From Achromobacter sp. Root83 (lineage in GTDB: Bacteria > Pseudomonadota > Gammaproteobacteria > Burkholderiales > Burkholderiaceae_B), in NCBI RefSeq assembly GCF_001428845.1, contig NZ_LMIU01000027.1:125910-189909 (forward strand): DNA of 64,000 bases. The letters are read 5' to 3'. Positions 1 through 64,000 of this stretch are shown here, piece after piece. The translations under genes and the position numbers were made by a program. The notes under the pieces are model-generated. The model saw only the letters and a program-made list of their open reading frames with translations. It searched no databases and was not told the DNA's origin. Numbering within the stretch: the stretch's first letter is position 1; the number at the start of each line of letters is the position of its first letter.

Positions 1-457
1 CGAACTGTCCGCGCTGCTGGGTCAACTGGCGGACAAGCGCCGGGCGCTCGAAGACCAGCACCAGCGCCGGGTGCCGATGGCGGTGAAGATCGCCCCCGAC
101 CTGACCGAGGAGCAGATCGACGCCATTGCCGACATCCTGCCGCGCCATGGCATCGACGGCGTCATCGCCACCAACACGACGCTGTCGCGCGAAGCGGTGG
201 CGGGCCAGGCCCACGCGGAAGAAGCCGGCGGACTGTCCGGCGCCCCCGTGCACGAGTTGTCGCTGGCGGTCATCCGCCGCCTGAAACAGAAGCTGGGCGG
301 CAGCCTGGCCATCATCGGCGTGGGCGGTGTGCTGTCGGGCCAGCAGGCCCGCGAAAAGATGGAAGCCGGCGCCGACGCGGTGCAGCTCTATACGGGCCTG
401 ATCTATCGCGGCCCCGCCCTGGTGGGCGAGTGCGTGCGAGCCGTGGCGCGCCGCTGA
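1..457 (+). CDS. pyrD: Dihydroorotate dehydrogenase (quinone), C-terminal part
   Basis: Membrane-associated class 2 dihydroorotate dehydrogenase, which oxidises dihydroorotate to orotate with quinone in pyrimidine synthesis. The window starts inside the gene; about 151 C-terminal residues remain, read in the frame beginning at base 2. Visible family signatures are [11 protein letters not shown], the [10 protein letters not shown] segment, [12 protein letters not shown], and the FMN-phosphate binding run [10 protein letters not shown] followed by [16 protein letters not shown]. These match the class 2 enzyme closely. The N-terminal membrane-binding helix lies outside the window. No gene follows on the same strand for about 1.1 kb. 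Confidence 0.95.
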
Positions 458-498
458 AAGCACCCCGCCACCGGCCAACACGGCCCCGGCGAGCGGGC

Positions 499-528
499 AA
501 AAAAAAGGGGCCACCCTGTGGGTGGCCC
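499..528 (-). terminator. Rho-independent terminator of the phasin gene
   Basis: A perfect 9-bp stem (GGGCCACCC / GGGTGGCCC, loop TGT) at 508-528 is followed, in the minus-strand sense, by eight T residues (the A-tract at 499-506). The geometry fits the minus-strand phasin transcript; on the plus strand there is no T-tract. Confidence 0.85.
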
Positions 529-599
529 TAATTCCAGCTCTGCTCTGTCACTCAACAGTACTACATTACTGCGACTTGCGCAGCATCGCGCGCCAAAAC

Positions 600-1178
600 T
601 TAGGCGGTGCGACGGCTGCGGTTGGCAACCTTGGTGGCTGCGTCGGCGGCATCCGTAGCAGCCTTGAAGGTCGCGTTGGCGGCGGCATTCAGGTTCGATT
701 CGGCGACTTCAGCAGCCTGCTTGGCGGCCTTGGTCATCGAATCGTAAGCGCTGGTCGCGGTGGCCAGCGAAGACTTGATCAGGGCCACGGCGCTTTCGGA
801 GCCGGTCGGGGCGTTCTTCGAGAACTGGTCGACGGCGTCGCTCAGCTGCTGCTGGCTTTCGGCGATCTGTTCTTCGGTCAGCTTGACCAGGCTGCCTTGC
901 ACGCCGGCAACGATGTCGTACACATGCTTGGTGTAGGCCATGGCCTTTTCGGCGCCCGGCTGCAGCAGGCCCGAGGCAAATGCCGCGGCTTCCTGCGGGT
1001 CTTTAACTTCGGCAGCCAATTGCGACTTCTGGGCGACTTCGTCCAGCGTGGCCTTGACGACCTTCAGATTCAGTTCGACCAGCTTTTCAAAGCCGGCGAA
1101 AACGGCCGATTGGGCGGCCACGAAAGTATTGATGCTGGCCTTTTGACGGTCCAGGACTTGTTGCGGAATTGCGCTCAT
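600..1178 (-). CDS. Phasin family protein (polyhydroxyalkanoate granule-associated)
   Basis: A 192-residue helical, Ala-rich protein without signal peptide or membrane segments, typical of Burkholderiales phasins that coat polyhydroxyalkanoate granules. The family core starts near SAIPQQVLDRQKASINTF and continues with FEKLVELNLKVVKATLDE and KDPQEAAAFASGLLQP. An upstream in-frame start at 1217 exists, but ATG 1178 has a good ribosome binding site (AAGGAG, about 8 nt before it). It is a single-gene unit with its own promoter and terminator. PhaP is the usual name in the family, but the genus has several phasins so no symbol is assigned. Confidence 0.93.
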   Translation of the reverse strand: MSAIPQQVLDRQKASINTFVAAQSAVFAGFEKLVELNLKVVKATLDEVAQKSQLAAEVKDPQEAAAFASGLLQPGAEKAMAYTKHVYDIVAGVQGSLVKLTEEQIAESQQQLSDAVDQFSKNAPTGSESAVALIKSSLATATSAYDSMTKAAKQAAEVAESNLNAAANATFKAATDAADAATKVANRSRRTA

Positions 1179-1294
1179 AGAATGCTCCTTCAGGGGTAGC
1201 CGGACGCTGTCCGGCAAGTGAGGATGGTTGTCTGCGACGAACTATAGAAACGTGCGCGGAAACTGGTACTACAAGCTACCGCCGGCCCGTTTGA

Positions 1295-1384
1295 TGCACT
1301 GCACAATTCACATTCTAGACCGGGCAAAAATCTTGTCAAGCCATTTTTGTGCGGTGCAACAAGTGTTTGCACTTTTCCGGTGCA
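1295..1384. promoter_or_regulatory. Phased TGCA motifs around the phasin promoter (possible PhaR operator)
   Basis: TGCA occurs at 1295, 1300, 1355, 1368 and 1381. The last three are exactly 13 bp apart and lie just upstream of the -35 box, while the first two overlap the predicted transcription start. PhaR-type repressors of phasin genes bind TGC/GCA-rich sites, so an operator is a reasonable inference, but the regulator gene is not in this window. Confidence 0.45.
1312..1339 (-). promoter_or_regulatory. Sigma-70-type promoter of the phasin gene
   Basis: In the minus-strand sense, a perfect -35 box TTGACA (1334-1339) and a -10 box TAGAAT (1312-1317) are separated by 16 bp. The predicted start near 1305 gives a leader of about 127 nt before the phasin ATG. 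Confidence 0.75.
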
Positions 1385-1474
1385 CGCGCCTGCCCGGATT
1401 TGATCCTGCTCAATGATTTCCCAGGATCCGGGAAAAACCGGACATGACGCGGTATCAATTCTTTTCTACACTGC

Positions 1475-1502
1475 TTGCAAGCTGATGACAGACAAATACA
1501 AA
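1475..1502 (+). promoter_or_regulatory. Candidate promoter of the receptor gene
   Basis: A TTGCAA (1475-1480) and TACAAA (1497-1502) pair with a 16-bp spacer, about 55 bp upstream of the start codon at 1563. The match is moderate. Confidence 0.4.
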
Positions 1503-1562
1503 CCAAATATCAGCGTTTGATAACTAAATCGCAGCAAGCAAAACCCTGCAATCGGAGACTTC

Positions 1563-2540
1563 ATGACCCTAATCCCCCGCACGCTTTCGGCCCTGCTCGC
1601 GGCCAGCGCCATGCTCGCGGCCGGCGCCGCCCACGCGGAATTTCCGGAACGCCCCATCAACATGGTGGTGCCGTTCGCCGCTGGCGGCCCGACCGACAAC
1701 GTCGCCCGCTCGCTGGCGGAGGCCATGCGGCCGAGTCTGGGCCAGACGGTCGTGGTTGAAAACAAAGGCGGCGCCGGCGGCACCATCGGGACCACCCAGG
1801 TGGCGCGTTCGCAGCCGGATGGCTATTCCATCCTGCTGATGCACGCCGGCTTCTCGACGGCGCCCTCGCTCTACAAGAATCCGGGGTACGACCCCTTCAA
1901 GAGCTTCGAGCCCATCGGCCTCGTGGTCGACGTGCCGATGACCATCATCGCGCGCTCCGACTTCCCGCCCAACACCATCCAGGAACTGGCCGAGTACGTC
2001 AAAAAGAACAAGGACAAGGTTTCGCTGGCCAACGCCGGCATCGGCGCCGCCAGCCACCTGTGCGGCACGATGCTGGTCGAAGCGCTGGGCGTCCAGCTCC
2101 TGACCATCCCCTACAAGGGCACGGCGCCGGCCATGAACGATCTGCTTGGCAAGCAGGTCGACATGATGTGCGACCAGACCACCAACACCACGCAGCAGAT
2201 CGAGAGCGGCAAGGTGAAGGCCTATGCCGTCACCAGCCTACAGCGCGTCCCCACGCTGCCCAAGCTGCCCACCATGGACGAATCGGGCTACAAGGGCTTC
2301 GAAGTGGGCATCTGGCACGGGATGTGGGTGCCGAAGGGCACGCCCAAGCCCGTCGTCGACAAGCTGGTCAAGAGCCTGCAGGCCGGCTTGGCCGACCCCA
2401 AGTTCCAGGAACGCATGAAGCTGCTGGGCGCTACCGTGCTGACGTCCGAGGCCAACCCGCAAGCGCTGGAGGCCAAGGTCAAGCAGCAGGTGCCGCAATG
2501 GGCCGAGCTCTTCAAGAAAGCCGGCGTGGAACAGCAGTAA
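1563..2540 (+). CDS. Bug/TctC-family periplasmic solute-binding receptor
   Basis: A 325-residue extracytoplasmic receptor of the tripartite tricarboxylate transporter (Bug) family. It has a Sec signal peptide ending in AGAAHA, then the mature start EFPERPINMVVPFAAGGPTDNVAR, a typical beginning for the family. The segments VVENKGGAGGTIGT and PDGYSILLMHAG are also family hallmarks. A GGAG ribosome binding site precedes the ATG. No TctA/TctB membrane genes are adjacent, so this is one of the many orphan Bug receptors seen in Bordetella-like genomes. The ligand cannot be read from the sequence; carboxylates or amides are usual. Confidence 0.92.
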   Translation: MTLIPRTLSALLAASAMLAAGAAHAEFPERPINMVVPFAAGGPTDNVARSLAEAMRPSLGQTVVVENKGGAGGTIGTTQVARSQPDGYSILLMHAGFSTAPSLYKNPGYDPFKSFEPIGLVVDVPMTIIARSDFPPNTIQELAEYVKKNKDKVSLANAGIGAASHLCGTMLVEALGVQLLTIPYKGTAPAMNDLLGKQVDMMCDQTTNTTQQIESGKVKAYAVTSLQRVPTLPKLPTMDESGYKGFEVGIWHGMWVPKGTPKPVVDKLVKSLQAGLADPKFQERMKLLGATVLTSEANPQALEAKVKQQVPQWAELFKKAGVEQQ

Positions 2541-2558
2541 GCGCCACCGCCAAGGCCA

Positions 2559-2581
2559 AGCCCCCGAAAGGGGGCTTTTTT
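2559..2581 (+). terminator. Rho-independent terminator after the Bug receptor
   Basis: Stem AGCCCCC / GGGGGCT with a GAAA tetraloop (2559-2576) runs straight into six T residues. It lies 18 bp after the stop codon and ends 13 bp before the stop of the convergent IclR gene. Confidence 0.9.
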
Positions 2582-2593
2582 CATGGGCCCGGA

Positions 2594-3457
2594 TCAGGGC
2601 CGCAAGGCTTCCGCCGCCATGCCCAGGCCATTGAACCCCGTCGACACCGACGGTTCATAGCCCAGCGCCTCGGAAATGCTGGCCGCGGTGTCAACCAGCG
2701 CCTTGATCCAATCGTCCTGCAGGCGTTCCGCCGGCGCCGAAATGGACAGGCCGGCCACCAGCTTGCCCGTGTCGTCGAATATGCCGGCCGCGATGCAGCG
2801 CACGCCGAGTTCGAGCTCTTCGTTGTCGCGCGCGTATCCGTGGCGGCGCACCAGCGCCAGCTCGCGTTCCAGGCGGTCCAGGTCGGTCAGGCTGTTGCGC
2901 GTATGGCCAGCCAGCCCCGTGCGCAGCGCATAGGCGCGAACCTGGCGCGTATCGCCGGTGGAAAGGAACAGCTTGCCCGTGGAGGTCAGGTGCAGAGGCG
3001 CCCGGCCGCCGATGGCCCGCACCACCTGCATGCCCGAACGCTCGCTCCAGGCGCGGTCGATGTAGACGATCTCATCGCCCTGCTGCACCGACAGATTGAT
3101 GGTCTGCCCCGTGAGCTTGTGCAGCGAACGCATGGCGGGAATGGCCGCCTCGCGCACGTTCAGCCGCCCCTTCACCAGCGACCCCAGTTCCAGCAGCCGC
3201 ATGCCCAGCTGGTACAGGCCGTTGTCGACGCGTTCGACATAGCGGCCCACGACCAGATCGTTAAGGATGCGGTGCGCGGTGGACGCGTGCAGGCCGGTCG
3301 TCGCGGACAATTCCTTCAGCGTCACGGGATCGGGTTGCGCGGCCAGGGCGTCCAGCAGCCGCATGGCGCGCTCGATGACCTGGATGGCGATGGGATGGGC
3401 GGGAGCGCCTTCGGTCTCGGCGTCCAGGGGATTGCGGGGGGTCGGAAGACGGGGCAT
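2594..3457 (-). CDS. IclR family transcriptional regulator
   Basis: A 287-residue regulator with an N-terminal winged helix-turn-helix (AIQVIERAMRLLDALAAQP, then LKELSATTGLHASTAHRILNDLV, about residues 23-85) and the C-terminal effector-binding IclR domain (INLSVQQGDEIVYIDR, APLHLTSTGKLFL, ELELGVRCIAAGIFDDTGKLVAGLSISAP). The start at 3457 is chosen because it gives a normal-length protein; an upstream in-frame start at 3556 would add 33 atypical residues, and neither has a strong ribosome binding site. It is convergent with the Bug receptor, so a regulatory link is possible but not shown. Confidence 0.9.
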   Translation of the reverse strand: MPRLPTPRNPLDAETEGAPAHPIAIQVIERAMRLLDALAAQPDPVTLKELSATTGLHASTAHRILNDLVVGRYVERVDNGLYQLGMRLLELGSLVKGRLNVREAAIPAMRSLHKLTGQTINLSVQQGDEIVYIDRAWSERSGMQVVRAIGGRAPLHLTSTGKLFLSTGDTRQVRAYALRTGLAGHTRNSLTDLDRLERELALVRRHGYARDNEELELGVRCIAAGIFDDTGKLVAGLSISAPAERLQDDWIKALVDTAASISEALGYEPSVSTGFNGLGMAAEALRP

Positions 3458-3609
3458 AGGAAAAATAGGCTGGCGCCGCGCCGCAAAAAAGACTCTTGCG
3501 GCAATGCAGCAAACGATTCTTTCCCGTATTGTGAAATTTACCGGCGCGTTTGGCAACCGGTATTTGAATGCCGGGTGTCACCCCGCCGCCAGTTCCCGGC
3601 GAGAATGAA

Positions 3610-4422
3610 TCAGGCCGCCGGCGGCACCAGCTTGCCGCCCAGCCGTAACACCTCTGCCCGCAAAAACTCCAGGGCCTCGGCCGTTACCTCGGGTTCACCC
3701 TTCACGCCCAGTTCGATGTGGGGGGTGCCGCCCGCCTCTCCGACGCTGGGCAGGCTGAAGGCGCGCACGCCGGGCCAGCGCGTTTCCACGCTGATCATCG
3801 CCGGGGTGATCCTCGATTCGGGCATGCTGAAAACCAGAAAGGAATGCTCGACGTGGGCGCGCACATGCTGCAACGCACGATAACGGGTGTCGAGGGTCCA
3901 TTCCAGCATTGGCCACGCCATGACGGGAAAGCCGGGCACGAAGGTGTGGTCCTGGATGAAGAATCCCGGAATCCGGTTGTAGGGATTCGGGACGATCTCG
4001 CAGCCTTGCGGAAACATGCCCATCTGCAGGCGCTGCTGGTTCTCGGGCGCGCTCATGTCGGCCGTGCCCTGCCCCTTGGCGGCCATTTCCTGGGTGCGCA
4101 GCGCAATCGCCTGCTCGGCCTCGGGGTGCAGCGCCAGCGGCAGGCCCAGGGCGGCGGCCGCGGCTTGCCGGGTGTGGTCGTCCGGCGTCCCGCCAATGCC
4201 GCCGCAGGAAAACACGACGTCTCCGGTGGCGAAGCTGCGCTTGTAGGCCGCCACCAGCCTGTCGCGCTCGTCGGGCAGGAATTCGGCCCAGCTCAGGTGC
4301 ATGCCCCGCGAACCCAGCAGTTCGACGATCTTGGAAAAATGCTTGTCCTGACGGCGGCCCGAGAGGATTTCATCCCCCACGATGATGAGGCCAATGCGGC
4401 GGGCGGCGGATTCTGCGGCCAT
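3610..4422 (-). CDS. Molybdopterin-binding (MoCF/CinA N-terminal) domain protein
   Basis: A 270-residue cytoplasmic protein carrying only the MoCF-type domain of the CinA family: GLIIVGDEILSGRRQDKH near the N-terminus, then CGGIGGTPDDHT, the nucleotide/cofactor-binding signature. The C-terminal nicotinamide-mononucleotide amidase domain of full CinA is absent. The start is ATG 4422; a TTG four codons earlier is also open. The gene lies 34 bp behind the EI24 gene on the same strand, so the two are probably one transcript. The exact reaction is unknown for such stand-alone domains. Confidence 0.85.
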   Translation of the reverse strand: MAAESAARRIGLIIVGDEILSGRRQDKHFSKIVELLGSRGMHLSWAEFLPDERDRLVAAYKRSFATGDVVFSCGGIGGTPDDHTRQAAAAALGLPLALHPEAEQAIALRTQEMAAKGQGTADMSAPENQQRLQMGMFPQGCEIVPNPYNRIPGFFIQDHTFVPGFPVMAWPMLEWTLDTRYRALQHVRAHVEHSFLVFSMPESRITPAMISVETRWPGVRAFSLPSVGEAGGTPHIELGVKGEPEVTAEALEFLRAEVLRLGGKLVPPAA

Positions 4423-4456
4423 GTCCGATTCCAAAGGGTAAGAAGGGAGGCGACGG

Positions 4457-5266
4457 TCAGACGTCGATGACGCGGTCCTGGCGCAAGCGTTTGAGCGCTT
4501 CCAGGCCGTAATGCGCGTAGACCAGCGCCGAGAACACCGGCAGGATAATCCACGCGGGCGGCAACAGGTTCAGTAGCGAACAGATCAGGCCGATGCTCCA
4601 GAAGCCGCCGTTGTTCCGTTCCAGGATGAGTTTGCGTTCCGAAGGGCTGGCGTGTTCCACGATTGCGTCCACCCGCATCATCCGCGAGAACGCGAACGCC
4701 CACCAGAATATCGACAGCACAATGGCCATGGGCGGCACCAGCCATAGCGGCAGCGTCAGCACCCAGCCGACGGCGAAGGCGAGGGACACCCACACGGCAT
4801 TCCACACGCTGACCGCGGTCGAGAACTTGCCGCGGCGGCCCACCGTGGCGTATTCGCGCTGGCCCACATGGCGCAGCACCAGCGGCATGACGAAGACGGC
4901 GGCGATCGCCAGCCCAAGAATGCCGGACACCGGCAACAAGATGGCGGCGGCGATAACCGGGATGAAGTAGATCTTGAGCGAGAACAGTCCCACCGCGACC
5001 AGCCAGTCATCGACACGGTTCACGAAGTCCCAGTTCGAGGCCTCGGTGCGCAACCAATCGGTCAGCGGGGTCCAGAAGAGCCACAGCAGCAGGAAGGCGC
5101 CGATCAGCGCGATCAGAAAAGGCAACAGCACCGCGAACAGCATGGTCGGGTGGCATTGGGACACCAGCGCGCGCTTGAACGCCTGCCCCACGCTGACCGC
5201 GCCGGTGGCGGCGCCGGGCAGGCGGCCGTTCTCGGGCGGGGGGGAATCGGTGCGCAAGACGGTCAT
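4457..5266 (-). CDS. EI24 domain-containing inner membrane protein
   Basis: A 269-residue integral membrane protein with several hydrophobic segments (for example LFAVLLPFLIALIGAFLLLW, IPVIAAAILLPVSGILGLAI and AVGWVLTLPLWLVPPMAIVL). The sequence pattern, with an early QAFKRAL segment, fits the EI24/CysZ-like family PF07264. Family members include the sulfate permease CysZ, but no sulfur genes are nearby, so the substrate is not assigned. ATG 5266 is used; the open frame extends three codons further to a TTG. It is divergent from the thioredoxin-like gene by 63 bp. Confidence 0.82.
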   Translation of the reverse strand: MTVLRTDSPPPENGRLPGAATGAVSVGQAFKRALVSQCHPTMLFAVLLPFLIALIGAFLLLWLFWTPLTDWLRTEASNWDFVNRVDDWLVAVGLFSLKIYFIPVIAAAILLPVSGILGLAIAAVFVMPLVLRHVGQREYATVGRRGKFSTAVSVWNAVWVSLAFAVGWVLTLPLWLVPPMAIVLSIFWWAFAFSRMMRVDAIVEHASPSERKLILERNNGGFWSIGLICSLLNLLPPAWIILPVFSALVYAHYGLEALKRLRQDRVIDV

Positions 5267-5329
5267 GGCGGGCAAAATAAGGGGTGGACAACCCGGGTAT
5301 GATAGTCAAACACGCCCTGATCCGCTCAC

Positions 5330-5713
5330 ATGTCCCTACTTGTACCCGGCACCGACCTCGCCGCCCTGCGCGCGCGGCTGGACTCATCGCCCAACACCTG
5401 GCTGATCGCCTGTTTTTGCGCCGCATGGTGCGACACCTGCGAAGAATACAAGCCCAAGCTGCAGGTCCTGGCCGACGCGCTGCCGCAGCACGTCTTCGCC
5501 TGGATCGACATCGAAGACCACGCTGAATTGCTTGGCGACGTAGACGTCGAGAACTTCCCCACGCTGCTGGTGCAGATCGGCGGCCGCGTGGTGTTTTATG
5601 GCCCCATGCTGCCGCATATCGGCCACCTGGAACGCCTGCTCGAGAGCTTGGGCGAGGACAGCGCCGCGGTCGCCACCGCCCTGCCCGACCTGCCTAAAAT
5701 GCTTGCTGCCTGA
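5330..5713 (+). CDS. Cytoplasmic thioredoxin family protein
   Basis: A 127-residue thioredoxin-fold protein with the redox motif WCDTC (cysteines 34 and 37) and the cis-proline segment ENFPTLL. There is no signal peptide or membrane anchor, so it should act in the cytoplasm. The intervening residues DT differ from the Gly-Pro of classical thioredoxin, so reduction potential and partners are likely different. A bidirectional terminator follows. Confidence 0.88.
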   Translation: MSLLVPGTDLAALRARLDSSPNTWLIACFCAAWCDTCEEYKPKLQVLADALPQHVFAWIDIEDHAELLGDVDVENFPTLLVQIGGRVVFYGPMLPHIGHLERLLESLGEDSAAVATALPDLPKMLAA

Positions 5714-5740
5714 CGCAGCCCCGGCACGAAGCCCGCATAA

Positions 5741-5778
5741 AAAAAACCCGCAAAGTCTTCCGGCCTTGCGGGTTTTTT
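5741..5778. terminator. Bidirectional rho-independent terminator
   Basis: A 13-bp stem (5741-5753 pairs with 5766-5778) has six A on its left edge and six T on its right edge around a CCCGCAA/TTGCGGG core, with a 12-nt loop. It serves both the plus-strand thioredoxin gene and the minus-strand helicase gene that ends at 5796. Confidence 0.92.
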
Positions 5779-5795
5779 GGTGAGCCGCCGCGGGT

Positions 5796-7307
5796 TCAGG
5801 GCTTGCGGCTGCCGCCCAGCAGGACGGCGACCTGGCGCTTGGGCGCCGAAGCCGAACCGCCGTTGTTCTTGGGCGCCTGGTCTTCGGCCTGCGACGACGA
5901 GGCCGAGGGCTCGTAGGGCTTCAGGAAGAAGTCATCCACGGGCTGGCGCGAGCCGCCCGAAGCGTAGCCGGAACGGCGGTCCGAAGAACGGCCGCGGTCG
6001 CCACGGCTTTCGCGGCCGCCATCGCGGCCTTCGCGGCCTTCCCGGCCCTCTCGGCTACCGTCGCGGCCCTCGCGCGGCGAGGATCCGCCGTCGCTGCGGC
6101 GATGGCTGCGCGCGATCAGATCGGCCGGCACGTCGAGCGTACCGCGCGGCACTTCGCGCTTGATCAGTTTTTCGATGTCGAGCAGAAAGCGCTCTTCGTC
6201 GGCGGTGAACAGGGCGATGGCTTCACCCGAGGCGCCCGCGCGGCCCGTCCGGCCGATGCGGTGAACGTAGTCTTCGGCGTTGTACGGCAGGTCGTAGTTG
6301 ATGACGCAAGGCACGCCGGCCACGTCCAGGCCGCGCGCGGCCACGTCGGTGGCGACCAGGACTTCGAGATCGCCGGCCTTGAAGGCCTCGAGCGCCTTCA
6401 TGCGGTCGGCCTGCGTCTTGTCGCCGTGGATCGATTCGGCTTTCACGCCGTCGCGTTCCAGTTCGCGCGCAAGGCGCGCCGTGCCGATCTTGGTGTTGGA
6501 GAACACGATGACCTGGTTCAGGCCGCGCGACTTCACCAGATGCACGACGGCAGCGCGCTTCGCGTCGCTGGGCATCTTGTAGGCAATCTGGGTGATCGTG
6601 GTGGCGGTGGCGTTGCGCGCCGCGACTTCGATTTCGACGGGATTGTTCAGGTACGAACGGCCGAGCTTGCGGATTTCGTTGCTGAAGGTGGCGGAGAACA
6701 GCAGACCCTGGCGCTGCGCGGGCAGGAGGCGAATGATGCGCTCCAGATCGGGCAGGAAACCCATGTCGAGCATGCGGTCCGCTTCGTCGAGCACCAGGAT
6801 GCCGACCTGGCTGAGGTTCACGTTCTTTTGTTCGACGTGATCCAGCAGACGGCCCGGCGTCGCCACCAAGACCTCGCATCCGCGGCGCAGCGCCTCTTTC
6901 TGAGGACCGATATCCACGCCCCCGAACACCACGGCTGATCGCAGCGGGGTCTGCTTGCTGTAGCGCTTGACGCTTTCGTAGACCTGATCCGCCAGTTCAC
7001 GCGTGGGCGTGAGGATCAGCGCGCGCACCGGGTGCCGGGCGGGCGATGCGCTGGTGTTGGCCAGCGGCATGAGGCGGTGCAGGATGGGTAGTGTGAAGGC
7101 GGCCGTCTTGCCGGTGCCGGTCTGCGCGGCGCCCATGACGTCGCGCCCATCCACCACGACGGGGATGGCTTGCGCCTGAATGGGCGTCGGAATGGTGTAG
7201 CCGGTTTCGGCGATGGACTGCAACAGCAGGGGATGCAGCCCGAAATCGGCGAACGTCGGCGCGGGCGCGTCAGCGGTGGGTGCTACGGATTGAATGGATT
7301 CAGTCAT
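5796..7307 (-). CDS. rhlE: DEAD-box ATP-dependent RNA helicase, RhlE type
   Basis: A 503-residue RNA helicase. The motifs follow in order: FADFGLHPLLLQSIAETGY and TPIQ (Q motif), AQTGTGKT (Walker A), PTRELADQ, TPGRLLD, DEAD, SAT, the helicase C-terminal motif ATDVAARGLD, and HRIGRTGRAG. After residue about 395 comes a disordered tail of Arg/Gly/Glu/Asp repeats (SPREGRDGSREGREGREGRD), common in RhlE proteins and used for RNA contacts. ATG 7307 is chosen because the 13 residues before it are atypical. Likely role: RNA remodelling, ribosome assembly and cold adaptation. Confidence 0.93.
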   Translation of the reverse strand: MTESIQSVAPTADAPAPTFADFGLHPLLLQSIAETGYTIPTPIQAQAIPVVVDGRDVMGAAQTGTGKTAAFTLPILHRLMPLANTSASPARHPVRALILTPTRELADQVYESVKRYSKQTPLRSAVVFGGVDIGPQKEALRRGCEVLVATPGRLLDHVEQKNVNLSQVGILVLDEADRMLDMGFLPDLERIIRLLPAQRQGLLFSATFSNEIRKLGRSYLNNPVEIEVAARNATATTITQIAYKMPSDAKRAAVVHLVKSRGLNQVIVFSNTKIGTARLARELERDGVKAESIHGDKTQADRMKALEAFKAGDLEVLVATDVAARGLDVAGVPCVINYDLPYNAEDYVHRIGRTGRAGASGEAIALFTADEERFLLDIEKLIKREVPRGTLDVPADLIARSHRRSDGGSSPREGRDGSREGREGREGRDGGRESRGDRGRSSDRRSGYASGGSRQPVDDFFLKPYEPSASSSQAEDQAPKNNGGSASAPKRQVAVLLGGSRKP

Positions 7308-7688
7308 CAGGGTTTGGCAGATACCGGGACCAGTGAAAAAGAACAAAACGAGAGTGCTACATGCACTGCACTACATATGCATCGGGCAACCCAAATACGC
7401 GTGATCGCATCGCGACCGCACGCGGATCGCCGCGAACCGCCAGCGGCTTCGCGGACACTCCACGCCCTGCCTAGCAGGCCAGTCGGCGCATTCTGGATTA
7501 GATACTTATGAGGGCAGTACCGGGCCCGGATTGCTGTGGATAACTTGATTTTAGCGCAGGCGCCTTACCACACGGTCAAATCGCCGTCCGGGAGGCAGCT
7601 CAATGGCCCCGAATGGCGGCCCTGCGGGAGCCCCGCGCGCATTTGGGGTGTCCACTCCGTGGACAGACCCTGTTCAAAAATTGTTATA
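7308..7688. other. Intergenic region upstream of rhlE and downstream of azlD
   Basis: No convincing gene. It should hold the rhlE promoter and 5' leader, and RhlE-type genes often have long leaders. Visible elements are a perfect DnaA-box nonamer (TTATCCACA on the minus strand, 7535-7543) and an inverted repeat with 7-bp arms (TGTCCAC / GTGGACA, 7649-7665) close to the azlD stop. Confidence 0.5.
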
Positions 7689-8024
7689 TCAGCCTGCCAG
7701 CCAGCGCAAGCCCCATAGCACCAGCATGCCCACGACAATGACGAGCACCGCGCTGCGGGTGCGCAAAAACACCAGGATGGCGACCAGGCCGGCGACGAGC
7801 TTGTAGTCGAACACGGGGCCCAGCCCGGCCTTCCATGGCAGCAGGTCGGGCACGACGATGGCCGTGAGCGCGGCGGCGGGCGCATAACGCAAGGCCCGGC
7901 GCACGCCGTCCGGCAAGGGAATGTAGTCGCCGAACAGCATGAAGCCGGCGCGCGTCAGCACGCTGCACAAGGCCAGCAGCAGGATGGCGGAATAGACGTA
8001 GATCTCGGAAGGCCAGAGGGTCAT
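7689..8024 (-). CDS. azlD: AzlD branched-chain amino acid exporter small subunit
   Basis: A 111-residue membrane protein of the AzlD family with about four hydrophobic segments and the family pattern SAILLLALCSVLTRAGF near the N-terminus and RALRYAPAAALTAIVVPDLL in the middle. With AzlC it forms a two-subunit exporter of branched-chain amino acids (and analogues). Its ATG overlaps the AzlC stop codon (ATGA, 8021-8024), a sign of translational coupling. Confidence 0.93.
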   Translation of the reverse strand: MTLWPSEIYVYSAILLLALCSVLTRAGFMLFGDYIPLPDGVRRALRYAPAAALTAIVVPDLLPWKAGLGPVFDYKLVAGLVAILVFLRTRSAVLVIVVGMLVLWGLRWLAG

Positions 8025-8770
8025 GCGCGCGCCTTGAAAAAGCGTTCGGCCCAGATGCCGGCCACCACGCCCGCGATGACGGCGGCCGCGAGCCCCAGGC
8101 GCAAGGGCAATGCCTGCCCGACCCAGGCCACCATGCCCGCCGCCAGCATGGATACCAGCATGGGCCTGGAACTGGCCAGCGGCACCGTGATTGCCAGCAG
8201 CGCCAGCACGGCGGCAAAATCCAGCGACCAGTCTGCGGGCACCATGGCGCCCAGATAGATGCCGACAATCGAAGACGACTGCCAGACCAGCCAGCCTGGC
8301 ACGATCGTGCCCAGGAAGAACCATAGCTGCTCGCGCGTGCCGCGTTCGACCGAATCGCCATAGCGCGGCATGAACAGCACGAACCCCATGTCGGTCGTGA
8401 AATAGCCGAGTCCGAGCCGCTTTGGCCAGGGCAGGTGACGGAAATAGGGTTGCAGCGCCGCGCCGAAAATAATGAAGCGCAGGTTCACGACGAAACCCGC
8501 CGCGAAGATCAGCCATAGCGGCGCGCCCGCGGCGATCAGCGGCAGCGACGTCAATTGCGCCGAGCCCGCGTACAGCAGCAGCGTCATCGCCAGCGCCATG
8601 GACTCCGTCAGGCCGGACTTGACCATCGCCACGCCGGTCACCAATCCCCAGGTCGCGGTGGCGATCAGGGCGGGCACGATGGCATGGACACCGGCGCGGA
8701 AGGCGGCGACGCGTTCCTGGCGTGCGATGCCAGGGTCTTCGGATTCAGGAAGCGCGGATTCAGAGGACAA
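8021..8770 (-). CDS. azlC: AzlC branched-chain amino acid exporter large subunit
   Basis: A 249-residue inner membrane permease of the AzlC/YgaZ family, showing AFRAGVHAIVPALIATATWG, the LLYAGSAQLTSLPLIAAGAP motif and NLRFIIFGAALQPY. The open frame reaches an ATG at 8887, but that start would lie upstream of the inverted repeat and -10-like box at 8843-8870. The TTG at 8770 gives normal family length and has an AGGGG ribosome binding site, so it is preferred. The gene is divergent from ilvE, which fits export of excess branched-chain amino acids. Confidence 0.88.
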   Translation of the reverse strand: MSSESALPESEDPGIARQERVAAFRAGVHAIVPALIATATWGLVTGVAMVKSGLTESMALAMTLLLYAGSAQLTSLPLIAAGAPLWLIFAAGFVVNLRFIIFGAALQPYFRHLPWPKRLGLGYFTTDMGFVLFMPRYGDSVERGTREQLWFFLGTIVPGWLVWQSSSIVGIYLGAMVPADWSLDFAAVLALLAITVPLASSRPMLVSMLAAGMVAWVGQALPLRLGLAAAVIAGVVAGIWAERFFKARA

Positions 8771-8842
8771 CGGCTGGCCCCTGGCGATGCAGACAGGACG
8801 ACATGGAAACTCTATGGGGAGGAAAGCGCGCGAACAGGCCCG

Positions 8843-8870
8843 TATTGTAACCTCGCTGCTTGATACAATA
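8843..8870. promoter_or_regulatory. Inverted repeat with facing -10-like boxes between azlC and ilvE
   Basis: Perfect 7-bp arms TATTGTA (8843-8849) and TACAATA (8864-8870) are separated by 14 bp, so the arm centres are 21 bp apart (two helical turns). Each arm contains a TACAAT -10-like hexamer, one for each divergent direction. It may be an operator, a pair of -10 boxes, or both; the matching -35 boxes are weak. Confidence 0.5.
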
Positions 8871-8946
8871 GCGGGCTCAAGATTCATGACACCTTGGGGA
8901 CCTGGCGCACTGCGGCAGGCCTGGTGCGCACTGTGTGGAGAAGACC

Positions 8947-9867
8947 ATGTCGATGGCTGACCGCGACGGTTTCATCTGGTACGACGGCAAGCTGGTCCCG
9001 TGGCGGGACGCGACGACGCATGTCCTGACGCATTCGCTGCATTACGGGCTGTCCGTCTTCGAAGGCGTGCGCGCGTACCGTTCCGAGATCGGCACCGCCA
9101 TCTTTCGCCTCGAAGACCACACCAACCGCCTGTTCAATTCGGCGCACATCTACCAGATCCCCATGCCGTTCGATCGCGATACGATCAACGAGGCCCAACG
9201 GACAGTCGTGCGCGAAAACCAGCTTGAGTCCGGCTACCTGCGGCCCCTTGTGTTCTACGGTCCCGAAAAAATGGGCGTTTCCCCCAAGGGCGCCAAGGTG
9301 CATGTCGCCATCGCCGCGTGGCCCTGGGGCGCCTACCTGGGCGAAGAAGCGCTGTCCCATGGCATCCGGGTCAAGGTGTCGTCGTTTGCCCGCCAGCATG
9401 TGAACGTGACGATGCCGCGCGCCAAGGTCGCCACCACCTACGCCAATTCCATCCTGGCCAATACCGAAGCGCTGCAGGACGGTTACGACGAAGCCCTGCT
9501 GCTCGACACCGACGGCTTCGTGGCCGAGGGTTCCGGCGAAAACCTGTTCATCGTCAAGGACGGCGTGCTCTGCGAGCCCGAGATCGCCTCGGCCCTGACC
9601 GGCATCACCCGGTCCACCATCCATGCGCTGGCGGCCGACTTCGGCCTGCGCGTGGTGACAAAGCGCCTGACGCGCGACGATGTCTACATCGCGGACGAGG
9701 CGTTCTTCACGGGCACCGCGGCCGAAGTGACCCCGATCCGCGAGGTCGACAACCGCCAGATCGGCTCCGGCCGGCGCGGCCCGGTCACCGAGATGTTGCA
9801 GAACGCATTTTTTGACATGGTGAATGGCCGCAACCCGAAGTACCATCACTGGCTAAGTAAAGTCTGA
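8947..9867 (+). CDS. ilvE: Branched-chain amino acid aminotransferase
   Basis: A 306-residue fold-type IV PLP enzyme that transaminates leucine, isoleucine and valine with 2-oxoglutarate. The expected catalytic lysine is Lys160 in MPRAKVATTYANS. Also present are HYGLSVFEGVRAYR, EGSGENLFIVKDGVL, GITRSTIHALA and FFTGTAAEVTPIREVD. ATG 8947 has a GGAGAAG ribosome binding site; the frame is open four codons upstream. Divergent azlCD encodes an exporter of the same amino acids, which supports the assignment. Confidence 0.95.
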   Translation: MSMADRDGFIWYDGKLVPWRDATTHVLTHSLHYGLSVFEGVRAYRSEIGTAIFRLEDHTNRLFNSAHIYQIPMPFDRDTINEAQRTVVRENQLESGYLRPLVFYGPEKMGVSPKGAKVHVAIAAWPWGAYLGEEALSHGIRVKVSSFARQHVNVTMPRAKVATTYANSILANTEALQDGYDEALLLDTDGFVAEGSGENLFIVKDGVLCEPEIASALTGITRSTIHALAADFGLRVVTKRLTRDDVYIADEAFFTGTAAEVTPIREVDNRQIGSGRRGPVTEMLQNAFFDMVNGRNPKYHHWLSKV

Positions 9868-9942
9868 TTCACGCGGCCTTGCCCGCCAAGGCCGCATCAT
9901 TGTTTCAACCTGCCGTTTATCGGTTCTTTTTCAGGAATATCC

Positions 9943-10164
9943 ATGACCGCTGCTGCTCCGGCCGCCGTCCCCCACGCTCACGAAGTCATCGAGGTCGGCG
10001 GTGAAGACCTGCCCGTGTTCTGTCCCGGCCCCAAGGCGCCGCTCTGGAGCATGCACCCCCGTGTCTTTCTGGATGTGGCCCGCACCGGCTCCGCCAGTTG
10101 CGCCTATTGCGGCGCCGAATACCGCCTGAAAGCCGGCACGGTGCTGCACGGCCACGGGCACTGA
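9943..10164 (+). CDS. Zinc-finger domain protein (zf-CHCC type)
   Basis: A 73-residue protein with a single Cys/His site: Cys27, His38, Cys53 and Cys56, the spacing of zf-CHCC (PF10276), the family related to the NDUFS6 subunit of complex I. Family members are common next to ilvE in Burkholderiales. The C-terminus is His-rich (HGHGH). The function is not known; zinc binding is inferred from the motif. Confidence 0.85.
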   Translation: MTAAAPAAVPHAHEVIEVGGEDLPVFCPGPKAPLWSMHPRVFLDVARTGSASCAYCGAEYRLKAGTVLHGHGH

Positions 10165-10203
10165 GTTTCCCGACCTATAACACGCTTATCCGTTCCAGCA
10201 GCC

Positions 10204-10626
10204 ATGTTCGCCACGCCCGAAGAAGCAGAACACGCGTTCTACGAAGCCCTTGAGCAGGCGGACAGCATCCGCCTGATGCAAGTCTGGGCTGACGACGAAG
10301 AAGTCGTATGCATACACCCGGGAGGCTTGCGCATCGTTGGCCATTCCGCGGTGCACGAGTCCTGGCAACAGGTGCTGTCGAACGGCCCGCTGCATGTCCG
10401 CCCGCTGCGCCCGCTGGTCATGCTCAGCATGATGTGCGCGGTGCACGTCCTGGTGGAACAGGTGGCGGTGCGCACGCGGGAAGGCACGCAGTTCGCAAAC
10501 TGCTACGCCACAAACATCTACCACAAGGGTCCGACCGGTTGGCGCATGGTCATGCACCATGCCTCGTCGGCGCCCACGGAAGCCGGGGTGCTCGACTTGC
10601 ACGACGTACCCGACATGCTGCATTGA
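10204..10626 (+). CDS. SnoaL/NTF2-like small protein
   Basis: A 140-residue cytoplasmic protein with the NTF2-like/SnoaL pattern: an early ATPEEAEHAFYEALEQAD helix, WADDEEVVCIHPGG, and the RTREGTQFANCYATNIYHKGPTGWRMVMHHAS strand pair. Members of this family bind small ligands or act as isomerase-like or accessory proteins. It lies 39 bp behind the zinc-finger gene and 17 bp before the hydrolase, so it is probably part of one operon. No specific reaction can be stated. Confidence 0.85.
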   Translation: MFATPEEAEHAFYEALEQADSIRLMQVWADDEEVVCIHPGGLRIVGHSAVHESWQQVLSNGPLHVRPLRPLVMLSMMCAVHVLVEQVAVRTREGTQFANCYATNIYHKGPTGWRMVMHHASSAPTEAGVLDLHDVPDMLH

Positions 10627-10643
10627 ATCGGGTGGATTTTTAG

Positions 10644-11744
10644 TTGGCCGCTGCTCGTCTTGATACAACGCCCTGCCCTGTTCCCCCCTGGTTGCCAGGA
10701 GGCGACAGCCAGACGGTATACGCCGCCTTGTTCGCGCAGTATCACCGCATCGCCTTCGTGCGCGACCGCGTGGACACGCCCGATACCGATTTCGTCGATT
10801 TCGACTGGACCGGTCCCGGACTGTTCCCCCACAAGGCCGCCGACGGCGCGCCGGTCAGCGGGCAGCGCCCGGTCGCCAACGGCAAGACCGCCGCCGCAAG
10901 GTGGATGTCGGACGCGGACTGGCAATCCCTCCCGCAGACGCCCGATACTCCCGCACTGATCCTGTTCCATGGCCTGGAGGGCGGCAGCAACAGCCGCTAT
11001 GCGCAATCCGTCGCGCATCATTTCCGCGCGCGTGGATGGATCGTCGTCATCGCGCATTTCCGCGGCTGCTCGGGGGTGCCCAACCGCCTGGCGCGCGCCT
11101 ACTATTCGGGCGACTCGGCCGAGGTGGGATTTCTGCTCGACACCGTGCGCAAGCGCATTCCTCACGCCCGCTGGCATGCGGTGGGCGTTTCGCTGGGCGG
11201 CAACGCCCTGCTGAAATACCTGGGCGAACACCAGGAGGACACCTCCTGGCTGACCGCCTGCGCAGGCGTGTCCGTGCCTCTGGATCTTGTCGCCTGCGGC
11301 AAGACGCTGGCGACCGGCGTGTTCAACCGGCGCGTCTACACGGCGCACTTCCTGAAGACGCTCAAGCACAAGGTACTGGAAAAGGCGCATCGCTTTCCCG
11401 GTTCCATCGACGTCATGCGGATCGCCCACGCGCACGATCTGCGCGAATTCGACGACACCTACACCGCGCCCATGCATGGGTTCCGGAATGCGCTGGATTA
11501 CTGGACGCGCGCGTCCAGCAAGCCGTGGCTGCCGAAGATCTCGGTGCCGACCCTGGTGCTCAATGCGCGCAACGACCCCTTCATTCCGGCCGCGTCCCTG
11601 CCCAAGCCCGATGAATGCGCGCCCGGCGTGCTGCTGCATCAACCGTCGGACGGCGGCCATGCGGGGTTTCCCACCGGCGGCTTTCCAGGGCATCTGAACT
11701 GGCTGCCGCAGCGCCTGGGACGCTTCTTCGAAACCGGCTTGTAG
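10644..11744 (+). CDS. YheT-type alpha/beta hydrolase
   Basis: A 366-residue alpha/beta-hydrolase of the YheT/COG0429 family. The N-terminal PPWLPGGDSQTVYAALF is a family signature. The catalytic triad is visible as Ser in GVSLGGNALLK, Asp in NARNDPF and His in DGGHAGF, with the oxyanion region FHGLEGG. The first usable start is the TTG at 10644, since a stop codon precedes it directly and the next Met is about 88 residues in. The TTG has GGGTGG upstream. The substrate is unknown; esters are likely. Confidence 0.9.
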   Translation: MAAARLDTTPCPVPPWLPGGDSQTVYAALFAQYHRIAFVRDRVDTPDTDFVDFDWTGPGLFPHKAADGAPVSGQRPVANGKTAAARWMSDADWQSLPQTPDTPALILFHGLEGGSNSRYAQSVAHHFRARGWIVVIAHFRGCSGVPNRLARAYYSGDSAEVGFLLDTVRKRIPHARWHAVGVSLGGNALLKYLGEHQEDTSWLTACAGVSVPLDLVACGKTLATGVFNRRVYTAHFLKTLKHKVLEKAHRFPGSIDVMRIAHAHDLREFDDTYTAPMHGFRNALDYWTRASSKPWLPKISVPTLVLNARNDPFIPAASLPKPDECAPGVLLHQPSDGGHAGFPTGGFPGHLNWLPQRLGRFFETGL

Positions 11745-11786
11745 CCTGGCCGCGGCGGCGTTGGCCGCCCGACCGCGCGGAAAGCC

Positions 11787-13310
11787 TCAGCCGGACTTGA
11801 AGCGTTCCAGCAACTGGCGTTCTTCGGCCAGCTTGTCCTTGACTTCCTTGATCTGCACATCGATCTGCGACTGCTCGTAGAAGTCGGTGGACATGCCGCG
11901 CGCCTGCTGCAATTGGGATTCCGCGGCCGCGAAAGCGCCGGTCATGACGTAATAGCGCGCCAGGTCCCGGCGCGCCTGCACCGGCTTGCCGTTGCGCTCT
12001 TCGCTTTGCGCCAGCATCTGGTACAGGCCCGGTTCGTCGCTGCCCCACTGCTTGATCTTGGCGCGCAGATAATCCTGCGCCTCCGCGTGGCGGCCATTGC
12101 CCTGCAACGCCTGGGCGTAGGCGATGCCCAGCGCGCGCTGATCGGGCCAGCGCTTGGTGGCCGCCTGGGCCAGCGTCAACGCGCGCGGGTAGTCTTTGCG
12201 GGCCAGCGCGATATCGACGCTCAGCTTGGCCAATTGGGGCGAGGCGCGGCCATCGGCCGACGCGAGATTCCAGTAGCGCTCCGCCTCGGCCAGGTTGTTG
12301 CGCTGGTATGCCTGCAGGGCCAGGCCGTAATAGGCGGCGGACTGCCGCACGCCGGACAGCGCCTGGGCTTCGTCCTGCAACTGCTGGCTGGCCGACCGCA
12401 GGCTGACCGCATCGCGCCCCTGCACGACCCGCATCTTTGCCCGGACATACCAGAAGTCGTCGCTGTCCACATGGCGCGAGGGCGGCAGGGAGCGCACACG
12501 GTTCTGCACATCGGACATGCGCTCGATCGAGAGCGGGTGGGTGCTGGCCCAGGAACCGCCGCCCGCGCCTTCATTCAGGCGAGAGGCATTCATCAGCCGC
12601 GAGAACATCTGCGACATGCCGTCCGCGTCGTATCCCGCCTTGGTCAGCATCTGGAGCCCGGCGCGATCGGCCTCGCGTTCCGCGTCGCGGGAGAAGCCGA
12701 GTTGGCGATTGATGGCCGCGGCTTGGCCAAAGGCCGCCACCCCCACGGCAAGATTGCCGCCACCGCCCGCCAGCGCCGCCAGCAGCGCGCCCGCCAGGCT
12801 GGCAAGCATCATCATGCTGTTCTGGCTTTGCTGTGTCATGCCGCGTGCAATATGGCGCTGCACGACGTGGCCGATTTCGTGCGCCAGCACCGCGGCAAGT
12901 TCGGACTCGCTGCCCGAGGACACGATCAGCCCGGTGTTCACGCCGATGAAACCGCCGGGCATGGCAAACGCGTTGATTTCGGGGTCGCGCACGCCGAACA
13001 TTTCCACCTCGGGCACGCCCCCGGGCGCAAACGCCGCCAGCTTACGGCCCATCGTGGTGAGGTATTGGCCAAGTTCGGGATCGTCCACGTAGGTGGGGTC
13101 TCGCCGGCCCTGCGACATGATGGCTTCGCCCAGGCTGCGTTCCAGCATGGGTGACAGATCGGCCGCCGACGCGGCGCCCATGGAGGGCAGGCCGACCGGC
13201 TGCGCCCAGGCGGCGACGGGGATCGTGGGGGCGACGAGCGCGGCACACAGGCTGGCTATCGCGCCGTGTTTCGCAATCGCGCAAATGGATGGCATTTTCC
13301 TGCGGTTCAT
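11787..13310 (-). CDS. BepA-like periplasmic M48 metalloprotease with TPR tail
   Basis: A 507-residue exported protein: signal peptide ending near AAWAQ, then an M48 protease domain with the zinc motif HEIGH (His144-His148) and the third ligand Glu in EADRAG (about residue 213). Residues 280-500 form a helical repeat region with TPR-like segments. This is the BepA/YfgC architecture, a periplasmic protease/chaperone that helps LptD and other outer-membrane proteins to assemble. Length and domain order are normal. It is divergent from galU by 56 bp and convergent with the YheT-type gene. Confidence 0.9.
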   Translation of the reverse strand: MNRRKMPSICAIAKHGAIASLCAALVAPTIPVAAWAQPVGLPSMGAASAADLSPMLERSLGEAIMSQGRRDPTYVDDPELGQYLTTMGRKLAAFAPGGVPEVEMFGVRDPEINAFAMPGGFIGVNTGLIVSSGSESELAAVLAHEIGHVVQRHIARGMTQQSQNSMMMLASLAGALLAALAGGGGNLAVGVAAFGQAAAINRQLGFSRDAEREADRAGLQMLTKAGYDADGMSQMFSRLMNASRLNEGAGGGSWASTHPLSIERMSDVQNRVRSLPPSRHVDSDDFWYVRAKMRVVQGRDAVSLRSASQQLQDEAQALSGVRQSAAYYGLALQAYQRNNLAEAERYWNLASADGRASPQLAKLSVDIALARKDYPRALTLAQAATKRWPDQRALGIAYAQALQGNGRHAEAQDYLRAKIKQWGSDEPGLYQMLAQSEERNGKPVQARRDLARYYVMTGAFAAAESQLQQARGMSTDFYEQSQIDVQIKEVKDKLAEERQLLERFKSG

Positions 13311-13366
13311 AAGCCTATGATAGCGATGAGCTTAAAATGTTTCATCGAACCCCCATCGAGGTCTCA

Positions 13367-14218
13367 ATGCGTCCCGTCCGTAAAGCCGTTTTCCCAGTCG
13401 CAGGCATGGGCACGCGCTTCCTGCCCGCCACCAAGGCGATGCCCAAGGAAATGCTGCCCGTGGTCGATAAGCCCCTCATTCAGTACGCCGTGGAAGAAGC
13501 CGTGGCGGCCGGAATCACTGACCTTATTTTTGTGACCGGGCGGAACAAGCGCGCCATCGAAGATCACTTCGATTCCGCGCCCGAACTTGAATCCGACCTG
13601 GAAAGCAAGGGCAAGCACGAACTTCTGGCGATGGTGCGAGGCATTCTACCTGCGCACGTGAATTGCCTCTATATCCGGCAATCGGCTCCGTTGGGGCTGG
13701 GCCACGCGGTGCTGTCGGCCGCTCCCGCGGTGGGCGACGAGCCCTTCGCCGTCCTGCTCGCGGACGATCTGATCGACGCCAGCACGCCCGCCATGAAGCA
13801 ACTGGTGGACATCGCCGTGGCGCAGAACGCCAGTGTGCTGGGCGTCCAGGACGTGCCCCGCGCCGATACCCGAAAGTATGGCATCGTGGCCACCCGGCAG
13901 GGCGAAGCCCAGCTCGACGGGCGTACTGAACGCGTGACGCATATCGTTGAAAAGCCCGAACCCGATGCCGCGCCTTCCACTCTGGCGGTCGTGGGCCGTT
14001 ACGTGCTGGAAGCCGCCATCTTCGATCACCTGCGCTCGACCAAGATGGGTGCGGGCAACGAAATCCAGCTGACGGACGGCATTGCCTCGCTGATGCGCGA
14101 GCGTGCCGTGTTTGCGCACCGCTTCGAGGGCGTGCGCTATGACTGCGGCAACAAGGCCGGAATGTTCCAGGCCACCGTGGCGCTGGGCAAGAAATACCAC
14201 GGCCTGCTGCCTGAATGA
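13367..14218 (+). CDS. galU: UTP-glucose-1-phosphate uridylyltransferase
   Basis: A 283-residue enzyme making UDP-glucose from UTP and glucose-1-phosphate for polysaccharide and lipopolysaccharide synthesis. It has the nucleotidyltransferase signature [45 protein letters not shown], and the C-terminal [17 protein letters not shown] 13367 is preceded by GAGGT; the frame is open ten codons upstream. A TTAAAAT box lies about 30 bp upstream. Confidence 0.95.
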
Positions 14219-14282
14219 ACTGCACCCGGTAAACCGCAACCCAGATGCGCGCGGCGCCAGGCGCGCGCATCTCGGGGCGTAT

Positions 14283-15146
14283 CTAGGCGGATAGCGCCGC
14301 CCGGGCCTTGGCGCGGGCGCGCGCGTCGCGGTCGGCCTTGCGCAGGCGTCCCTTGGCGGACAGGCGCATCAAGGTCCCCAGCGCCACCATCAACCCGATC
14401 ACCTCCACCAGCGCGGCCGGAATCCACATGGTCAGGCCGCCGATCGTCTGATCCGTCTGGGCCGACATCGCGATGGCGCGGCCGCACAGCTCGAAGAGCG
14501 GATAGATGTCGCTTTCGGTGAACGCGATGACGGCGCCCGCCACCATCTGCGGGAGCATCGTCGCTACGGGGGAAATCACCCGGCCGCCCGGCGACATGGC
14601 CGCGGGGGGAGCGGGACGGCGGTCCAGGATCAGGTTCCAGTACATGAAGCCGCTGATCACCACGGACCAGTTCATCAGCCGGTACAGGCGCCAGTCGAGC
14701 ATGGAATAGAACTGCACTGACGGTATCAGCCAGATCAGCACCAGGAACACGAACAGCGCCGGCACGAAGATCTTGTTGGTCAGCACCGCCACGGTCGCGC
14801 GGCCCGAGCCGGTGCGCAGGAAATCGCGCAGGCGGATGCGCCAGGCCATCGGCAGCCCCGCGCGCATGACCTGGCCCGGAAACGCCGCCATGACCAGCAG
14901 CGGCCCCAGATGATGCAGCACGAGGTGCTGGATGCGGTGGATGAAGAACATGCGCTCGGCGTAGTAGTCCAGCCGGGTGTGCAGCGACAGGTAAAGCAGC
15001 ACCATCCCCGTCCAGAACAGGACCTGGCGCGCGCCCGTCACATGGTGGACCCGCCGGCCGCGCACGAACAGCACGATGGCGACCAGGAAGGAAGCCACCA
15101 GCGTGGGAGAAAACTCCCAGGGTACGAGCCATTCGAGACTATCCAT
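14283..15146 (-). CDS. CtaG-like (caa3-type) cytochrome oxidase assembly membrane protein
   Basis: A 287-residue protein with about seven membrane segments and the features of the caa3_CtaG family (PF09678): FFIHRIQHLVLHHLGPLLVMAAFP near residues 65-90 and conserved His-rich helix ends. The family is thought to assist copper delivery to cytochrome oxidases or act as a copper-handling membrane protein. Three Met codons cluster at the start (15146, 15155 and an upstream TTG), and the choice between them is uncertain. It follows the porin on the same strand after 126 bp. Confidence 0.82.
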   Translation of the reverse strand: MDSLEWLVPWEFSPTLVASFLVAIVLFVRGRRVHHVTGARQVLFWTGMVLLYLSLHTRLDYYAERMFFIHRIQHLVLHHLGPLLVMAAFPGQVMRAGLPMAWRIRLRDFLRTGSGRATVAVLTNKIFVPALFVFLVLIWLIPSVQFYSMLDWRLYRLMNWSVVISGFMYWNLILDRRPAPPAAMSPGGRVISPVATMLPQMVAGAVIAFTESDIYPLFELCGRAIAMSAQTDQTIGGLTMWIPAALVEVIGLMVALGTLMRLSAKGRLRKADRDARARAKARAALSA

Positions 15147-15272
15147 GCGGGCCATCCGAAAAACGACGGGGAAAGACAAGGATCGGCGCGCAGCGCCGCT
15201 CCACGCCGATTGTAGTAGACCCCCGGATCCCGTGCTCCTGGGCGCCCGGCGCCGAGACAGCCCCCCCCTGGC

Positions 15273-16376
15273 TCAGAAGTGGTGCGAAACGCCCGTCCCG
15301 ATACGGCTGGTGTGGGAGTTCGCGGGGTCGAACTGCCTGTCCAGCGTGTAATTCGACGCGTAGCCGGCAAAGGCATAAAGCGTCGTGCGCGGGGACAAGT
15401 CATAGGTATAGCCCAAGGTCACGACTTGCGCGTTGCGCGCCGTCATGCCGTTGGCCCAATGCCAGTCCGGCCTGGCCAGCGACCATTGCACCAGCACGGC
15501 GCCCGGCCCCACTGGCACGCTGGCGCCTGCCAGCCAGGCATTGACCGTGCCGCCCCGCACGAAAGCGGCCGGCCCCAGGCCCAGGTCCAGGCCGTCGGGG
15601 TCGCCCCCGTCCAGCCCCACGTAGCCATCGCGCTGCCGCGACCACGCCAGCGACAGCTTGAGCACCTCGAAATCATAGGAAGCGCCCAGCTGTACGGCCT
15701 GCGGATGCCCGCCGCGGCCGCCGGGCGGCTCGGCCAGGCGCAACTTGTCCCATGTGGCCACCGCGAGCAAGGGGCCGTCCTCGTATTTCAGGCCCAGACT
15801 CAACGCGCGGTTGTTCTGGCGGGTGCGAAACCGGTCCTGGGCGTCCGCGTCGAAGGAATATCCAGCCCCCGCCTGGAACCCGCGCCATTCGGGCGAATAG
15901 TAATTGACCAGGTTGCTGAACTGATAATTGTCCGAGGCCTTGAACGTGGCCCCCATGCCCATGTCCTTCCACGAGGCGATCTCCAGCGCGCTGCCGTAGG
16001 TCTTGCCGATGGTGTCCTGGCGGCCCAGCCGCAGTTCGCCGTAGCGTTCGTGGCCCAGCCCGACCCAGGCGCCATAGTTGAACAGGCTGTCGCCGTCCCC
16101 CGCCTTGCCGGTGGCCGGATCGAAGCCGCTTTCCATCTGAAAGCGGGCGCGCCAGCCCCCGCCCAGGTCTTCCGCGCCCTGCAGCCCCCACAGGGAGTCC
16201 GTCAGGCCGCCGGCGAGAAACCCGCTGCGGCTGCCCTGCCCCGACACGTTCGTTACCGCCAGGCCGGCATCCACCACCCCGTACCACTGCAGGCCGGGGA
16301 CGGCGCTGGCGGCCGAGGCGCCCGGCGGCTGGATCAAGCCGGCCGCCATCAGAACGGCGCAAATTGCGATTCTCAT
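15273..16376 (-). CDS. Gram-negative general porin
   Basis: A 367-residue outer-membrane beta-barrel of the betaproteobacterial trimeric porin family. It has a signal peptide ending in GASAASA, the early barrel pattern LQWYGVVDAGLAVTN, WGLQGAEDLGGGWRARFQMESGFD (the loop 3 region), RLGRQDTIGKTYGSALE, and a C-terminal Phe (GTGVSHHF) required for barrel assembly. A GGGGAG ribosome binding site precedes the ATG. The gene is only 51 bp behind mgtA on the same strand, so it may be part of the magnesium operon; a strong hairpin lies in that gap. Confidence 0.93.
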   Translation of the reverse strand: MRIAICAVLMAAGLIQPPGASAASAVPGLQWYGVVDAGLAVTNVSGQGSRSGFLAGGLTDSLWGLQGAEDLGGGWRARFQMESGFDPATGKAGDGDSLFNYGAWVGLGHERYGELRLGRQDTIGKTYGSALEIASWKDMGMGATFKASDNYQFSNLVNYYSPEWRGFQAGAGYSFDADAQDRFRTRQNNRALSLGLKYEDGPLLAVATWDKLRLAEPPGGRGGHPQAVQLGASYDFEVLKLSLAWSRQRDGYVGLDGGDPDGLDLGLGPAAFVRGGTVNAWLAGASVPVGPGAVLVQWSLARPDWHWANGMTARNAQVVTLGYTYDLSPRTTLYAFAGYASNYTLDRQFDPANSHTSRIGTGVSHHF

Positions 16377-16393
16377 GTTGCTCCCCTGCGAAT

Positions 16394-16414
16394 GCGGCGG
16401 GCGGTGCCCGCCGC
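16394..16414 (-). other. GC-rich hairpin between mgtA and the porin gene
   Basis: A perfect 9-bp stem (GCGGCGGGC / GCCCGCCGC, 3-nt loop) sits between the mgtA stop and the porin ribosome binding site. There is no T-tract, so it is more likely an mRNA processing or stabilising structure, or a partial barrier, than a complete terminator. Confidence 0.5.
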
Positions 16415-16427
16415 AAGGGATATCGGC

Positions 16428-19226
16428 CTACTGCCAGCCGTATCGGCGCACCCAGATGCTCTTGAGCAACTGAGTCAGGACGCAATAGCCGAGCAGGAGG
16501 CCCACCAGCCACGGGAAGTAGCTCCAGGGCAGCGCCTGAAGCTGAAAATACCCGGCCAGCGGCGTGAACGGCAGCAGCAGGCCCAGCGTCACCACCATCA
16601 GCGTCATCCCCATCAGCGGCCAGGAAGCGCGGCTTTGCAGGAAGGGGATACGGCGGGTGCGGATCATATGCACGATCAACGTCTGCGACAACAGGCCTTC
16701 GACAAACCAGCCCGACTGAAACAGCGTCTGGTGTTCCGGGGCGTTTGCCTGGAACACGTACCACATCAGGGCATAGGTGGCGATGTCGAAAACAGAACTG
16801 ATCGGACCGAAGAAGAGCATGAAGCGTCCCAGACCGTCAGGATCCCATTGCTGGGGCTGTTTCAGCAATTCTTCATCGACATTGTCGAACGGGATTGCCG
16901 TCTGGGAAATGTCGTACATCAAGTTCTGCAACAGCAGATGAATGGGCAGCATGGGGAGGAACGGCAGGAAGGCGCTGGCCACCAGAACCGAAAACACATT
17001 GCCGAAATTGGAGCTGGCCGTCATTTTCAGGTACTTGAGCATGTTGCAGAAGGTCTTGCGGCCTTCGATCACGCCGTCCTCCAGCACCATCAGGCTCTTT
17101 TCCAGCAGAATGATGTCCGCGGCCTCCTTCGAGATATCGACCGCCGAGTCCACCGATATGCCCACATCCGCGGCGCGCAGGGCTGGCGCATCGTTGATGC
17201 CGTCTCCCATGAATCCCACGGTGTCGCCCTGGGCCCGCAGGCTGCGCACGATGCGCTCCTTGTGAGCGGGGGTCAGGCGCGCGAACACGTTGGCCACGCG
17301 CACGGCGGCGGCCAGTTGCGCGTCGTCCATCGCGTCGATATCGGCGCCCAGGAAGACCTTGCGGACCTCGAACCCCACTTCACGGCAGACCTTCTGGGCC
17401 ACGAGTTCCACATCGCCCGTCAGCACCTTGACCTCGATGCCAGAGGCCTTCAGCGCCGCCAATGCGGGGCCGGTGGACGCCTTGGGCGGATCCAGGAACG
17501 CGATGTACCCGACCATGACCAGGCCGCATTCATCCGCGACGCCGTACGCCTGCTGCGTGGGCGGCATTTCCCTGACGCCCACCGCGATGACGCGCAGCCC
17601 GTCGCGGTTCAGGCCCGCCGTCACGCGGCGGATATCCGCGCGACGCGCGTCGGTCAGCGGATGCACCTCGCTGCCCACGCGCAGGTGCGTGCAGGCCGAC
17701 AGCATTTCCTCCAGCGCGCCCTTGCAGATCAGTTCATGATGGTCGCGGCCGTTCTCGGTTTCGTTCACCACGACCGACATGCGCCGCCGCGAGAAGTCGA
17801 AGGGGATCTCGTCGACCTTGCGGTAGCGGGCGGCCAGATCCAGCCGGCGCTCGACCTCGGCGTGCCGCAGGACCGCCACGTCCAACAGGTTCTTGAGTCC
17901 GGTCTGGTAGTAGCTGTTCAGATAGGCATAGGCCAGCACGTCGTCGCTGCTGGCGCCATAGACATCGGTATGGCGTTCCAGCACGATCCGGTCCTGCGTG
18001 AGCGTGCCGGTCTTGTCCGTGCACAGCACGTTCATCGCCCCCAGGTTCTGGATGGCGTCGAGGCGCTTGACGACGACCTTGCGCCGCGACATGCGCAAGG
18101 CGCCCTTGGCCAGCGTGGCCGTGACGATCATGGGCAGCATCTCGGGCGTCAGCCCCACCGCGATGGCCAGCGCGAACAGCAGCGCTTCCATCCAGTCGCC
18201 CTTGGTGTAGCCGTTGATCAGCATGACCACCGGCGCCATGACCAGCATGAAGCGGATCAGGATCCAGCTCACCCGGTTGATGCCCTGCTGGAACTGCGTC
18301 GGGGCGCGGGAGGCCTGCGTGACGCGGCCCGCCAACTGGCCGAAGTACGTATTCGAGCCGGTGGCGACGACCAGCGCGCTGCCGGAGCCGCTGACCACAT
18401 TGGTCCCCATGAAGGCCATGTTTTCCAGTTCCAGCGAATTACCGGTTTCCACGTGCTGGGCCATGTGCTTTTCGACGGGCAGGGATTCGCCGGTCAGCGC
18501 GGCCTGCGCGACAAACAGGTCCTTTGCGTTCAGGATGCGGCAGTCGGCGGGAACCATGTCGCCGGCGGAAAGCAGTATGACGTCGCCGGGCACCAGCTCC
18601 GCCAGCGGCACCTCCAACTGATGCGAGCCGGTCGCGTGCAGCGTGGCGCCGTAACGGCGCGGCCCATCGCCCCAGGCGGTGGCGACGGCGTCCTTGCGCA
18701 GCGCCGTGGCCGTGTTCTGCACCATCGCCTTGAGCGCTTCGGCAGCGCGGTTGGAACGCTGTTCCTGCACGAAGCGCAGCACCGTGGAAATCACGACCAT
18801 CGAACCGATGATCGCGACGGCGGTCCAGGACTGCTCCTCGCTGGCGGCCATCCGCACATCGGTCACCCATGACAGCACCGCCAGCGCGGTCAGCAGCAGG
18901 TTGAACGGATTGCGGTAGGACAGCCACAGGTGAACGGGCCAGGACAGCGGCTTTTCGTGCTCGACCTCATTGGCGCCATGGCGTTCGCGCGCGGCGCGCG
19001 CCTGCGCTTCGGACAATCCGCCCCAGCCGCTGGCGAACCGCGCAAACAGGGAATCAAAGCCCAGCCGCGAGGTTTCCAGCATGTGCTGGTTGGCGCGGCG
19101 CGAAGCGTCGGACGAGACCGCCGCGGTCTCGCCGGCCTGCTCAAGGATGGGGGCGCGGCGGAAGTGGCGGCCGGACCGCCGCAGGCCCGCGGCGGACGAA
19201 AAAAAAGATTTCAGGAACGTAAACAC
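16428..19226 (-). CDS. mgtA: Magnesium-translocating P-type ATPase
   Basis: A 932-residue P3B-type ATPase that imports Mg2+ across the inner membrane, very similar in layout to enterobacterial MgtA/MgtB. Visible are TGESLPVEKH, the phosphorylation site CTDKTGTLTQD, FDFSRRRMSVVV, FLDPPK, MGDGINDAPALRAADVGISVD, and the C-terminal helices TASSNFGNVFSVLVASAFLP and FQSGWFVEGLLSQTLIVHMIRTRR. The start is GTG 19226 with GGAG about 9 nt upstream (MFTFLKSFFSS); the longer open frame to 19370 would run through the leader hairpins. It is preceded by a 330-nt leader, a candidate leader peptide and an ACT-fold gene. Confidence 0.95.
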   Translation of the reverse strand: MFTFLKSFFSSAAGLRRSGRHFRRAPILEQAGETAAVSSDASRRANQHMLETSRLGFDSLFARFASGWGGLSEAQARAARERHGANEVEHEKPLSWPVHLWLSYRNPFNLLLTALAVLSWVTDVRMAASEEQSWTAVAIIGSMVVISTVLRFVQEQRSNRAAEALKAMVQNTATALRKDAVATAWGDGPRRYGATLHATGSHQLEVPLAELVPGDVILLSAGDMVPADCRILNAKDLFVAQAALTGESLPVEKHMAQHVETGNSLELENMAFMGTNVVSGSGSALVVATGSNTYFGQLAGRVTQASRAPTQFQQGINRVSWILIRFMLVMAPVVMLINGYTKGDWMEALLFALAIAVGLTPEMLPMIVTATLAKGALRMSRRKVVVKRLDAIQNLGAMNVLCTDKTGTLTQDRIVLERHTDVYGASSDDVLAYAYLNSYYQTGLKNLLDVAVLRHAEVERRLDLAARYRKVDEIPFDFSRRRMSVVVNETENGRDHHELICKGALEEMLSACTHLRVGSEVHPLTDARRADIRRVTAGLNRDGLRVIAVGVREMPPTQQAYGVADECGLVMVGYIAFLDPPKASTGPALAALKASGIEVKVLTGDVELVAQKVCREVGFEVRKVFLGADIDAMDDAQLAAAVRVANVFARLTPAHKERIVRSLRAQGDTVGFMGDGINDAPALRAADVGISVDSAVDISKEAADIILLEKSLMVLEDGVIEGRKTFCNMLKYLKMTASSNFGNVFSVLVASAFLPFLPMLPIHLLLQNLMYDISQTAIPFDNVDEELLKQPQQWDPDGLGRFMLFFGPISSVFDIATYALMWYVFQANAPEHQTLFQSGWFVEGLLSQTLIVHMIRTRRIPFLQSRASWPLMGMTLMVVTLGLLLPFTPLAGYFQLQALPWSYFPWLVGLLLGYCVLTQLLKSIWVRRYGWQ

Positions 19227-19557
19227 GGGAGTGCTCCGGTTATTGGTGTTGTTGTTGGAGACACGGACGACCCCGCCCGCGGCGGCTGCGCGCGGGCAGC
19301 AGCGGGCCGCGGCTTTCGGAGCGAAAGCCGTCGATCCGCCGCGTACAGGCGTGCGCAGGCGCCGGGGCAAATGTTGCCGGTGTCCGGATCGCGTCGATGG
19401 CGCGCCGGGGTGCGGAAAACGGAAGGGGAGCTAGCGGAGGAATCGGAACCGGGGCAGGCGTCGCACAGGGTGCGGGCAAGGCCGGGGATTCGTGGCTGCG
19501 GAGTCCGTCAGGACCGGGATGGCTATCCGGCCGGTCGGCTCGCAGTGAGAAGACAGG
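19227..19557 (-). promoter_or_regulatory. mgtA leader: C-rich tract and hairpins
   Basis: An untranslated 331-nt stretch between the candidate leader peptide and the mgtA GTG. In the mRNA sense the part at 19500-19381 is C-rich and G-poor (about 57 C against 28 G by my count). Downstream are two perfect hairpins: a 9-bp stem CGGCTTTCG/CGAAAGCCG with a 3-nt loop (19310-19330) and a 7-bp stem GCCCGCG/CGCGGGC (19275-19297). An unstructured AACAACAACACCAATAACC run then leads to the ribosome binding site. The pattern is compatible with Rho loading and conditional termination, as known for Salmonella mgtA. Confidence 0.5.
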
Positions 19558-19623
19558 TCAGACAGGCATGCCGGCGCCGCGCACGGGGCGCAATCGAGGT
19601 TCGGGGTCTAAGGCACTAGGCAT
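19558..19623 (-). CDS. Candidate MgtL-like leader peptide (21 residues)
   Basis: A 21-codon open frame begins at ATG 19623, with an excellent ribosome binding site (AGGAG, 5 nt before the ATG), and ends with TGA at 19558-19560. Its middle reads LDPEPRLRPVR. Enterobacterial MgtL, the peptide that senses low Mg2+ in the mgtA leader, likewise carries alternating acidic residues and prolines followed by arginines. The frame starts 29 nt after the ACT-protein stop and precedes the C-rich mgtA leader. Function is inferred from position, ribosome binding site and composition; expression is not proven. Confidence 0.6.
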   Translation of the reverse strand: MPSALDPEPRLRPVRGAGMPV

Positions 19624-19652
19624 GATCTCTCCTGGGGTGGTTGCGGCGGGCT

Positions 19653-19985
19653 TCAGGCCAGCGCGGCTTGCGCGCCGAAATGCACATGGCGCACGGCGGG
19701 GTTGGCGCTCAGGCGGCGCGCCTGCGACATCAATTCCGCCCGCAATTCGGGGGGGCAATTGACGGTGATGCAAGCCGACGCCAGATCGGGGTCTTTACCC
19801 TGATCGATCTGCACTTGCGAGACGTCCAGGCCGGCGGCCCCGAAGTCCAGGCAGATCTGCTTGCGCAAGGCTCCCAGCTCGCCGCGCGGACAGATGACCG
19901 TCAAGCGCGACGTGCCGCGGCGGCGGCCCAAAGCGGTGGCGCGGTCCACGCCGGCGCGGCGTAGGAACAAGTCGAAGAAACGCAT
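19653..19985 (-). CDS. Small ACT-fold protein resembling the MgtC C-terminal domain
   Basis: A 110-residue soluble protein. After a short basic lead (MRFFDLFLRRAG), residues about 28-105 show a beta-alpha-beta-beta-alpha-beta order: RLTVICP, ELGALRKQICLDFGAAG, LDVSQVQID, ASACITVNCP, ELRAELMSQARRLSANP, VRHVHFG. This is the ACT-like pattern of the cytoplasmic tail of MgtC; the MgtC membrane domain is absent. ATG 19985 has a strong GGAGG ribosome binding site, which beats the upstream in-frame start at 20060. It heads the mgtA transcript, so a role in Mg2+ homeostasis is likely. The MgtC resemblance is judged by eye. Confidence 0.7.
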   Translation of the reverse strand: MRFFDLFLRRAGVDRATALGRRRGTSRLTVICPRGELGALRKQICLDFGAAGLDVSQVQIDQGKDPDLASACITVNCPPELRAELMSQARRLSANPAVRHVHFGAQAALA

Positions 19986-20130
19986 AACGACCTCCATTGC
20001 AAGAATGGGGAGCGTGATCGCGAACACGTGCGAGCCGGACGGCGCCCGGGCAACGGACACGACAAACGTGCACGAGCGCTGGCGCTGCGACTAGCGGCGG
20101 TTCTGGCGGTTTACGTTGGGGAGAGTCCCG

Positions 20131-20147
20131 GCAGGCTGAAGGCCTGC
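20131..20147 (-). other. Hairpin in the 5' leader of the ACT-protein/mgtA transcript
   Basis: A perfect 6-bp stem GCAGGC/GCCTGC with a 5-nt loop lies inside the 328-nt leader upstream of the ACT-protein gene. No T-tract follows. The rest of the leader (19986-20313) shows no recognised riboswitch class. Confidence 0.35.
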
Positions 20148-20234
20148 GCTACTGACCGGGCGCGAGCCTGGTGCCTGGGATACGCCGCAACCTGCGTGAC
20201 AGGATGCGGCAGATGGAGTTCTGCGTGGTTCCTG

Positions 20235-20288
20235 TCAGACAGCGATGTCGATGCAAGATCGACTACTTTCGCCGGAATCGGTATTCAC
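20235..20288 (-). CDS. Possible upstream leader ORF (17 residues, GTG start)
   Basis: Near the 5' end of the predicted mgt transcript, AGGAG lies 8 nt before a GTG that opens a 17-codon frame (MNTDSGESSRSCIDIAV) ending at 20235. The peptide is Ser/Asp-rich, not proline-rich. The Salmonella mgtCBR leader also carries short ORFs, so this is worth recording, but the evidence is only a ribosome binding site and a frame. Confidence 0.3.
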   Translation of the reverse strand: MNTDSGESSRSCIDIAV

Positions 20289-20319
20289 GAAGACTGCTCC
20301 TGGGATGGATAACAGAAAG

Positions 20320-20348
20320 ATTTTACGCGGGTTTCTACTGATGGACAA
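20320..20348 (-). promoter_or_regulatory. Candidate promoter of the ACT-protein/mgtA operon
   Basis: In the minus sense, TTGTCC (20343-20348) and TAAAAT (20320-20325) are separated by exactly 17 bp. The start near 20313 gives a leader of about 328 nt before the ACT-protein ATG, similar in scale to the long leaders of enterobacterial mgt genes. Confidence 0.6.
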
Positions 20349-20384
20349 GGTTTATGCGCTTTTAAGGCGCGGCAGGCCGGCAGC

Positions 20385-20416
20385 GGCGGCGCCAGCCCGT
20401 GAAGGCTCGCGCCGCC
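20385..20416 (-). terminator. Hairpin after the exchanger gene (no T-tract)
   Basis: Stem GGCGGCGC/GCGCCGCC (8 bp) plus an inner AGCC/GGCT stem around a 6-nt loop lies 7 bp after the stop codon of the exchanger gene. It is very stable but lacks a T-run, so it is at best an atypical terminator separating the exchanger from the mgt promoter. Confidence 0.4.
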
Positions 20417-20423
20417 ATCGCGG

Positions 20424-21428
20424 TCAGGCGTAGAAGTGCCAGCCCAGATAACCCGCGAATACGGCATACAGGCCACCCACCGCCGACAGCGCCGGCACGC
20501 TCATGGCCGAGCGCCGGAAACGCAGCCACAGGAGCCCGATGGAGAGCATCGTGAACAGGCCCGCCGCCAGCAGGGGCGCATCCAGCAGCCACGGCGTCAT
20601 GAAGATGCCCAGCGCGCTGGGGATGGTGGCCTGGATCATCATGGCGCCAGAAATATTGGCCAGCGCCAGCCGTTCCTTGCCCTGACGCACCCATATCAGC
20701 GCATTCATGATTTCGGGCAGCTCGGTCGCCACGGGGGCCAGAAGCAAGGCCGCCACGTGCGGCGATGCGCCCATGGCCACGCCCAGCAGTTCGATCTGGT
20801 TCACGAACACATGCGAGGCCCCGGCGATCACCACCAGCGCCATGATCGTCTGGGTGGCCGCCCAGAACATGGTGGGGTTCTCATCGCGGGGACGCAGCTT
20901 GAGCGGCTCCAGGTCCTCGCAATCGGCCCTCTCCTCGTCTCGGCTGAGTTCGCGCTTGATGTACAGGCCATACGTGGCCAGGAACAGGATGCCCAGCCAG
21001 GGCTTCCAGGCAAAAGCCAGCAGCCCCAGCCCCACCTTGAAAATGAATATGCCCATGAACCAGGCCTGGTCGCGGGCCAGCCGGCGCTGGTCCGCGTTGA
21101 TACAGCCGGCTTGCGTCGGCTGCCCGCGGCGCGCGCGCCACAGCGCCAGGCCGACCACGGCGTAGGCCAGGGTCGCCAGCACCAGCGGGCCGCCCATGGC
21201 CGCGCCGACCCCGATGTCCTTCTGCTCGGGAGTGTCGCCGAAGACGACCGCCATGAAGGTGACCGCGCTTTCCGGCAAGGCAGTGCCGAACGCGGCCAGC
21301 ACGGTGCCTGTGGCGGTGGCGCCCAGGTGGAACCGGTGTCCGACCCATTCAACGCCATTGACGAAGAATTCGCACGCGACGTAGATCACTGCCGCGGACA
21401 GGAAAAACAGGAACAGGGTGAGCAACAT
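20424..21428 (-). CDS. Na+/Ca2+-exchanger family protein, probable Mn2+ exporter
   Basis: A 334-residue inner membrane protein with the two inverted alpha-repeats of the cation/Ca2+ exchanger family: AAFGTALPESAVTFMAV in the first half and APVATELPEIMNALIWV in the second. A central hydrophilic loop (ELSRDEERADCEDLEPLKLRPRDE) separates the halves. ATG 21428 is chosen because the upstream sequence, although open to 21569, is occupied by a yybP-ykoY riboswitch. That RNA responds to Mn2+ and activates Mn2+ exporters, so manganese export is a better guess than calcium exchange. Confidence 0.85.
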   Translation of the reverse strand: MLLTLFLFFLSAAVIYVACEFFVNGVEWVGHRFHLGATATGTVLAAFGTALPESAVTFMAVVFGDTPEQKDIGVGAAMGGPLVLATLAYAVVGLALWRARRGQPTQAGCINADQRRLARDQAWFMGIFIFKVGLGLLAFAWKPWLGILFLATYGLYIKRELSRDEERADCEDLEPLKLRPRDENPTMFWAATQTIMALVVIAGASHVFVNQIELLGVAMGASPHVAALLLAPVATELPEIMNALIWVRQGKERLALANISGAMMIQATIPSALGIFMTPWLLDAPLLAAGLFTMLSIGLLWLRFRRSAMSVPALSAVGGLYAVFAGYLGWHFYA

Positions 21429-21504
21429 ATGAACGCAGCCGGACGAGCAGAAACCAATTGGCGCGACGCAACGGCTCGCCCGGCTAGGGTGAACGTTACG
21501 CGGC

Positions 21505-21655
21505 CAAAGGTCTCGCCTGGCTGATCCATGCGGCGGGCGGGCCGCGTGCATGGAAACCGTTAGCGCCATGGAGTTCTGGTAACCGCTACGCGGCCCGAAC
21601 CACCAAGTCTGTTGACGCTAACTCCTTTGGGGACAAAGGATGGCTACTCCCCAAT
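21505..21655 (-). promoter_or_regulatory. yybP-ykoY (Mn2+-sensing) riboswitch
   Basis: The minus-strand RNA contains the class-defining conserved segments in order: UUGGGGAGUAGCC at the 5' end (about 21642-21654), GCGUCAACAGACUUGG (about 21604-21619), and GGCGAGACCUUUGG at the 3' end (about 21504-21517). The 3' segment is about 80 nt upstream of the exchanger ATG. A TACAAT -10-like box lies at 21668-21673, just before the predicted transcript start. The family binds Mn2+ and turns on exporter genes. Confidence 0.85.
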
Positions 21656-21667
21656 GACAGAGCGGCG

Positions 21668-21673
21668 ATTGTA
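21668..21673 (-). promoter_or_regulatory. -10 box of the riboswitch transcript
   Basis: TACAAT in the minus sense, ending 13 bp before the first conserved riboswitch segment. The -35 region (CTGGAC or TGGACC about 16-17 bp upstream) is weak. Confidence 0.45.
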
Positions 21674-21806
21674 GCAGCGGATACGTGTCGGTCCAGCGAA
21701 TCCCAGGCCGGTGCCATGGAAACGTCCGCGGGGTGTTGCATTTGCGGGATGGCGGGTAAAGTAAGCGCCATCTACTGCCCTTGCGGGGCTTGCGCCCCGG
21801 CCCGCC

Positions 21807-23150
21807 ATGAGCCTGCCTCCCGACGACATCGCCCCTTTCGCCGCGCGGCGCCAGCGCCTGATGGAGCGCATGCGCGCCGACGGCGGCGGCATCGCCATCC
21901 TGGCGACCGCGCCCGAGGCCGTCCGCAATCGCGACGCGGAGTACCCCTACCGGCACGACAGCGATTTCTTCTACCTGACCGGCTTTACCGAGCCGGGTGC
22001 GTGGCTGGTACTGATCGCCGGCGCCTCGGACCGCGCGGTGCTGTTCTGCAGGCCGCGCCATGTGGAACATGAAATGTGGGAAGGCCGGCGGTTCGGCCCC
22101 GAGGCGGCCGCCGCGTATTTCGGCTTCGATGACGCCCATCCCATCGACGCGCTGGATGAACTGATACCCGCGCTCATGCTGGACCACCCCACCCTGTATG
22201 CGCCGCTGGCCGGCGACAAGCGCACGGATGGACGCCTGCACCGCTGGCTGGCCGCGGCGCGCGAGGCCAGCCGCGGCGGCCATGCCCCGCCCGCCCGGCA
22301 GCAGGACATCCGTCCGCTGCTCGCCGGCATGCGGCTGATCAAGGACGCCACCGAAATAGCGGCGATGCGGCGCGCGGCGAAGATCTCCGCCGGCGCGCAT
22401 GTCCGCGCCATGCGGGTGGCCCGGGCCGGCATGCGCGAGTACGAGATCGAGGCCGAACTGCTCTATGAATTCCGCCGCCACGGCGCGCAATCGGTGGCCT
22501 ACAACAGCATCGTCGCCGCCGGCGCGAACGCCTGCGTGCTGCATTACCCGGCCGGCGAAGCCACGCTGCGGGACGGCGACCTGGTCCTGGTCGACGCGGG
22601 CTGCGAAGTGGACAGTTATGCCAGCGACATCACGCGGACCTTCCCGGTCAACGGCCGCTACAGCGGCCCCCAGCGCGCGCTGTACGACCTGACCGTGGCG
22701 GCGCAAGAGGCGGCGGCCCATGCCACCGCGCCGGGCCGGGGCTTCAACGACGGCCACGAGGCGGCACTGCGCGTCCTGGCGCAGGGGATGCTGGATCTGA
22801 AGCTGTTGAAGGGCTCGCTGGACGGCGTGCTGGAATCCGGCGATTACAGCCGTTTCTACATGCACCGGACCGGCCACTGGCTGGGGCTGGACGTCCATGA
22901 TGTGGGCGACTACCGGCAAACCGGCCCCGCCCAGGGAGCGGAACGCCCCTGGCGCAAGCTGGAAACGGGAATGATGCTGACCATCGAACCCGGCATCTAT
23001 GTGCGCCCGGCCGACGACGTGCCCGAGGCCTACTGGAATATCGGCATCCGCACCGAGGACGATGCGCTGGTCACCGACGAAGGTTGCGAACTCATCACGC
23101 GCGGCGTGCCGGTGCAGGCCAGCGAGATCGAAGCGCTGATGCGCGAATAG
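21807..23150 (+). CDS. pepP: Xaa-Pro aminopeptidase
   Basis: A 447-residue dinuclear-metal aminopeptidase P that removes an N-terminal residue preceding proline. The N-terminal domain shows YPYRHDSDFFYLTGFTEPGA. The C-terminal pita-bread domain carries the metal ligands: Asp in LVDAGCEVDSYASDITRTFP (two Asp), His in HRTGHWLGLDVHDVG, Glu in TIEPGIYV and Glu in GIRTEDD. It is followed closely by the convergent TM2 gene and then by ubiH, a grouping seen in many proteobacteria. Confidence 0.95.
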   Translation: MSLPPDDIAPFAARRQRLMERMRADGGGIAILATAPEAVRNRDAEYPYRHDSDFFYLTGFTEPGAWLVLIAGASDRAVLFCRPRHVEHEMWEGRRFGPEAAAAYFGFDDAHPIDALDELIPALMLDHPTLYAPLAGDKRTDGRLHRWLAAAREASRGGHAPPARQQDIRPLLAGMRLIKDATEIAAMRRAAKISAGAHVRAMRVARAGMREYEIEAELLYEFRRHGAQSVAYNSIVAAGANACVLHYPAGEATLRDGDLVLVDAGCEVDSYASDITRTFPVNGRYSGPQRALYDLTVAAQEAAAHATAPGRGFNDGHEAALRVLAQGMLDLKLLKGSLDGVLESGDYSRFYMHRTGHWLGLDVHDVGDYRQTGPAQGAERPWRKLETGMMLTIEPGIYVRPADDVPEAYWNIGIRTEDDALVTDEGCELITRGVPVQASEIEALMRE

Positions 23151-23162
23151 CCCGCGCCCCGC

Positions 23163-23627
23163 CTATAGGACGTAGCCGTCCAGCCAGCCCATCGCCACCC
23201 ATACGTAGACCACCACCATGGCGATGGCGAACATGGTCACAATGGCGCCGACGAGGCAGGCCAGGATGGCCACGAGCACCGGGCCCCACCCGGTGGACGA
23301 CGGCCGCCCCAGGCCGGGGTTGTAGATCCGGTCGAATTTCTCGTCCGGCATCAGCGAGAACACCGCGCTTTCGATGAACCCGTCGATCATGGGAATGAAG
23401 AGCAGGAAAAACGCGGGATTGTCGTACCAGACCGGGTAGAAGCGGAACGCGCAGAACAGGCTGACCAGGGCCAGCGCGCTGACCAGCCAGGCATGGCGGC
23501 GGCCCAGATACCACCAGTGCGCGCCAACCGCGCCGAACAGGCAGGCCAGGAGCCCCACCGCGACCTTGCCGCGCGGGCGGCGGGCGGATACGGCGGACAG
23601 CGAAGAGGAAACCTGAGCCTGCGTCAT
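23163..23627 (-). CDS. TM2 domain-containing membrane protein
   Basis: A 154-residue membrane protein. GLLACLFGAVGAHWWYLGRR followed by a second helix and DGFIESAVF is the TM2 pattern (two helices with a turn). Additional hydrophobic segments follow at VLVAILACLVGAIVTMFAIAM. ATG 23627 (MTQAQ) is taken as the start; the frame is open eleven codons upstream. The function of the family is unknown in bacteria. Confidence 0.85.
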   Translation of the reverse strand: MTQAQVSSSLSAVSARRPRGKVAVGLLACLFGAVGAHWWYLGRRHAWLVSALALVSLFCAFRFYPVWYDNPAFFLLFIPMIDGFIESAVFSLMPDEKFDRIYNPGLGRPSSTGWGPVLVAILACLVGAIVTMFAIAMVVVYVWVAMGWLDGYVL

Positions 23628-23706
23628 GTCGATCAACCGGGAAAGGGGCCGAGGCGCCAAGCCGCGCCGGCTGCCCGGGATTGTAGTGGACGGTTAAAAT
23701 CCCGCC

Positions 23707-24876
23707 ATGACCTCCTCCGCCTTCGACATTGCGATTCTTGGCGCCGGCCCGGTGGGCCGCGTGTTGGCCCTGATGCTGGCGCGCGTGGCGCCGGACCCGG
23801 CGCGCATCGCCCTGCTCGCGGGCAGCGCGCCCGCCCCGGCCACGCCGGCCGCGGCCGTGCCCGCCGCGGATCCCCGCGTGCTCGCCATGAACCACGGCAG
23901 CCGCGTACTGCTGGAGTCGCTGCATGCCTGGCCCGAGCGCTCGGCCGACATCCGCAATATCCACGTGTCGCAGCGCGGCCGGCTGGGCCGCACGCTGATC
24001 CAGCACACCGATTTCGGCGTGCCTCAGCTGGGCAGCGTGGTCGCGTATTCGGGGCTGTACGCCAAACTGGACGAATGCGTGGCCGCCTGCGGCGTCACCG
24101 TGCTGGCCGGCCCGCCCGCCCAGATCGGCCGCCAGGACGCGGAAGGCGTGCGCGTGCAGCAGGGCGACGCCGAACTTCTGTGCCAGGTCGCCGTGCAGTC
24201 CGACGGCGCGGGCGCCACCGACGTGCGCCGCGACTACGACCAGCACGCCGTGCTGACCACGGCGCACGCCACCCTGCCCCGCCGCGGCTGGGCCTGGGAA
24301 CGTTTCACTTCCGAAGGGCCGCTGGCGCTCCTGCCGCATCCGCAGACACCGGACGCCTACTCCGTCGTCTGGTGCAGCGCGCCCGACCGGGCGGCCGAGC
24401 TGGCCGCGCTGGACAACGCCGCGTTTTCGCGCGCCCTGTCGCAGGCTTTCGGGGACCGCCTGGGCCGGCTGTCCAGCCAAGCCCCCCGCCACGTTTTTCC
24501 GCTGGCGCTCGCCGCCCGCCGGGCGCAGGTGCATGGCCGCGTGGCGGCCATCGGCAATGCCGCGCAGACCCTGCACCCCGTGGCGGGCCAGGGCCTGAAC
24601 CTGGGCTTGCGCGACGCGGCCCGCCTGGCCCAGACGCTGGCCAACTGGCTCGCCCACCCCGCCTCCAGTCCGGGCGGAGCGCTGGCGGAATTCGCCCAGG
24701 CGCGCCATGTGGACCGCTTCATCACCGCCGGCCTCACCGACCTGATGCCGCGGGTGTTCTCGACCGGCCTGGCTCCGGTGGAGCATGCCTGTGGCCTGGC
24801 CTTATTGGGGATGGATCTCGCGTCCCCTTTGCGCGCGCCGCTTGCCCAGCACCTTCTGCAAGGCTTTCGCGCCTGA
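23707..24876 (+). CDS. UbiH/Coq6-family FAD-dependent hydroxylase
   Basis: A 389-residue flavoprotein monooxygenase of the ubiquinone-ring hydroxylase family. The N-terminal dinucleotide fold is DIAILGAGPVGRVLALML. The second FAD motif AIGNAAQTLHPVAGQGLNLGLRDA is the UbiH/VisC signature. It follows pepP, the usual neighbour of ubiH, which favours ubiquinone synthesis over other monooxygenases. The exact ring position hydroxylated cannot be told apart from UbiF or UbiI by eye. A TTAAAAT box ends 6 bp before the ATG. Confidence 0.88.
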   Translation: MTSSAFDIAILGAGPVGRVLALMLARVAPDPARIALLAGSAPAPATPAAAVPAADPRVLAMNHGSRVLLESLHAWPERSADIRNIHVSQRGRLGRTLIQHTDFGVPQLGSVVAYSGLYAKLDECVAACGVTVLAGPPAQIGRQDAEGVRVQQGDAELLCQVAVQSDGAGATDVRRDYDQHAVLTTAHATLPRRGWAWERFTSEGPLALLPHPQTPDAYSVVWCSAPDRAAELAALDNAAFSRALSQAFGDRLGRLSSQAPRHVFPLALAARRAQVHGRVAAIGNAAQTLHPVAGQGLNLGLRDAARLAQTLANWLAHPASSPGGALAEFAQARHVDRFITAGLTDLMPRVFSTGLAPVEHACGLALLGMDLASPLRAPLAQHLLQGFRA

Positions 24877-24994
24877 TTTCCGGCCGGTTCCGGCCCTTGA
24901 AAAAGGGATGGAATCGCCGGATTCCGCCCCCCGTTGTTACCAAGCTGTCGCGAGCTGAAAACGGGGGTTCGATCGAGCCGGTTAAAATGTGACC

Positions 24995-26020
24995 ATGCGC
25001 ATAGGCCAGTGGACCCTTCCCAACAATGTTCTTGTCGCGCCCATGGCGGGCGTGACGGACCGTCCTTTCCGACAGCTCTGCAAGAAGCTGGGGGCCGGCT
25101 ATGCCGTGTCGGAAATGGCCGCCAGCAACCCCAGGCTGTGGGATAGCGTGAAGACCTCGCGCCGCCTGAACCACGACGGCGAAATCGCCCCCATTTCCGT
25201 CCAGATCGCCGGGGCGGACCCCGCGATGATGGCCGAGGCCGCCATTTTCAACGCGGACAAGGGCGCACGGATCATCGACATCAATATGGGGTGCCCGGTC
25301 AAGAAGGTGTGCAACGTGGCCTCGGGGTCGGCGCTGTTGCGCCATGAAGACCTGATCGTGCGCATCCTGGATGCCGTGGTGGCCGCCTGCGCGCCCCGGG
25401 GCGTGCCGGTCACCCTGAAGACCCGCACCGGCTGGGACCGGGACAGCCGCAATGCCCTGCGGGTGGCGAAACTGGCCGAAAATGCCGGCATTTCCGCCCT
25501 GACCCTGCATGGCCGCACACGGGCCGACCTCTATACGGGCGAGGCGGAATATGACACTATCCGCGCCGTCAAGGCCGAGCTGAAGATCCCCGTGATTGCC
25601 AACGGAGATATCGACTCGCCTGCAAAAGCCAAGCGCGTCCTGCATTACACTGGCGCCGACGCGGTCATGATTGGCCGGGCGGCTCAAGGCCGTCCCTGGA
25701 TTTTCCGCGAAATCGACCACTACCTGCGCACGGGCGAAACACTGGCCCCTCCCTCCTATGGGGAAATGCGCGAGCTGCTGCTCGAACATCTCGACGACCA
25801 TTACCGGTTCTATGGCGAACACACCGGCGTACGCACGGCGCGCAAGCACATAGGCTGGTACCTGGACGGCCTGCCGGGCGCGGATTCGTTCTGCGCCCGC
25901 ATGAACCAGATCGACAATACCCGCGACCAGTGGCGGGCGGTGTCGGATTGGTTCGACATCATCTCGCGCGACGGCAGTTCCAACCCGGCGCCGGTCGCAG
26001 AAGCCCTGCTGGCGGCATAA
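24995..26020 (+). CDS. dusB: tRNA-dihydrouridine synthase B
   Basis: A 341-residue FMN enzyme reducing uridines in the tRNA D-loop. Signatures: NVLVAPMAGVTDRPFR at the N-terminus, INMGCPVKKVCNVASGSALL with the catalytic cysteine, LKTRTGWD, LHGRTRADLYTGEAEY, VIANGDIDSPAKA and GRAAQGRPWIF. The start is ATG 24995 (MRIGQW); a GTG two codons earlier is possible. Its position directly before fis is the classical dusB-fis operon order. Confidence 0.95.
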   Translation: MRIGQWTLPNNVLVAPMAGVTDRPFRQLCKKLGAGYAVSEMAASNPRLWDSVKTSRRLNHDGEIAPISVQIAGADPAMMAEAAIFNADKGARIIDINMGCPVKKVCNVASGSALLRHEDLIVRILDAVVAACAPRGVPVTLKTRTGWDRDSRNALRVAKLAENAGISALTLHGRTRADLYTGEAEYDTIRAVKAELKIPVIANGDIDSPAKAKRVLHYTGADAVMIGRAAQGRPWIFREIDHYLRTGETLAPPSYGEMRELLLEHLDDHYRFYGEHTGVRTARKHIGWYLDGLPGADSFCARMNQIDNTRDQWRAVSDWFDIISRDGSSNPAPVAEALLAA

Positions 26021-26056
26021 CCGCCTCAACACCAACATAAAAATATCTGTACTCAA

Positions 26057-26296
26057 ATGAGCAAGAAAGATGTCCTGGAAGAATGCGTGCGCGCCAGCCT
26101 GGAGCGCTATTTCGAAGACTTGGGTGAATCCGAGCCCCACGATATGTGGGACATGGTGATGCGCTGCGTGGAGCGCCCGGTGCTTGAAGTGGCGCTGGAG
26201 CGGTCGGGCGGCAACCAGTCCCGGGCGTCCGAAATGCTGGGCATCACCCGCAACACCCTGCGCAAGAAGTTGCTGGCGCACAATATCCAGGTATAG
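26057..26296 (+). CDS. fis: Fis family nucleoid/transcription factor
   Basis: A 79-residue DNA-binding protein. The C-terminal helix-turn-helix [22 protein letters not shown] is the classic Fis motif, and the N-terminus is shorter than enterobacterial Fis (98 residues), as usual in betaproteobacteria. It starts 36 bp after dusB and is presumably cotranscribed with it. Role: growth-phase-dependent DNA bending, rRNA and recombination control. Confidence 0.94.
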
Positions 26297-26400
26297 CTTT
26301 CCCCCGCGCGGGCGACGGATGCATCGCGCCGCCCGCCTCTCCAGATTTCCCATCCGACCAGAACGAGAAAGGCGTCCCCGCCCCACTCCCGTCCCTCATC

Positions 26401-27990
26401 ATGAAAATCGAAACCGCCCTGCTTTCGGTGTCCGACAAGACCGGCATCGTTGAATTTGCCCGCGCCCTGGCTGCGCGCGGCGTGCGCCTGCTGTCCACCG
26501 GCGGCACCGCCAAGCTGCTGGCCGACGCCGGCCTGACCGTGACCGAAGTGGCCGCCCACACGGGTTCGCCCGAGATCCTGGATGGCCGCGTCAAGACGCT
26601 GCACCCGAAGATCCACGGCGGCCTGCTGGCCCGCCGCGACAGCGCCGAGCACATGGACACCATCAAGGCAGCCGGAATCGATCGTATCGACATGCTGGTG
26701 GTCAATCTGTATCCGTTCCGTGAAACCGTCGCCAAGCCGGACTGCACGTTCGCCGACGCGGTCGAGAACATCGACATCGGCGGCCCGGCCATGCTGCGCG
26801 CCGCGGCCAAGAACCACGGCACCGAGGCCGGCGGCGTCACGGTGGTGATCGATCCGGTCGACTACTCGCGCGTCCTGGCTGAAATGGACAAGGGCGGCAG
26901 CACCTCGTACGGCCTGCGCCTGGCGCTGGCCTCGAAGGTCTATGCGCACACGGCCGCGTACGACGGCGCCATCGCCGCCTACCTGACCAGCCTGACCGAA
27001 GCCGAACCCAAGCAGGAAGCGGTGCCGGCCCGCAACGAATGGCCCGGCACGCTGACGCTGCAGGTCAAGCAGGAGCAGGCGCTGCGCTACGGCGAGAACC
27101 CCCACCAGAGCGCCGCCTTCTACGTGGACGCGCAACGCCAGGCCGGCCTGCTGGGCAACTACCGCCAGCTGCAGGGCAAGGAACTGTCCTACAACAACAT
27201 CGCTGACGCGGATGCCGCCTGGGAATGCGCGCGCAGCTTCGAGGCGCCCGCCTGCGTCATCGTCAAGCATGCCAACCCCTGCGGCGTGGCCGTGGCGGCC
27301 GACACGCTGGGCGCCTATCAGCAAGCCTTCAAGACCGACCCCACGTCGGCCTTCGGCGGCATCATCGCCTTCAACCGTCCGGTGGACGCCGCCACGGCCG
27401 AAGCCGTGAGCGCGCAATTCCTGGAAGTGCTGCTGGCGCCCGCCTACGACGGCGCCGCGCTGGCCATCCTGGCCGCCAAGAAGAACGTGCGCGTGCTGGA
27501 AGTGCCGATGGGCACGGGCCAGAACGCCTTCGATATCAAGCGCGTGGGCGGCGGCTGGCTGGTGCAGACCCCGGATGCCTACAACGTGCCGCGCGATGCC
27601 CTGAAGGTGGTCAGCAAGCGCCAGCCCACCGAACAGGAAATGAACGACCTGTCGTTCGCCTGGAAGGTCGCCAAGTACGTCAAGTCGAACGCCATCGTGT
27701 TCGTGGGCGGCGGCATGACCCTGGGCGTGGGCGCCGGCCAGATGAGCCGCATCGACTCGGCCCGCATCGCCTCGATCAAGGCGGAAAACGCCGGCCTGAC
27801 GCTGAAGGGCTCGGCCGTGGCGTCGGACGCGTTCTTCCCGTTCCGCGACGGCCTGGACGTGGTGGTGGCGGCGGGCGCGACCTGCGTCATCCAGCCCGGC
27901 GGCAGCATGCGCGACGATGAAGTCATCGCCGCGGCCGACGAGCACGGCATCGCCATGGTGCTGACCGGCACCCGCCACTTCCGTCATTGA
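26401..27990 (+). CDS. purH: Bifunctional AICAR formyltransferase/IMP cyclohydrolase
   Basis: A 529-residue enzyme for the last two steps of IMP synthesis. The N-terminal cyclohydrolase domain begins [18 protein letters not shown] with [11 protein letters not shown] and [15 protein letters not shown]. The formyltransferase domain has [14 protein letters not shown], the KHANPCG motif with the catalytic Lys-His, [14 protein letters not shown] and [22 protein letters not shown]. The TGA stop overlaps the ruvC ATG (TGATG), implying coupled translation. Confidence 0.97.
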
Positions 27991-28538
27991 TGCGCGTCCT
28001 CGGCATCGATCCCGGCCTGCGCCGCACCGGCTTCGGTGTGATCGATGCCGACGGTTCGCGGCTGCGCTACGTGGCCAGCGGGACCATCGTGGTCCCGCCG
28101 GCGCTGACGCTGTCGGAACGCCTGAAAGTCATCCTGGACAATCTGCGCCAGGTGGCGCGCGACACGCAACCCGACGTGGCCGCGCTGGAAATCGTCTTCC
28201 TGAACGCCAATCCCGCGTCCACCCTGCTGCTGGGCCAGGCGCGCGGCGCCGCGCTGTGCGCGCTGGCCGACAGTTCGCTGGCGGTGCACGAATACACCGC
28301 GCTGCAGATCAAGAAAGCCGTGGTCGGCACCGGCCGCGCCGCCAAGGAACAGGTGCAGATGATGGTGCAGCACCTGCTGGCGCTGGACGGCGTGCCCGCG
28401 CCCGACTCGGCCGACGCGCTGGCCTGCGCGATCTGCCATGCGCACGTCGGGCCCCTGCAGGACAAGCTGGAACGCCTGGGCGGCGCGTTGCGCATGGGCG
28501 GCAAGACCCGCATCCGCAACGGCCGTCTGATCGGCTGA
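27990..28538 (+). CDS. ruvC: Holliday junction endonuclease RuvC
   Basis: A 182-residue resolvase. Acidic active-site residues are visible: Asp in [14 protein letters not shown], Glu in [13 protein letters not shown], and two Asp in [15 protein letters not shown]. Note LEIVF where Escherichia coli has IEQVF. The start overlaps the purH stop. RuvC cuts junctions processed by RuvAB; ruvA follows after 121 bp, but ruvB is elsewhere. Confidence 0.96.
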
Positions 28539-28659
28539 CGCTTCCACGCGCTTTTGCGCGGCGCGCCCGCCCGTTCGGCCCGCCACCGCCCCTGCGCGTA
28601 TAGAATCCCCGCATTCGCCGCGCGTTTAGCGGCCCCACCATTGCCAGGCCCTCATCACC

Positions 28660-29232
28660 ATGATCGGACGCATCACCGGAACCCTGATCGAAAAACTGCC
28701 GCCCACGATCTGCGTGGACATCGGCGGACTGGGTTATGACATCGACGTGCCCATGAGCACGCTGTACTCGCTGCCCGACACCGGCGCCCGCGTCACGCTC
28801 TACACGCACCTGACCGTGCGCGAAGACGCCCACATCCTGTATGGCTTCGCCTCGGCCGCCGAACGCAGCGCGTTTCGCGAGCTGATCAAGGTCAGCGGCA
28901 TCGGCGCGCGCACCGCGCTGTCGGTGCTCTCCGGCCTGTCGGTGGCGGACCTGGCCCAGGCCATCACCCTGCAGGAATCGGGCCGCCTGACGCGGGTGCC
29001 CGGCATCGGCAAGAAAACCGCCGAGCGCCTGCTTCTGGAAATGCGCGGCAAACTGGGCGCGGACATCGGCGCGGCGTCGCACATCACGCACGACAACCAG
29101 TCCGACATCCTGAACGCCCTGCTGGCGCTGGGCTACTCCGAAAAAGAATCGCTGTCGGCGCTGAAGACGCTGCCCGAGGGCGTGGGCGTATCCGACGGCA
29201 TCAAGCAGGCGCTCAAGGCGCTGGTGCGCTAA
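28660..29232 (+). CDS. ruvA: Holliday junction helicase subunit RuvA
   Basis: A 190-residue junction-binding protein. It has the OB-fold start [31 protein letters not shown], the two helix-hairpin-helix motifs ([18 protein letters not shown] and [17 protein letters not shown]), and the C-terminal RuvB-contact domain [19 protein letters not shown]. The ruvB partner is on the opposite strand about 2.1 kb downstream. Confidence 0.97.
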
Positions 29233-29242
29233 GGCCCCAGGC

Positions 29243-30163
29243 CTAGGGCCCGCCCTGCAGATAGCGCGGCGCCACGGCCTCCAGGCCTGTGGGCACCACA
29301 TGCAGTTCCGGCGCCATCGGGCCACTGCAGATGTTGTCGCGGCGCAGGGAATCCAGGTTGTCGCGCGACATCAGGGGCGTGCCGGGCATGCATTCGAACA
29401 GCCTGGCCTGCATGCGGCCCACGCCCATGGGCACGCTGACCACGGGCCGGGGATGGCCGCTCCAGGCGGCGCAAAGCCGCGCGATCTCGCCCAGGGTATA
29501 CACCTGAGGCCCGCCCAGTTCGTAAGTCTTGCCGCAGGTATGGGTATCGGCCAGCGCCGACGCCATGGCGGTCACCACGTCGCCGACGTAGACCGGCTGC
29601 ATCCGCACATGGGCGCCGGCCAGCGGCAGCACGGGCAGCCAGCGCGCCAGCGTCGCGAACATATTGGTGAAATTGTCGTCCGGCCCGAAAAGGACCGAGG
29701 GACGGAAGATCGTCCAGCCGCCCTCATGGCGCTCCAGGAAGGCCTGCTTGATGGCTGCCTCGCCATCCCCCTTTGAACGTTGATACATGCTTTCGCCGCT
29801 GGAATCGGCGCCCAGCGCGCTGACGTGCAGCAGGCGGTGCACGCCGTGGCGCAGGCAAGCCTGCGCGATGCGCTGCGGCAGGTGCACGTGGGCCCGGGCG
29901 AATTCCGAGCCATAGGGACGGCCCATGTTGCCGTGCAGGATGCCCACGAGATTGACGACCGCGTCGCATCCCTGCACCAGGCTGTCCAGCGCGGCATCGT
30001 CGTGGATGTCGGTTTGGATCAGGGTGACGGTAGGCAGGATTTGCAGGTCGCGCCCGCGCGCAAAGAGGCGCGTGGGCACGATGAGCTGATGCTGGTCCGT
30101 GCAAAGCCGCGCAACCAGATGACGGCCAATGAAACCCGTGCCGCCAATGACAAGGATACGCAT
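29243..30163 (-). CDS. NDUFA9-like NAD(P)-binding epimerase/reductase
   Basis: A 306-residue atypical short-chain dehydrogenase. MRILVIGGTGFIGRHLV is the dinucleotide-binding motif; VVNLVGILHG and HVSALGADSSGESMYQRSKGDGEAAI contain the Tyr-x3-Lys motif; and TIFRPSVLFGPDDNF is typical of the complex I NDUFA9 subfamily. An AGGAGG ribosome binding site sits 7 nt before ATG 30163. Bacterial members have no proven reaction; epimerase or reductase activity is inferred from fold only. Confidence 0.9.
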   Translation of the reverse strand: MRILVIGGTGFIGRHLVARLCTDQHQLIVPTRLFARGRDLQILPTVTLIQTDIHDDAALDSLVQGCDAVVNLVGILHGNMGRPYGSEFARAHVHLPQRIAQACLRHGVHRLLHVSALGADSSGESMYQRSKGDGEAAIKQAFLERHEGGWTIFRPSVLFGPDDNFTNMFATLARWLPVLPLAGAHVRMQPVYVGDVVTAMASALADTHTCGKTYELGGPQVYTLGEIARLCAAWSGHPRPVVSVPMGVGRMQARLFECMPGTPLMSRDNLDSLRRDNICSGPMAPELHVVPTGLEAVAPRYLQGGP

Positions 30164-30253
30164 GGCGCAGCCTCCTGTTCGTCGGGATCGAATTCCGATT
30201 CTGCCCTGCAAGGTCGACAACCGCAAGCACGCGGGCGGACCGCCGCCGCGGCG

Positions 30254-31219
30254 TCAGGCCGCCAGCAACCGGGCGTAGGCCGGAAGATCGACGTTGCCGC
30301 CGCTGATGATGATGCCGACCCGGGCCCCGCGCACCGGCACCACGTTCTGCATGACGGCGGCCGCGCCCAGGCAGCCCGTGGGCTCCACGACCATCTTCAT
30401 GCGTTCGGCGAAGAACTTCATGGTGGTGACAAGCTGCTCATCCGTCACCGTGACGATGTCGCGGACATATTTTTGAATGAGCGGAAAGGTCAGGTTGCCC
30501 AGATGGGTCGTGGCCGCGCCATCGGCCAGGGTCTTGGGAGCCGGGATTCGGACGATTTCGCCCTTGCGCAGGGACTGCTGGCCGTCGTTGCCGGCTTCGG
30601 GCTCCACGCCGTACACCAGGCAGCGCGGGCTCAGCGCGAACGCGGACAGGGCCGACCCCGACAGCAGGCCGCCGCCGCCCAGGCACACGAACAGGTAATC
30701 CAGTTCGCCCACTTCCTCGAACAGTTCCTTGGCCGCGGTGCCCTGCCCGGTAATCACGTCTTCGTGGTCATAGGGCGGGATCAGCGTGGCGCCGGTCTCG
30801 GCATGGATGCGGCGGGCGATCTCTTCGCGGTCTTCGGTGTAGCGGTCATAGGTGACGATCTTGCCGCCATAGCCTTCCGTGGCCGCGCGCTTGGCCGCGG
30901 GCGCGTCCAGCGGCATGATGATGGTCGCCTGCACGCCCTGCAGCCGGGAAGCCAGCGCGATGGCCTGCGCATGATTGCCCGACGAGAACGTCACCACGCC
31001 GGCCGCCCGCTGTTCGGGCGTGAGGCGCGCGATGGCGTTGTACCCGCCCCGGAACTTGAAGGCCCCCATGCGCTGGAAGTTTTCGCACTTGAAGAACAGC
31101 GACGCGCCGGCGATGGCGTCGGCGGTGGCCGAAGTCAGGACGGGCGTGCGGTGTGCGTTGCCGGCCAGGCGCTCGCTGGCGCGCACGACATCATCATAGG
31201 TGGGCAATTCGGGCAGCAT
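30254..31219 (-). CDS. Threonine dehydratase/serine racemase-like PLP enzyme
   Basis: A 321-residue fold-type II PLP enzyme. The cofactor lysine lies in MGAFKFRGGYNAI, substrate binding in FSSGNHAQAIALA, and the phosphate loop in CLGGGGLLSGSALS. There is no C-terminal regulatory ACT domain, so it resembles catabolic threonine dehydratase, serine racemase or threo-3-hydroxyaspartate ammonia-lyase rather than biosynthetic IlvA. Sequence alone does not decide among these. Confidence 0.88.
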   Translation of the reverse strand: MLPELPTYDDVVRASERLAGNAHRTPVLTSATADAIAGASLFFKCENFQRMGAFKFRGGYNAIARLTPEQRAAGVVTFSSGNHAQAIALASRLQGVQATIIMPLDAPAAKRAATEGYGGKIVTYDRYTEDREEIARRIHAETGATLIPPYDHEDVITGQGTAAKELFEEVGELDYLFVCLGGGGLLSGSALSAFALSPRCLVYGVEPEAGNDGQQSLRKGEIVRIPAPKTLADGAATTHLGNLTFPLIQKYVRDIVTVTDEQLVTTMKFFAERMKMVVEPTGCLGAAAVMQNVVPVRGARVGIIISGGNVDLPAYARLLAA

Positions 31220-31328
31220 GGAATTCGGTCCTTTGATCGCGAGGGGGAAATCAAAACCCTGGGATCATAAACCCGTCAGCGGCATTTGCGCGCCGCCCAG
31301 ATGCACGACGGGCGCAAGGCGGCCCGGC

Positions 31329-32402
31329 CTATTTGCCGAAGAGGTCGGCGCTGCCGCCAGTAGCGCCGGCGGGCGGGGTCAGGCCAAGGTGGCGCCAGGT
31401 GGTCAGGGTGGCGGTGCGGCCCCGCGGGGTGCGCTGCAGGTAGCCGTGCTGGATCAGGTAGGGCTCGATGACGTCTTCGATGGTGTCGCGTTCTTCGCCG
31501 ATGGCCGCGGCCAGGCTGTCCACGCCGACCGGGCCGCCATCGAACTTATGGATGATGGCTTCCAGCAGCTTGCGGTCCATCAGGTCCAGGCCTTGGGGGT
31601 CGACCTCGAGCATGGCCAGCGCGCGGCCGGCGACGTCGGCGTCGATGATGCCGCTGGCCTTGACCTCGGCATAGTCGCGCACGCGGCGCAACAGCCGGTT
31701 GGCGATGCGGGGCGTGCCGCGCGCGCGGCGCGCCACTTCGGCCGCGCCGTCCGGCGTGATGCCGGCGTGCAGCAGGCCGGCGCTGCGCGTCACGATGTGC
31801 CCGAGGTCGGTGGCGTTGTAGAACTCAAGCCGCGACACGATGCCGAAGCGGTCGCGCAGCGGATTGGTCAGCATGCCTGCGCGCGTGGTGGCGCCCACCA
31901 GGGTGAACGGCTGCAGATCCAGCTTCACGCTGCGCGCGGCCGGCCCTTCGCCGATGAGGATGTCGATCTGGAAGTCCTCGAGCGCGGGGTAGAGGATTTC
32001 CTCGACCACGGGCGACAGGCGGTGGATCTCGTCGATGAAGAGGACGTCGTTCTTTTCCAGATTGGTCAGAAGCGCGGCCAGGTCACCCGGACGTTCCAGA
32101 ACGGGCCCCGACGTCTGGCGCAACTGCACGCCCATTTCATGCGCGATGATGTGGGCCAGCGTGGTCTTGCCCAGGCCCGGCGGGCCGAACAGCAGGACGT
32201 GGTCGAGGGACTCGCCGCGCTTTTTGGCCGCGGCGATGAAGATCTCGAGCTGTTCGCGGGCGCGTTGCTGTCCGACGTATTCCCCCAGCGCCTTGGGCCG
32301 CAGCGCGCGTTCGATCGATTCCTCGTTGGGCGACACCGGCTGCGGCGCCACGATACGGGGAGCGTCGGGACGGGAGGAAAGGGAATCGGACTGGATGGCC
32401 AT
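31329..32402 (-). CDS. ruvB: Holliday junction branch-migration ATPase RuvB
   Basis: A 357-residue AAA+ motor. It has a Walker [10 protein letters not shown], Walker [17 protein letters not shown], sensor region [22 protein letters not shown], and the winged C-terminal domain with [16 protein letters not shown]. The N-terminal extension (about 25 residues) is typical of the group. It is detached from ruvCA and in the opposite orientation. Confidence 0.97.
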
Positions 32403-32474
32403 GGTGCGGAAACGACAAAGGACGAAGCAGGATGCATCGTACCGTAGGGCGGGCCGCCCCGGGGCGGCCCCGCT

Positions 32475-34061
32475 TTACTGGGCCGCGGACAGGGGCAACC
32501 TGACCCGCACGCACAGGCCGCCGGATTCCGCCTGGCGCAGTTCCAGCGAGCCGCCATGCGCGCGCGCGATGGCCTCGGCCAGCGCCAGCCCCAACCCCAC
32601 GCTGCCGGTGCGCGTGCGCGCATCATCCAGCCGGCTGAACGGGCGCAGGGCCTCCTGGCGGCGTTCCGGCACGATGCCGGGGCCGTGGTCGGCCACATCG
32701 AGCACCGCCTGGCCGTCCTCGTGGCGCAGCGCGATATCCACCGGCGGCGCGCCGTGATTCAGCGCATTGCCGATCAGGTTGTCCAGCAGGCGGCCCAGCG
32801 CAACGGCATCCGCCTGCACCACCAGGGCGGAGGCGTCGGCATCGGCGGCCAGGCCGATCTCGGTGCCCGCGCCCTGCCAGGCGCCCACGCGTTCGGTCAG
32901 CCAGTCGGCCAGGACGATGGGGGCGTATCGATAGGCCGCCGGGTCGGTGCCGCGCACGAAGCCGATGAACTGGTCCACCATGTGCTGCATGTCCTGCAGG
33001 TCCGCGCGCAGGCCTTCCTTCAGCTTGGAGTCGTCCGCCATCTCGATGCGCAGCCACATGCGCGACAGGGGGCCCTTCAGATCATGGGGCAGGCCGGACA
33101 AGAGCGTGCGGCGCACCGAATCGGACTCGGCCAGCGCGTCCAGCATGGCGTTGAAGCGTTCCCCCAGCGCCCGGGTCTCGTGCGGGCCCGAGGGCTCGAC
33201 GCGTTGCGGCTGACCGGCGGCAAGCTGATCCGCGGCATCGGCCAGCCGGGTGATCGGGCGTGTGATGTGCCAGGAGAAACCCACCGCCAGCAACAGCAGC
33301 AGGCCCAGGCCTCCCAGCCAGGCGGCGATGAATGGCGTGGCCACGGGTGGATCCAGGCGGTCCAGCGGAATGACGAGCCATTCGCGCAGGCGCGGCGCGT
33401 CTTCGGTGGCGGGATTGGGCGCCAGCGAGATGAAGATCTCGGGTGTGGGGCCGCGCGACAGCGCCACCCGCGTGCCGTCGTTCAGGCGTTCATTGAGCTG
33501 CTGCACCAGCACCCGCAGGTCGCGGCGGATATCGTCCGGTTCGGGCTGGCCGCGGCGGTCGCGCTCCGCGTGCTCGCGGGTACGGTCGCCATCGCGCTGC
33601 GCGTTCGGACGGTCGCCCTGCGCGCCATCGCCATCGCGGTCGTCGCCCCGCACCTCGGGGGGCGGGGGCGGCGGCGGACCGTGGATCTGCGAATCCGAAG
33701 CGGCGGGCGGCGGGGGCGGCGGGCGCGGAGCGCTACGCGGCGCGGGCGGTGGACGCTTCCCGTTGAAGCGCTGCAGCTTGGCTTCTGCCGGCAACACGCG
33801 TGACCACAGCCGCCACTGGTTCTGGGAGGCGGTTCGCACGAAATCGGCACGGTCTTCGGCCGGGACCTGGGACACGGCGGCGCGCAAGGTACGGATGGTG
33901 GTGACGATGTAGCCGATGGCCACGTCTTCCATGAACTTGTGCCGGAAGTACGACACCGTCACCAGCGTGGCCGCCTGCGTCAGCAGGACCGAACCCAGAA
34001 TCAACAGGATCAGGCGCGCCCGCAGCGAACGCGGCATCAGAAAGCCGGGGGAAAAGCGCAT
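32475..34061 (-). CDS. EnvZ-type sensor histidine kinase with proline-rich periplasmic insert
   Basis: A 528-residue inner membrane kinase. TM1 is at about 15-38, a periplasmic domain at 39-240, TM2 at 241-264, HAMP at 265-315, and the phospho-acceptor box LLSGLPHDLKGPLSR with His326. ATPase motifs are LLDNLIGNALNH, DHGPGIV and SVGLGLALAEAIAR. The periplasmic domain contains poly-proline tracts (about 103-135) and a run rich in Asp, Arg and Gly (about 139-177), which is unusual. The ATG overlaps the stop of the response regulator (ATGA). Confidence 0.92.
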   Translation of the reverse strand: MRFSPGFLMPRSLRARLILLILGSVLLTQAATLVTVSYFRHKFMEDVAIGYIVTTIRTLRAAVSQVPAEDRADFVRTASQNQWRLWSRVLPAEAKLQRFNGKRPPPAPRSAPRPPPPPPAASDSQIHGPPPPPPPEVRGDDRDGDGAQGDRPNAQRDGDRTREHAERDRRGQPEPDDIRRDLRVLVQQLNERLNDGTRVALSRGPTPEIFISLAPNPATEDAPRLREWLVIPLDRLDPPVATPFIAAWLGGLGLLLLLAVGFSWHITRPITRLADAADQLAAGQPQRVEPSGPHETRALGERFNAMLDALAESDSVRRTLLSGLPHDLKGPLSRMWLRIEMADDSKLKEGLRADLQDMQHMVDQFIGFVRGTDPAAYRYAPIVLADWLTERVGAWQGAGTEIGLAADADASALVVQADAVALGRLLDNLIGNALNHGAPPVDIALRHEDGQAVLDVADHGPGIVPERRQEALRPFSRLDDARTRTGSVGLGLALAEAIARAHGGSLELRQAESGGLCVRVRLPLSAAQ

Positions 34062-34771
34062 CAGGGGGAAAACCGGTAGCCGATACCCCAGACGGTCTGG
34101 ATCCAGCGCGGCTGCTTGGGATCGTCTTCGATCACGCGGCGCAGGCGCAGGATCGCGATGTCGATGGCGCGGTCATTGCGTTCGCCGGCGTCGTCGTCCC
34201 GGGCCAGCGCCAGCAGGCGCTCGCGCGACAGCGGCTTGCCCGCGTTGCGAACCAGGGCTTCCAGCAGATTGATCTCGCCGCCGGTCAGCTTGACCACGGC
34301 GCCATCGCGGGAGAGCTGACGCGTGGACGGGTCGAACACGAAGGGTCCGAAGGACACCGGCGCGTCCTTGGTGAGCGCCGACGGGCCGCGCTTGCGGCGC
34401 AGCACGGCCTCGATGCGAGCCAGCAGTTCACGGGGATCGAAAGGCTTGCCGACGTAGTCGTCGGCACCGGCCTCCAGGCCGATGATGCGGTCCACGGCTT
34501 CATCGCGCGCGGTCAGCAGGATGACGGGAATGTCCTCGCCCTGCTCCCGCAGGCGGCGGCAGGCGTCGGCGCCGTCGCCGCCGGGCAGCATGCGGTCGAG
34601 CACCAGCAGATCGGGGGCGTAGCGGGTGATGCGCGACGACAGGTCGGTCGCGTCCGGCGCCAGCAGGGTGTCGTAGCCGTGCCGGTTCAGGTAGTCGGCC
34701 AGCAACTGGCGCAAGGCCGGGTCGTCGTCGACGACCAGCAGCTTGGTGTGGGAATTGTCCATGGACGTCAT
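34061..34771 (-). CDS. OmpR-family response regulator
   Basis: A 236-residue regulator. The receiver domain has VVDDDPALRQLLADYL, phospho-acceptor Asp59 in LLVLDRMLPGGDG, and YVGKPFDPRELLARIEAVLRR. The C-terminal winged helix has GEINLLEALVRNAGKPLSRERLL, RAIDIAILRLRRVIEDDP and WGIGYRF. The open frame runs far upstream, but family alignment places the start at ATG 34771 or 34762; neither has a strong ribosome binding site. It forms a two-gene operon with the kinase and is divergent from the usher-like gene. Confidence 0.93.
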   Translation of the reverse strand: MTSMDNSHTKLLVVDDDPALRQLLADYLNRHGYDTLLAPDATDLSSRITRYAPDLLVLDRMLPGGDGADACRRLREQGEDIPVILLTARDEAVDRIIGLEAGADDYVGKPFDPRELLARIEAVLRRKRGPSALTKDAPVSFGPFVFDPSTRQLSRDGAVVKLTGGEINLLEALVRNAGKPLSRERLLALARDDDAGERNDRAIDIAILRLRRVIEDDPKQPRWIQTVWGIGYRFSP

Positions 34772-34927
34772 AGTGCGGCGGGCCGCCTCCGCCTGCAAGA
34801 GGCAAGAAATCATCTGAAATATACCCGTTGCGCGATGTTCGCGGCCTGTTCCCGCGTTTTCGCCCGCGGACACCCGCCGGAAATGGACTGACCATAAAAT
34901 GGCGGTTCGACTGCTGCCGCTCGTCCG

Positions 34928-34972
34928 GTTTACTAAAGAACGTTTACAGTTGCGGCGGCCGCCCCTCTTTAC
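34928..34972. promoter_or_regulatory. GTTTAC direct repeats upstream of the usher-like gene
   Basis: GTTTAC occurs at 34928-34933 and 34942-34947, with a further TTTAC at 34968-34972, all within 55 bp of the ATG at 34982 and next to the divergent regulator gene. OmpR-type regulators bind direct repeats, so this is a possible site. The 14-bp period is not that of a known box. Confidence 0.3.
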
Positions 34973-34981
34973 ACTGTCCCC

Positions 34982-36307
34982 ATGATCGCCCCTGCAATCA
35001 TCTGGCGCAGACGGCTGTTGCACGCGGCGCTGACGGCAGGCATGGTCTGCCCGCTGGCTCCGGCGTTCGGCGACGAGTCCGATGCGTCCCCTCATGCCTC
35101 CCCGCCCCCGGCGGCGGCCGCCACACGCGTGGCGCGCGGCATCGGTGTTCTGTCCCCGGTTCAACCCATTCCGGTGCGGCCCGCCCCGTCGCTGGATGCG
35201 CGCGCCATGCCGCTGGATCCCCTGCCCTGCGGCCTGCAAGCCGCGGAGCCCGCGATGGACACGAGCGTGCAGGGCACGGACGACAGCCCCGAAGAAGGGT
35301 TCATCCCCGGCACCGGACCGGCGCTTTCCGGGGATGCCCAGCCCGCTCCGCTGGCCTGCGATCCGATCGCGGAGGACGCCGTCCCCGAAGACAGCGCACC
35401 GGACTATTCCTTCGCCCTGGAAGACGGCGATATCCCCGTGGTGGTGATTTCCGGCGTGTCCCGCCCCAGCCGCCCCTGGTTCGCGTCCGCCAGCGGCCAG
35501 GATGGCTTGCGCTACGGCGGCAACCGCAACTGGGTCTACCGCAACACCTCGGGCCCGTCCGTCACCGTCGGCAATGTCAGTGCCTACGCGCCCACCTGGG
35601 GCAGCGGCGCGCCCCTGGGCGGATTTCAGATATCCAATTCGGCCGGCACCAGCGCCACCCTGCCCGAAGGCAGCTTTGGCTATTCCTCGTCGCTGGGCAA
35701 GCTCAACCTGATGGATCCCGCCGCCCGGTCGGGCGCCGTGGATTACGGGGCGTCCGTCGGCAGCGGCAGCGTGCGCTACGGACTCACGCCCGTCCTGACG
35801 CTGGAGGGCCAGGTGCAGAGCGCGCCCTCGCTCACCACGCGCGGCATGGGCACCACCTACACCGCCGGCGAGTACGGCACGTTCCAGGCCGGCGCCACGC
35901 AAAGCACGTTCGACGCGGCCAGCGGTTACCGCTACCGCTTCGGCTACAACGTGGACGTGGCCGACATGGTGAACCTGGGCTATACCAACGAGCAGATCGG
36001 GGCGGGCTATGGCGACCTGTCGACCTACTCCGGCGGCGTGGCTTCGGCCCCCCAGACCCGCAACACCCTGTCGGCGGGCGTCCCCATGTCAGGCTGGGGC
36101 ACGCTCAGCGGCACCTATTCCGGCCTGCGCGAAGGTTCCGTCCTGGCCGAGCAGCGCGTGGGACTGTCCCACAGCATGTTCGTGGCTCCCAAGGTCAAGC
36201 TGGCCGTGGGCGCCGACCGCGACATCGTGTCGGGGAACTACGAGTGGCGCGCCAACCTGAGCATGCCCGTCGATACCTTCATGCGCGGCACCTGGCTCAG
36301 CTGGTAG
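34982..36307 (+). CDS. Short usher-like outer-membrane beta-barrel protein
   Basis: A 441-residue exported protein: signal peptide ending near LAPAFG, a proline/acid-rich low-complexity stretch (about 36-150), then a barrel-like region. SFGYSSSLGKLN, VRYGLTPVLTLEGQVQSAPSL, GEYGTFQAGATQSTF, YRYRFGYNV and YGDLSTYSGG resemble strands of fimbrial ushers (PapC/FimD). The chain ends in Trp, as barrel proteins end in an aromatic residue. It is about half the length of a real usher (about 800 residues), with no recognisable plug or C-terminal domains and no chaperone or pilin genes beside it. The role is unknown. Confidence 0.65.
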   Translation: MIAPAIIWRRRLLHAALTAGMVCPLAPAFGDESDASPHASPPPAAAATRVARGIGVLSPVQPIPVRPAPSLDARAMPLDPLPCGLQAAEPAMDTSVQGTDDSPEEGFIPGTGPALSGDAQPAPLACDPIAEDAVPEDSAPDYSFALEDGDIPVVVISGVSRPSRPWFASASGQDGLRYGGNRNWVYRNTSGPSVTVGNVSAYAPTWGSGAPLGGFQISNSAGTSATLPEGSFGYSSSLGKLNLMDPAARSGAVDYGASVGSGSVRYGLTPVLTLEGQVQSAPSLTTRGMGTTYTAGEYGTFQAGATQSTFDAASGYRYRFGYNVDVADMVNLGYTNEQIGAGYGDLSTYSGGVASAPQTRNTLSAGVPMSGWGTLSGTYSGLREGSVLAEQRVGLSHSMFVAPKVKLAVGADRDIVSGNYEWRANLSMPVDTFMRGTWLSW

Positions 36308-36399
36308 GCGAACCCGGCGCGGACGGAAATATCTCTCCGGAACGGGCGCGCCGGAATTGGGGCTTAAAATCCCTGCCATGATGCTTCCGGCCTACCCCC

Positions 36400-38229
36400 A
36401 TGTCTGACGCGCGCGCCCTGGGCGTGTTGCAGCGCGTTTTCGGTTACGAATCCTTCCGCGGCGACCAGCAAGCCATTGTCGAACAGGTGATCGACGGCGG
36501 CGACGCGCTGGTCCTCATGCCCACCGGCGGCGGCAAATCGCTCTGCTACCAGATTCCCTCGCTGGTCCGGGAAGGCACCGGCATTGTCGTGTCGCCGCTG
36601 ATCGCCTTGATGCAAGATCAGGTGGACGCCCTGACCGAACTCGGCGTGCGCGCGGCCTTCCTGAACTCCACGCAGGAATGGCGGGTGGCCCGCGACGTCG
36701 AACAGGCCTTCCTGGCCGGCGAACTGGACCTGCTTTACGTGGCGCCTGAACGCCTGCTGACAGACCGCTGCCTGCAGTTGCTTGAGCGGGGCCGCATCGC
36801 GCTGTTCGCCATCGACGAAGCCCACTGCGTATCCCAGTGGGGCCACGACTTCCGGCCCGAATACCTGGGCCTGTCCATGCTGCACGAGCGCTGGCCGGAT
36901 GTGCCGCGCATCGCGCTCACGGCCACCGCCACCGCCGACACCCGCGCCGAAATCGCCCAGCGCCTGTCGCTGGACGAAGCGCGCCATTTCGTGTCGAGCT
37001 TCGACCGCCCGAACATCCGTTACCGCATCATCGAAAAGAACGAGGTCCGCAAGCAGTTGCTGGACATGATCCGCACCGAACACGAAGGCGAATCCGGCGT
37101 GGTCTACGGACTGTCGCGCGCCCGCGTCGAGGAAACCGCCGAGTTCCTGTGCAACCAGGGCATCGACGCCATGCCCTACCACGCCGGGCTCAGCCCGCAG
37201 GTGCGCGCGGCCAATCAATCCCGCTTCCTGCGCGAAGACGGCGTGGTCATGGTGGCCACCATCGCCTTCGGCATGGGTATCGACAAACCCGACGTGCGCT
37301 TCGTGGCGCACATCGATCTGCCCAAGTCCGTGGAAGGCTACTACCAGGAAACCGGCCGCGCCGGGCGCGATGGGCTGCCCGCCACCGCCTGGCTCGCTTA
37401 CGGATTGCAGGACGTGGTGCAGCAGCGCCGCATGATCGACGAGTCGCCTGGCGACGAGTCCTATCGCAGGCGCCTGGGCCAGCAACTGGACGCCATGTTG
37501 GGCCTGTGCGAAACCGTGGAATGCCGGCGCGTGCGCCTTCTGGCCTACTTCGGCCAGCAGATCACCGCCTGCGGCAACTGCGACGTCTGCCTGGAGCCGC
37601 CGCAGGCCTGGGACGGCACCGTCGCCGCCCAGAAAGTGCTGTCGGCCGTCTATCGCCTCTGGAAGGAACGCGGCCAGCGCTACGGCGCGGGCCACATCAT
37701 CGACATTCTGCGGGGCAAGGTCACCGACCGCACCAGGCAGCATGGCCATGAAACGCTCAGCGTGTTCGGGGTGGGCGAAGACCTCAGCGACACCGCCTGG
37801 CGCGGCGTCCTGCGCCAGCTATTGGCGCAGGGCCTGCTGACGGTCGACAACGAGGGCTTCGGCACGCTGGCGCTGACCGAAGGCAGCCGCGCCGTGCTCA
37901 AGGGCGAACGGCAGCTCATGCTGCGCCGGGAATCCGAAAAGAAAACACGCTCCAGCAAGACCGGCAGCGGCCGGCCCAAGGCCGCCGCCATCGACCTGCC
38001 GTCCGAACTGCAGCCCGTGTTCGAGGCGCTGCGCGCCTGGCGCGGCGAAGTCGCCAAGAGCCACGGCGTGCCCGCCTATGTGATCTTCCATGACGCCACG
38101 CTGCGCGAAATCGCCCTGGCCCAGCCCGAATCGATGGACGCCCTGAGCCACATCAGCGGCGTGGGCGCGCGCAAGCTGGAAGCCTACGGCGAAGAAATCC
38201 TGCAACGGGTCGCCAGGCCGGTCCTGTAG
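36400..38229 (+). CDS. recQ: ATP-dependent DNA helicase RecQ
   Basis: A 609-residue 3'-5' helicase. Walker A is [12 protein letters not shown], the DEAH box [18 protein letters not shown], motif [19 protein letters not shown] and motif [13 protein letters not shown]. Zinc-binding cysteines lie in CETVECRR and CGNCDVC. The RQC winged helix follows and the HRDC domain closes the protein (about 530-609, [19 protein letters not shown]). Length matches Escherichia coli RecQ. Confidence 0.97.
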
Positions 38230-38341
38230 GCCGGCACCGCGCCGGGCGGCGGCAAACCCGCCCGGACGGCCGCTGGACGATTCAGCCGCCAGCCGTCAGC
38301 GTTGGCGCGGCAGCGCCTTCGCACGATGGCAACGGCAGCGA

Positions 38342-39397
38342 CTAATACGAAGGCGGCGGCAGCAGCGGCATGGGCGGACGCTCCTTGCCGAACACCGACC
38401 GGTAGGCCAGGATGTTGAACACCAGCACCACTGGAATCCCCACGACCGCGCCCGCCATGACCAGGCGCATCGAGCCCAGCGCGCCCGCGCCGTCCCATAA
38501 GGTCATGTCGTCCAGGATCAGGTAGGGGAAGAGGCTGTAGGCCAGCCCGCCCAGCATCAGCAGGAACAGGGCCACGGTCAGTACGAAAGGCAGCCAACTG
38601 AAGCGGTCCGCCCGGCCGGGCAGACGCGCCAGCAGCATTTCGGCGGCCACGAAGCCCGCCAGCATCAGCACCCATACCGATGCGGCCAGGCTCAGGTGCG
38701 CGATGTTGCTCCACTTGTAGAAGATGCCCGCGTTGGCCAGGCCCAGCGTGACGGCGATCGCCACCATCCCCACGGCGGTCCAGCGGATGGCGTGCCGCGC
38801 CCAGTTGGCGGCGCGGCGCTGCAGGTCGCCGTCGACGCGCATGACCAGCCACGACGCGCCCAGCAGCACATAAGCGGCCACCGCGCACAGGCCCACGAAC
38901 AGGGAGAACCAGCCGTAGCCGGCATCGGACTGGTAGCCGGTGGCGATGCGCCCCAGCAGCATGCCCTGGCCGAACGCCGTGACGATGGACCCCGCCCAGA
39001 ACGCGAAGATCCAGCGGGGCTTCATGTCGTTGCGGGCGCGGATGCGGAATTCGAATGAAACGCTGCGCAGCACCACGCCCAGCACCATGAAGGTGAGTGG
39101 GCCATAGAGCTTGCCGAGCACCGCCCCCCAGGCGAACGGGAACGCCGCCGCGAACAGGCCCATGCCGAGCAGCAGCCAGAATTCATTGGCATCGCGCCAC
39201 GGACTGAGCAGGCTCATCATGCGGCCGCGCTCGTGTTCGGGGGCGAGCTGCAGCAGGATGCCCACGCCCAGGTCGAAGCCGTCCAGGACCATGCCCGCGG
39301 CGATCACCACGAACAGCAGGCCCATGAAGGCCAGCGGCATCCAGAAGGAAGGATCGTCGGGGCTCAAGCCCTGCGAGGCGGCCAGCATGGCGATCAT
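38342..39397 (-). CDS. cydB: Cytochrome bd-type oxidase subunit II (CydB-like)
   Basis: A 351-residue membrane protein with about eight to nine helices. It shows AGMVLDGFDLGVGILLQL, SPWRDANEFWLLLGMGLFAAAFPFAW and VLRSVSFEFRIRARN, matching CydB. The ATG at 39397 overlaps the CydA-like stop (ATGA). No small CydX-type frame is seen in the 112 bp after the gene. Since the partner subunit lacks the haem ligands (see the next entry), electron-transfer function is uncertain. Confidence 0.88.
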   Translation of the reverse strand: MIAMLAASQGLSPDDPSFWMPLAFMGLLFVVIAAGMVLDGFDLGVGILLQLAPEHERGRMMSLLSPWRDANEFWLLLGMGLFAAAFPFAWGAVLGKLYGPLTFMVLGVVLRSVSFEFRIRARNDMKPRWIFAFWAGSIVTAFGQGMLLGRIATGYQSDAGYGWFSLFVGLCAVAAYVLLGASWLVMRVDGDLQRRAANWARHAIRWTAVGMVAIAVTLGLANAGIFYKWSNIAHLSLAASVWVLMLAGFVAAEMLLARLPGRADRFSWLPFVLTVALFLLMLGGLAYSLFPYLILDDMTLWDGAGALGSMRLVMAGAVVGIPVVLVFNILAYRSVFGKERPPMPLLPPPSY

Positions 39398-40737
39398 GGC
39401 GTACCCCCGCCCAATTTGCGCACAGGCACGACGCCATAGCGCGCCGCGTGGAAAAGCATGGCGGCGAAAGCGGCCAGCAGCAGCGCGTACAGCAGGCCGT
39501 AGCCGATCAGGCCGTAAAAAAGCGTGCTGGAGGCGACGCTGCCCAGGACCTCGGACTGCGTGATGGTGCCGTTCACGACGAAGGGCTGCAGGCCGATGAC
39601 GGACACCCACCAGCCTGCCACGACGGCGATGCCGCCGGAGAACATCATGCCGCACAGCACGCGCTGCCACCACTGCGGCAGGGTCGACGGGTCCATGCCG
39701 CGCCGGAACGTCCACAGGAAGGTCACGCACGCCACCAGCAGCATCAGCAGGCCCAGGCCCGCCGCCACGCGCAGGGACCAGAAGGTCAGCGCCACGGGGG
39801 GCAGCATGCCCGAATACTTGTCCAGGCCCTGATAGGTGCCGTCGGGATTGCGATGCAGCCACATGCCGCCGGCATTGCGCAGGGTCAGGTCGGCCGTGTT
39901 GACGTGGGCGCGCGCATCCGGCCAGCCGAACAGCACCAGTTGCGGCACGGCCCCGCTTTCCCAGAAGCCGGCCGCCGCCGCGGCCTTGGCGGGCTGCAGC
40001 TTGGCGACCATCTGCCCGGCGCCGGTCGCGACCGGCAACTGCAGGAAGGCCGCCACCACGGCGACCACCAGCGCGGTCTTGAACGCGTTGCGCTCGCCAT
40101 CGCCCAGCGGGCGCCGCAGCGCCTGCAGCGCCGTCACGCCCATCATCAGGAACGAGGCGGCCAGGGCGGATCCGACGATCACCGTGGCCATGCGCCAGCC
40201 CACCGAGGGATTCAGCACGACCGCGACCCAGTCGTAGACCTGGTAGCGGCCATCGACCAGCACCGCGCCATCCGGCGTCTGCATCCAGGATTGCAGGGCC
40301 AGGACCCAGAAAACCGCCACCAATTGCCCCAGCGCCACCATCAGCACCGCCAGCGTGTGCGCGCCATCGGATACGCGGCGCTGGCCGAACAGCATGACGC
40401 CCAGGAAACACGATTTCAGGATGAAGACGGAAAGAATGCCGTAGCCCAGCAAGGGGCCCGCCACGTTGCCGATCTTGTCCATCAGACCGGCCCACAGGCT
40501 GCCGATCTGGATGAGGACCGGCACGCTGGCCGCCAGGGTCAGCACGAAGGCCAGGGCAAAGATGCGCACCCAGAAGCGGTACGCCGCCGTCCAGCCGCCG
40601 CGTCCCGACCAGCGGGCGCGTATCTTGAAGAACAGCAGCACCCAGACAAGTGCCAGGGAAACGGCGAGAAAAAGCGCCAGGAAGCTCAGGCTGGCCACAA
40701 ACTGCGCCCGGGCCAGGGATAGGGTGGAGATATCCAT
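39394..40737 (-). CDS. cydA: CydA-like subunit I lacking canonical haem ligands
   Basis: A 447-residue membrane protein recognisable as CydA from overall helix pattern and local matches (ARAQF near the start, LFGQRRV, WWVSVIGLQPF against E. coli WFVAEYGRQPW, and LFHAARYG). By-eye alignment shows the key E. coli residues replaced: His19 by Leu20, Glu99 by Gly/Tyr, Glu107 by Lys, His186 absent from WRMATVIVGSAL, Met393 by Val/Ala, Glu445 by Val. It is also shorter, with a reduced Q-loop. The start is ATG 40737, since the frame upstream crosses into the divergent glnS region. It may be a CydA-superfamily member with another role. Confidence 0.8.
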   Translation of the reverse strand: MDISTLSLARAQFVASLSFLALFLAVSLALVWVLLFFKIRARWSGRGGWTAAYRFWVRIFALAFVLTLAASVPVLIQIGSLWAGLMDKIGNVAGPLLGYGILSVFILKSCFLGVMLFGQRRVSDGAHTLAVLMVALGQLVAVFWVLALQSWMQTPDGAVLVDGRYQVYDWVAVVLNPSVGWRMATVIVGSALAASFLMMGVTALQALRRPLGDGERNAFKTALVVAVVAAFLQLPVATGAGQMVAKLQPAKAAAAAGFWESGAVPQLVLFGWPDARAHVNTADLTLRNAGGMWLHRNPDGTYQGLDKYSGMLPPVALTFWSLRVAAGLGLLMLLVACVTFLWTFRRGMDPSTLPQWWQRVLCGMMFSGGIAVVAGWWVSVIGLQPFVVNGTITQSEVLGSVASSTLFYGLIGYGLLYALLLAAFAAMLFHAARYGVVPVRKLGGGTP

Positions 40738-40873
40738 AATGGCCCGTAGTGTAGAGCCAGTTACAAGACAATGGGGGCAGTTTGAAACCAGTTGCGGACG
40801 ACGTGAAATGGGCTTGCCTGCGGAACGTGGCAAAATTGACGCTTTGTCGCTGCTTTTTCCTATTCTTTCAAGA

Positions 40874-42643
40874 ATGACCTCCGCCACGACGCCGACCCCC
40901 GCCGCATCAAATTTCCTGCTCAACATCGTCCAAGACGACCTCGAAGCGAACCGCTTCCAGGGCAAACGCTGGGCGGGCAAGCCTGGCCCGGCGGCCGTGC
41001 AGCAGCAGGGGGAAGCGGACCCGGCCCGCATCCGCACGCGCTTTCCGCCGGAGCCCAACGGCTATCTGCACATCGGCCACGCCAAGAGCATCTGCGTGAA
41101 CTTCGGCCTGGCGCGCGACTTCGGCGGCGTCTGCCACCTGCGCTTCGACGACACCAATCCCGAAAAAGAAGACCAGGAATATGTTGACGCCATCATCGAG
41201 GCCGTCCACTGGCTGGGCTTTGACTGGAAGGCCGGCAACGGCCAGGAAAACCTTTACTTCGCCAGCGACTACTTCGGCTATATGTACGAGTTCGCCGAGG
41301 CGCTGGTGGAAGCCGGCCACGCCTACGTGGACGAACAGAGCCCCGAAGAGATCCGCGCCAACCGAGGCACGCTGACCGAACCCGGCACGGACTCGCCCTG
41401 GCGCAACCGCCCGGCCGCGGAATCCATCGCGCTGCTGCGCGAGATGCGCGACGGCAAGCATCCCGACGGCAGCCTGGTGCTGCGCGCGAAGATCAACATG
41501 GCTTCGCCCAACATCAACCTGCGCGACCCGGTCATGTACCGCGTGCGCCATGCGACGCACCACCGCACCGGCAACCAGTGGTGCATCTACCCGATGTATA
41601 GCTGGGCGCACCCGGTGGAAGACGCGCTGGAAGGCATCACGCACAGTGTCTGCACCCTGGAATTCGAAGACCAGCGCCCGTTCTACGACTGGATCCTCAC
41701 GCGCCTGGCCGAGCTGGGCAAGCTGGCCGCGCCGCTGCCGCATCAGTACGAATTCGCCCGCCTGAACCTGAGCTATGTGGTCACCAGCAAGCGCAAGCTG
41801 CTGCAACTGGTGCGCGAAGGCCATGTGGACGGCTGGGACGATCCCCGCATGCCGACCATCTTCGGCCTGCGCCGCCGCGGCTATACGCCGGCCTCGATCC
41901 GCCTGTTCTGCGACCGCACCGCCGTGTCCAAATCCGACTCGCGCATCGACTACAGCCTGCTGGAGCAGGCCGTGCGCGACGACCTGGACCCGATCGCCGC
42001 CCGCTCGGTGGCCGTGCTGGACCCGATCAAGCTGATCATCACCAACTACCCCGAAGGCCAGACCGAAGCCTGCACCGCGCCGCGCAACCCGCACGACCCC
42101 GAGGCGGGCGTGCGCGAGTTCCCGCTGTCGCGCGAGCTGTGGATCGAGCGCGACGACTTCCGCGAAGAAGCGCCCAAGAAGTACTTCCGCCTGTTCCCCG
42201 GCAACACCGTGCGCCTGAAGTATGGCTACGTTGTGCGCTGCACCGGTTTCACCAAGAACGAAGCCGGCGAAGTCGTCGAAGTCCAGGCCGAGTACCTGCC
42301 GGAAACCAAAAGCGGCACGCCAGGGTCCGATAGCGTCAAGGTCAAGGGCAACATCACCTGGGTCAGCGCGGCCCACGCGGTGCCCGCGCAGATCCACCTG
42401 TACGACCGCCTGTTCGCCGACGCGCGGCCCGATGGCGGCGACAAGGACTTCGTGGCCTGCCTGAACCCCAACTCAAAGCAGACGGTCACCGCCTGGCTGG
42501 AGCCGGGCACCGTGGCAACGCCTGGCGCCACCTGGCAGTTCGAGCGCCTGGGCTACTTCACGGCCGACCTGAAGGATTCCACCGAGCAGGCGCCCGTGCT
42601 TAACCGCATCGTGACCCTGCGCGATTCCTGGGTCCAGGGCTGA
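40874..42643 (+). CDS. glnS: Glutamine-tRNA ligase
   Basis: A 589-residue class I aminoacyl-tRNA synthetase. The HIGH region is RFPPEPNGYLHIGHAKSI, the KMSKS-equivalent is AVSKSDSRIDYS, and GlnRS-type features include HLRFDDTNPEKEDQEY, WGFxW-like HWLGFDWK, and the anticodon-binding beta barrels (KYFRLFPGNTVRLKYGYVVRCTGF). ATG 40874 is used; the frame is open upstream. It charges tRNA-Gln directly. Confidence 0.96.
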   Translation: MTSATTPTPAASNFLLNIVQDDLEANRFQGKRWAGKPGPAAVQQQGEADPARIRTRFPPEPNGYLHIGHAKSICVNFGLARDFGGVCHLRFDDTNPEKEDQEYVDAIIEAVHWLGFDWKAGNGQENLYFASDYFGYMYEFAEALVEAGHAYVDEQSPEEIRANRGTLTEPGTDSPWRNRPAAESIALLREMRDGKHPDGSLVLRAKINMASPNINLRDPVMYRVRHATHHRTGNQWCIYPMYSWAHPVEDALEGITHSVCTLEFEDQRPFYDWILTRLAELGKLAAPLPHQYEFARLNLSYVVTSKRKLLQLVREGHVDGWDDPRMPTIFGLRRRGYTPASIRLFCDRTAVSKSDSRIDYSLLEQAVRDDLDPIAARSVAVLDPIKLIITNYPEGQTEACTAPRNPHDPEAGVREFPLSRELWIERDDFREEAPKKYFRLFPGNTVRLKYGYVVRCTGFTKNEAGEVVEVQAEYLPETKSGTPGSDSVKVKGNITWVSAAHAVPAQIHLYDRLFADARPDGGDKDFVACLNPNSKQTVTAWLEPGTVATPGATWQFERLGYFTADLKDSTEQAPVLNRIVTLRDSWVQG

Positions 42644-42669
42644 CGCGCCGCGCGCGTAACACGGGAAAT

Positions 42670-42691
42670 AGGCGCTGGAAGGCGCCTTTTT
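42670..42691 (+). terminator. Rho-independent terminator after glnS
   Basis: A 6-bp stem AGGCGC/GCGCCT with a 6-nt loop followed by TTTTTCTTT, 26 bp after the glnS stop. Confidence 0.85.
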
Positions 42692-42802
42692 CTTTCGGTG
42701 TCCCAGCGGCTCAGGCCGTCCTGGGCGGGTTATCATCCCCGACATCCCGCAGCCGGTTGAGCGCGCCGTTTCCTGGCGCCCTGACCGCCAGCCACAATCA
42801 AG

Positions 42803-43786
42803 ATGAACACTGAATCCCTAGCCCTGGACTTCAAGAGCGCCACCCTGTATGCCATCCGGGTGGTTCTGCATAGCGCCGACCCCGAACGCCTGAACGCCGC
42901 GCTGGCCAAGCGCATGGCCGATGCAGGCAGCTTCTTCGAAAACGAGCCCGTCGTCATCGACGCCAGCCGCGTCGAGGAAAAAATCGATTGGGCCAATCTG
43001 GTCGCGGCCCTGCGCGGCCACAACCTGCCCCCCATCGGGGTGGTGGCCGAGGGCGCCAACCTGCAGGCCGCCCGCGAGGCCGGCCTGACGCCGGTGGAAC
43101 TGTCCACGCCCGCCGCCCGGCCTGCCCCCGTGGTGGACACCGCGCCGCCGAACGACGTCGCGACGCCCGTGCCCTCGGTGCCTGCCGCGGCCGTGGAAAT
43201 CGCGCCCGCGCCCACCGACACGTCGGCGGTAAATGGCGCGGCGGCCGATGCTGCGGCGGTCGATACCGCGGCGGTCGATACCGCGGCGGTCGATACCGCG
43301 GCGGTCGATACCTCTGCAGCCGCCGCCGCAGCGCCCGGTAAATCCACCGGGAGGCCCGCGGCCGGCGACTCCGCGACGGAACCGATGCCGGCGCGCGCCG
43401 CAAGCAGCACCACGTCGGCCTCCAGCCCCACGCCCGCCGCGCCGCACTCGGCTTCGGCGCTGGTCATCACCAAACCGCTGCGTTCCGGCCAGCGCGTCTA
43501 CGCGCGCCACACCGACCTGGTCGTGATCGGCATGGTGAGCCAGGGCGCGGAAGTCATCGCCGACGGCAACGTGCATGTATATGGCCCGCTGCGCGGCAAG
43601 GCGATGGCCGGCGCGCGCGGCGACACCTCGGCCCGCATCTTCACGACGCATCTGGACGCGGAGCTGCTGGCCGTGGCCGGCGTCTACCGTGTGGTCGAGG
43701 ACAAGCTCGACCGCACACTGCAGAATCAACCCGCGCTGGTCCGGCTGGACGGCGACACCTTGCGCATCGAGGCACTGAAGGCGTAA
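42803..43786 (+). CDS. minC: Septum site-determining protein MinC with long Ala-rich linker
   Basis: A 327-residue FtsZ-polymerisation inhibitor. The N-terminal FtsZ-interacting domain (about 1-105) begins [20 protein letters not shown]. The C-terminal beta-helix (about 222-327) contains [44 protein letters not shown] and [21 protein letters not shown] for MinD binding. In between is a linker of about 115 residues rich in Ala, Pro, Thr, with four consecutive AAVDT repeats; E. coli MinC is only 231 residues. Confidence 0.95.
43238..43312 (+). repeat. 15-bp tandem repeat inside minC
   Basis: Four perfect copies of GCGGCGGTCGATACC (43253-43312) preceded by one degenerate copy (43238-43252), encoding AAVDT units in the linker. 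Copy number may vary between strains by replication slippage without frameshift. Confidence 0.95.
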
Positions 43787-43930
43787 GCCAACACCCCTGG
43801 GTGCGCACGCCTTGAGAGCAGGCGGCGCGGCGGAGCCGTGCACAAATCTCAACACATCCTGTAAGAAGCCTTACACGGGCTTTTTGCTTTACGATAACGC
43901 GATTTATTCGAACATAAGGGTTTGATCGTC

Positions 43931-44746
43931 ATGACACGCATTGTTGTGGTGACTTCCGGCAAAGGCGGCGTGGGTAAAACCACGACGAGCGCCAGTTTTT
44001 CCGCGGGCCTCGCGATGCGGGGCCACAAAACCGCTGTCATCGACTTCGACGTCGGCCTGCGCAATCTCGACCTCATCATGGGCTGCGAGCGTCGCGTGGT
44101 GTACGACTTCGTCAATGTGATCCAGGGCGAAGCCACCCTCAACCAGGCGCTGATCAAGGACAAGCAGCTTGAAAACCTGTTCATCCTGCCCGCCTCGCAA
44201 ACGCGCGACAAAGACGCGCTGACGCAGGATGGCGTGGAAAAGGTCATCAATGACCTGAAGGACATGGGTTTCGACTACATCGTCTGCGACTCGCCCGCCG
44301 GCATCGAGACGGGCGCGTTGATGGCCGCGTACTTCGCGGACGACGCGCTGGTGGTGACCAACCCCGAAGTCTCGTCGGTGCGCGACTCCGACCGCATCCT
44401 GGGCATTCTGGCCGCGAAATCCAAGCGCGCGGTCGACGGCGGCGAGCCGGTCAAGGAATTCCTGCTCCTGACCCGCTACAACCCCAAGCGCGTTTCCGAC
44501 GGCGAAATGCTGTCGCTGGGCGACATCGAAGACATCCTGCGCATCAAGCTGATCGGCGTCATCCCCGAATCGGAAGCCGTGCTGCAAGCGTCGAACCAGG
44601 GTCTGCCCGCCATCCACCTGAAAGAGACCGACGTCTCCGAAGCCTACAAGGACGTCGTCAGCCGCTACCTTGGCGAAGACAAGGCCCTGCGCTTTACCGA
44701 CTACGAAAAGCCCAATTTCCTGAAACGCCTGTTCGGAGGCAAGTAA
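43931..44746 (+). CDS. minD: Septum site-determining ATPase MinD
   Basis: A 271-residue membrane-cycling ATPase. The deviant Walker A is VTSGKGGVGKTTTSA, with VIDFDVGLRNLDLIMGCERRVVYD and YIVCDSPAGIE following. The C-terminal amphipathic membrane-targeting helix ends in FLKRLFGGK. ATG 43931 is preceded by AAGGG. It recruits MinC and is released by MinE. Confidence 0.97.
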   Translation: MTRIVVVTSGKGGVGKTTTSASFSAGLAMRGHKTAVIDFDVGLRNLDLIMGCERRVVYDFVNVIQGEATLNQALIKDKQLENLFILPASQTRDKDALTQDGVEKVINDLKDMGFDYIVCDSPAGIETGALMAAYFADDALVVTNPEVSSVRDSDRILGILAAKSKRAVDGGEPVKEFLLLTRYNPKRVSDGEMLSLGDIEDILRIKLIGVIPESEAVLQASNQGLPAIHLKETDVSEAYKDVVSRYLGEDKALRFTDYEKPNFLKRLFGGK

Positions 44747-44749
44747 GCA

Positions 44750-45007
44750 ATGTCCTTCCTGTCGTTTCTGCTCGGTCAAAAGAAATCTTCCGCTTCCGTC
44801 GCCAAAGAACGGTTGCAGATCATCCTGGCCCACGAGCGGGGCCGCGGCGACTCGCCCGACTACCTGCCGCAGTTGCAGCAGGAACTTATCGCGGTCATCT
44901 CCAAGTACGTGAAGATCAACCCAGAAGACATCAAGGTGCACCTGGAACGCCAGGACACGCTGGAGGTGTTGGAGGTGAAGATCGAGATGCCGCAGAACGA
45001 GCCCTGA
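44750..45007 (+). CDS. minE: Cell division topological specificity factor MinE
   Basis: An 85-residue activator of MinD. It has the N-terminal membrane/MinD-binding segment [19 protein letters not shown] and the topological domain [31 protein letters not shown]. It starts 3 bp after minD, and its ribosome binding site (GGAGG) lies within the end of minD. Confidence 0.97.
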
Positions 45008-45015
45008 CGCCTCTT

Positions 45016-45037
45016 GCACGCCGGCCCGCCGGCGTGC
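45016..45037 (+). terminator. Hairpin after minE
   Basis: A perfect 9-bp stem GCACGCCGG/CCGGCGTGC with a 4-nt loop 8 bp after the minE stop. There is no plus-strand T-tract, so termination may need Rho or be incomplete. Confidence 0.5.
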
Positions 45038-45044
45038 CTGCGCA

Positions 45045-45074
45045 TAAAAAAACGCCCGGCATATGCCGGGCGTT
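45045..45074 (-). terminator. Rho-independent terminator of the lipoprotein gene
   Basis: A perfect 12+12-bp palindrome centred at 45062/45063 (core CGCCCGGCAT/ATGCCGGGCG), followed in the minus sense by a T-run (A-tract 45046-45052). It lies 19 bp after the lipoprotein stop. Confidence 0.88.
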
Positions 45075-45092
45075 CCGCATTGGGACAGACGT

Positions 45093-45317
45093 TCAGCGCT
45101 TGCCGACCTGATCGCCGATCACGCCGCCGATTGCCGCTCCCCCCACTGTGCCAAGTACGCCGCCGTTGGTGATCACGGCGCCTGCCACGCCGCCCAGCGC
45201 GGCGCCACCGACGGTGCTCTTTTGACGATGGCTCATGCCATCCCAGGAAGAGCAGCCAGCCATGGTGGCGGTGATGGCCAGTGCGGCACAGATTTTGGAA
45301 AGCGATGCGATTTTCAT
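45093..45317 (-). CDS. Glycine-zipper lipoprotein (OsmB-like)
   Basis: A 74-residue small lipoprotein. A signal peptide ends in the lipobox MAGC (acylated Cys about 22). Two glycine-zipper segments follow, GGAALGGVAGAVI and GGVLGTVGGAAIGGVIGD, which can pack helices in a membrane. An AGGAG ribosome binding site precedes the ATG. OsmB/SlyB-like proteins are envelope stress lipoproteins; no direct function is known. Confidence 0.88.
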   Translation of the reverse strand: MKIASLSKICAALAITATMAGCSSWDGMSHRQKSTVGGAALGGVAGAVITNGGVLGTVGGAAIGGVIGDQVGKR

Positions 45318-45508
45318 GATGAAGCTCCTATTCTTGTACCCAGGGGCCGCACCGATGAACCTGACGCGAGCGCGCGGTCCCTTTTTGGGTTTAGAGCTTT
45401 CAGGATCGCAAAATATCGGAAGCCGGGGTGTTAGGTTTGCCGAGGAATTGTGTCAAAGGGCGAGAAGATCTTTGCGCTCCCCGGGCGCATTGTTGCAGGC
45501 GCCGACGG

Positions 45509-46042
45509 CTATTTGACCAGACGTAACGCGTCACGGAAGCGCGGGTGTTCGCAGGTCTCCAGCCATTCGAAAATCGCCATCTCCGAGGTGACGATTTCCG
45601 CGCCGTGCGCACGCGCGCGGCGCAACGCGGCGTGGTGGTCGGAGGACTTGCGCGATCCCGCGGCATCGGCCACGAGCACGGCCTTGTAGCCCAGGTCGAC
45701 CAAGCCGATCACGGTCTGCAAGACGCAGATATGCGCCTCGCAACCCGCGACCAGCACCGTCCTGCGCGAAGCCGGCAGCCAGCCATCGAAGCCGGGTTCG
45801 CGCGCGGCCGAGAAATGCATCTTCTGGAACGTGCCTTGCACCAGCTCGCGCAGCGGATCAACCGTGACACCCAGCATCTTGCTGTGATGCTCGGTGGCGA
45901 CCACCGGCACATCCAGCAGGCGCGCGGCCTGCGCGAGCTTGTGCGCGGCGTTGAGCACCGCGTCGCCGTCATGGATGACGGGCATCAGGCGGCCCTGCAT
46001 GTCGACGATCAGCAGGGTGGAATCGGAGGCGGACAGCAGCAT
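45509..46042 (-). CDS. Isochorismatase-family hydrolase
   Basis: A 177-residue cysteine hydrolase fold protein (YcaC-like). Expected catalytic residues are Asp in LLIVDMQGRLMP and Cys in VLVAGCEAHICVLQT; the cis-peptide region is supplied by the VAGCEAH segment. ATG 46042 has GGAG about 9 nt upstream; the frame is open 21 codons further. The substrate is unknown: members cleave isochorismate, nicotinamide or carbamates. Confidence 0.9.
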   Translation of the reverse strand: MLLSASDSTLLIVDMQGRLMPVIHDGDAVLNAAHKLAQAARLLDVPVVATEHHSKMLGVTVDPLRELVQGTFQKMHFSAAREPGFDGWLPASRRTVLVAGCEAHICVLQTVIGLVDLGYKAVLVADAAGSRKSSDHHAALRRARAHGAEIVTSEMAIFEWLETCEHPRFRDALRLVK

Positions 46043-46121
46043 GGCGGAATCTCCGGAAATCTTGTGGATAGGACCCATGAGCGGCTGATGGCACCCAACG
46101 CCCAAACGAGTCCGTGCAGGC

Positions 46122-46502
46122 TCAATGATATAGCGGCGGTTCCGCAGACAGATTCAGCGCAGCGGCGATCGCCCGAAGCCGTTTGTCCTTGGTCCACAGC
46201 GCTGCCCCAGGGGTTAAACGCGTAGACGCCAGGAGATGCAAATCGACGTACCCAATACCTCTGCCAAACAATTTTTCAGCATGAAGGAAATGCAGGGCTT
46301 CGTCGTGGGTCGCGCTTACGGCCCGAGGCAATAAGGTCAAGGCTCCAAGCACCATTTCACGACGCCCGAGAGACCCGAGGGCGAGCTCTCCAACAATGAA
46401 CGGGTGCGTCAATACATATTCCTTGTTCAGCAACTGGATAAGCCGAGGCTCCCCGGCCGCTCCCAGATGGTCTATCCAGATGGAAGTATCAACCAGGATC
46501 AT
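46122..46502 (-). CDS. vapC: VapC-type PIN-domain toxin
   Basis: A 126-residue PIN-domain ribonuclease. Acidic metal-binding residues are seen in MILVDTSIWIDHL (Asp), FIVGELALGSLG (Glu), GIGYVDLHLLAS (Asp) and LWTKDKRLRAIA (Asp). ATG 46502 is used, overlapping the antitoxin gene by 14 bp, as usual for vapBC. Targets are usually tRNA or rRNA. Local base composition is more AT-rich than the flanks, in keeping with acquisition. Confidence 0.92.
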   Translation of the reverse strand: MILVDTSIWIDHLGAAGEPRLIQLLNKEYVLTHPFIVGELALGSLGRREMVLGALTLLPRAVSATHDEALHFLHAEKLFGRGIGYVDLHLLASTRLTPGAALWTKDKRLRAIAAALNLSAEPPLYH

Positions 46503-46698
46503 CGGACGTCCGCGTCTGGCGCCGAGGAACCGGTGTGAGCTTCGGTGCGCTTCCGCCGAGTTTGGCGAGGCGCTTCGCCGCCTCTTTCTGCACAAGATTG
46601 ACCAATGCTTGCTGCATCAGCGCCGATGTTTCCTGAATGCCCGTGTACAAACGAGCCTGCTCGAGCAATTCGTCATCGAGCGTCACGGTCGTGCGCAT
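46489..46698 (-). CDS. vapB: VapB-type antitoxin
   Basis: A 69-residue antitoxin. The N-terminus MRTTVTLDDELLEQARLYTGI is the ribbon-helix-helix DNA-binding pattern of this VapB family, followed by ALMQQALVNLVQKEAAKRLAKLGG and a flexible, toxin-binding C-terminus. AAGGGGG lies 9 nt before ATG 46698. It probably represses its own operon at the nearby inverted repeat. Confidence 0.92.
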   Translation of the reverse strand: MRTTVTLDDELLEQARLYTGIQETSALMQQALVNLVQKEAAKRLAKLGGSAPKLTPVPRRQTRTSDDPG

Positions 46699-46732
46699 GC
46701 CCGCCCCCTTATGAAGTGGATGAATCACCAAA

Positions 46733-46748
46733 CGCATCATTTGATGCG
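46733..46748 (-). promoter_or_regulatory. Inverted repeat, probable VapB/VapBC operator
   Basis: Arms CGCATCA (46733-46739) and TGATGCG (46742-46748) with a 2-bp centre, 35 bp upstream of the vapB ATG and just downstream of a TAGAAT -10-like box. The position suits autoregulation. Confidence 0.6.
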
Positions 46749-46768
46749 ATTTTTTATTCTATCACCGC

Positions 46769-46796
46769 AAAAAAAACCCCGGCGCTTTGACCGGGG
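46769..46796 (-). terminator. Rho-independent terminator of ettA
   Basis: Stem CCCCGG/CCGGGG with an 8-nt loop (46777-46796) followed in the minus sense by eight T. It lies 26 bp after the ettA stop and overlaps the vapBC promoter region. Confidence 0.85.
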
Positions 46797-46822
46797 ATTT
46801 CAGACTGCTTTACTGTTTGGCC

Positions 46823-48496
46823 TTACTTCAAGGCCTTGTAGCGCAGGCGCTTGGGCTTGGCGCCCTCTTCGCCCAGGCGGCGCTTCTTGTCGGCTTCGTA
46901 CTCTTGGTAGTTGCCGTCAAAGAACACCACTTGCGAATCGCCTTCGAAGGCCATGATGTGCGTGGCGATACGGTCCAGGAACCAGCGGTCATGGCTGATC
47001 ACCATGACGCTGCCGGGGAACTCCAGCAGCCCGTCTTCCAGGGCGCGCAAGGTTTCCACGTCGAGATCGTTGGACGGTTCGTCAAGCAGCAGCACGTTGC
47101 CGCCGGCAATCAGCGTCTTGGCCATGTGCAGGCGGCCGCGTTCGCCGCCCGACAGCTGACCCACGACCTTGTTCTGGTCGCCGCCCTTGAAGTTGAAGCG
47201 GCCCAGATAGGCGCGCGACGACATTTCGAACTTGCCCACCGTCAGGATGTCGGCGCCGTCGGCCACCGCATCGAACACCGTCTTCTTGTCTTCCAGCGCA
47301 TCGCGCGACTGGTCGACGTAGGCCAGCTTCACGGTCTGGCCGATGGTCACTTCGCCCGAGTCCGGCTGCTCGCGGCCCGCGATCATGCGAAACAGCGTCG
47401 ACTTACCGGCCCCGTTGGCGCCGATGATGCCCACGATGGCGCCCGGCGGCACCTTGAAGCTGAGGTTGTCGATCAGCAGGCGGTCACCATAGGCCTTGCT
47501 GACATTGTTGAATTCGATGACCTCGTTGCCCAGGCGCTCGCCCACGGGAATGAAGATTTCCTGGGTTTCGTTGCGCTTCTGGTATTCGTAGGACGACAGT
47601 TCCTCGAAACGGGCCAGGCGCGCCTTGGCCTTGGCCTGGCGTCCCTTCGGGTTCTGGCGCACCCATTCCAGTTCCTTCTTGATGGTCTTCTGGCGGGCGG
47701 ATTCCGAGGACTCTTCCTGCTTGAGGCGATCTTCCTTCTGTTCCAGCCACGAGCTGTAGTTGCCCTTCCAGGGAATCCCGTAGCCCCGGTCCAGCTCAAG
47801 AATCCACTCGGCCGCGTTGTCCAGGAAGTAGCGATCGTGGGTCACGCCCACGACGGTGCCCGGAAACTTGTGCAGGAACTGCTCAAGCCACTCCACGCTT
47901 TCGGCGTCCAAGTGGTTGGTGGGCTCGTCCAGCAATAGCATGTCGGGCTTGGACAGCAGCAGGCGGCACAAAGCCACGCGGCGCTTTTCCCCGCCGGACA
48001 GGTTGCCGACGATGGCATCCCAGGGCGGCAGGCGCAGCGCGTCGGCGGCGATTTCCATCTGGTGTTCGATGTCGTCCGAGCCGCTGGAGGCGGCCGCGGC
48101 GATGATGGCTTCCAGGTCAGCCTGCTCGGCGGCCAGCGCGTCGAAATCGGCATCCGGCTCGGCGTAAGCGGCGTAGACCTCGTCCAGGCGCTTCTTGGCG
48201 GTCACCACCGCGCCCAGGCCTTCTTCAACCGACTGGCGCACCGTGTGCTCGGGGTTGAGCTGCGGTTCCTGCGGCAGATAGCCGATGTTCAGGCCCGGCA
48301 TGGGAATGGCTTCGCCTTCGATCTCGCGGTCGACGCCCGCCATGATCTTCAGCAGCGTCGACTTGCCCGAGCCGTTCAGGCCCAGCACGCCGATCTTGGC
48401 GCCAGGAAAAAACGAAAGCGAGATATCGCGCAGGATCTGCCGCTTGGGCGGCACGATCTTGCCGACGCGGTTCATGGTGTAGACGTATTGGGCCAT
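46823..48496 (-). CDS. ettA: Energy-dependent translational throttle ATPase EttA (ABC-F)
   Basis: A 557-residue cytoplasmic protein with two ABC cassettes and no membrane domain. Walker A motifs: GLNGSGKST and GANGAGKST. Signature motifs: [11 protein letters not shown] and [11 protein letters not shown]. Walker [12 protein letters not shown] and [11 protein letters not shown]. Between the cassettes is the P-site tRNA interaction motif region with [24 protein letters not shown]. EttA binds the ribosomal E site and gates the first elongation step according to ATP/ADP ratio. Confidence 0.95.
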
Positions 48497-48589
48497 GGGC
48501 TCGTATAGGAGATATAGCTGAGAAACCGTTGATTGTAGGCCGGAACCCTGACCGGCGTGCGGCCGCCGCGATCCAGCCCCGATTCCCGC

Positions 48590-49513
48590 TCAGGGGGCCT
48601 TGCCCCCGCGCGCGCCAAGACGCGGCGTGCGCAGCTGCGCCAGCATCACGCCGGCCAGCGCCAGCGCCCCGCCCACGATGTGGAACATGTGCGGCTTTTC
48701 GTCCAGGAACACCGCGGCGATCGCCACCGTGCCCACCGGCATCAGGTTCAGGAACACACTGGCTCGATTGGGCCCCAGATGCTTCACGCCCTGCATCCAC
48801 AGGAACGGCGCGAACAGCGACGGAAAGATCGCCGCATACAGCACCAGCGGCACATTGGCGGCATTGAGCGGCGACGGCGCCGCCAGCAGGAAGGCCGGCA
48901 ACTGGAACAGCACGCCGAACCCGACCTGCACGTACAGCGACTGCCACGGCCCCACCGGCAGCCCCCAGCGGCGCAGCAGCACGCCGTACAGCGCGTAGGC
49001 CAGCGCCGCCAGCCCCATCAGCAGGTCTCCCGGGTTCGCACCCACCGACAGCAGCCGCGCCGGATCGCCCTCGCCGATCAGCAGCGCCAGGCCCGCCAGC
49101 GAGATCAGGCCTCCCAGCATCGCCATCAGGGTGGGACTCTGGCGCAGCACCACCGTCCCCACCGCGATGGTCAACAGCGGAATCATCGCCGTGATGATGC
49201 CCATATTGGTCGCCGTGGTGCTCGATGCCGCCACATAGGCCAGCCCCTGGTACAGCGCCATCCCCAGCCCGCCCAGCACCGCGAACTTGGGCAGGTACGG
49301 CACGATGAGCCGGCGCTGCGCCCACACGCCCGGCAGCGCGAAAGGCGTCAGCAAGACGCCGGCCAGCGCCCAGCGGTAAAAACCAATGACCGCCGGCGCG
49401 ATCACGCCGGCGGCCATCTTGGTCACGATCATGTTGACCGACCAGATCAGGGCCGCCAGCAGCGGAAACAGCAGATAGCGGAGGGGAATGGTCGAAGAAT
49501 CAGCGCGCGTCAT
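48590..49513 (-). CDS. EamA/DMT-family transporter
   Basis: A 307-residue, ten-helix transporter with two EamA repeats: LLAALIWSVNMIVTKMAAGVIAP with FYRWALAGVLL in the first half, and LMGLAALAYALYGVLLRRW with LNLMPVGTVAIAAVFLDEKP in the second. Such proteins export amino acids or metabolites. No strong ribosome binding site precedes the ATG. The substrate is unassigned. Confidence 0.9.
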   Translation of the reverse strand: MTRADSSTIPLRYLLFPLLAALIWSVNMIVTKMAAGVIAPAVIGFYRWALAGVLLTPFALPGVWAQRRLIVPYLPKFAVLGGLGMALYQGLAYVAASSTTATNMGIITAMIPLLTIAVGTVVLRQSPTLMAMLGGLISLAGLALLIGEGDPARLLSVGANPGDLLMGLAALAYALYGVLLRRWGLPVGPWQSLYVQVGFGVLFQLPAFLLAAPSPLNAANVPLVLYAAIFPSLFAPFLWMQGVKHLGPNRASVFLNLMPVGTVAIAAVFLDEKPHMFHIVGGALALAGVMLAQLRTPRLGARGGKAP

Positions 49514-49787
49514 AAAACAGGTAATACCGGACGAAGACAGGCGGCAAGTGTAAGGGCGCGTCCGCCGTCATGGAAACCGGCGTCCCTGAAGGGGCCCGCC
49601 CATCGCGCCGCAGTACGCCATCCGGATACCTCCGCCCGGGGACCACCGCCGCCCGCGCCATCCGCGCCGCTCCGTCCCCCTCGTCATCCAAGCGTCCGAT
49701 GCACTGCAACGCGGATCGCGCGACAATAGCGCCTGACTTTACGTATCCGCCGTGCCGTCGCGGCTTCATCGCGCCCTGGAACCCCTC

Positions 49788-50303
49788 ATGTCCGCCTCTG
49801 CTACTCCCCCTGCGTCCTTGACCCATTTCAGTGCCCCCGAACTGGACATGCTGGCCAAGACCGCGGACGCCCTCAGCGCCTACCTGGGCAAACCCGTGCT
49901 GGCCGAAGTGGTGCTGGGCGACGAGGGCACCGAATGGGTGACCTATGGTGTCCCCATGGACGAAAACGCCAAGGTCGACGAAGAACAGATCCACGTCCAG
50001 CTCGGCGGCCCCGGCGCTCGCATCCTCGGCAACCGCGGCGGCCTGCCCCAGTCCGACGACGACACCTATGACTGCCTCTACCTCTGGGCCGTCCAGATCT
50101 CGCTGAACGACGGCGAACGCTTCATCAAGCTGGACCAGGACGGCGAAGAATCCGCCTGGTCCGACAACCTGGAAGACGTGCTGCCCTTCGCCCTGTCGGA
50201 AGAACCGCAAGCGAATCCGGACGAGGAAGAGGAAGAAGAGGATGACGGCGACGACGAAGACGACGACACGCCGTACGACGACGTCCACGATCACCGTCAT
50301 TGA
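49788..50303 (+). CDS. Hypothetical protein with poly-acidic C-terminal tail
   Basis: A 171-residue soluble protein of unrecognised family. A folded-looking N-terminal part (SAPELDMLAKTADALSAYLGKPVLAEVVLGDEGTEWVTYG split around residue 40, then IHVQLGGPG and CLYLWAVQISLNDGERFIKLDQDG) is followed by a tail of about 30 residues made largely of Glu and Asp, ending DDVHDHRH. ATG 49788 is chosen over an upstream start at 49752 because the extra residues look non-conserved. Acidic/His tails may bind metal or cations; this is only a suggestion. Confidence 0.7.
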   Translation: MSASATPPASLTHFSAPELDMLAKTADALSAYLGKPVLAEVVLGDEGTEWVTYGVPMDENAKVDEEQIHVQLGGPGARILGNRGGLPQSDDDTYDCLYLWAVQISLNDGERFIKLDQDGEESAWSDNLEDVLPFALSEEPQANPDEEEEEEDDGDDEDDDTPYDDVHDHRH

Positions 50304-50355
50304 ACCCGGGCACTACCCGCTCCCACCGAGATGACCGGCACCCCAGCGCCGCCCC

Positions 50356-50411
50356 GGTGACGGGTGACGGGTGATTGGCGACGCATGCCACATAGCGCAT
50401 AGCGCATAGCG
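50356..50411. repeat. Two 7-bp triplicate tandem repeats
   Basis: GGTGACG, GGTGACG, GGTGATT at 50356-50376 and three perfect copies of CATAGCG at 50391-50411, within 56 bp of each other. Confidence 0.85.
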
Positions 50412-50478
50412 CACAACAAACCGCACACAGCAACCCGCAACCACCGCTCCGACGTCCCACCATCCCGACGCCAAACAA

Positions 50479-50499
50479 GGCCGCCCCCGCGGCCGTTTT
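50479..50499 (+). terminator. Weak terminator candidate after the acidic protein gene
   Basis: Stem GGCCGC/GCGGCC with a CCCC loop (50479-50494) followed by GTTTT. It is about 175 bp after the stop, so its assignment is uncertain. Confidence 0.4.
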
Positions 50500-50763
50500 G
50501 GCAGCCCCGCAACCCCTTCCCCCGCGCTCCATCCTCGGCCAAAACGCCAAGCACCCCGCCCTCCCCCGCGGCCGGGGCGATGCGTGCATCGGAGCCTGGG
50601 GCGGTGGCGGGCCGGGGTGCGCGGGGAGTCGATGCGCCCGACGGAATCCGAAGGCAGCCGCCGCAGGCGGCAACGAGGATGAGGCAGGGGCAGTCCGGAG
50701 CGAAGGCTCCGGACCGCAATCGTTGACCCGCGCACCCCGGCCCGCCGCCGCCCCAGGCGCCTC

Positions 50764-50830
50764 AAGAACCAGCACCCTGCGCAAGAATCAGCACCCTGCG
50801 CAAGAACCAGCACCCTGCGCAAGAACCAGG
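50764..50830. repeat. 19-bp tandem repeat, about 3.5 copies
   Basis: AAGAACCAGCACCCTGCGC at 50764-50782, a one-base variant at 50783-50801, a perfect copy at 50802-50820, and a partial copy at 50821-50830. The array abuts the stop codon of the last ABC transporter gene. Confidence 0.92.
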
Positions 50831-50831
50831 A

Positions 50832-51827
50832 TCACGCCGAGATCCGCCCCTCCTGCACCGCATGGCAAGCCACCACCGAAACGCCCGCCAGCATCGCCAC
50901 CGGCGCCTCGGCCCGGCAGCGGTCATTGGCATGCGGGCAACGCGGATGAAACGTACACCCCGGCGGCGGATTCAGCGGATTGGGCACCTCCCCCGCCACC
51001 GCCGTGCGCGGCTTGCCCGCGCCATTGAGATCCGGGATCGCCTCCAGCAGCATCCGCGTATACGGATGCCGCGGCCGCGCGAACAGCTCGTCGCGCGGCG
51101 CCACTTCCACCATGCGCCCCAGATACATCACGCCCACCCGGTCGGCCACGTGATGCACCACCGCAAGATTGTGGGAAATGAACAGATAGGTCAGCCCCAG
51201 CTTGCGCTGCAGATCCTTCATCAGGTTCAGCACCTGCGCCTGCACCGACACATCCAGCGCCGAGGTCGGCTCATCGCAGACCAGGAACTCGGGATTCACC
51301 GCCAACGCCCGCGCAATCGAAATGCGCTGCCGCTGCCCGCCCGAAAACTGATGCGGATAGCGCCCCTGATCCGCCGGATCCAGCCCCACCTGCCGGAGCA
51401 GATCCCCGACCCGCGCCACGCGCTCCTCGGCGGTCATCCGCGTATGCGTCAGCATCGGCTCAGCAATGATCCGGCCCACCCGCCAACGCGGATTCAGACT
51501 GGCATAAGGATCCTGAAAAATCATCTGCAGACGCTTGCGCAAGGCGCGCCCGCCCGGTTCCGACATGCGCGCCAGCGGCTGCCCGTCGAAGCGGATATCC
51601 CCGCGGGTCAGGCCATACAGCCCCACCAGCATCCGCGCCACCGTGGATTTTCCGCAGCCCGATTCGCCCACCAGCGCCAGCGTCTCGCCGCGCGCGATCT
51701 CGAACGACACCCCGTCCACCGCCCGCAGCATCACCTTCGGCTTGCCCGCCAGCTTGCGTTCCAGCCATGGCGGCGACACATCGAACCAACGCGCCGCATC
51801 CTTTACTTCCACCAATGGCGTGCTCAT
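50832..51827 (-). CDS. Dipeptide/oligopeptide ABC transporter ATPase (DppF/OppF-like)
   Basis: A 331-residue ATPase: Walker [11 protein letters not shown]-loop [18 protein letters not shown], signature [15 protein letters not shown], Walker [12 protein letters not shown], and the C-terminal oligopeptide-family domain with the cysteine cluster [15 protein letters not shown]...C (possible Fe-S or metal site). It overlaps the upstream ATPase gene by 4 bp. It is the last gene of the five-gene operon. Confidence 0.93.
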
Positions 51828-52804
51828 GCGGCCACCTTGTTATTGTCGTCATGCAACCAACAGGCCGCCCGCGACGTACCCGCGGGCAGCAACTCCGGAC
51901 GATCGTGCGCGCAACGCGGCAAACGCTGGCCGCAGCGCGGATTGAACGCACAGCCCGGCGGAATCGCATTCAACCGCGGCATGCTGCCATCGATCTGCAC
52001 CAGCCGCTCCGAGTGGCCCTCCAGCGTCGGGATCGATCCCATCAGCCCCGCCGTATAAGGATGGCACGGCTTGTGGATCACATCCGCCACCGGACCGATC
52101 TCGGCCACGCGGCCCGCATACATCACCGCCACCCGGTCGGCGGTCTCCGCGATCACGCCCATATCGTGCGTGATCAGCATCACCGCCGTGCCGTTCTCGC
52201 GGCACAGGCGCTTGAGCAGCTCGATGATCTGCGCCTGAATGGACACATCCAGCGCGGTCGTGGGCTCGTCGGCCACCACCAGCTTCGGCTCGGCGGCCAG
52301 CGCCAGCGCGATCACCACGCGCTGCCGCATGCCGCCCGAGAACTGGTGCGGGAAATGATCAATGCGTTCCCGCGCGGCCGGAATGCCAGTCGACGCCAGC
52401 AGCTCCACCGCGCGGTTGCGCGCCTGCGACCACGTCATGTCCAGGTGGGTCACGATGGTCTCCGCCAACTGCCGGCCCACCGTGTACAGCGGATTCAGCG
52501 ACGTCAGCGGATCCTGGAACACCGCCCCGATCTCGCGGCCGCGCACGCGGCGCATCTGCTCGTCGGGAAGATTGTCGATACGGCGGCCCGCCAGCAGGAT
52601 TTCGCCAGCGGCAATGCGGCCGGGAGGCTCGAGCAGGCCGATGATGGACGCGCCGGTCAGCGATTTGCCGGCGCCGGATTCGCCCACCACGCCCAGGACT
52701 TCGCCCGCCTGGATGGAAAACGACACGTCGTCCAGGGCGCGCAGCGTGCCGCGGCGCGTCGGAAACTCCACGCGCAGATTGCGGACCTCTAGTAATGCGC
52801 TCAT
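51824..52804 (-). CDS. Dipeptide/oligopeptide ABC transporter ATPase (DppD/OppD-like)
   Basis: A 326-residue ATPase: Walker [29 protein letters not shown], signature [15 protein letters not shown], Walker [12 protein letters not shown], and the C-terminal [15 protein letters not shown] cysteine motif. Note Leu after Lys-Ser in the Walker A (GKSL) where DppF has GKST; GKS is intact. It works as a heterodimer with the overlapping DppF-like subunit. Confidence 0.93.
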
Positions 52805-52859
52805 GTGCGATACCTCAATTCAAATACCTGTTGCACAGGCGCTTCGGGGATGGACCACA

Positions 52860-53774
52860 TCACATCAGCCGCGGGTTGAGCGCATCGCGCAGCCAGTCGC
52901 CCAGCAGGTTGACCGACAACACCAGCAGCACCAGCGCCGCGCCCGGGAAAATCGTGATCCACCACTCTCCGGAGAACAGGAAATCGTTGCCGATGCGGAT
53001 CAGCGTGCCCAGCGACGGCGCCGTCGGCGGCACCCCCACCCCCAGGAACGACAGCGTCGCCTCGGTGATGATGGCCGTCGCCAGATGCACCGTGGCCAGC
53101 ACCAGCACCGGACCCAGCACATTCGGCAGCACATGGCGGAACATGATGACGGGCGAGGACACGCCGATCACGCGCGCCGCCTGCACATATTCGCGGTTCT
53201 TCTCCACCAGCGTGGAGCCGCGCACCGTACGGGCGTACTGCGGCCAGCCGGCAAGCGCGATCGCGCCGATCAGGACCGGGAACGCGATCAGCTCGTGCAT
53301 CTCGCGCGGCACCGCCGCCCGGGCCACGCCGTCGATCAGCAGCGCGATCAGGATCGCCGGAAACGAGAGCTGCACATCCGCGACGCGCATGATGAAGGCA
53401 TCGATGCGGCCGCCGGCATAGCCTGAAATCAGGCCCAGCACGATGCCGATCAGCATCGACAGCACCACGGACGCAAGCCCGATCAGCAGCGACACGCGTG
53501 TCCCGTACAGGATCGCCGAATACAGGTCGCGGCCCTGGCTGTCCGTGCCCAGCAGATAGGTCTGCTGGCCATTGGCCTCCCAGGCGGGCGGCAGCAGCGC
53601 GTCCAACAGTTCGACCTTGGTCAGGTCGAACGGATTGTGCGGCGCCACCCAGCCCGCCCCGAAGGAGCCGATCAACAGGGTCGCCAGCAACAGGGTCGCC
53701 ACGATGGCCACGGGCGCCCGGCGCCAGGCCCAGGCGATGTCGCTGTCCCACCAGCGTTTGAGTACGGCGCGCAT
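52860..53774 (-). CDS. Dipeptide/oligopeptide ABC transporter permease (DppC/OppC-like)
   Basis: A 304-residue permease with an N-terminal extension and about six membrane segments. HPLGTDxxGRD-type signature appears as YLLGTDSQGRDLYSAILYGTRVSL, followed by IMRVADVQLSFPAILIALL and the coupling loop EYVQAARVIGVSSPVIMFRHVLPN. The ATG overlaps the stop of the upstream permease (ATGA). Confidence 0.93.
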   Translation of the reverse strand: MRAVLKRWWDSDIAWAWRRAPVAIVATLLLATLLIGSFGAGWVAPHNPFDLTKVELLDALLPPAWEANGQQTYLLGTDSQGRDLYSAILYGTRVSLLIGLASVVLSMLIGIVLGLISGYAGGRIDAFIMRVADVQLSFPAILIALLIDGVARAAVPREMHELIAFPVLIGAIALAGWPQYARTVRGSTLVEKNREYVQAARVIGVSSPVIMFRHVLPNVLGPVLVLATVHLATAIITEATLSFLGVGVPPTAPSLGTLIRIGNDFLFSGEWWITIFPGAALVLLVLSVNLLGDWLRDALNPRLM

Positions 53775-54763
53775 CAGTGAGCCCCCCCGCCGCGAGTCAG
53801 CCCGGAACGCAGCCGCGGATCCACGACGAAATACAGAAGATCGACGATCAGGTTGATCACCACGAACACCAGCGCGATCAGGCACAGGTACGCGGCCATG
53901 ACCGGCACGTCGGCGAATTGAACGGCCTGGATGAACAGCAGCCCCATGCCCGGCCACTGGAACACCGTTTCCGTGACGATGGCGAAGGCGATGATGCCGC
54001 CCAGTTGCAGCCCGGTGATGGTGATGACAGGCACCATCGTGTTCTTCAGGGCATGCCCGAAGTGGATGGCGCGGCGCTTCAGGCCGCGGGCGCGCGCGAA
54101 CTTGATGTAGTCGGAACGCAGGACTTCCAGCATTTCCGAACGCACCAGCCGCAGCACCAGCGTCATCTGGAACAGCGACAAGGTGATGGCCGGCAGGATC
54201 AGGTGCTTCCAGCCCGTGGCGGTGAACAGGCCCGACGTCCACCAGCCCACGCTGACCGTGTCGCCCCGTCCGTAGCTGGGCAGCCATCCCAGTTGCACCG
54301 AGAACACCAGGATCAGCAGGATGCCGATCAGGAACGTGGGCAGCGAAACCCCAAGCAGGGAACCCGCCAGCAGCATCTGGGACACCAGGCTGTTGCGCTT
54401 GAGCGCCGTATACACGCCCAGCGGCACGCCCACGACCAGCGCCAGCAGCGCCGCCACCATGGACAGCTCCAAGGTGGCCGGCAGACGGGACTTCAGCAGC
54501 GTGGAGACCGGTTCGCTCTGGCGCAGGGAAATGCCGAAATTGCCTTGTACGGCATTGGCCACGAAATGGCCGAATTGAACGACCGCGGGCTCGTTCAGCC
54601 CCAGGCGTTCACGCAACTCGATGCGCTCGGCATCGGTGGCGTCCTGCCCCAGCATGATGGTGACAGGGTCGCCGACGTATTGGAAAAGCACAAAGGCCAG
54701 TAGCGCGACGGTGAGCATCACCGCTACGGCCTGCAACAGGCGACGCAGTATGAAAGCGAACAT
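53774..54763 (-). CDS. Dipeptide/oligopeptide ABC transporter permease (DppB/OppB-like)
   Basis: A 329-residue permease starting MFAFILRRLLQAVAVMLTVALLAF. It has the family features RERLGLNEPAVVQFGHFVANAVQGNFGISL and the coupling loop DYIKFARARGLKRRAIHFGHALKNTMVPVIT, then ETVFQWPGMGLLFIQAVQFADVPVM. It follows the binding-protein gene after about 60 bp. Confidence 0.93.
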   Translation of the reverse strand: MFAFILRRLLQAVAVMLTVALLAFVLFQYVGDPVTIMLGQDATDAERIELRERLGLNEPAVVQFGHFVANAVQGNFGISLRQSEPVSTLLKSRLPATLELSMVAALLALVVGVPLGVYTALKRNSLVSQMLLAGSLLGVSLPTFLIGILLILVFSVQLGWLPSYGRGDTVSVGWWTSGLFTATGWKHLILPAITLSLFQMTLVLRLVRSEMLEVLRSDYIKFARARGLKRRAIHFGHALKNTMVPVITITGLQLGGIIAFAIVTETVFQWPGMGLLFIQAVQFADVPVMAAYLCLIALVFVVINLIVDLLYFVVDPRLRSGLTRGGGAH

Positions 54764-54822
54764 AGGCGAGAAAATGCAAGACGGCGGGAGTCGGATAGAC
54801 CCCGCCGTCTGGTTAGCCTGGA

Positions 54823-56394
54823 TCAGTCAATCTTGACCCAATCGGCAACGAGGCGATTGTCGGCACGGTGGATGACCGTGACGTTCTTGCGCATGGCCCA
54901 GGGGATGACCTGGTCATGCAGCGGAATGTGCCCGAAGTCCTTGGCGTGCCCTTGCAGCACGGTGATGATGTCGGCGTCACGCTTGGCCGGATCGGTTTCC
55001 GTCTTGATCCGGTCGATGATGACGTCCAGTTCCTTGTTGCTGTAATTGCCCAGGTTGTACATGCCGTCCGCGCCCTCGCCTTTGGTGCGGATCAGGTTCT
55101 GCAGCGTGTACATGGCGTCGAACGTGGGCACGCCCCAGCCGAACAGGTAGGCGCTGGTGTCGAACGACTGCACCTTGGGGAAGTACGTGGAACGCGGCAT
55201 GGCGTTCATGGTGGCCTTGACGCCCACCTTGGCCCACATGCCCACCACGGCCTGGCAGATGGCTTCGTCGTTGATGTAGCGGTTGTTGGGACAGTCCAGC
55301 GTGAAGTTCAGCGTGCCGTCGTAGCCGGCTTCCTTCAGCAGGGCGCGGGCCTTTTCGGGATCGTAGGGCACGCGCTTGTGCACGGATTCCGCCCAGCCAT
55401 GCACCTGCGGCGCGATCATCGTGCCGGTGGGCGCGGACAGGCCGCGCATCACGGCGCGCTTGATCGCGTCCACGTCGATGGCGCGGTACAGCGCTTCACG
55501 CACGCGGATGTCCTGGAACGGATTCTTGCCCTTGATGTTCGAGTACTGCAGCTCGGGGCGCTTCTGGTCCAGGCCCAGGTAGATGGTGCGGTATTCGTTG
55601 CCTTCCACGACCTTCTGCGACTGGCGCAGGCGCTCCAGATCCTGCGCGGCGGGGTCCAGCACGAAGTCGATCTCGCCCGACAGCAGCGCCGCGGTGCGCG
55701 TGGCGTTCTGCTTGATCGGCGTGAACACGACTTCGGTCACGTTGCCGATCTTGCCTGCCTTGTTCCACCAGTCCTTGTTTTCTTCGAAGACGGTGCGCAC
55801 GTCCACTTCGCGGCTCTTCAGCTTGTAGGGGCCGGTGCCGTTGGTGTTGCGCGCGCCGTAGGTTTCTTCCTTGTTGACGAAATCCTGCGGCTTGGGGATG
55901 TTGTTCTTTTCCGACCAGGCCTTGTTCATGATGAACACGTTGGTCAGCTGGCGCAGCAACACGGGATTGGGCGCCGTGGTCTCGATCTCGACCGTCAGGT
56001 CGTCGATCTTGCGCGCTTCCTTGATGCCGGTCGTGTACGCCTTGTAGTTCGACGTCGGCGCCATGGCGCGATGGATCGAAAACACGACGTCTTCCGCGGT
56101 GAAGGCGGCGCCGTCATGGAACTTCACGCCGGGACGCAGCTTGAAGCGGTACAGCGTGGGCGACACCTGCTCCCATTCGGTGGCCAGGCGCGGCGAGACC
56201 TTGAAGGACTTGTCGTAGTCGACCAGCGGTTCGTAGATGTAGCTGTTGGCGGCGATCGTCATGCCCTCGTTCTGCGAGTGCGGATCGAAGGTGAGGATGT
56301 CGCCCTGGGCGGCCCAGCGGAAGGACTTGGCTTGCCCGATCGAGGGCACGGCCACGGCGGCGGCGATCGCGATAGCAATCAAAGTGCGGCGCAT
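54823..56394 (-). CDS. Dipeptide/oligopeptide ABC transporter substrate-binding protein
   Basis: A 523-residue periplasmic binding protein (SBP_bac_5). A signal peptide ends near SIGQA. It shows LTFDPHSQNEGMTIAANSYIYEPLV, LRPGVKFHDGAAFTAEDVVFSIHRA, NGTGPYKLKSREVDV and IRVREALYRAIDVDAIKRAVMRG, all typical. ATG 56394 has AGGAG 9 nt upstream; a TTG three codons earlier is too close to that site. It is the first gene of the operon; ligand not known (peptides likely). Confidence 0.93.
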   Translation of the reverse strand: MRRTLIAIAIAAAVAVPSIGQAKSFRWAAQGDILTFDPHSQNEGMTIAANSYIYEPLVDYDKSFKVSPRLATEWEQVSPTLYRFKLRPGVKFHDGAAFTAEDVVFSIHRAMAPTSNYKAYTTGIKEARKIDDLTVEIETTAPNPVLLRQLTNVFIMNKAWSEKNNIPKPQDFVNKEETYGARNTNGTGPYKLKSREVDVRTVFEENKDWWNKAGKIGNVTEVVFTPIKQNATRTAALLSGEIDFVLDPAAQDLERLRQSQKVVEGNEYRTIYLGLDQKRPELQYSNIKGKNPFQDIRVREALYRAIDVDAIKRAVMRGLSAPTGTMIAPQVHGWAESVHKRVPYDPEKARALLKEAGYDGTLNFTLDCPNNRYINDEAICQAVVGMWAKVGVKATMNAMPRSTYFPKVQSFDTSAYLFGWGVPTFDAMYTLQNLIRTKGEGADGMYNLGNYSNKELDVIIDRIKTETDPAKRDADIITVLQGHAKDFGHIPLHDQVIPWAMRKNVTVIHRADNRLVADWVKID

Positions 56395-56432
56395 AAGTGT
56401 CAACTCCTGACAGTAGTCTGAATACCGGCGCG

Positions 56433-56461
56433 AGTGTGCCTACCCGCAAGACCCGCGTCAA
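56433..56461 (-). promoter_or_regulatory. Candidate promoter of the ABC transporter operon
   Basis: In the minus sense TTGACG (56456-56461) and CACACT (56433-56438) are 17 bp apart; the start near 56426 gives a 32-nt leader. The -10 match is poor. Confidence 0.4.
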
Positions 56462-56577
56462 TCCAGGGTTTATGCGTACCGGAGACGCTTTTCACAGAGG
56501 AACAACAATCGGGGACGCATAAGCTTGTAACAAAATAATCGAAGCGAACAATGTTCGAGTGCGTCGGCGCAACGCCG

Positions 56578-57075
56578 CTACGCGTCGGACTCAAATGGCA
56601 GCTCCAGCGGAACGTGCTCGGTCATCAGGACGCCCAGCATCTCGATCAGGATCGCGGCCTTCTCTTCACCGAACGGGGCCAGAACCGCCTTCTGGTGCTG
56701 CAGGGCTTGCTCGCATAACGCCGCGATCAGATTCGTGCCCTTGGCTGTGATGCAGACCCGCGTCTGCCGCCGGTCCGCGCGCACGCCGGTGCGGGCCACC
56801 AGGCCGTCGGCCTCCATCCGCTGGACCACCTTGCTCAGCGTGGGCTGCTTGGTGATGGCCAGCACTGCCAGGCTGCCGATGGTTTCGCCGGCGCTGCCTT
56901 CAAGACTGGCCAGCACCCGCCATTCGGTCACCGACAGGCCGGCGGCCTTTACCTCGAGGTGGAACTCCGCCGATATGCGCTGGCTGGCTTGCGCCAGCAG
57001 ATAGGCCAGATAGCCGTCTACAAACCGGGGGCCGCGCGCGCCTGCGCGTCCGCTGCGCTGCTTATCCAACCGCAT
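56578..57075 (-). CDS. MarR family transcriptional regulator
   Basis: A 165-residue winged-helix regulator. The core VTEWRVLASLEGSAGETIGSLAVLAITKQPTLSKVVQRMEADGLVARTGVRADRRQTRVCITAKG contains recognition helix and wing (quoted in pieces by family: LSVTEWRVLASL, ITKQPTLSKVVQRM, DRRQTRVCITAKG). ATG 57075 has GGGAG upstream; the frame is open further but the extra sequence spans the promoter region. It is divergent from the ior operon, which it probably controls. Confidence 0.9.
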   Translation of the reverse strand: MRLDKQRSGRAGARGPRFVDGYLAYLLAQASQRISAEFHLEVKAAGLSVTEWRVLASLEGSAGETIGSLAVLAITKQPTLSKVVQRMEADGLVARTGVRADRRQTRVCITAKGTNLIAALCEQALQHQKAVLAPFGEEKAAILIEMLGVLMTEHVPLELPFESDA

Positions 57076-57265
57076 GTTGCTTTGCTCCCACGCACCGGTA
57101 TCCAAGATCGCGGCCTCCGCCGAAAAACGCATTGCACCACGGCGGCGCAACCATGCGCCATGAGGTATCGCAATGCTGTTGCGCAGCAAAGGGTATACCC
57201 CGAATCTGAAGCGGTTATGCACCACCACGGCGCCGAAAAATAGGACTCCAACCTACAGGACAACC

Positions 57266-57356
57266 AGTATATACGCCCTTGTTTTAGCGTGATATTTTTC
57301 GATTTCCATGAAATTTCATCTTTTTTGTTGACAGCTAAAACATTGACTCCTAAAGT
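57266..57356. promoter_or_regulatory. Divergent marR/iorA control region with paired GCTAAAACA elements
   Basis: Plus strand: TTGACA (57328-57333), 17-bp spacer, TAAAGT (57351-57356), a good promoter for iorA. Minus strand: TATACT (57266-57271), a -10 box for marR with weak -35. GCTAAAACA occurs at 57334-57342 on the plus strand and, inverted, at 57280-57288. In each case exactly 8 bp separate it from the -10 box of the outward-facing promoter. A 12-bp palindrome ATGAAATTTCAT (57308-57319) lies between them. Confidence 0.65.
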
Positions 57357-57444
57357 ATTTTTCAGGCGATGATTTCGTGACATGACGATGCTGCGCGGCA
57401 GCAAGGCTTGAGGACCGGCGTGCCGGTCCGCGAAAGGGATCCAG

Positions 57445-59667
57445 ATGGCGGAAAGGTCTTTCAAGAAAGAAGTCCAGCAATTGCGCATCGGCGCGGGCGA
57501 AGAGTTCCGCGGTGAAGGGATTCTGGCCGTCACAAAGGCCCTGCTGCAATCCGGCGTGGGCTATGTCGCCGGCTACCAGGGATCGCCGATCTCGCATCTG
57601 ATGGACGTGCTGGCCGACGCCAACGACATCCTGCAGGAACTGGGCGTGCATTTCGAGGCCAGCGCCTCGGAAGCCACCGCCGCCGCCACGCTGGCGGCCT
57701 CCGTCATGTACCCCATCCGCGGCGCCGTCACCTGGAAGTCCACGGTCGGCACCAACGTCGCATCGGACGCGCTGGCGAACCTTGCTTCGGGCGGCGTGAC
57801 GGGCGGCGCGCTGGTCATCGTGGGCGAGGACTACGGCGAAGGCTCCTCCATCATGCAGGAACGCTCGCACGCGTTCGCCATGAAGTCCCAGATCTGGCTG
57901 CTGGACCCGCGCCCCAACCTTGAAAGCATGGTCAAGGCGGTGGAAGACGGTTTCGAACTGTCCGAAGCCAGCAAGACGCCCGTGATGCTGCAACTGCGCA
58001 TCCGCGGCTGCCACGTGCACGGCCGCTTCACCGCCAAGGAGAACAAGCGTCCCGCGTTCTCGCTGGCCCAGGCGCTGGAAAGCCCGGCGCGCGACACCAG
58101 CCGCATCGTGCTGCCGCCCGCGTCCTTCCTGCATGAACAGGAAAAGATCAAGGAGCGCTGGCCCGCCGCCATCCGCTACATCAAGGAACACCAGCTCAAC
58201 GAGCACTTCGCCGGTGACCACGACGACATCGGCCTGATCCTGCAGGGCGGCCTGTACAACGGGGTCATCCGTTCGCTGCAACTGCTGGGCCTGGCGGACA
58301 ACTTTGGCAACAGCCGCATCCCGCTGTACGTCATGAATGTGACCTATCCGGTCATCGAAGACGAGGTCATCGGTTTCTGCCGCGGCAAGCGCGCGGTGCT
58401 GCTGCTTGAAGAAGGCCAGCCTGACTACATCGAACAGAACCTGCACGCCGTGCTGCGCAAGGCGGGCATCGACACCCACCTGTCGGGCAAGGACGTCCTG
58501 CCCATGGCAGGCGAATACACCACGCAGGTCATGCGCGACGGCCTGCGGGAATTCCTGAAGCGCCACCGGCCCGAATCGCTGCTGACCCACCCCGCCGTCA
58601 TGGCGGACTCGGCGGCTGAAACACGCCTGCTGCAAAGCACCGAGGTATCGCGGCCCAAGCCGGCGCGCCCGGCGGAACAGCCCATCACCTTCCACAAGCA
58701 GGTCGAAGGCCTGGCCGCCGTGGTGCCGCCCCGTCCGGCCGGATTCTGTACGGGCTGCCCCGAGCGCCCCATCTTCTCGGCGCTGACGCTGGCACAGGAA
58801 ACGCTGGGCCAGCACCACATTTCCTGCGACATCGGCTGCCACCTGTTCTCTATCCTGCCGCCCTTCAACCTGGGCGCCACGACCATGGGCTACGGCCTGG
58901 GCGCATCCAGCGCGGCGGCCTTCAACGTGCCCGCCGCCAAGCGCCCCATCTCCATCATGGGCGACGGCGGCTTCTGGCATAACGGGCTGTCGTCCGGCAT
59001 CGGCAACGCGGTGTTCAACAAGTACGACGGCGTCATCGTCATCGTCGACAACTTCTACGCATCGGCCACCGGCGGGCAGGACATCCTGTCGTCGCGCGCC
59101 GACAACCCCGATCGTTCCACCAACAACCCGATCGATCAGGCCGTGCGCGGCGTCGGCGTGAAGTGGGTGCGCACGCTGGACCGCACCTATGACGTCGCCC
59201 GCGTCCGCGCCACCCTCGAAGAAGCGCTGACCACCGACGTCCAGGGCCCCAAGGTCATCATCGCGCAGTCCGAATGCATGCTGAACAAGCAGCGGCGCAT
59301 CAAGCCGCTGTTCAACAAGGCAGTCAAGGAAGGCCGCCGCGTCGTGAAGGAACGCTTTGGCGTGGATCCCGACGTCTGTACGGGCGATCACGCCTGTATC
59401 CGCTTGTCGGGCTGTCCATCGCTCACCGTCAAGGACAGCGGCGACCCCCTCAAGGAAGATCCCGTGGCGCACGTGGACAGCAGTTGCGTGGGCTGCGGCA
59501 ACTGCGGCGAAGTCGCCCATGCCGCCGTGCTGTGCCCGTCCTTCTACCGCGCCGACGTCGTCCACAACCCGACCGGCGGCGACCGCATCCTGGCGCGCGT
59601 GCGCGGCGCGGTCATCGGCTTCCTGCAGCGCCGCCGCGCGGCGCGCCTGTCCCAACACGCCCTTTAA
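57445..59667 (+). CDS. Indolepyruvate ferredoxin oxidoreductase, alpha-type subunit
   Basis: A 740-residue thiamine-diphosphate and iron-sulfur enzyme subunit of the IorA type, which oxidatively decarboxylates aryl-pyruvates to aryl-acetyl-CoA with ferredoxin. The pyrimidine-binding part starts GEGILAVTKALLQSGVGYVAGYQGSPI. The TPP-binding part has CTGCPERPIFSAL, GDGGFWHNGLSSGI and VDNFYASATGG. A ferredoxin-like cysteine cluster closes it (CTGDHACIRLSGC, then CVGCGNCGEVAHAAVLC). AGGGA precedes the ATG. It is the first gene of the operon divergent from marR. Confidence 0.9.
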   Translation: MAERSFKKEVQQLRIGAGEEFRGEGILAVTKALLQSGVGYVAGYQGSPISHLMDVLADANDILQELGVHFEASASEATAAATLAASVMYPIRGAVTWKSTVGTNVASDALANLASGGVTGGALVIVGEDYGEGSSIMQERSHAFAMKSQIWLLDPRPNLESMVKAVEDGFELSEASKTPVMLQLRIRGCHVHGRFTAKENKRPAFSLAQALESPARDTSRIVLPPASFLHEQEKIKERWPAAIRYIKEHQLNEHFAGDHDDIGLILQGGLYNGVIRSLQLLGLADNFGNSRIPLYVMNVTYPVIEDEVIGFCRGKRAVLLLEEGQPDYIEQNLHAVLRKAGIDTHLSGKDVLPMAGEYTTQVMRDGLREFLKRHRPESLLTHPAVMADSAAETRLLQSTEVSRPKPARPAEQPITFHKQVEGLAAVVPPRPAGFCTGCPERPIFSALTLAQETLGQHHISCDIGCHLFSILPPFNLGATTMGYGLGASSAAAFNVPAAKRPISIMGDGGFWHNGLSSGIGNAVFNKYDGVIVIVDNFYASATGGQDILSSRADNPDRSTNNPIDQAVRGVGVKWVRTLDRTYDVARVRATLEEALTTDVQGPKVIIAQSECMLNKQRRIKPLFNKAVKEGRRVVKERFGVDPDVCTGDHACIRLSGCPSLTVKDSGDPLKEDPVAHVDSSCVGCGNCGEVAHAAVLCPSFYRADVVHNPTGGDRILARVRGAVIGFLQRRRAARLSQHAL

Positions 59668-59680
59668 GGACACCTGCCTC

Positions 59681-61237
59681 ATGAACCCGGCGGCTATGCA
59701 GCAAGGCAACCCGATCAAGATCGCCATCCTGGCCATGGGCGGACAGGGCGGCGGCGTGCTGGCGGACTGGATCGTCGACATGGCCGAGCACGCCGGCTGG
59801 TGGGCGCAGACCACGTCGGTGCCGGGCGTCGCCCAGCGCACCGGCGCCACGATCTACTACCTGGAACTGCTGCCCGAAGCCGACGTCAAGCGCGCCGGCT
59901 GCCAGCCCGCGCTGGCGCTGATGCCCACGCCCGGCGACGTCGACCTGGTGGTGGCGGCCGAACTGATGGAAGGCGGCCGCGCCATTCAGCGTGGCCTGGT
60001 CACGCCGGAACGCACGGTGCTGATCGCGTCCTCGCACCGCGCCTATGCGGTCAGCGAAAAGTCGACGCCCGGCAACGGCATCGCCGATCCCAACAAGGTG
60101 CTGGAAGCCGGCCGCGCCGCGGCCAGGCGCTTCCTGTGCTTTGACCTGCAGGACCTGGCGGACCGCGCCGGCAGCGTCATCAGCGCCAGCCTGTTCGGCG
60201 CGGTGGCCGGCAGCGGCGCCCTGCCCTTCGCGCGCGCAGACTACGAGGCCACCGTGCGCCGCGCCGGCCTTGGCGTGGACGCCAGCCTGCGCGCCTTTGC
60301 GCTGGGCTTCGAAGCGGCCGACCAGGCGCCCGCGCAACCCGCCGCCATCGACCTGTCGCGGCCGGTGCCGGCCTTGCCCGAACGGGCCGCGCATCCGCGT
60401 ACCCAATCCCTGCTGGACCAGATCAAGCGCGACTTCCCCGCCTGTGCGCAGCCCATGCTGGCCGCAGGCGTGCGCCGCCAGATCGAGTTCCAGGACCTGG
60501 CCTACGCCCAGGACTACCTGCGCCGCATGAAGGCGATCCGCGACCTCGACGCGCAACATGGCGGCGACGCCCGGCAATGGGCGCTGACCTGCGCCGCCGC
60601 GCGCTACGTGGCCACGGCCATGGCCTATGACGACGTCATCCGCGTGGCGGACCTGAAAACGCGCGGCACGCGCTTTGACCGCGTCCGCCAGGAAGTCGGC
60701 GCCCTGCCGGACCAGTTGGTCTACCTGACCGAATTCATGCATCCCCGTCTGGAAGAGATCTGCGGCACCCTGCCCTCGCGGCTGGGCCGCTGGCTGGAAG
60801 CATCCAAGGCGTTCGGCGGCTTTGTCGAACGCCGCCTGGGCAAGGGGCGGCGCATGCAGAGCGGCACCCTGGGCGGATTCCTCATGCTGTACACGCTGGC
60901 CGGCATGCGGCGTTTCCGCCGCCGCACGCTGCGCCACCAGATCGAAACCGAGAGCCTGGAACAGTGGCTGGCCTTGATCGCCACCCTGGCGCCCCAGGAC
61001 TATTCCCTGGCCATCGAAACCGTCAACTGCCGCCGCCTGGTCAAGGGCTACAGCGACACGCACGTGCGCGGCGGCGGCAAGTACCGCCAGCTGATCGCCG
61101 CGGCGGCCCAACTGGCGGGCCGGCCCGGCGCCGCCGACTCGCTGCGCGCGCTGCGCGACACCGCGCTCGCCCATGAAAAGTGCGGCCCCATGGAACGCCA
61201 GATCGCGGAAGAACTGGCCGTTCGCGCCAACGCCTGA
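59681..61237 (+). CDS. Indolepyruvate ferredoxin oxidoreductase, beta-type subunit with DUF6537-like tail
   Basis: A 518-residue protein. The N-terminal 2-oxoacid oxidoreductase gamma/beta domain begins KIAILAMGGQGGGVLADWIVDMAEHAGWWAQTT, split here as AILAMGGQGGGVLADWI and TTSVPGVAQRTGATIYYLEL. The C-terminal half (from about 230) is a helical domain of the type annotated DUF6537. It starts 14 bp after iorA, and ATG 59681 has AAGGA 12 nt upstream. Together the two subunits form an arylpyruvate oxidoreductase. Confidence 0.88.
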   Translation: MNPAAMQQGNPIKIAILAMGGQGGGVLADWIVDMAEHAGWWAQTTSVPGVAQRTGATIYYLELLPEADVKRAGCQPALALMPTPGDVDLVVAAELMEGGRAIQRGLVTPERTVLIASSHRAYAVSEKSTPGNGIADPNKVLEAGRAAARRFLCFDLQDLADRAGSVISASLFGAVAGSGALPFARADYEATVRRAGLGVDASLRAFALGFEAADQAPAQPAAIDLSRPVPALPERAAHPRTQSLLDQIKRDFPACAQPMLAAGVRRQIEFQDLAYAQDYLRRMKAIRDLDAQHGGDARQWALTCAAARYVATAMAYDDVIRVADLKTRGTRFDRVRQEVGALPDQLVYLTEFMHPRLEEICGTLPSRLGRWLEASKAFGGFVERRLGKGRRMQSGTLGGFLMLYTLAGMRRFRRRTLRHQIETESLEQWLALIATLAPQDYSLAIETVNCRRLVKGYSDTHVRGGGKYRQLIAAAAQLAGRPGAADSLRALRDTALAHEKCGPMERQIAEELAVRANA

Positions 61238-61251
61238 AAGAGACAGACATC

Positions 61252-62229
61252 GTGCAGACACTCAAACTGATCGTCCAGGAAGTCCGGCAGGAATCGCCGC
61301 TGATCCGTTCGTTTCGCCTGGCGCGCGCGGACGCCGGTCCGCTGCCCGCCTTCGGACCGGGCGCGCACCTGAAGGTCTCGATACCCGGCCTGCGCGATCC
61401 GCGCTGCTATTCGCTGATCCAGCTTGCGCCCGAGGCCCGGCGGTTCGCCGAGCCCTCCGAATACCGGCTGGGCGTGCGGCTCGAGGAAACCAGCCAGGGC
61501 GGATCCCGTCACATGCATGCGTTGGCCGAAGGCGACACCCTGACGGTCGAAGGCCCCAAGAACGACTTTCCGCTGCACGAATCGCCCGCCGGTGACGAGC
61601 CCGTCGTGCTGATCGCGGGCGGCATCGGCATCACGCCCATCGCGTCCATGGCCGCCGCGCTGAAGGCCGCCGGCCGCGCCTTCCACCTGCATTACTGCAG
61701 CCGCAGCAAGGACCAGCTTGCCTTCCTGCCCGAGCTGCAGGCCCTGGCGGACGGCGCCCTGACGCTGCACGCCGACGACGACCCGCCCAGCCGCTTCGAC
61801 CTCCAGGCGCTGCTGGCCTCCGCGACGCCGCGCCAGCACCTGTATGTATGCGGCCCCAAGGGCCTGATCGACGCCGTCATCCAGGGCGCCCGCGCGCGCC
61901 ATTGGCCCGATGCCCACATCCATTTCGAACTCTTCGTCGCCGCCGCCGCGCAGGCTGGCGACCAGCCCTTCGAAGTCGAACTGCGCCAGTCCGGGCGCGT
62001 GCTGGCCATTCCGGCGGACAAGACCATCGTCGACGTGATGGAAGAAGAAGGCTGCGACCCGATGTACGACTGCAAGCGCGGCGAATGCGGCGTCTGCCAG
62101 GCCACGGTGCTGGAAGGCGAGCCCGACCATCGCGACTACTACCTGTCCGACACCGAGAAGGCCAGCGGAAAAATCATCCAGATCTGCATCTCGCGCGCCA
62201 AGTCCGCGCGGCTGGTGCTGGACCTGTAG
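61252..62229 (+). CDS. PDR/VanB-type iron-sulfur flavoreductase
   Basis: A 325-residue electron-transfer protein of the phthalate dioxygenase reductase type. It has an FMN-binding barrel (FGPGAHLKVSIPGLRDPRCYSL), an NAD-binding domain (VVLIAGGIGITPIASMAAAL, LYVCGPKGLIDAVI) and a C-terminal plant-type [2Fe-2S] ferredoxin domain (CDPMYDCKRGECGVCQATV and a later IQICISRA). The start is GTG 61252 with AAAGAGA upstream, 14 bp after the preceding stop. It most likely feeds electrons to the dioxygenase encoded next. Confidence 0.9.
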   Translation: MQTLKLIVQEVRQESPLIRSFRLARADAGPLPAFGPGAHLKVSIPGLRDPRCYSLIQLAPEARRFAEPSEYRLGVRLEETSQGGSRHMHALAEGDTLTVEGPKNDFPLHESPAGDEPVVLIAGGIGITPIASMAAALKAAGRAFHLHYCSRSKDQLAFLPELQALADGALTLHADDDPPSRFDLQALLASATPRQHLYVCGPKGLIDAVIQGARARHWPDAHIHFELFVAAAAQAGDQPFEVELRQSGRVLAIPADKTIVDVMEEEGCDPMYDCKRGECGVCQATVLEGEPDHRDYYLSDTEKASGKIIQICISRAKSARLVLDL

Positions 62230-62250
62230 CGCCTAGACAAGGAAGCGGCC

Positions 62251-63570
62251 ATGGCCAACTATCGCGACAATCCTGACGCCATCCGCGCCCTGCTGCGCGA
62301 CACCGAGGTGCACAAGGACCTGTTCATCGACCAGGAACTGTTCGACCTGGAAATGGAGCGGCTGTACGCCAACACCTGGGTCTATGTCGGCCACGACAGC
62401 CAGGTGCCCAATCCCGGCGATTACGTCACCACCACGGTCGGCAACCAGCCCGTGGTGATGGTGCGCCACAGCGACAAGACCGTGCGCGTTTTGCACAACC
62501 GCTGCCCGCACAAGGGCACCATGGTGGCCGGTGACGCCTGCGGCAACACGGGCAAATTCTTCCGCTGCCCCTATCACGCCTGGACGTTCAAGACGGACGG
62601 CAGCCTGCTGTCGATACCCCTGAAGAAGGGCTACGAGAACACCGGCCTGGAAAACTGCGAAGCCAGCCAGGGCATGGCGGCCGTGAAAGACGTGAAGAAC
62701 CATCGCGGCTTCGTCTTCTGCCGCCTGAATCCCGACGGCCAGTCCTTCGAGGATTTCTTCGGCGAATCGCTGTCCACGCTGGACAACATGGTGGACCGTT
62801 CTCCGGAAGGCCGCCTCGAAGTCGCGGGCGGCGTGTTGCGCTACATGCACCGCTGCAACTGGAAAATGCTGGTCGACAACCAGACCGACACCTGCCACCC
62901 GATGGTGGCCCACGAATCGTCCGCCGGCACGGCCGTCAAGGTCTGGGAACAAGCCCCGGAAGGCACGCCCAAGCCCATGGCGGTGGAGCTGTTCGCGCCG
63001 TTCATCTCGCCCTACGAGTTCTTCGAGAACATGGGCATCCGTGTCTGGGAAAACGGCCACGGGCACACCGGGGTGTCGGATTCCATCCACGCATCCTATT
63101 CCGGCGTGCCGGGATACTGGGAGTCGATGGTTGAGTCCTATGGCGAGGAACGCGCCAAACAGATCCTGGGCGACGTGCGCCACAACACGGTGTACTTCCC
63201 CAACATCATGGTCAAGGGCCCCATCCAGACGCTGCGGATCTTCAAGCCCATCGCCGCCGACCGCACGCTGGTGGAGTCCTGGACCTTCCGCCTGGTGGGC
63301 GCGCCCGATCTGCTGCTGGAACGCACCCTCATGTACAACCGCCTGATCAACGCGCCGACGTCCGTCGTGGGCCACGACGACCTCGAAATGTACGAGCGCG
63401 CGCAGGACGGCCTGCATTCCCGCGCCCGCGACTGGGTCAATGTGGGGCGGCTGTACTCGCCGGAAGAAGCGGGCCAGAAGAACGTCAACACCAATGGCAC
63501 CAACGAATGGCAGATGCGCAACCAGTACCGCGCATGGGGCCGCTACATGACGGGACCGGAATCCGTATGA
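62251..63570 (+). CDS. Rieske ring-hydroxylating dioxygenase, alpha subunit
   Basis: A 439-residue oxygenase large subunit. The Rieske [2Fe-2S] ligands are CPHKG and CPYHAW (about residues 85 and 106). The mononuclear iron site is in VDNQTDTCHPMVAHES (His-x4-His), with the bridging Asp upstream of the first His, plus a later Asp expected. AAGGAAG precedes the ATG. Substrate is likely an aromatic acid, but the closest class cannot be fixed by eye. Confidence 0.92.
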   Translation: MANYRDNPDAIRALLRDTEVHKDLFIDQELFDLEMERLYANTWVYVGHDSQVPNPGDYVTTTVGNQPVVMVRHSDKTVRVLHNRCPHKGTMVAGDACGNTGKFFRCPYHAWTFKTDGSLLSIPLKKGYENTGLENCEASQGMAAVKDVKNHRGFVFCRLNPDGQSFEDFFGESLSTLDNMVDRSPEGRLEVAGGVLRYMHRCNWKMLVDNQTDTCHPMVAHESSAGTAVKVWEQAPEGTPKPMAVELFAPFISPYEFFENMGIRVWENGHGHTGVSDSIHASYSGVPGYWESMVESYGEERAKQILGDVRHNTVYFPNIMVKGPIQTLRIFKPIAADRTLVESWTFRLVGAPDLLLERTLMYNRLINAPTSVVGHDDLEMYERAQDGLHSRARDWVNVGRLYSPEEAGQKNVNTNGTNEWQMRNQYRAWGRYMTGPESV

Positions 63571-64000
63571 GCACAAGCGACCGCGACTTGATCGATTTCG
63601 TCTACGCCGAGGCGCGCATGCTGGACGAGCTGCGCTTCGAGGACTGGCTCGGCCTGTACACCGACGATGGCCATTACTGGATGCCGCTGGCGCACGGCCA
63701 GACGGATGCGAAGCTGCACGCGTCGCTCATGTACGAAGACAAGCTGCTGCTGCGCGTGCGCGTGGAGCGGCTGGCGGGCCAACGCACCTTTTCGCAGCAG
63801 CCCAAGAGCCGCTGCCATCATCTGCTGCAGGCGCCCACCGTGGAACACGGCCATCCGGACGCCGCGCCCGCGGAAGGCCGTCACGTCGTGCGCACCGCCT
63901 TCCACTACGTCGAGACCCGGCAGGACGCGCAAACCCTGTACGCGGGCTGGACCACGCACCACCTCGTGGAGCAGGATGGCGCCCTGCGCATCCGCCTGAA
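63567..64000 (+). CDS. Ring-hydroxylating dioxygenase beta subunit (partial, runs off window)
   Basis: The first 144 codons of a small subunit: MSTSDRDLIDFVYAEARMLD, EDWLGLYTDDGHYWMPL, SRCHHLLQAPTVEHG and HYVETRQDAQTLYAGWTTHH. This is the SnoaL-like cone of dioxygenase beta subunits, which pairs with the alpha subunit in an alpha3beta3 complex. Its ATG overlaps the alpha stop (ATGA). The end lies beyond the window. Confidence 0.92.
   Translation, partial: MSTSDRDLIDFVYAEARMLDELRFEDWLGLYTDDGHYWMPLAHGQTDAKLHASLMYEDKLLLRVRVERLAGQRTFSQQPKSRCHHLLQAPTVEHGHPDAAPAEGRHVVRTAFHYVETRQDAQTLYAGWTTHHLVEQDGALRIRL

Follow-up and report, generated by a model that had tools for sequence, protein, structure and literature searches.

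The leader peptide gene trpL is a ribosome-dependent attenuator, and mgtM is a leader ORF of the Salmonella mgtCBR operon. The closest described counterpart of the locus analyzed here is mgtL, a short leader ORF with a ribosome-binding site that precedes the Mg2+ P-type ATPase gene mgtA in E. coli and Salmonella. A study on EttA reports that ribosomes dropping off at EPDP when Mg2+ is low keep Rho from terminating transcription ahead of mgtA, and it ties early acidic motifs such as [DE]x[DE] to early ribosome drop-off and to MgtL (PMC11282234). The proline codons of Salmonella mgtL are located at positions 3, 5, 7 and 9, and mgtL also responds to proline supply and EF-P (PMC6460261). Two mutually exclusive folds of the mgtA leader are described in a further source (PMC11552253). 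A text search of the literature, with subscription journals mostly outside its coverage, found no description of the leader analyzed here.

The window, i.e., the whole stretch of 64,000 nucleotides from Achromobacter sp. Root83, contains a short acid- and proline-rich frame upstream of mgtA. By analogy with mgtL we consider it probable, at roughly 60%, that this frame is a translated leader peptide gene gating mgtA by whether ribosomes finish translating it. The frame and its neighbors are:

19558..19623, minus strand: acid-proline leader ORF MPSALDPEPRLRPVRGAGMPV, 21 codons (19623..19558) followed by TGA; supported by sequence, conservation and a genome pattern search.
19629..19633, minus strand: ribosome-binding site AGGAG, separated from the ATG of the leader ORF by 5 nt; GGAG lies within -16..-4 in 50/51 loci.
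19653..19985, minus strand: solo MgtC C-terminal (ACT-like) domain gene (MgtC-C gene), 110 aa; assigned by Pfam, predicted model and PDB comparison.
16428..19226, minus strand: mgtA, Mg2+-translocating P-type ATPase with GTG start; assigned by its open frame and TIGR01524.

The leader ORF begins 29 nt downstream of the stop codon of the MgtC-C gene (19655-19653) and ends 331 nt upstream of the mgtA start codon (GTG at 19226-19224), which is preceded by GGAG and from which the mgtA frame is open. The frame length, the AGGAG site and both distances given in the preliminary description are all correct on the minus-strand reading. The mgtA product scores 1336 bits against TIGR01524 (cut-off 611); the Achromobacter-type ATPase scores with PRK15122, and the MgtA tree separates it widely from the E. 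coli protein. Of the 29 orthologues of the 110-aa protein in alignment A3, 26 are hit by Pfam MgtC_SapB_C at E<=0.1, with 4.9e-8 as the best value, whereas the window's own protein, with E 0.058, is under the cut-off. The predicted model of this protein (mean pLDDT 72, pTM 0.55) has its nearest PDB structures in the C-terminal domain of MgtC from M. tuberculosis and from P. aeruginosa. No intrinsic terminator match was found in 19220-20430 of the window, a consensus search gave no promoter match between 19220 and 20319, and no Rfam riboswitch was found in the leader. Rfam matches the window just once, at 21508-21665 (minus strand, 61.4 bits), with a manganese (yybP-ykoY) riboswitch that lies shortly upstream of a gene of the Na/Ca-exchanger family.

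The conservation of the frame was analyzed in the 43 genomes of the genus Achromobacter and in its sister genus g31. The MgtC-C gene was matched in 136/268 family genomes, a count that includes weaker paralogue-like matches; 114 MgtC-C loci were examined, and mgtA is the next gene in 51 of them (43 Achromobacter, 8 g31). With the leader ORF sought in these 51 loci by the pattern [DE][PS][DE][PS]R, a short ORF with [DE]x[DE] follows the MgtC-C stop in 51/51, [DE][PS][DE]P is present in 50/51 and [DE]P[DE]P in 47/51; GGAG precedes the ORF in 50/51, and 46/51 are exactly 21 codons long. Among the MgtC-C loci lacking mgtA (within L035-L094), the leader ORF was found in 0/52 within 450 nt with the strong-SD filter on. 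The frame, the AGGAG-type site and the D/E-P residues, whose conservation in relatives the preliminary description had named as the check, are thus conserved, at the counts just given, across the 51 mgtA-linked loci of Achromobacter and g31, as is the proposed placement between two cistrons, with the order MgtC-C gene, leader and mgtA.

The variation within the frame is unevenly distributed. In 42 of the 43 Achromobacter sequences (L102, with 22 codons, was left out), the first, second and third codon positions contain 1, 1 and 5 variable sites in codons 2-12, and 7, 7 and 5 in codons 13-21. Conservation is confined to codons 1-12, where the changes in Achromobacter are mostly at third positions. 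Compared with four g31 sequences, the window is 0.67-0.81 identical over codons 1-12; over codons 13-21 the identity is 0.33-0.41, and over the 15 nt preceding the leader it is 0.20-0.40. Judged from these substitutions, there is protein-level constraint on codons 2-12 and none on codons 13-21. A pattern of GGAG, ATG, DP[DE/D]P codons and CCTCGA has a single match in 41/43 genus genomes, always at the leader locus, and its reversed site pattern, used as control, matches in 0/43; the two genomes missed (G006, G036) hold the ORF without GGAG or without one proline. In 1.2 Mb of DNA, which is enriched for mgtA loci and contains some genomes twice, 70 of 869 ORFs of 8-40 aa with SD and ATG carry [DE]P[DE]P within their first 12 residues. 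Only 3 of the 70 are something other than this leader, and one of these 3 is E. coli mgtL. At the level of sequence comparison, a short, well-initiated ORF with an early acid-x-acid-Pro motif upstream of mgtA is shown to be under selection.

Further features concern the RNA itself:

19585..19599, minus strand: codons 9-13 (CCTCGATTGCGCCCC), with nucleotides conserved beyond the protein and the rare codons CCT CGA; from codon counts.
19394..19409, minus strand: conserved element beginning CCCGGCGC, proposed partner of codons 9-13 by complementarity, about 175 nt downstream.
19517..19572, minus strand: predicted hairpin with the leader stop codon in its 5' arm; z -1.7 in the window sequence, weak versus control.

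The arginine codon CGA is kept in 51/51 loci and CCT precedes it in 49/51, although they are rare codons in Achromobacter mgtA (CGA 1.5% of arginine codons, CCT 6.2% of proline codons), which argues that RNA constraint is also present in the leader ORF. In the proposed long-range pairing the inner pairs are invariant, without compensatory changes, and single outer pairs are broken in 8-14 of the 43 genus sequences. These rare codons and the conserved complementary element downstream would also suit an RNA element that is conserved with the peptide being incidental and codons 9-13 being kept for base pairing; this is unlikely, as codons 2-8 vary only at third positions or by D/E exchange and the start site is kept. 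The stop-codon hairpin was found in 37/43 Achromobacter (0.55 expected) and 6/8 g31 sequences (0.61 expected) and was discarded as a shared defining feature, being too weak in both genera; the stop codon of E. coli mgtL likewise sits in a hairpin arm.

The leader peptide could also sense proline or arginine charging, or general translation slowing, rather than Mg2+. The conserved prolines and rare CGA arginine codons would fit this, as would the above-mentioned answer of Salmonella mgtL to proline supply and EF-P, but the acidic residues are conserved as much as proline and arginine and would not be needed for charging, so that we regard such a function as improbable. It is still harder to see the frame as a coupling ORF that senses nothing and merely carries ribosomes from the MgtC-C gene toward mgtA: its start 29 nt after the preceding stop would suit this, but 331 untranslated nt remain before mgtA, and the leader has its own strong ribosome-binding site and conserved residues. 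Short ORFs are common in GC-rich DNA, but a chance ORF, whose probability we consider negligible, is ruled out by the conservation in two genera and by the site pattern occurring once per genome at one locus in 41/43 genomes. The preferred reading remains that of a leader peptide gene gating mgtA.

The acid-proline ORF is not the sole leader of the operon, and in this respect the proposal of an MgtL-like switch has to be amended: the conserved frame, ribosome-binding site and acid/proline residues, together with acid-proline ORFs of other betaproteobacteria, speak for it, but a distal attenuator ORF heads the operon before the MgtC-C gene. Its features are:

20320..20348, minus strand: TTGTCC-17-TAAAAT, a match to a sigma-70-like promoter ahead of the distal leader (1 found versus a mean of 0.2 in shuffles; a consensus match only).
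20182..20309, minus strand: distal leader element as delimited by the R1 covariance model (E 1.6e-26 for its own genome, the window sequence being an R1 seed).
20235..20288, minus strand: distal leader ORF VNTDSGESSRSCIDIAV with GTG start and AGGAG; from a profile, with GTG and stop read from the sequence.
20235-20231, minus strand: region 1 (ACAGG), from helix alignment.
20200..20209, minus strand: region 2 (CCGCATCCTG), partner of region 1 and region 3, from helix alignment.
20185..20194, minus strand: region 3 (CAGGTTGCGG), from helix alignment.

The distal ORF reads VN[TSPI]D[SP]G[DE].. in most other genera and VNPDPGDS in some; ORF and start site are conserved across genera, and the profile matched 111/114 MgtC-C loci, 77 of which are its own seeds. 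Region 1 can pair with region 2, or region 2 with region 3, in mutually exclusive helices. These were analyzed in alignment A2, which holds 37 of the 114 loci (40 were picked; L062, L078 and L079 failed the start pattern). The in-ORF stem and helix 2:3 are 93.8% paired (slid controls 31-47%) with a covariation of 0.228 versus 0.153 (0/500 shuffles as high), and their 5 doubly changed pairs are not above shuffles (175/500). Helix 1:2 is 91.4% paired with a covariation of 0.203 versus 0.094 (0/500 shuffles as high); one of its pairs is CG in 16 and AU in 15 sequences, and its 2 doubly changed pairs are likewise not above shuffles (114/500). The distal ORF stop overlaps or adjoins region 1, and therefore a ribosome located there would favor helix 2:3. 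TTTTTT follows helix 2:3, as read by eye, in one of the 37 sequences (L106) and not in the window; in that one genome helix 2:3 and TTTTTT (L106:190-374, plus strand) read as an intrinsic terminator.

No Rfam match was found for the distal leader family, and R1 has matches in 133/268 family genomes. They lie directly before mgtA in G139, G148, G208 and G209, and distal-type ORFs precede mgtA in Collimonas, Herbaspirillum, Iodobacter, Deefgea and Andreprevotia. Over 250 order genomes, 15 genomes were matched, 10 of them outside the family; the ORF is present in G698, G773, G823, G056 and G788, and the other 5 look like chance. A distal-type and an acid-proline ORF are both found before mgtA in L259 and L128, and the Achromobacter operon therefore appears to follow the same tandem arrangement, its MgtC-C gene being located between the two leaders. 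In G056 (contig C308), L259 and L265 are two distal leader copies on opposite strands, about 3.7 kb apart, with mgtA after the first copy. At about 20120-20095 of the window (minus strand), in the interval from the distal attenuator to the MgtC-C gene, there is a CCGCCAGAACCGCCG block that is near-identical in several genera.

Acid-proline ORFs before other betaproteobacterial mgtA genes were initially hidden by the strong-SD filter. With this filter no [DE]P[DE]P ORF was found before mgtA in the 60 named non-Achromobacter loci among the best 80 of 430 relatives of the window MgtA (the other 20 being Achromobacter), nor in 19 other family loci (the 20th, L129, is without mgtA match), nor in 23 class loci except for L138, where an ORF beginning MDPDPAGRTAPRM lies 434 nt ahead of the open frame. 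For several loci these negatives are false negatives of the filter, and MPDPEPSPPA-type ORFs appear with the filter off. An ORF of 8-30 aa within 200 nt, with an early [DE]P and at least 3 prolines, then precedes 10/106 distinct mgtA loci, of which four are Pigmentiphaga-type and two, L120 and L218, are one genome; shuffles gave a mean of 0.73 (at most 4 in any of 100), and there is one such ORF on the opposite strand and none in the stretch from -400 to -200. These ORFs include MPDPEHPPPA (Pigmentiphaga), MPDPEPSPPA (Azonexus MAG), MPDPEYRLPA (Aquabacterium), MPTDPDPHQPPPE (Propionivibrio MAG) and MNPDPQPRKPPS (genus g36), and MTDPEHRLPA (Rhodocyclaceae MAG) was found by eye. They are located about 70-135 nt upstream of mgtA and end in a covarying hairpin, which in 13 aligned leaders is formed by the last codons and the stop directly before the mgtA ribosome-binding site. 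The members of this alignment (A4) were chosen by pattern except for L196, L214, L219 and L233, which were chosen by eye, and its statistics therefore carry selection bias: 94.8% of cells are paired (slid controls 34-49%), 7/9 pairs are changed on both sides, covariation is 0.514 versus 0.209 (0/500 shuffles as high), and further pair types are not clearly above shuffles (55/500). In L262/L286 the frame of the proximal leader is lost and in L212 about 100 nt are inserted, so that these leaders look decayed.

A single homologous family uniting the Achromobacter leader with these other proximal leaders was considered and found to be unsupported by the covariance model R2 and by the MgtA tree. 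R2, which models those other leaders, gave no match to the leaders of Achromobacter, g31 or E. coli; over 260 order genomes it matches 12 at E<=0.5, before mgtA in G681, G056, G722 and G788 (the frame being lost in G788), in a manner resembling chance in G787, G822, G670, G824, G845 and G850, and further in G741 and G861. Among the 85 MgtA rows of the tree, the pumps of Achromobacter and g31 group in one clade (100/100), and 12 rows with other acid-proline leaders fall into another (96/95) together with 19 rows not so labelled; the E. coli neighbor of the Achromobacter clade is flagged as a long branch. The preliminary description had left it between an independent and an ancient counterpart of mgtL. 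The separate MgtA clades stand on one side, yet the E. coli and Achromobacter leaders share P9-R10-x-R12 and CCT CGA, and as judged from these data both several gains and one old origin with losses are possible.

Taken together, the proximal leader is real and conserved and is probably a ribosome-read switch, with Mg2+ sensing as its most likely function. That it gates mgtA is suggested because codons 2-12 are constrained, [DE]x[DE] is found throughout the mgtA-linked loci, mgtA is adjacent, no terminator was seen, and acid-proline ORFs with a covarying hairpin occur in other betaproteobacteria; counted against it are the position of the motif at codons 6-9, the lack of a Magnesium-II match, the broken outer pairs, the weak stop hairpin and the lack of an R2 match. 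In low cytoplasmic Mg2+, as published for enterobacteria, ribosomes would drop off or slow at D6-P7-E8-P9, which would make codons 9-13 available for an ON fold in which they pair with the conserved CCGGCGC element located some 175 nt further downstream. Full translation would leave the leader OFF; as no intrinsic terminator was seen, this would probably be brought about by Rho. The acid-proline ORF would constitute the second checkpoint of the operon and the distal leader ORF with its competing helices the first, so that the pump could be switched apart from the MgtC-C gene. Both leaders are probably ribosome-read attenuators that respond to Mg2+ as mgtL does. We give even odds to the wider view that betaproteobacterial Mg operons possess a tandem system, a distal Ser/acid-rich attenuator ORF and a proximal acid-proline ORF acting as a two-step ribosome-read Mg2+ gate, which arose outside or long before enterobacterial mgtL. 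If so, Mg2+ sensing by an early acid-proline peptide would not be an enterobacterial speciality, many natural variants would separate peptide from RNA constraints, the generality and perhaps repeated evolution of such sensors would become directly testable, and in the distal attenuator there would be a widespread family of leaders that Rfam lacks.

Among the known systems, the distal leader resembles a trpL-type attenuator in that its ORF stops at region 1 and is followed by competing 1:2 and 2:3 helices; it differs in that no amino-acid operon is present and a U-run after helix 2:3 is found in 1/37 aligned sequences. The operon also resembles Salmonella mgtCBR, in which an MgtC-type domain gene and an Mg2+ ATPase gene lie in one operon with leader ORFs, among them mgtP (PMC6460261), whereas Achromobacter has the MgtC C-terminal domain only and one leader ORF between the genes; the two are likened by description. 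The copper uORF CruR of Bordetella pertussis is a case of betaproteobacterial, translation-dependent Rho control of a metal operon between cistrons, but it encodes a DUF2946 protein of 145 residues that contains CxxC and RAPP, and it acts on copper, not Mg2+ (PMC9426467). In comparison with mgtL, which is located at the 5' end, the Achromobacter leader lies between two genes, the mgtA leader is longer, an extra distal leader ORF heads the operon, and the acid-proline motif occupies codons 6-9 instead of codons 2-5 in MgtL. Rfam RF01056 (Magnesium-II) scored 125.8 bits for the E. coli control and matched neither the window nor any of seven other loci. Although it falls outside RF01056, the leader may act in the manner of mgtL, and the two ORFs share the early alternation of acidic residues and prolines, followed by P9-R10-x-R12 with the codons CCT CGA at positions 9-10.
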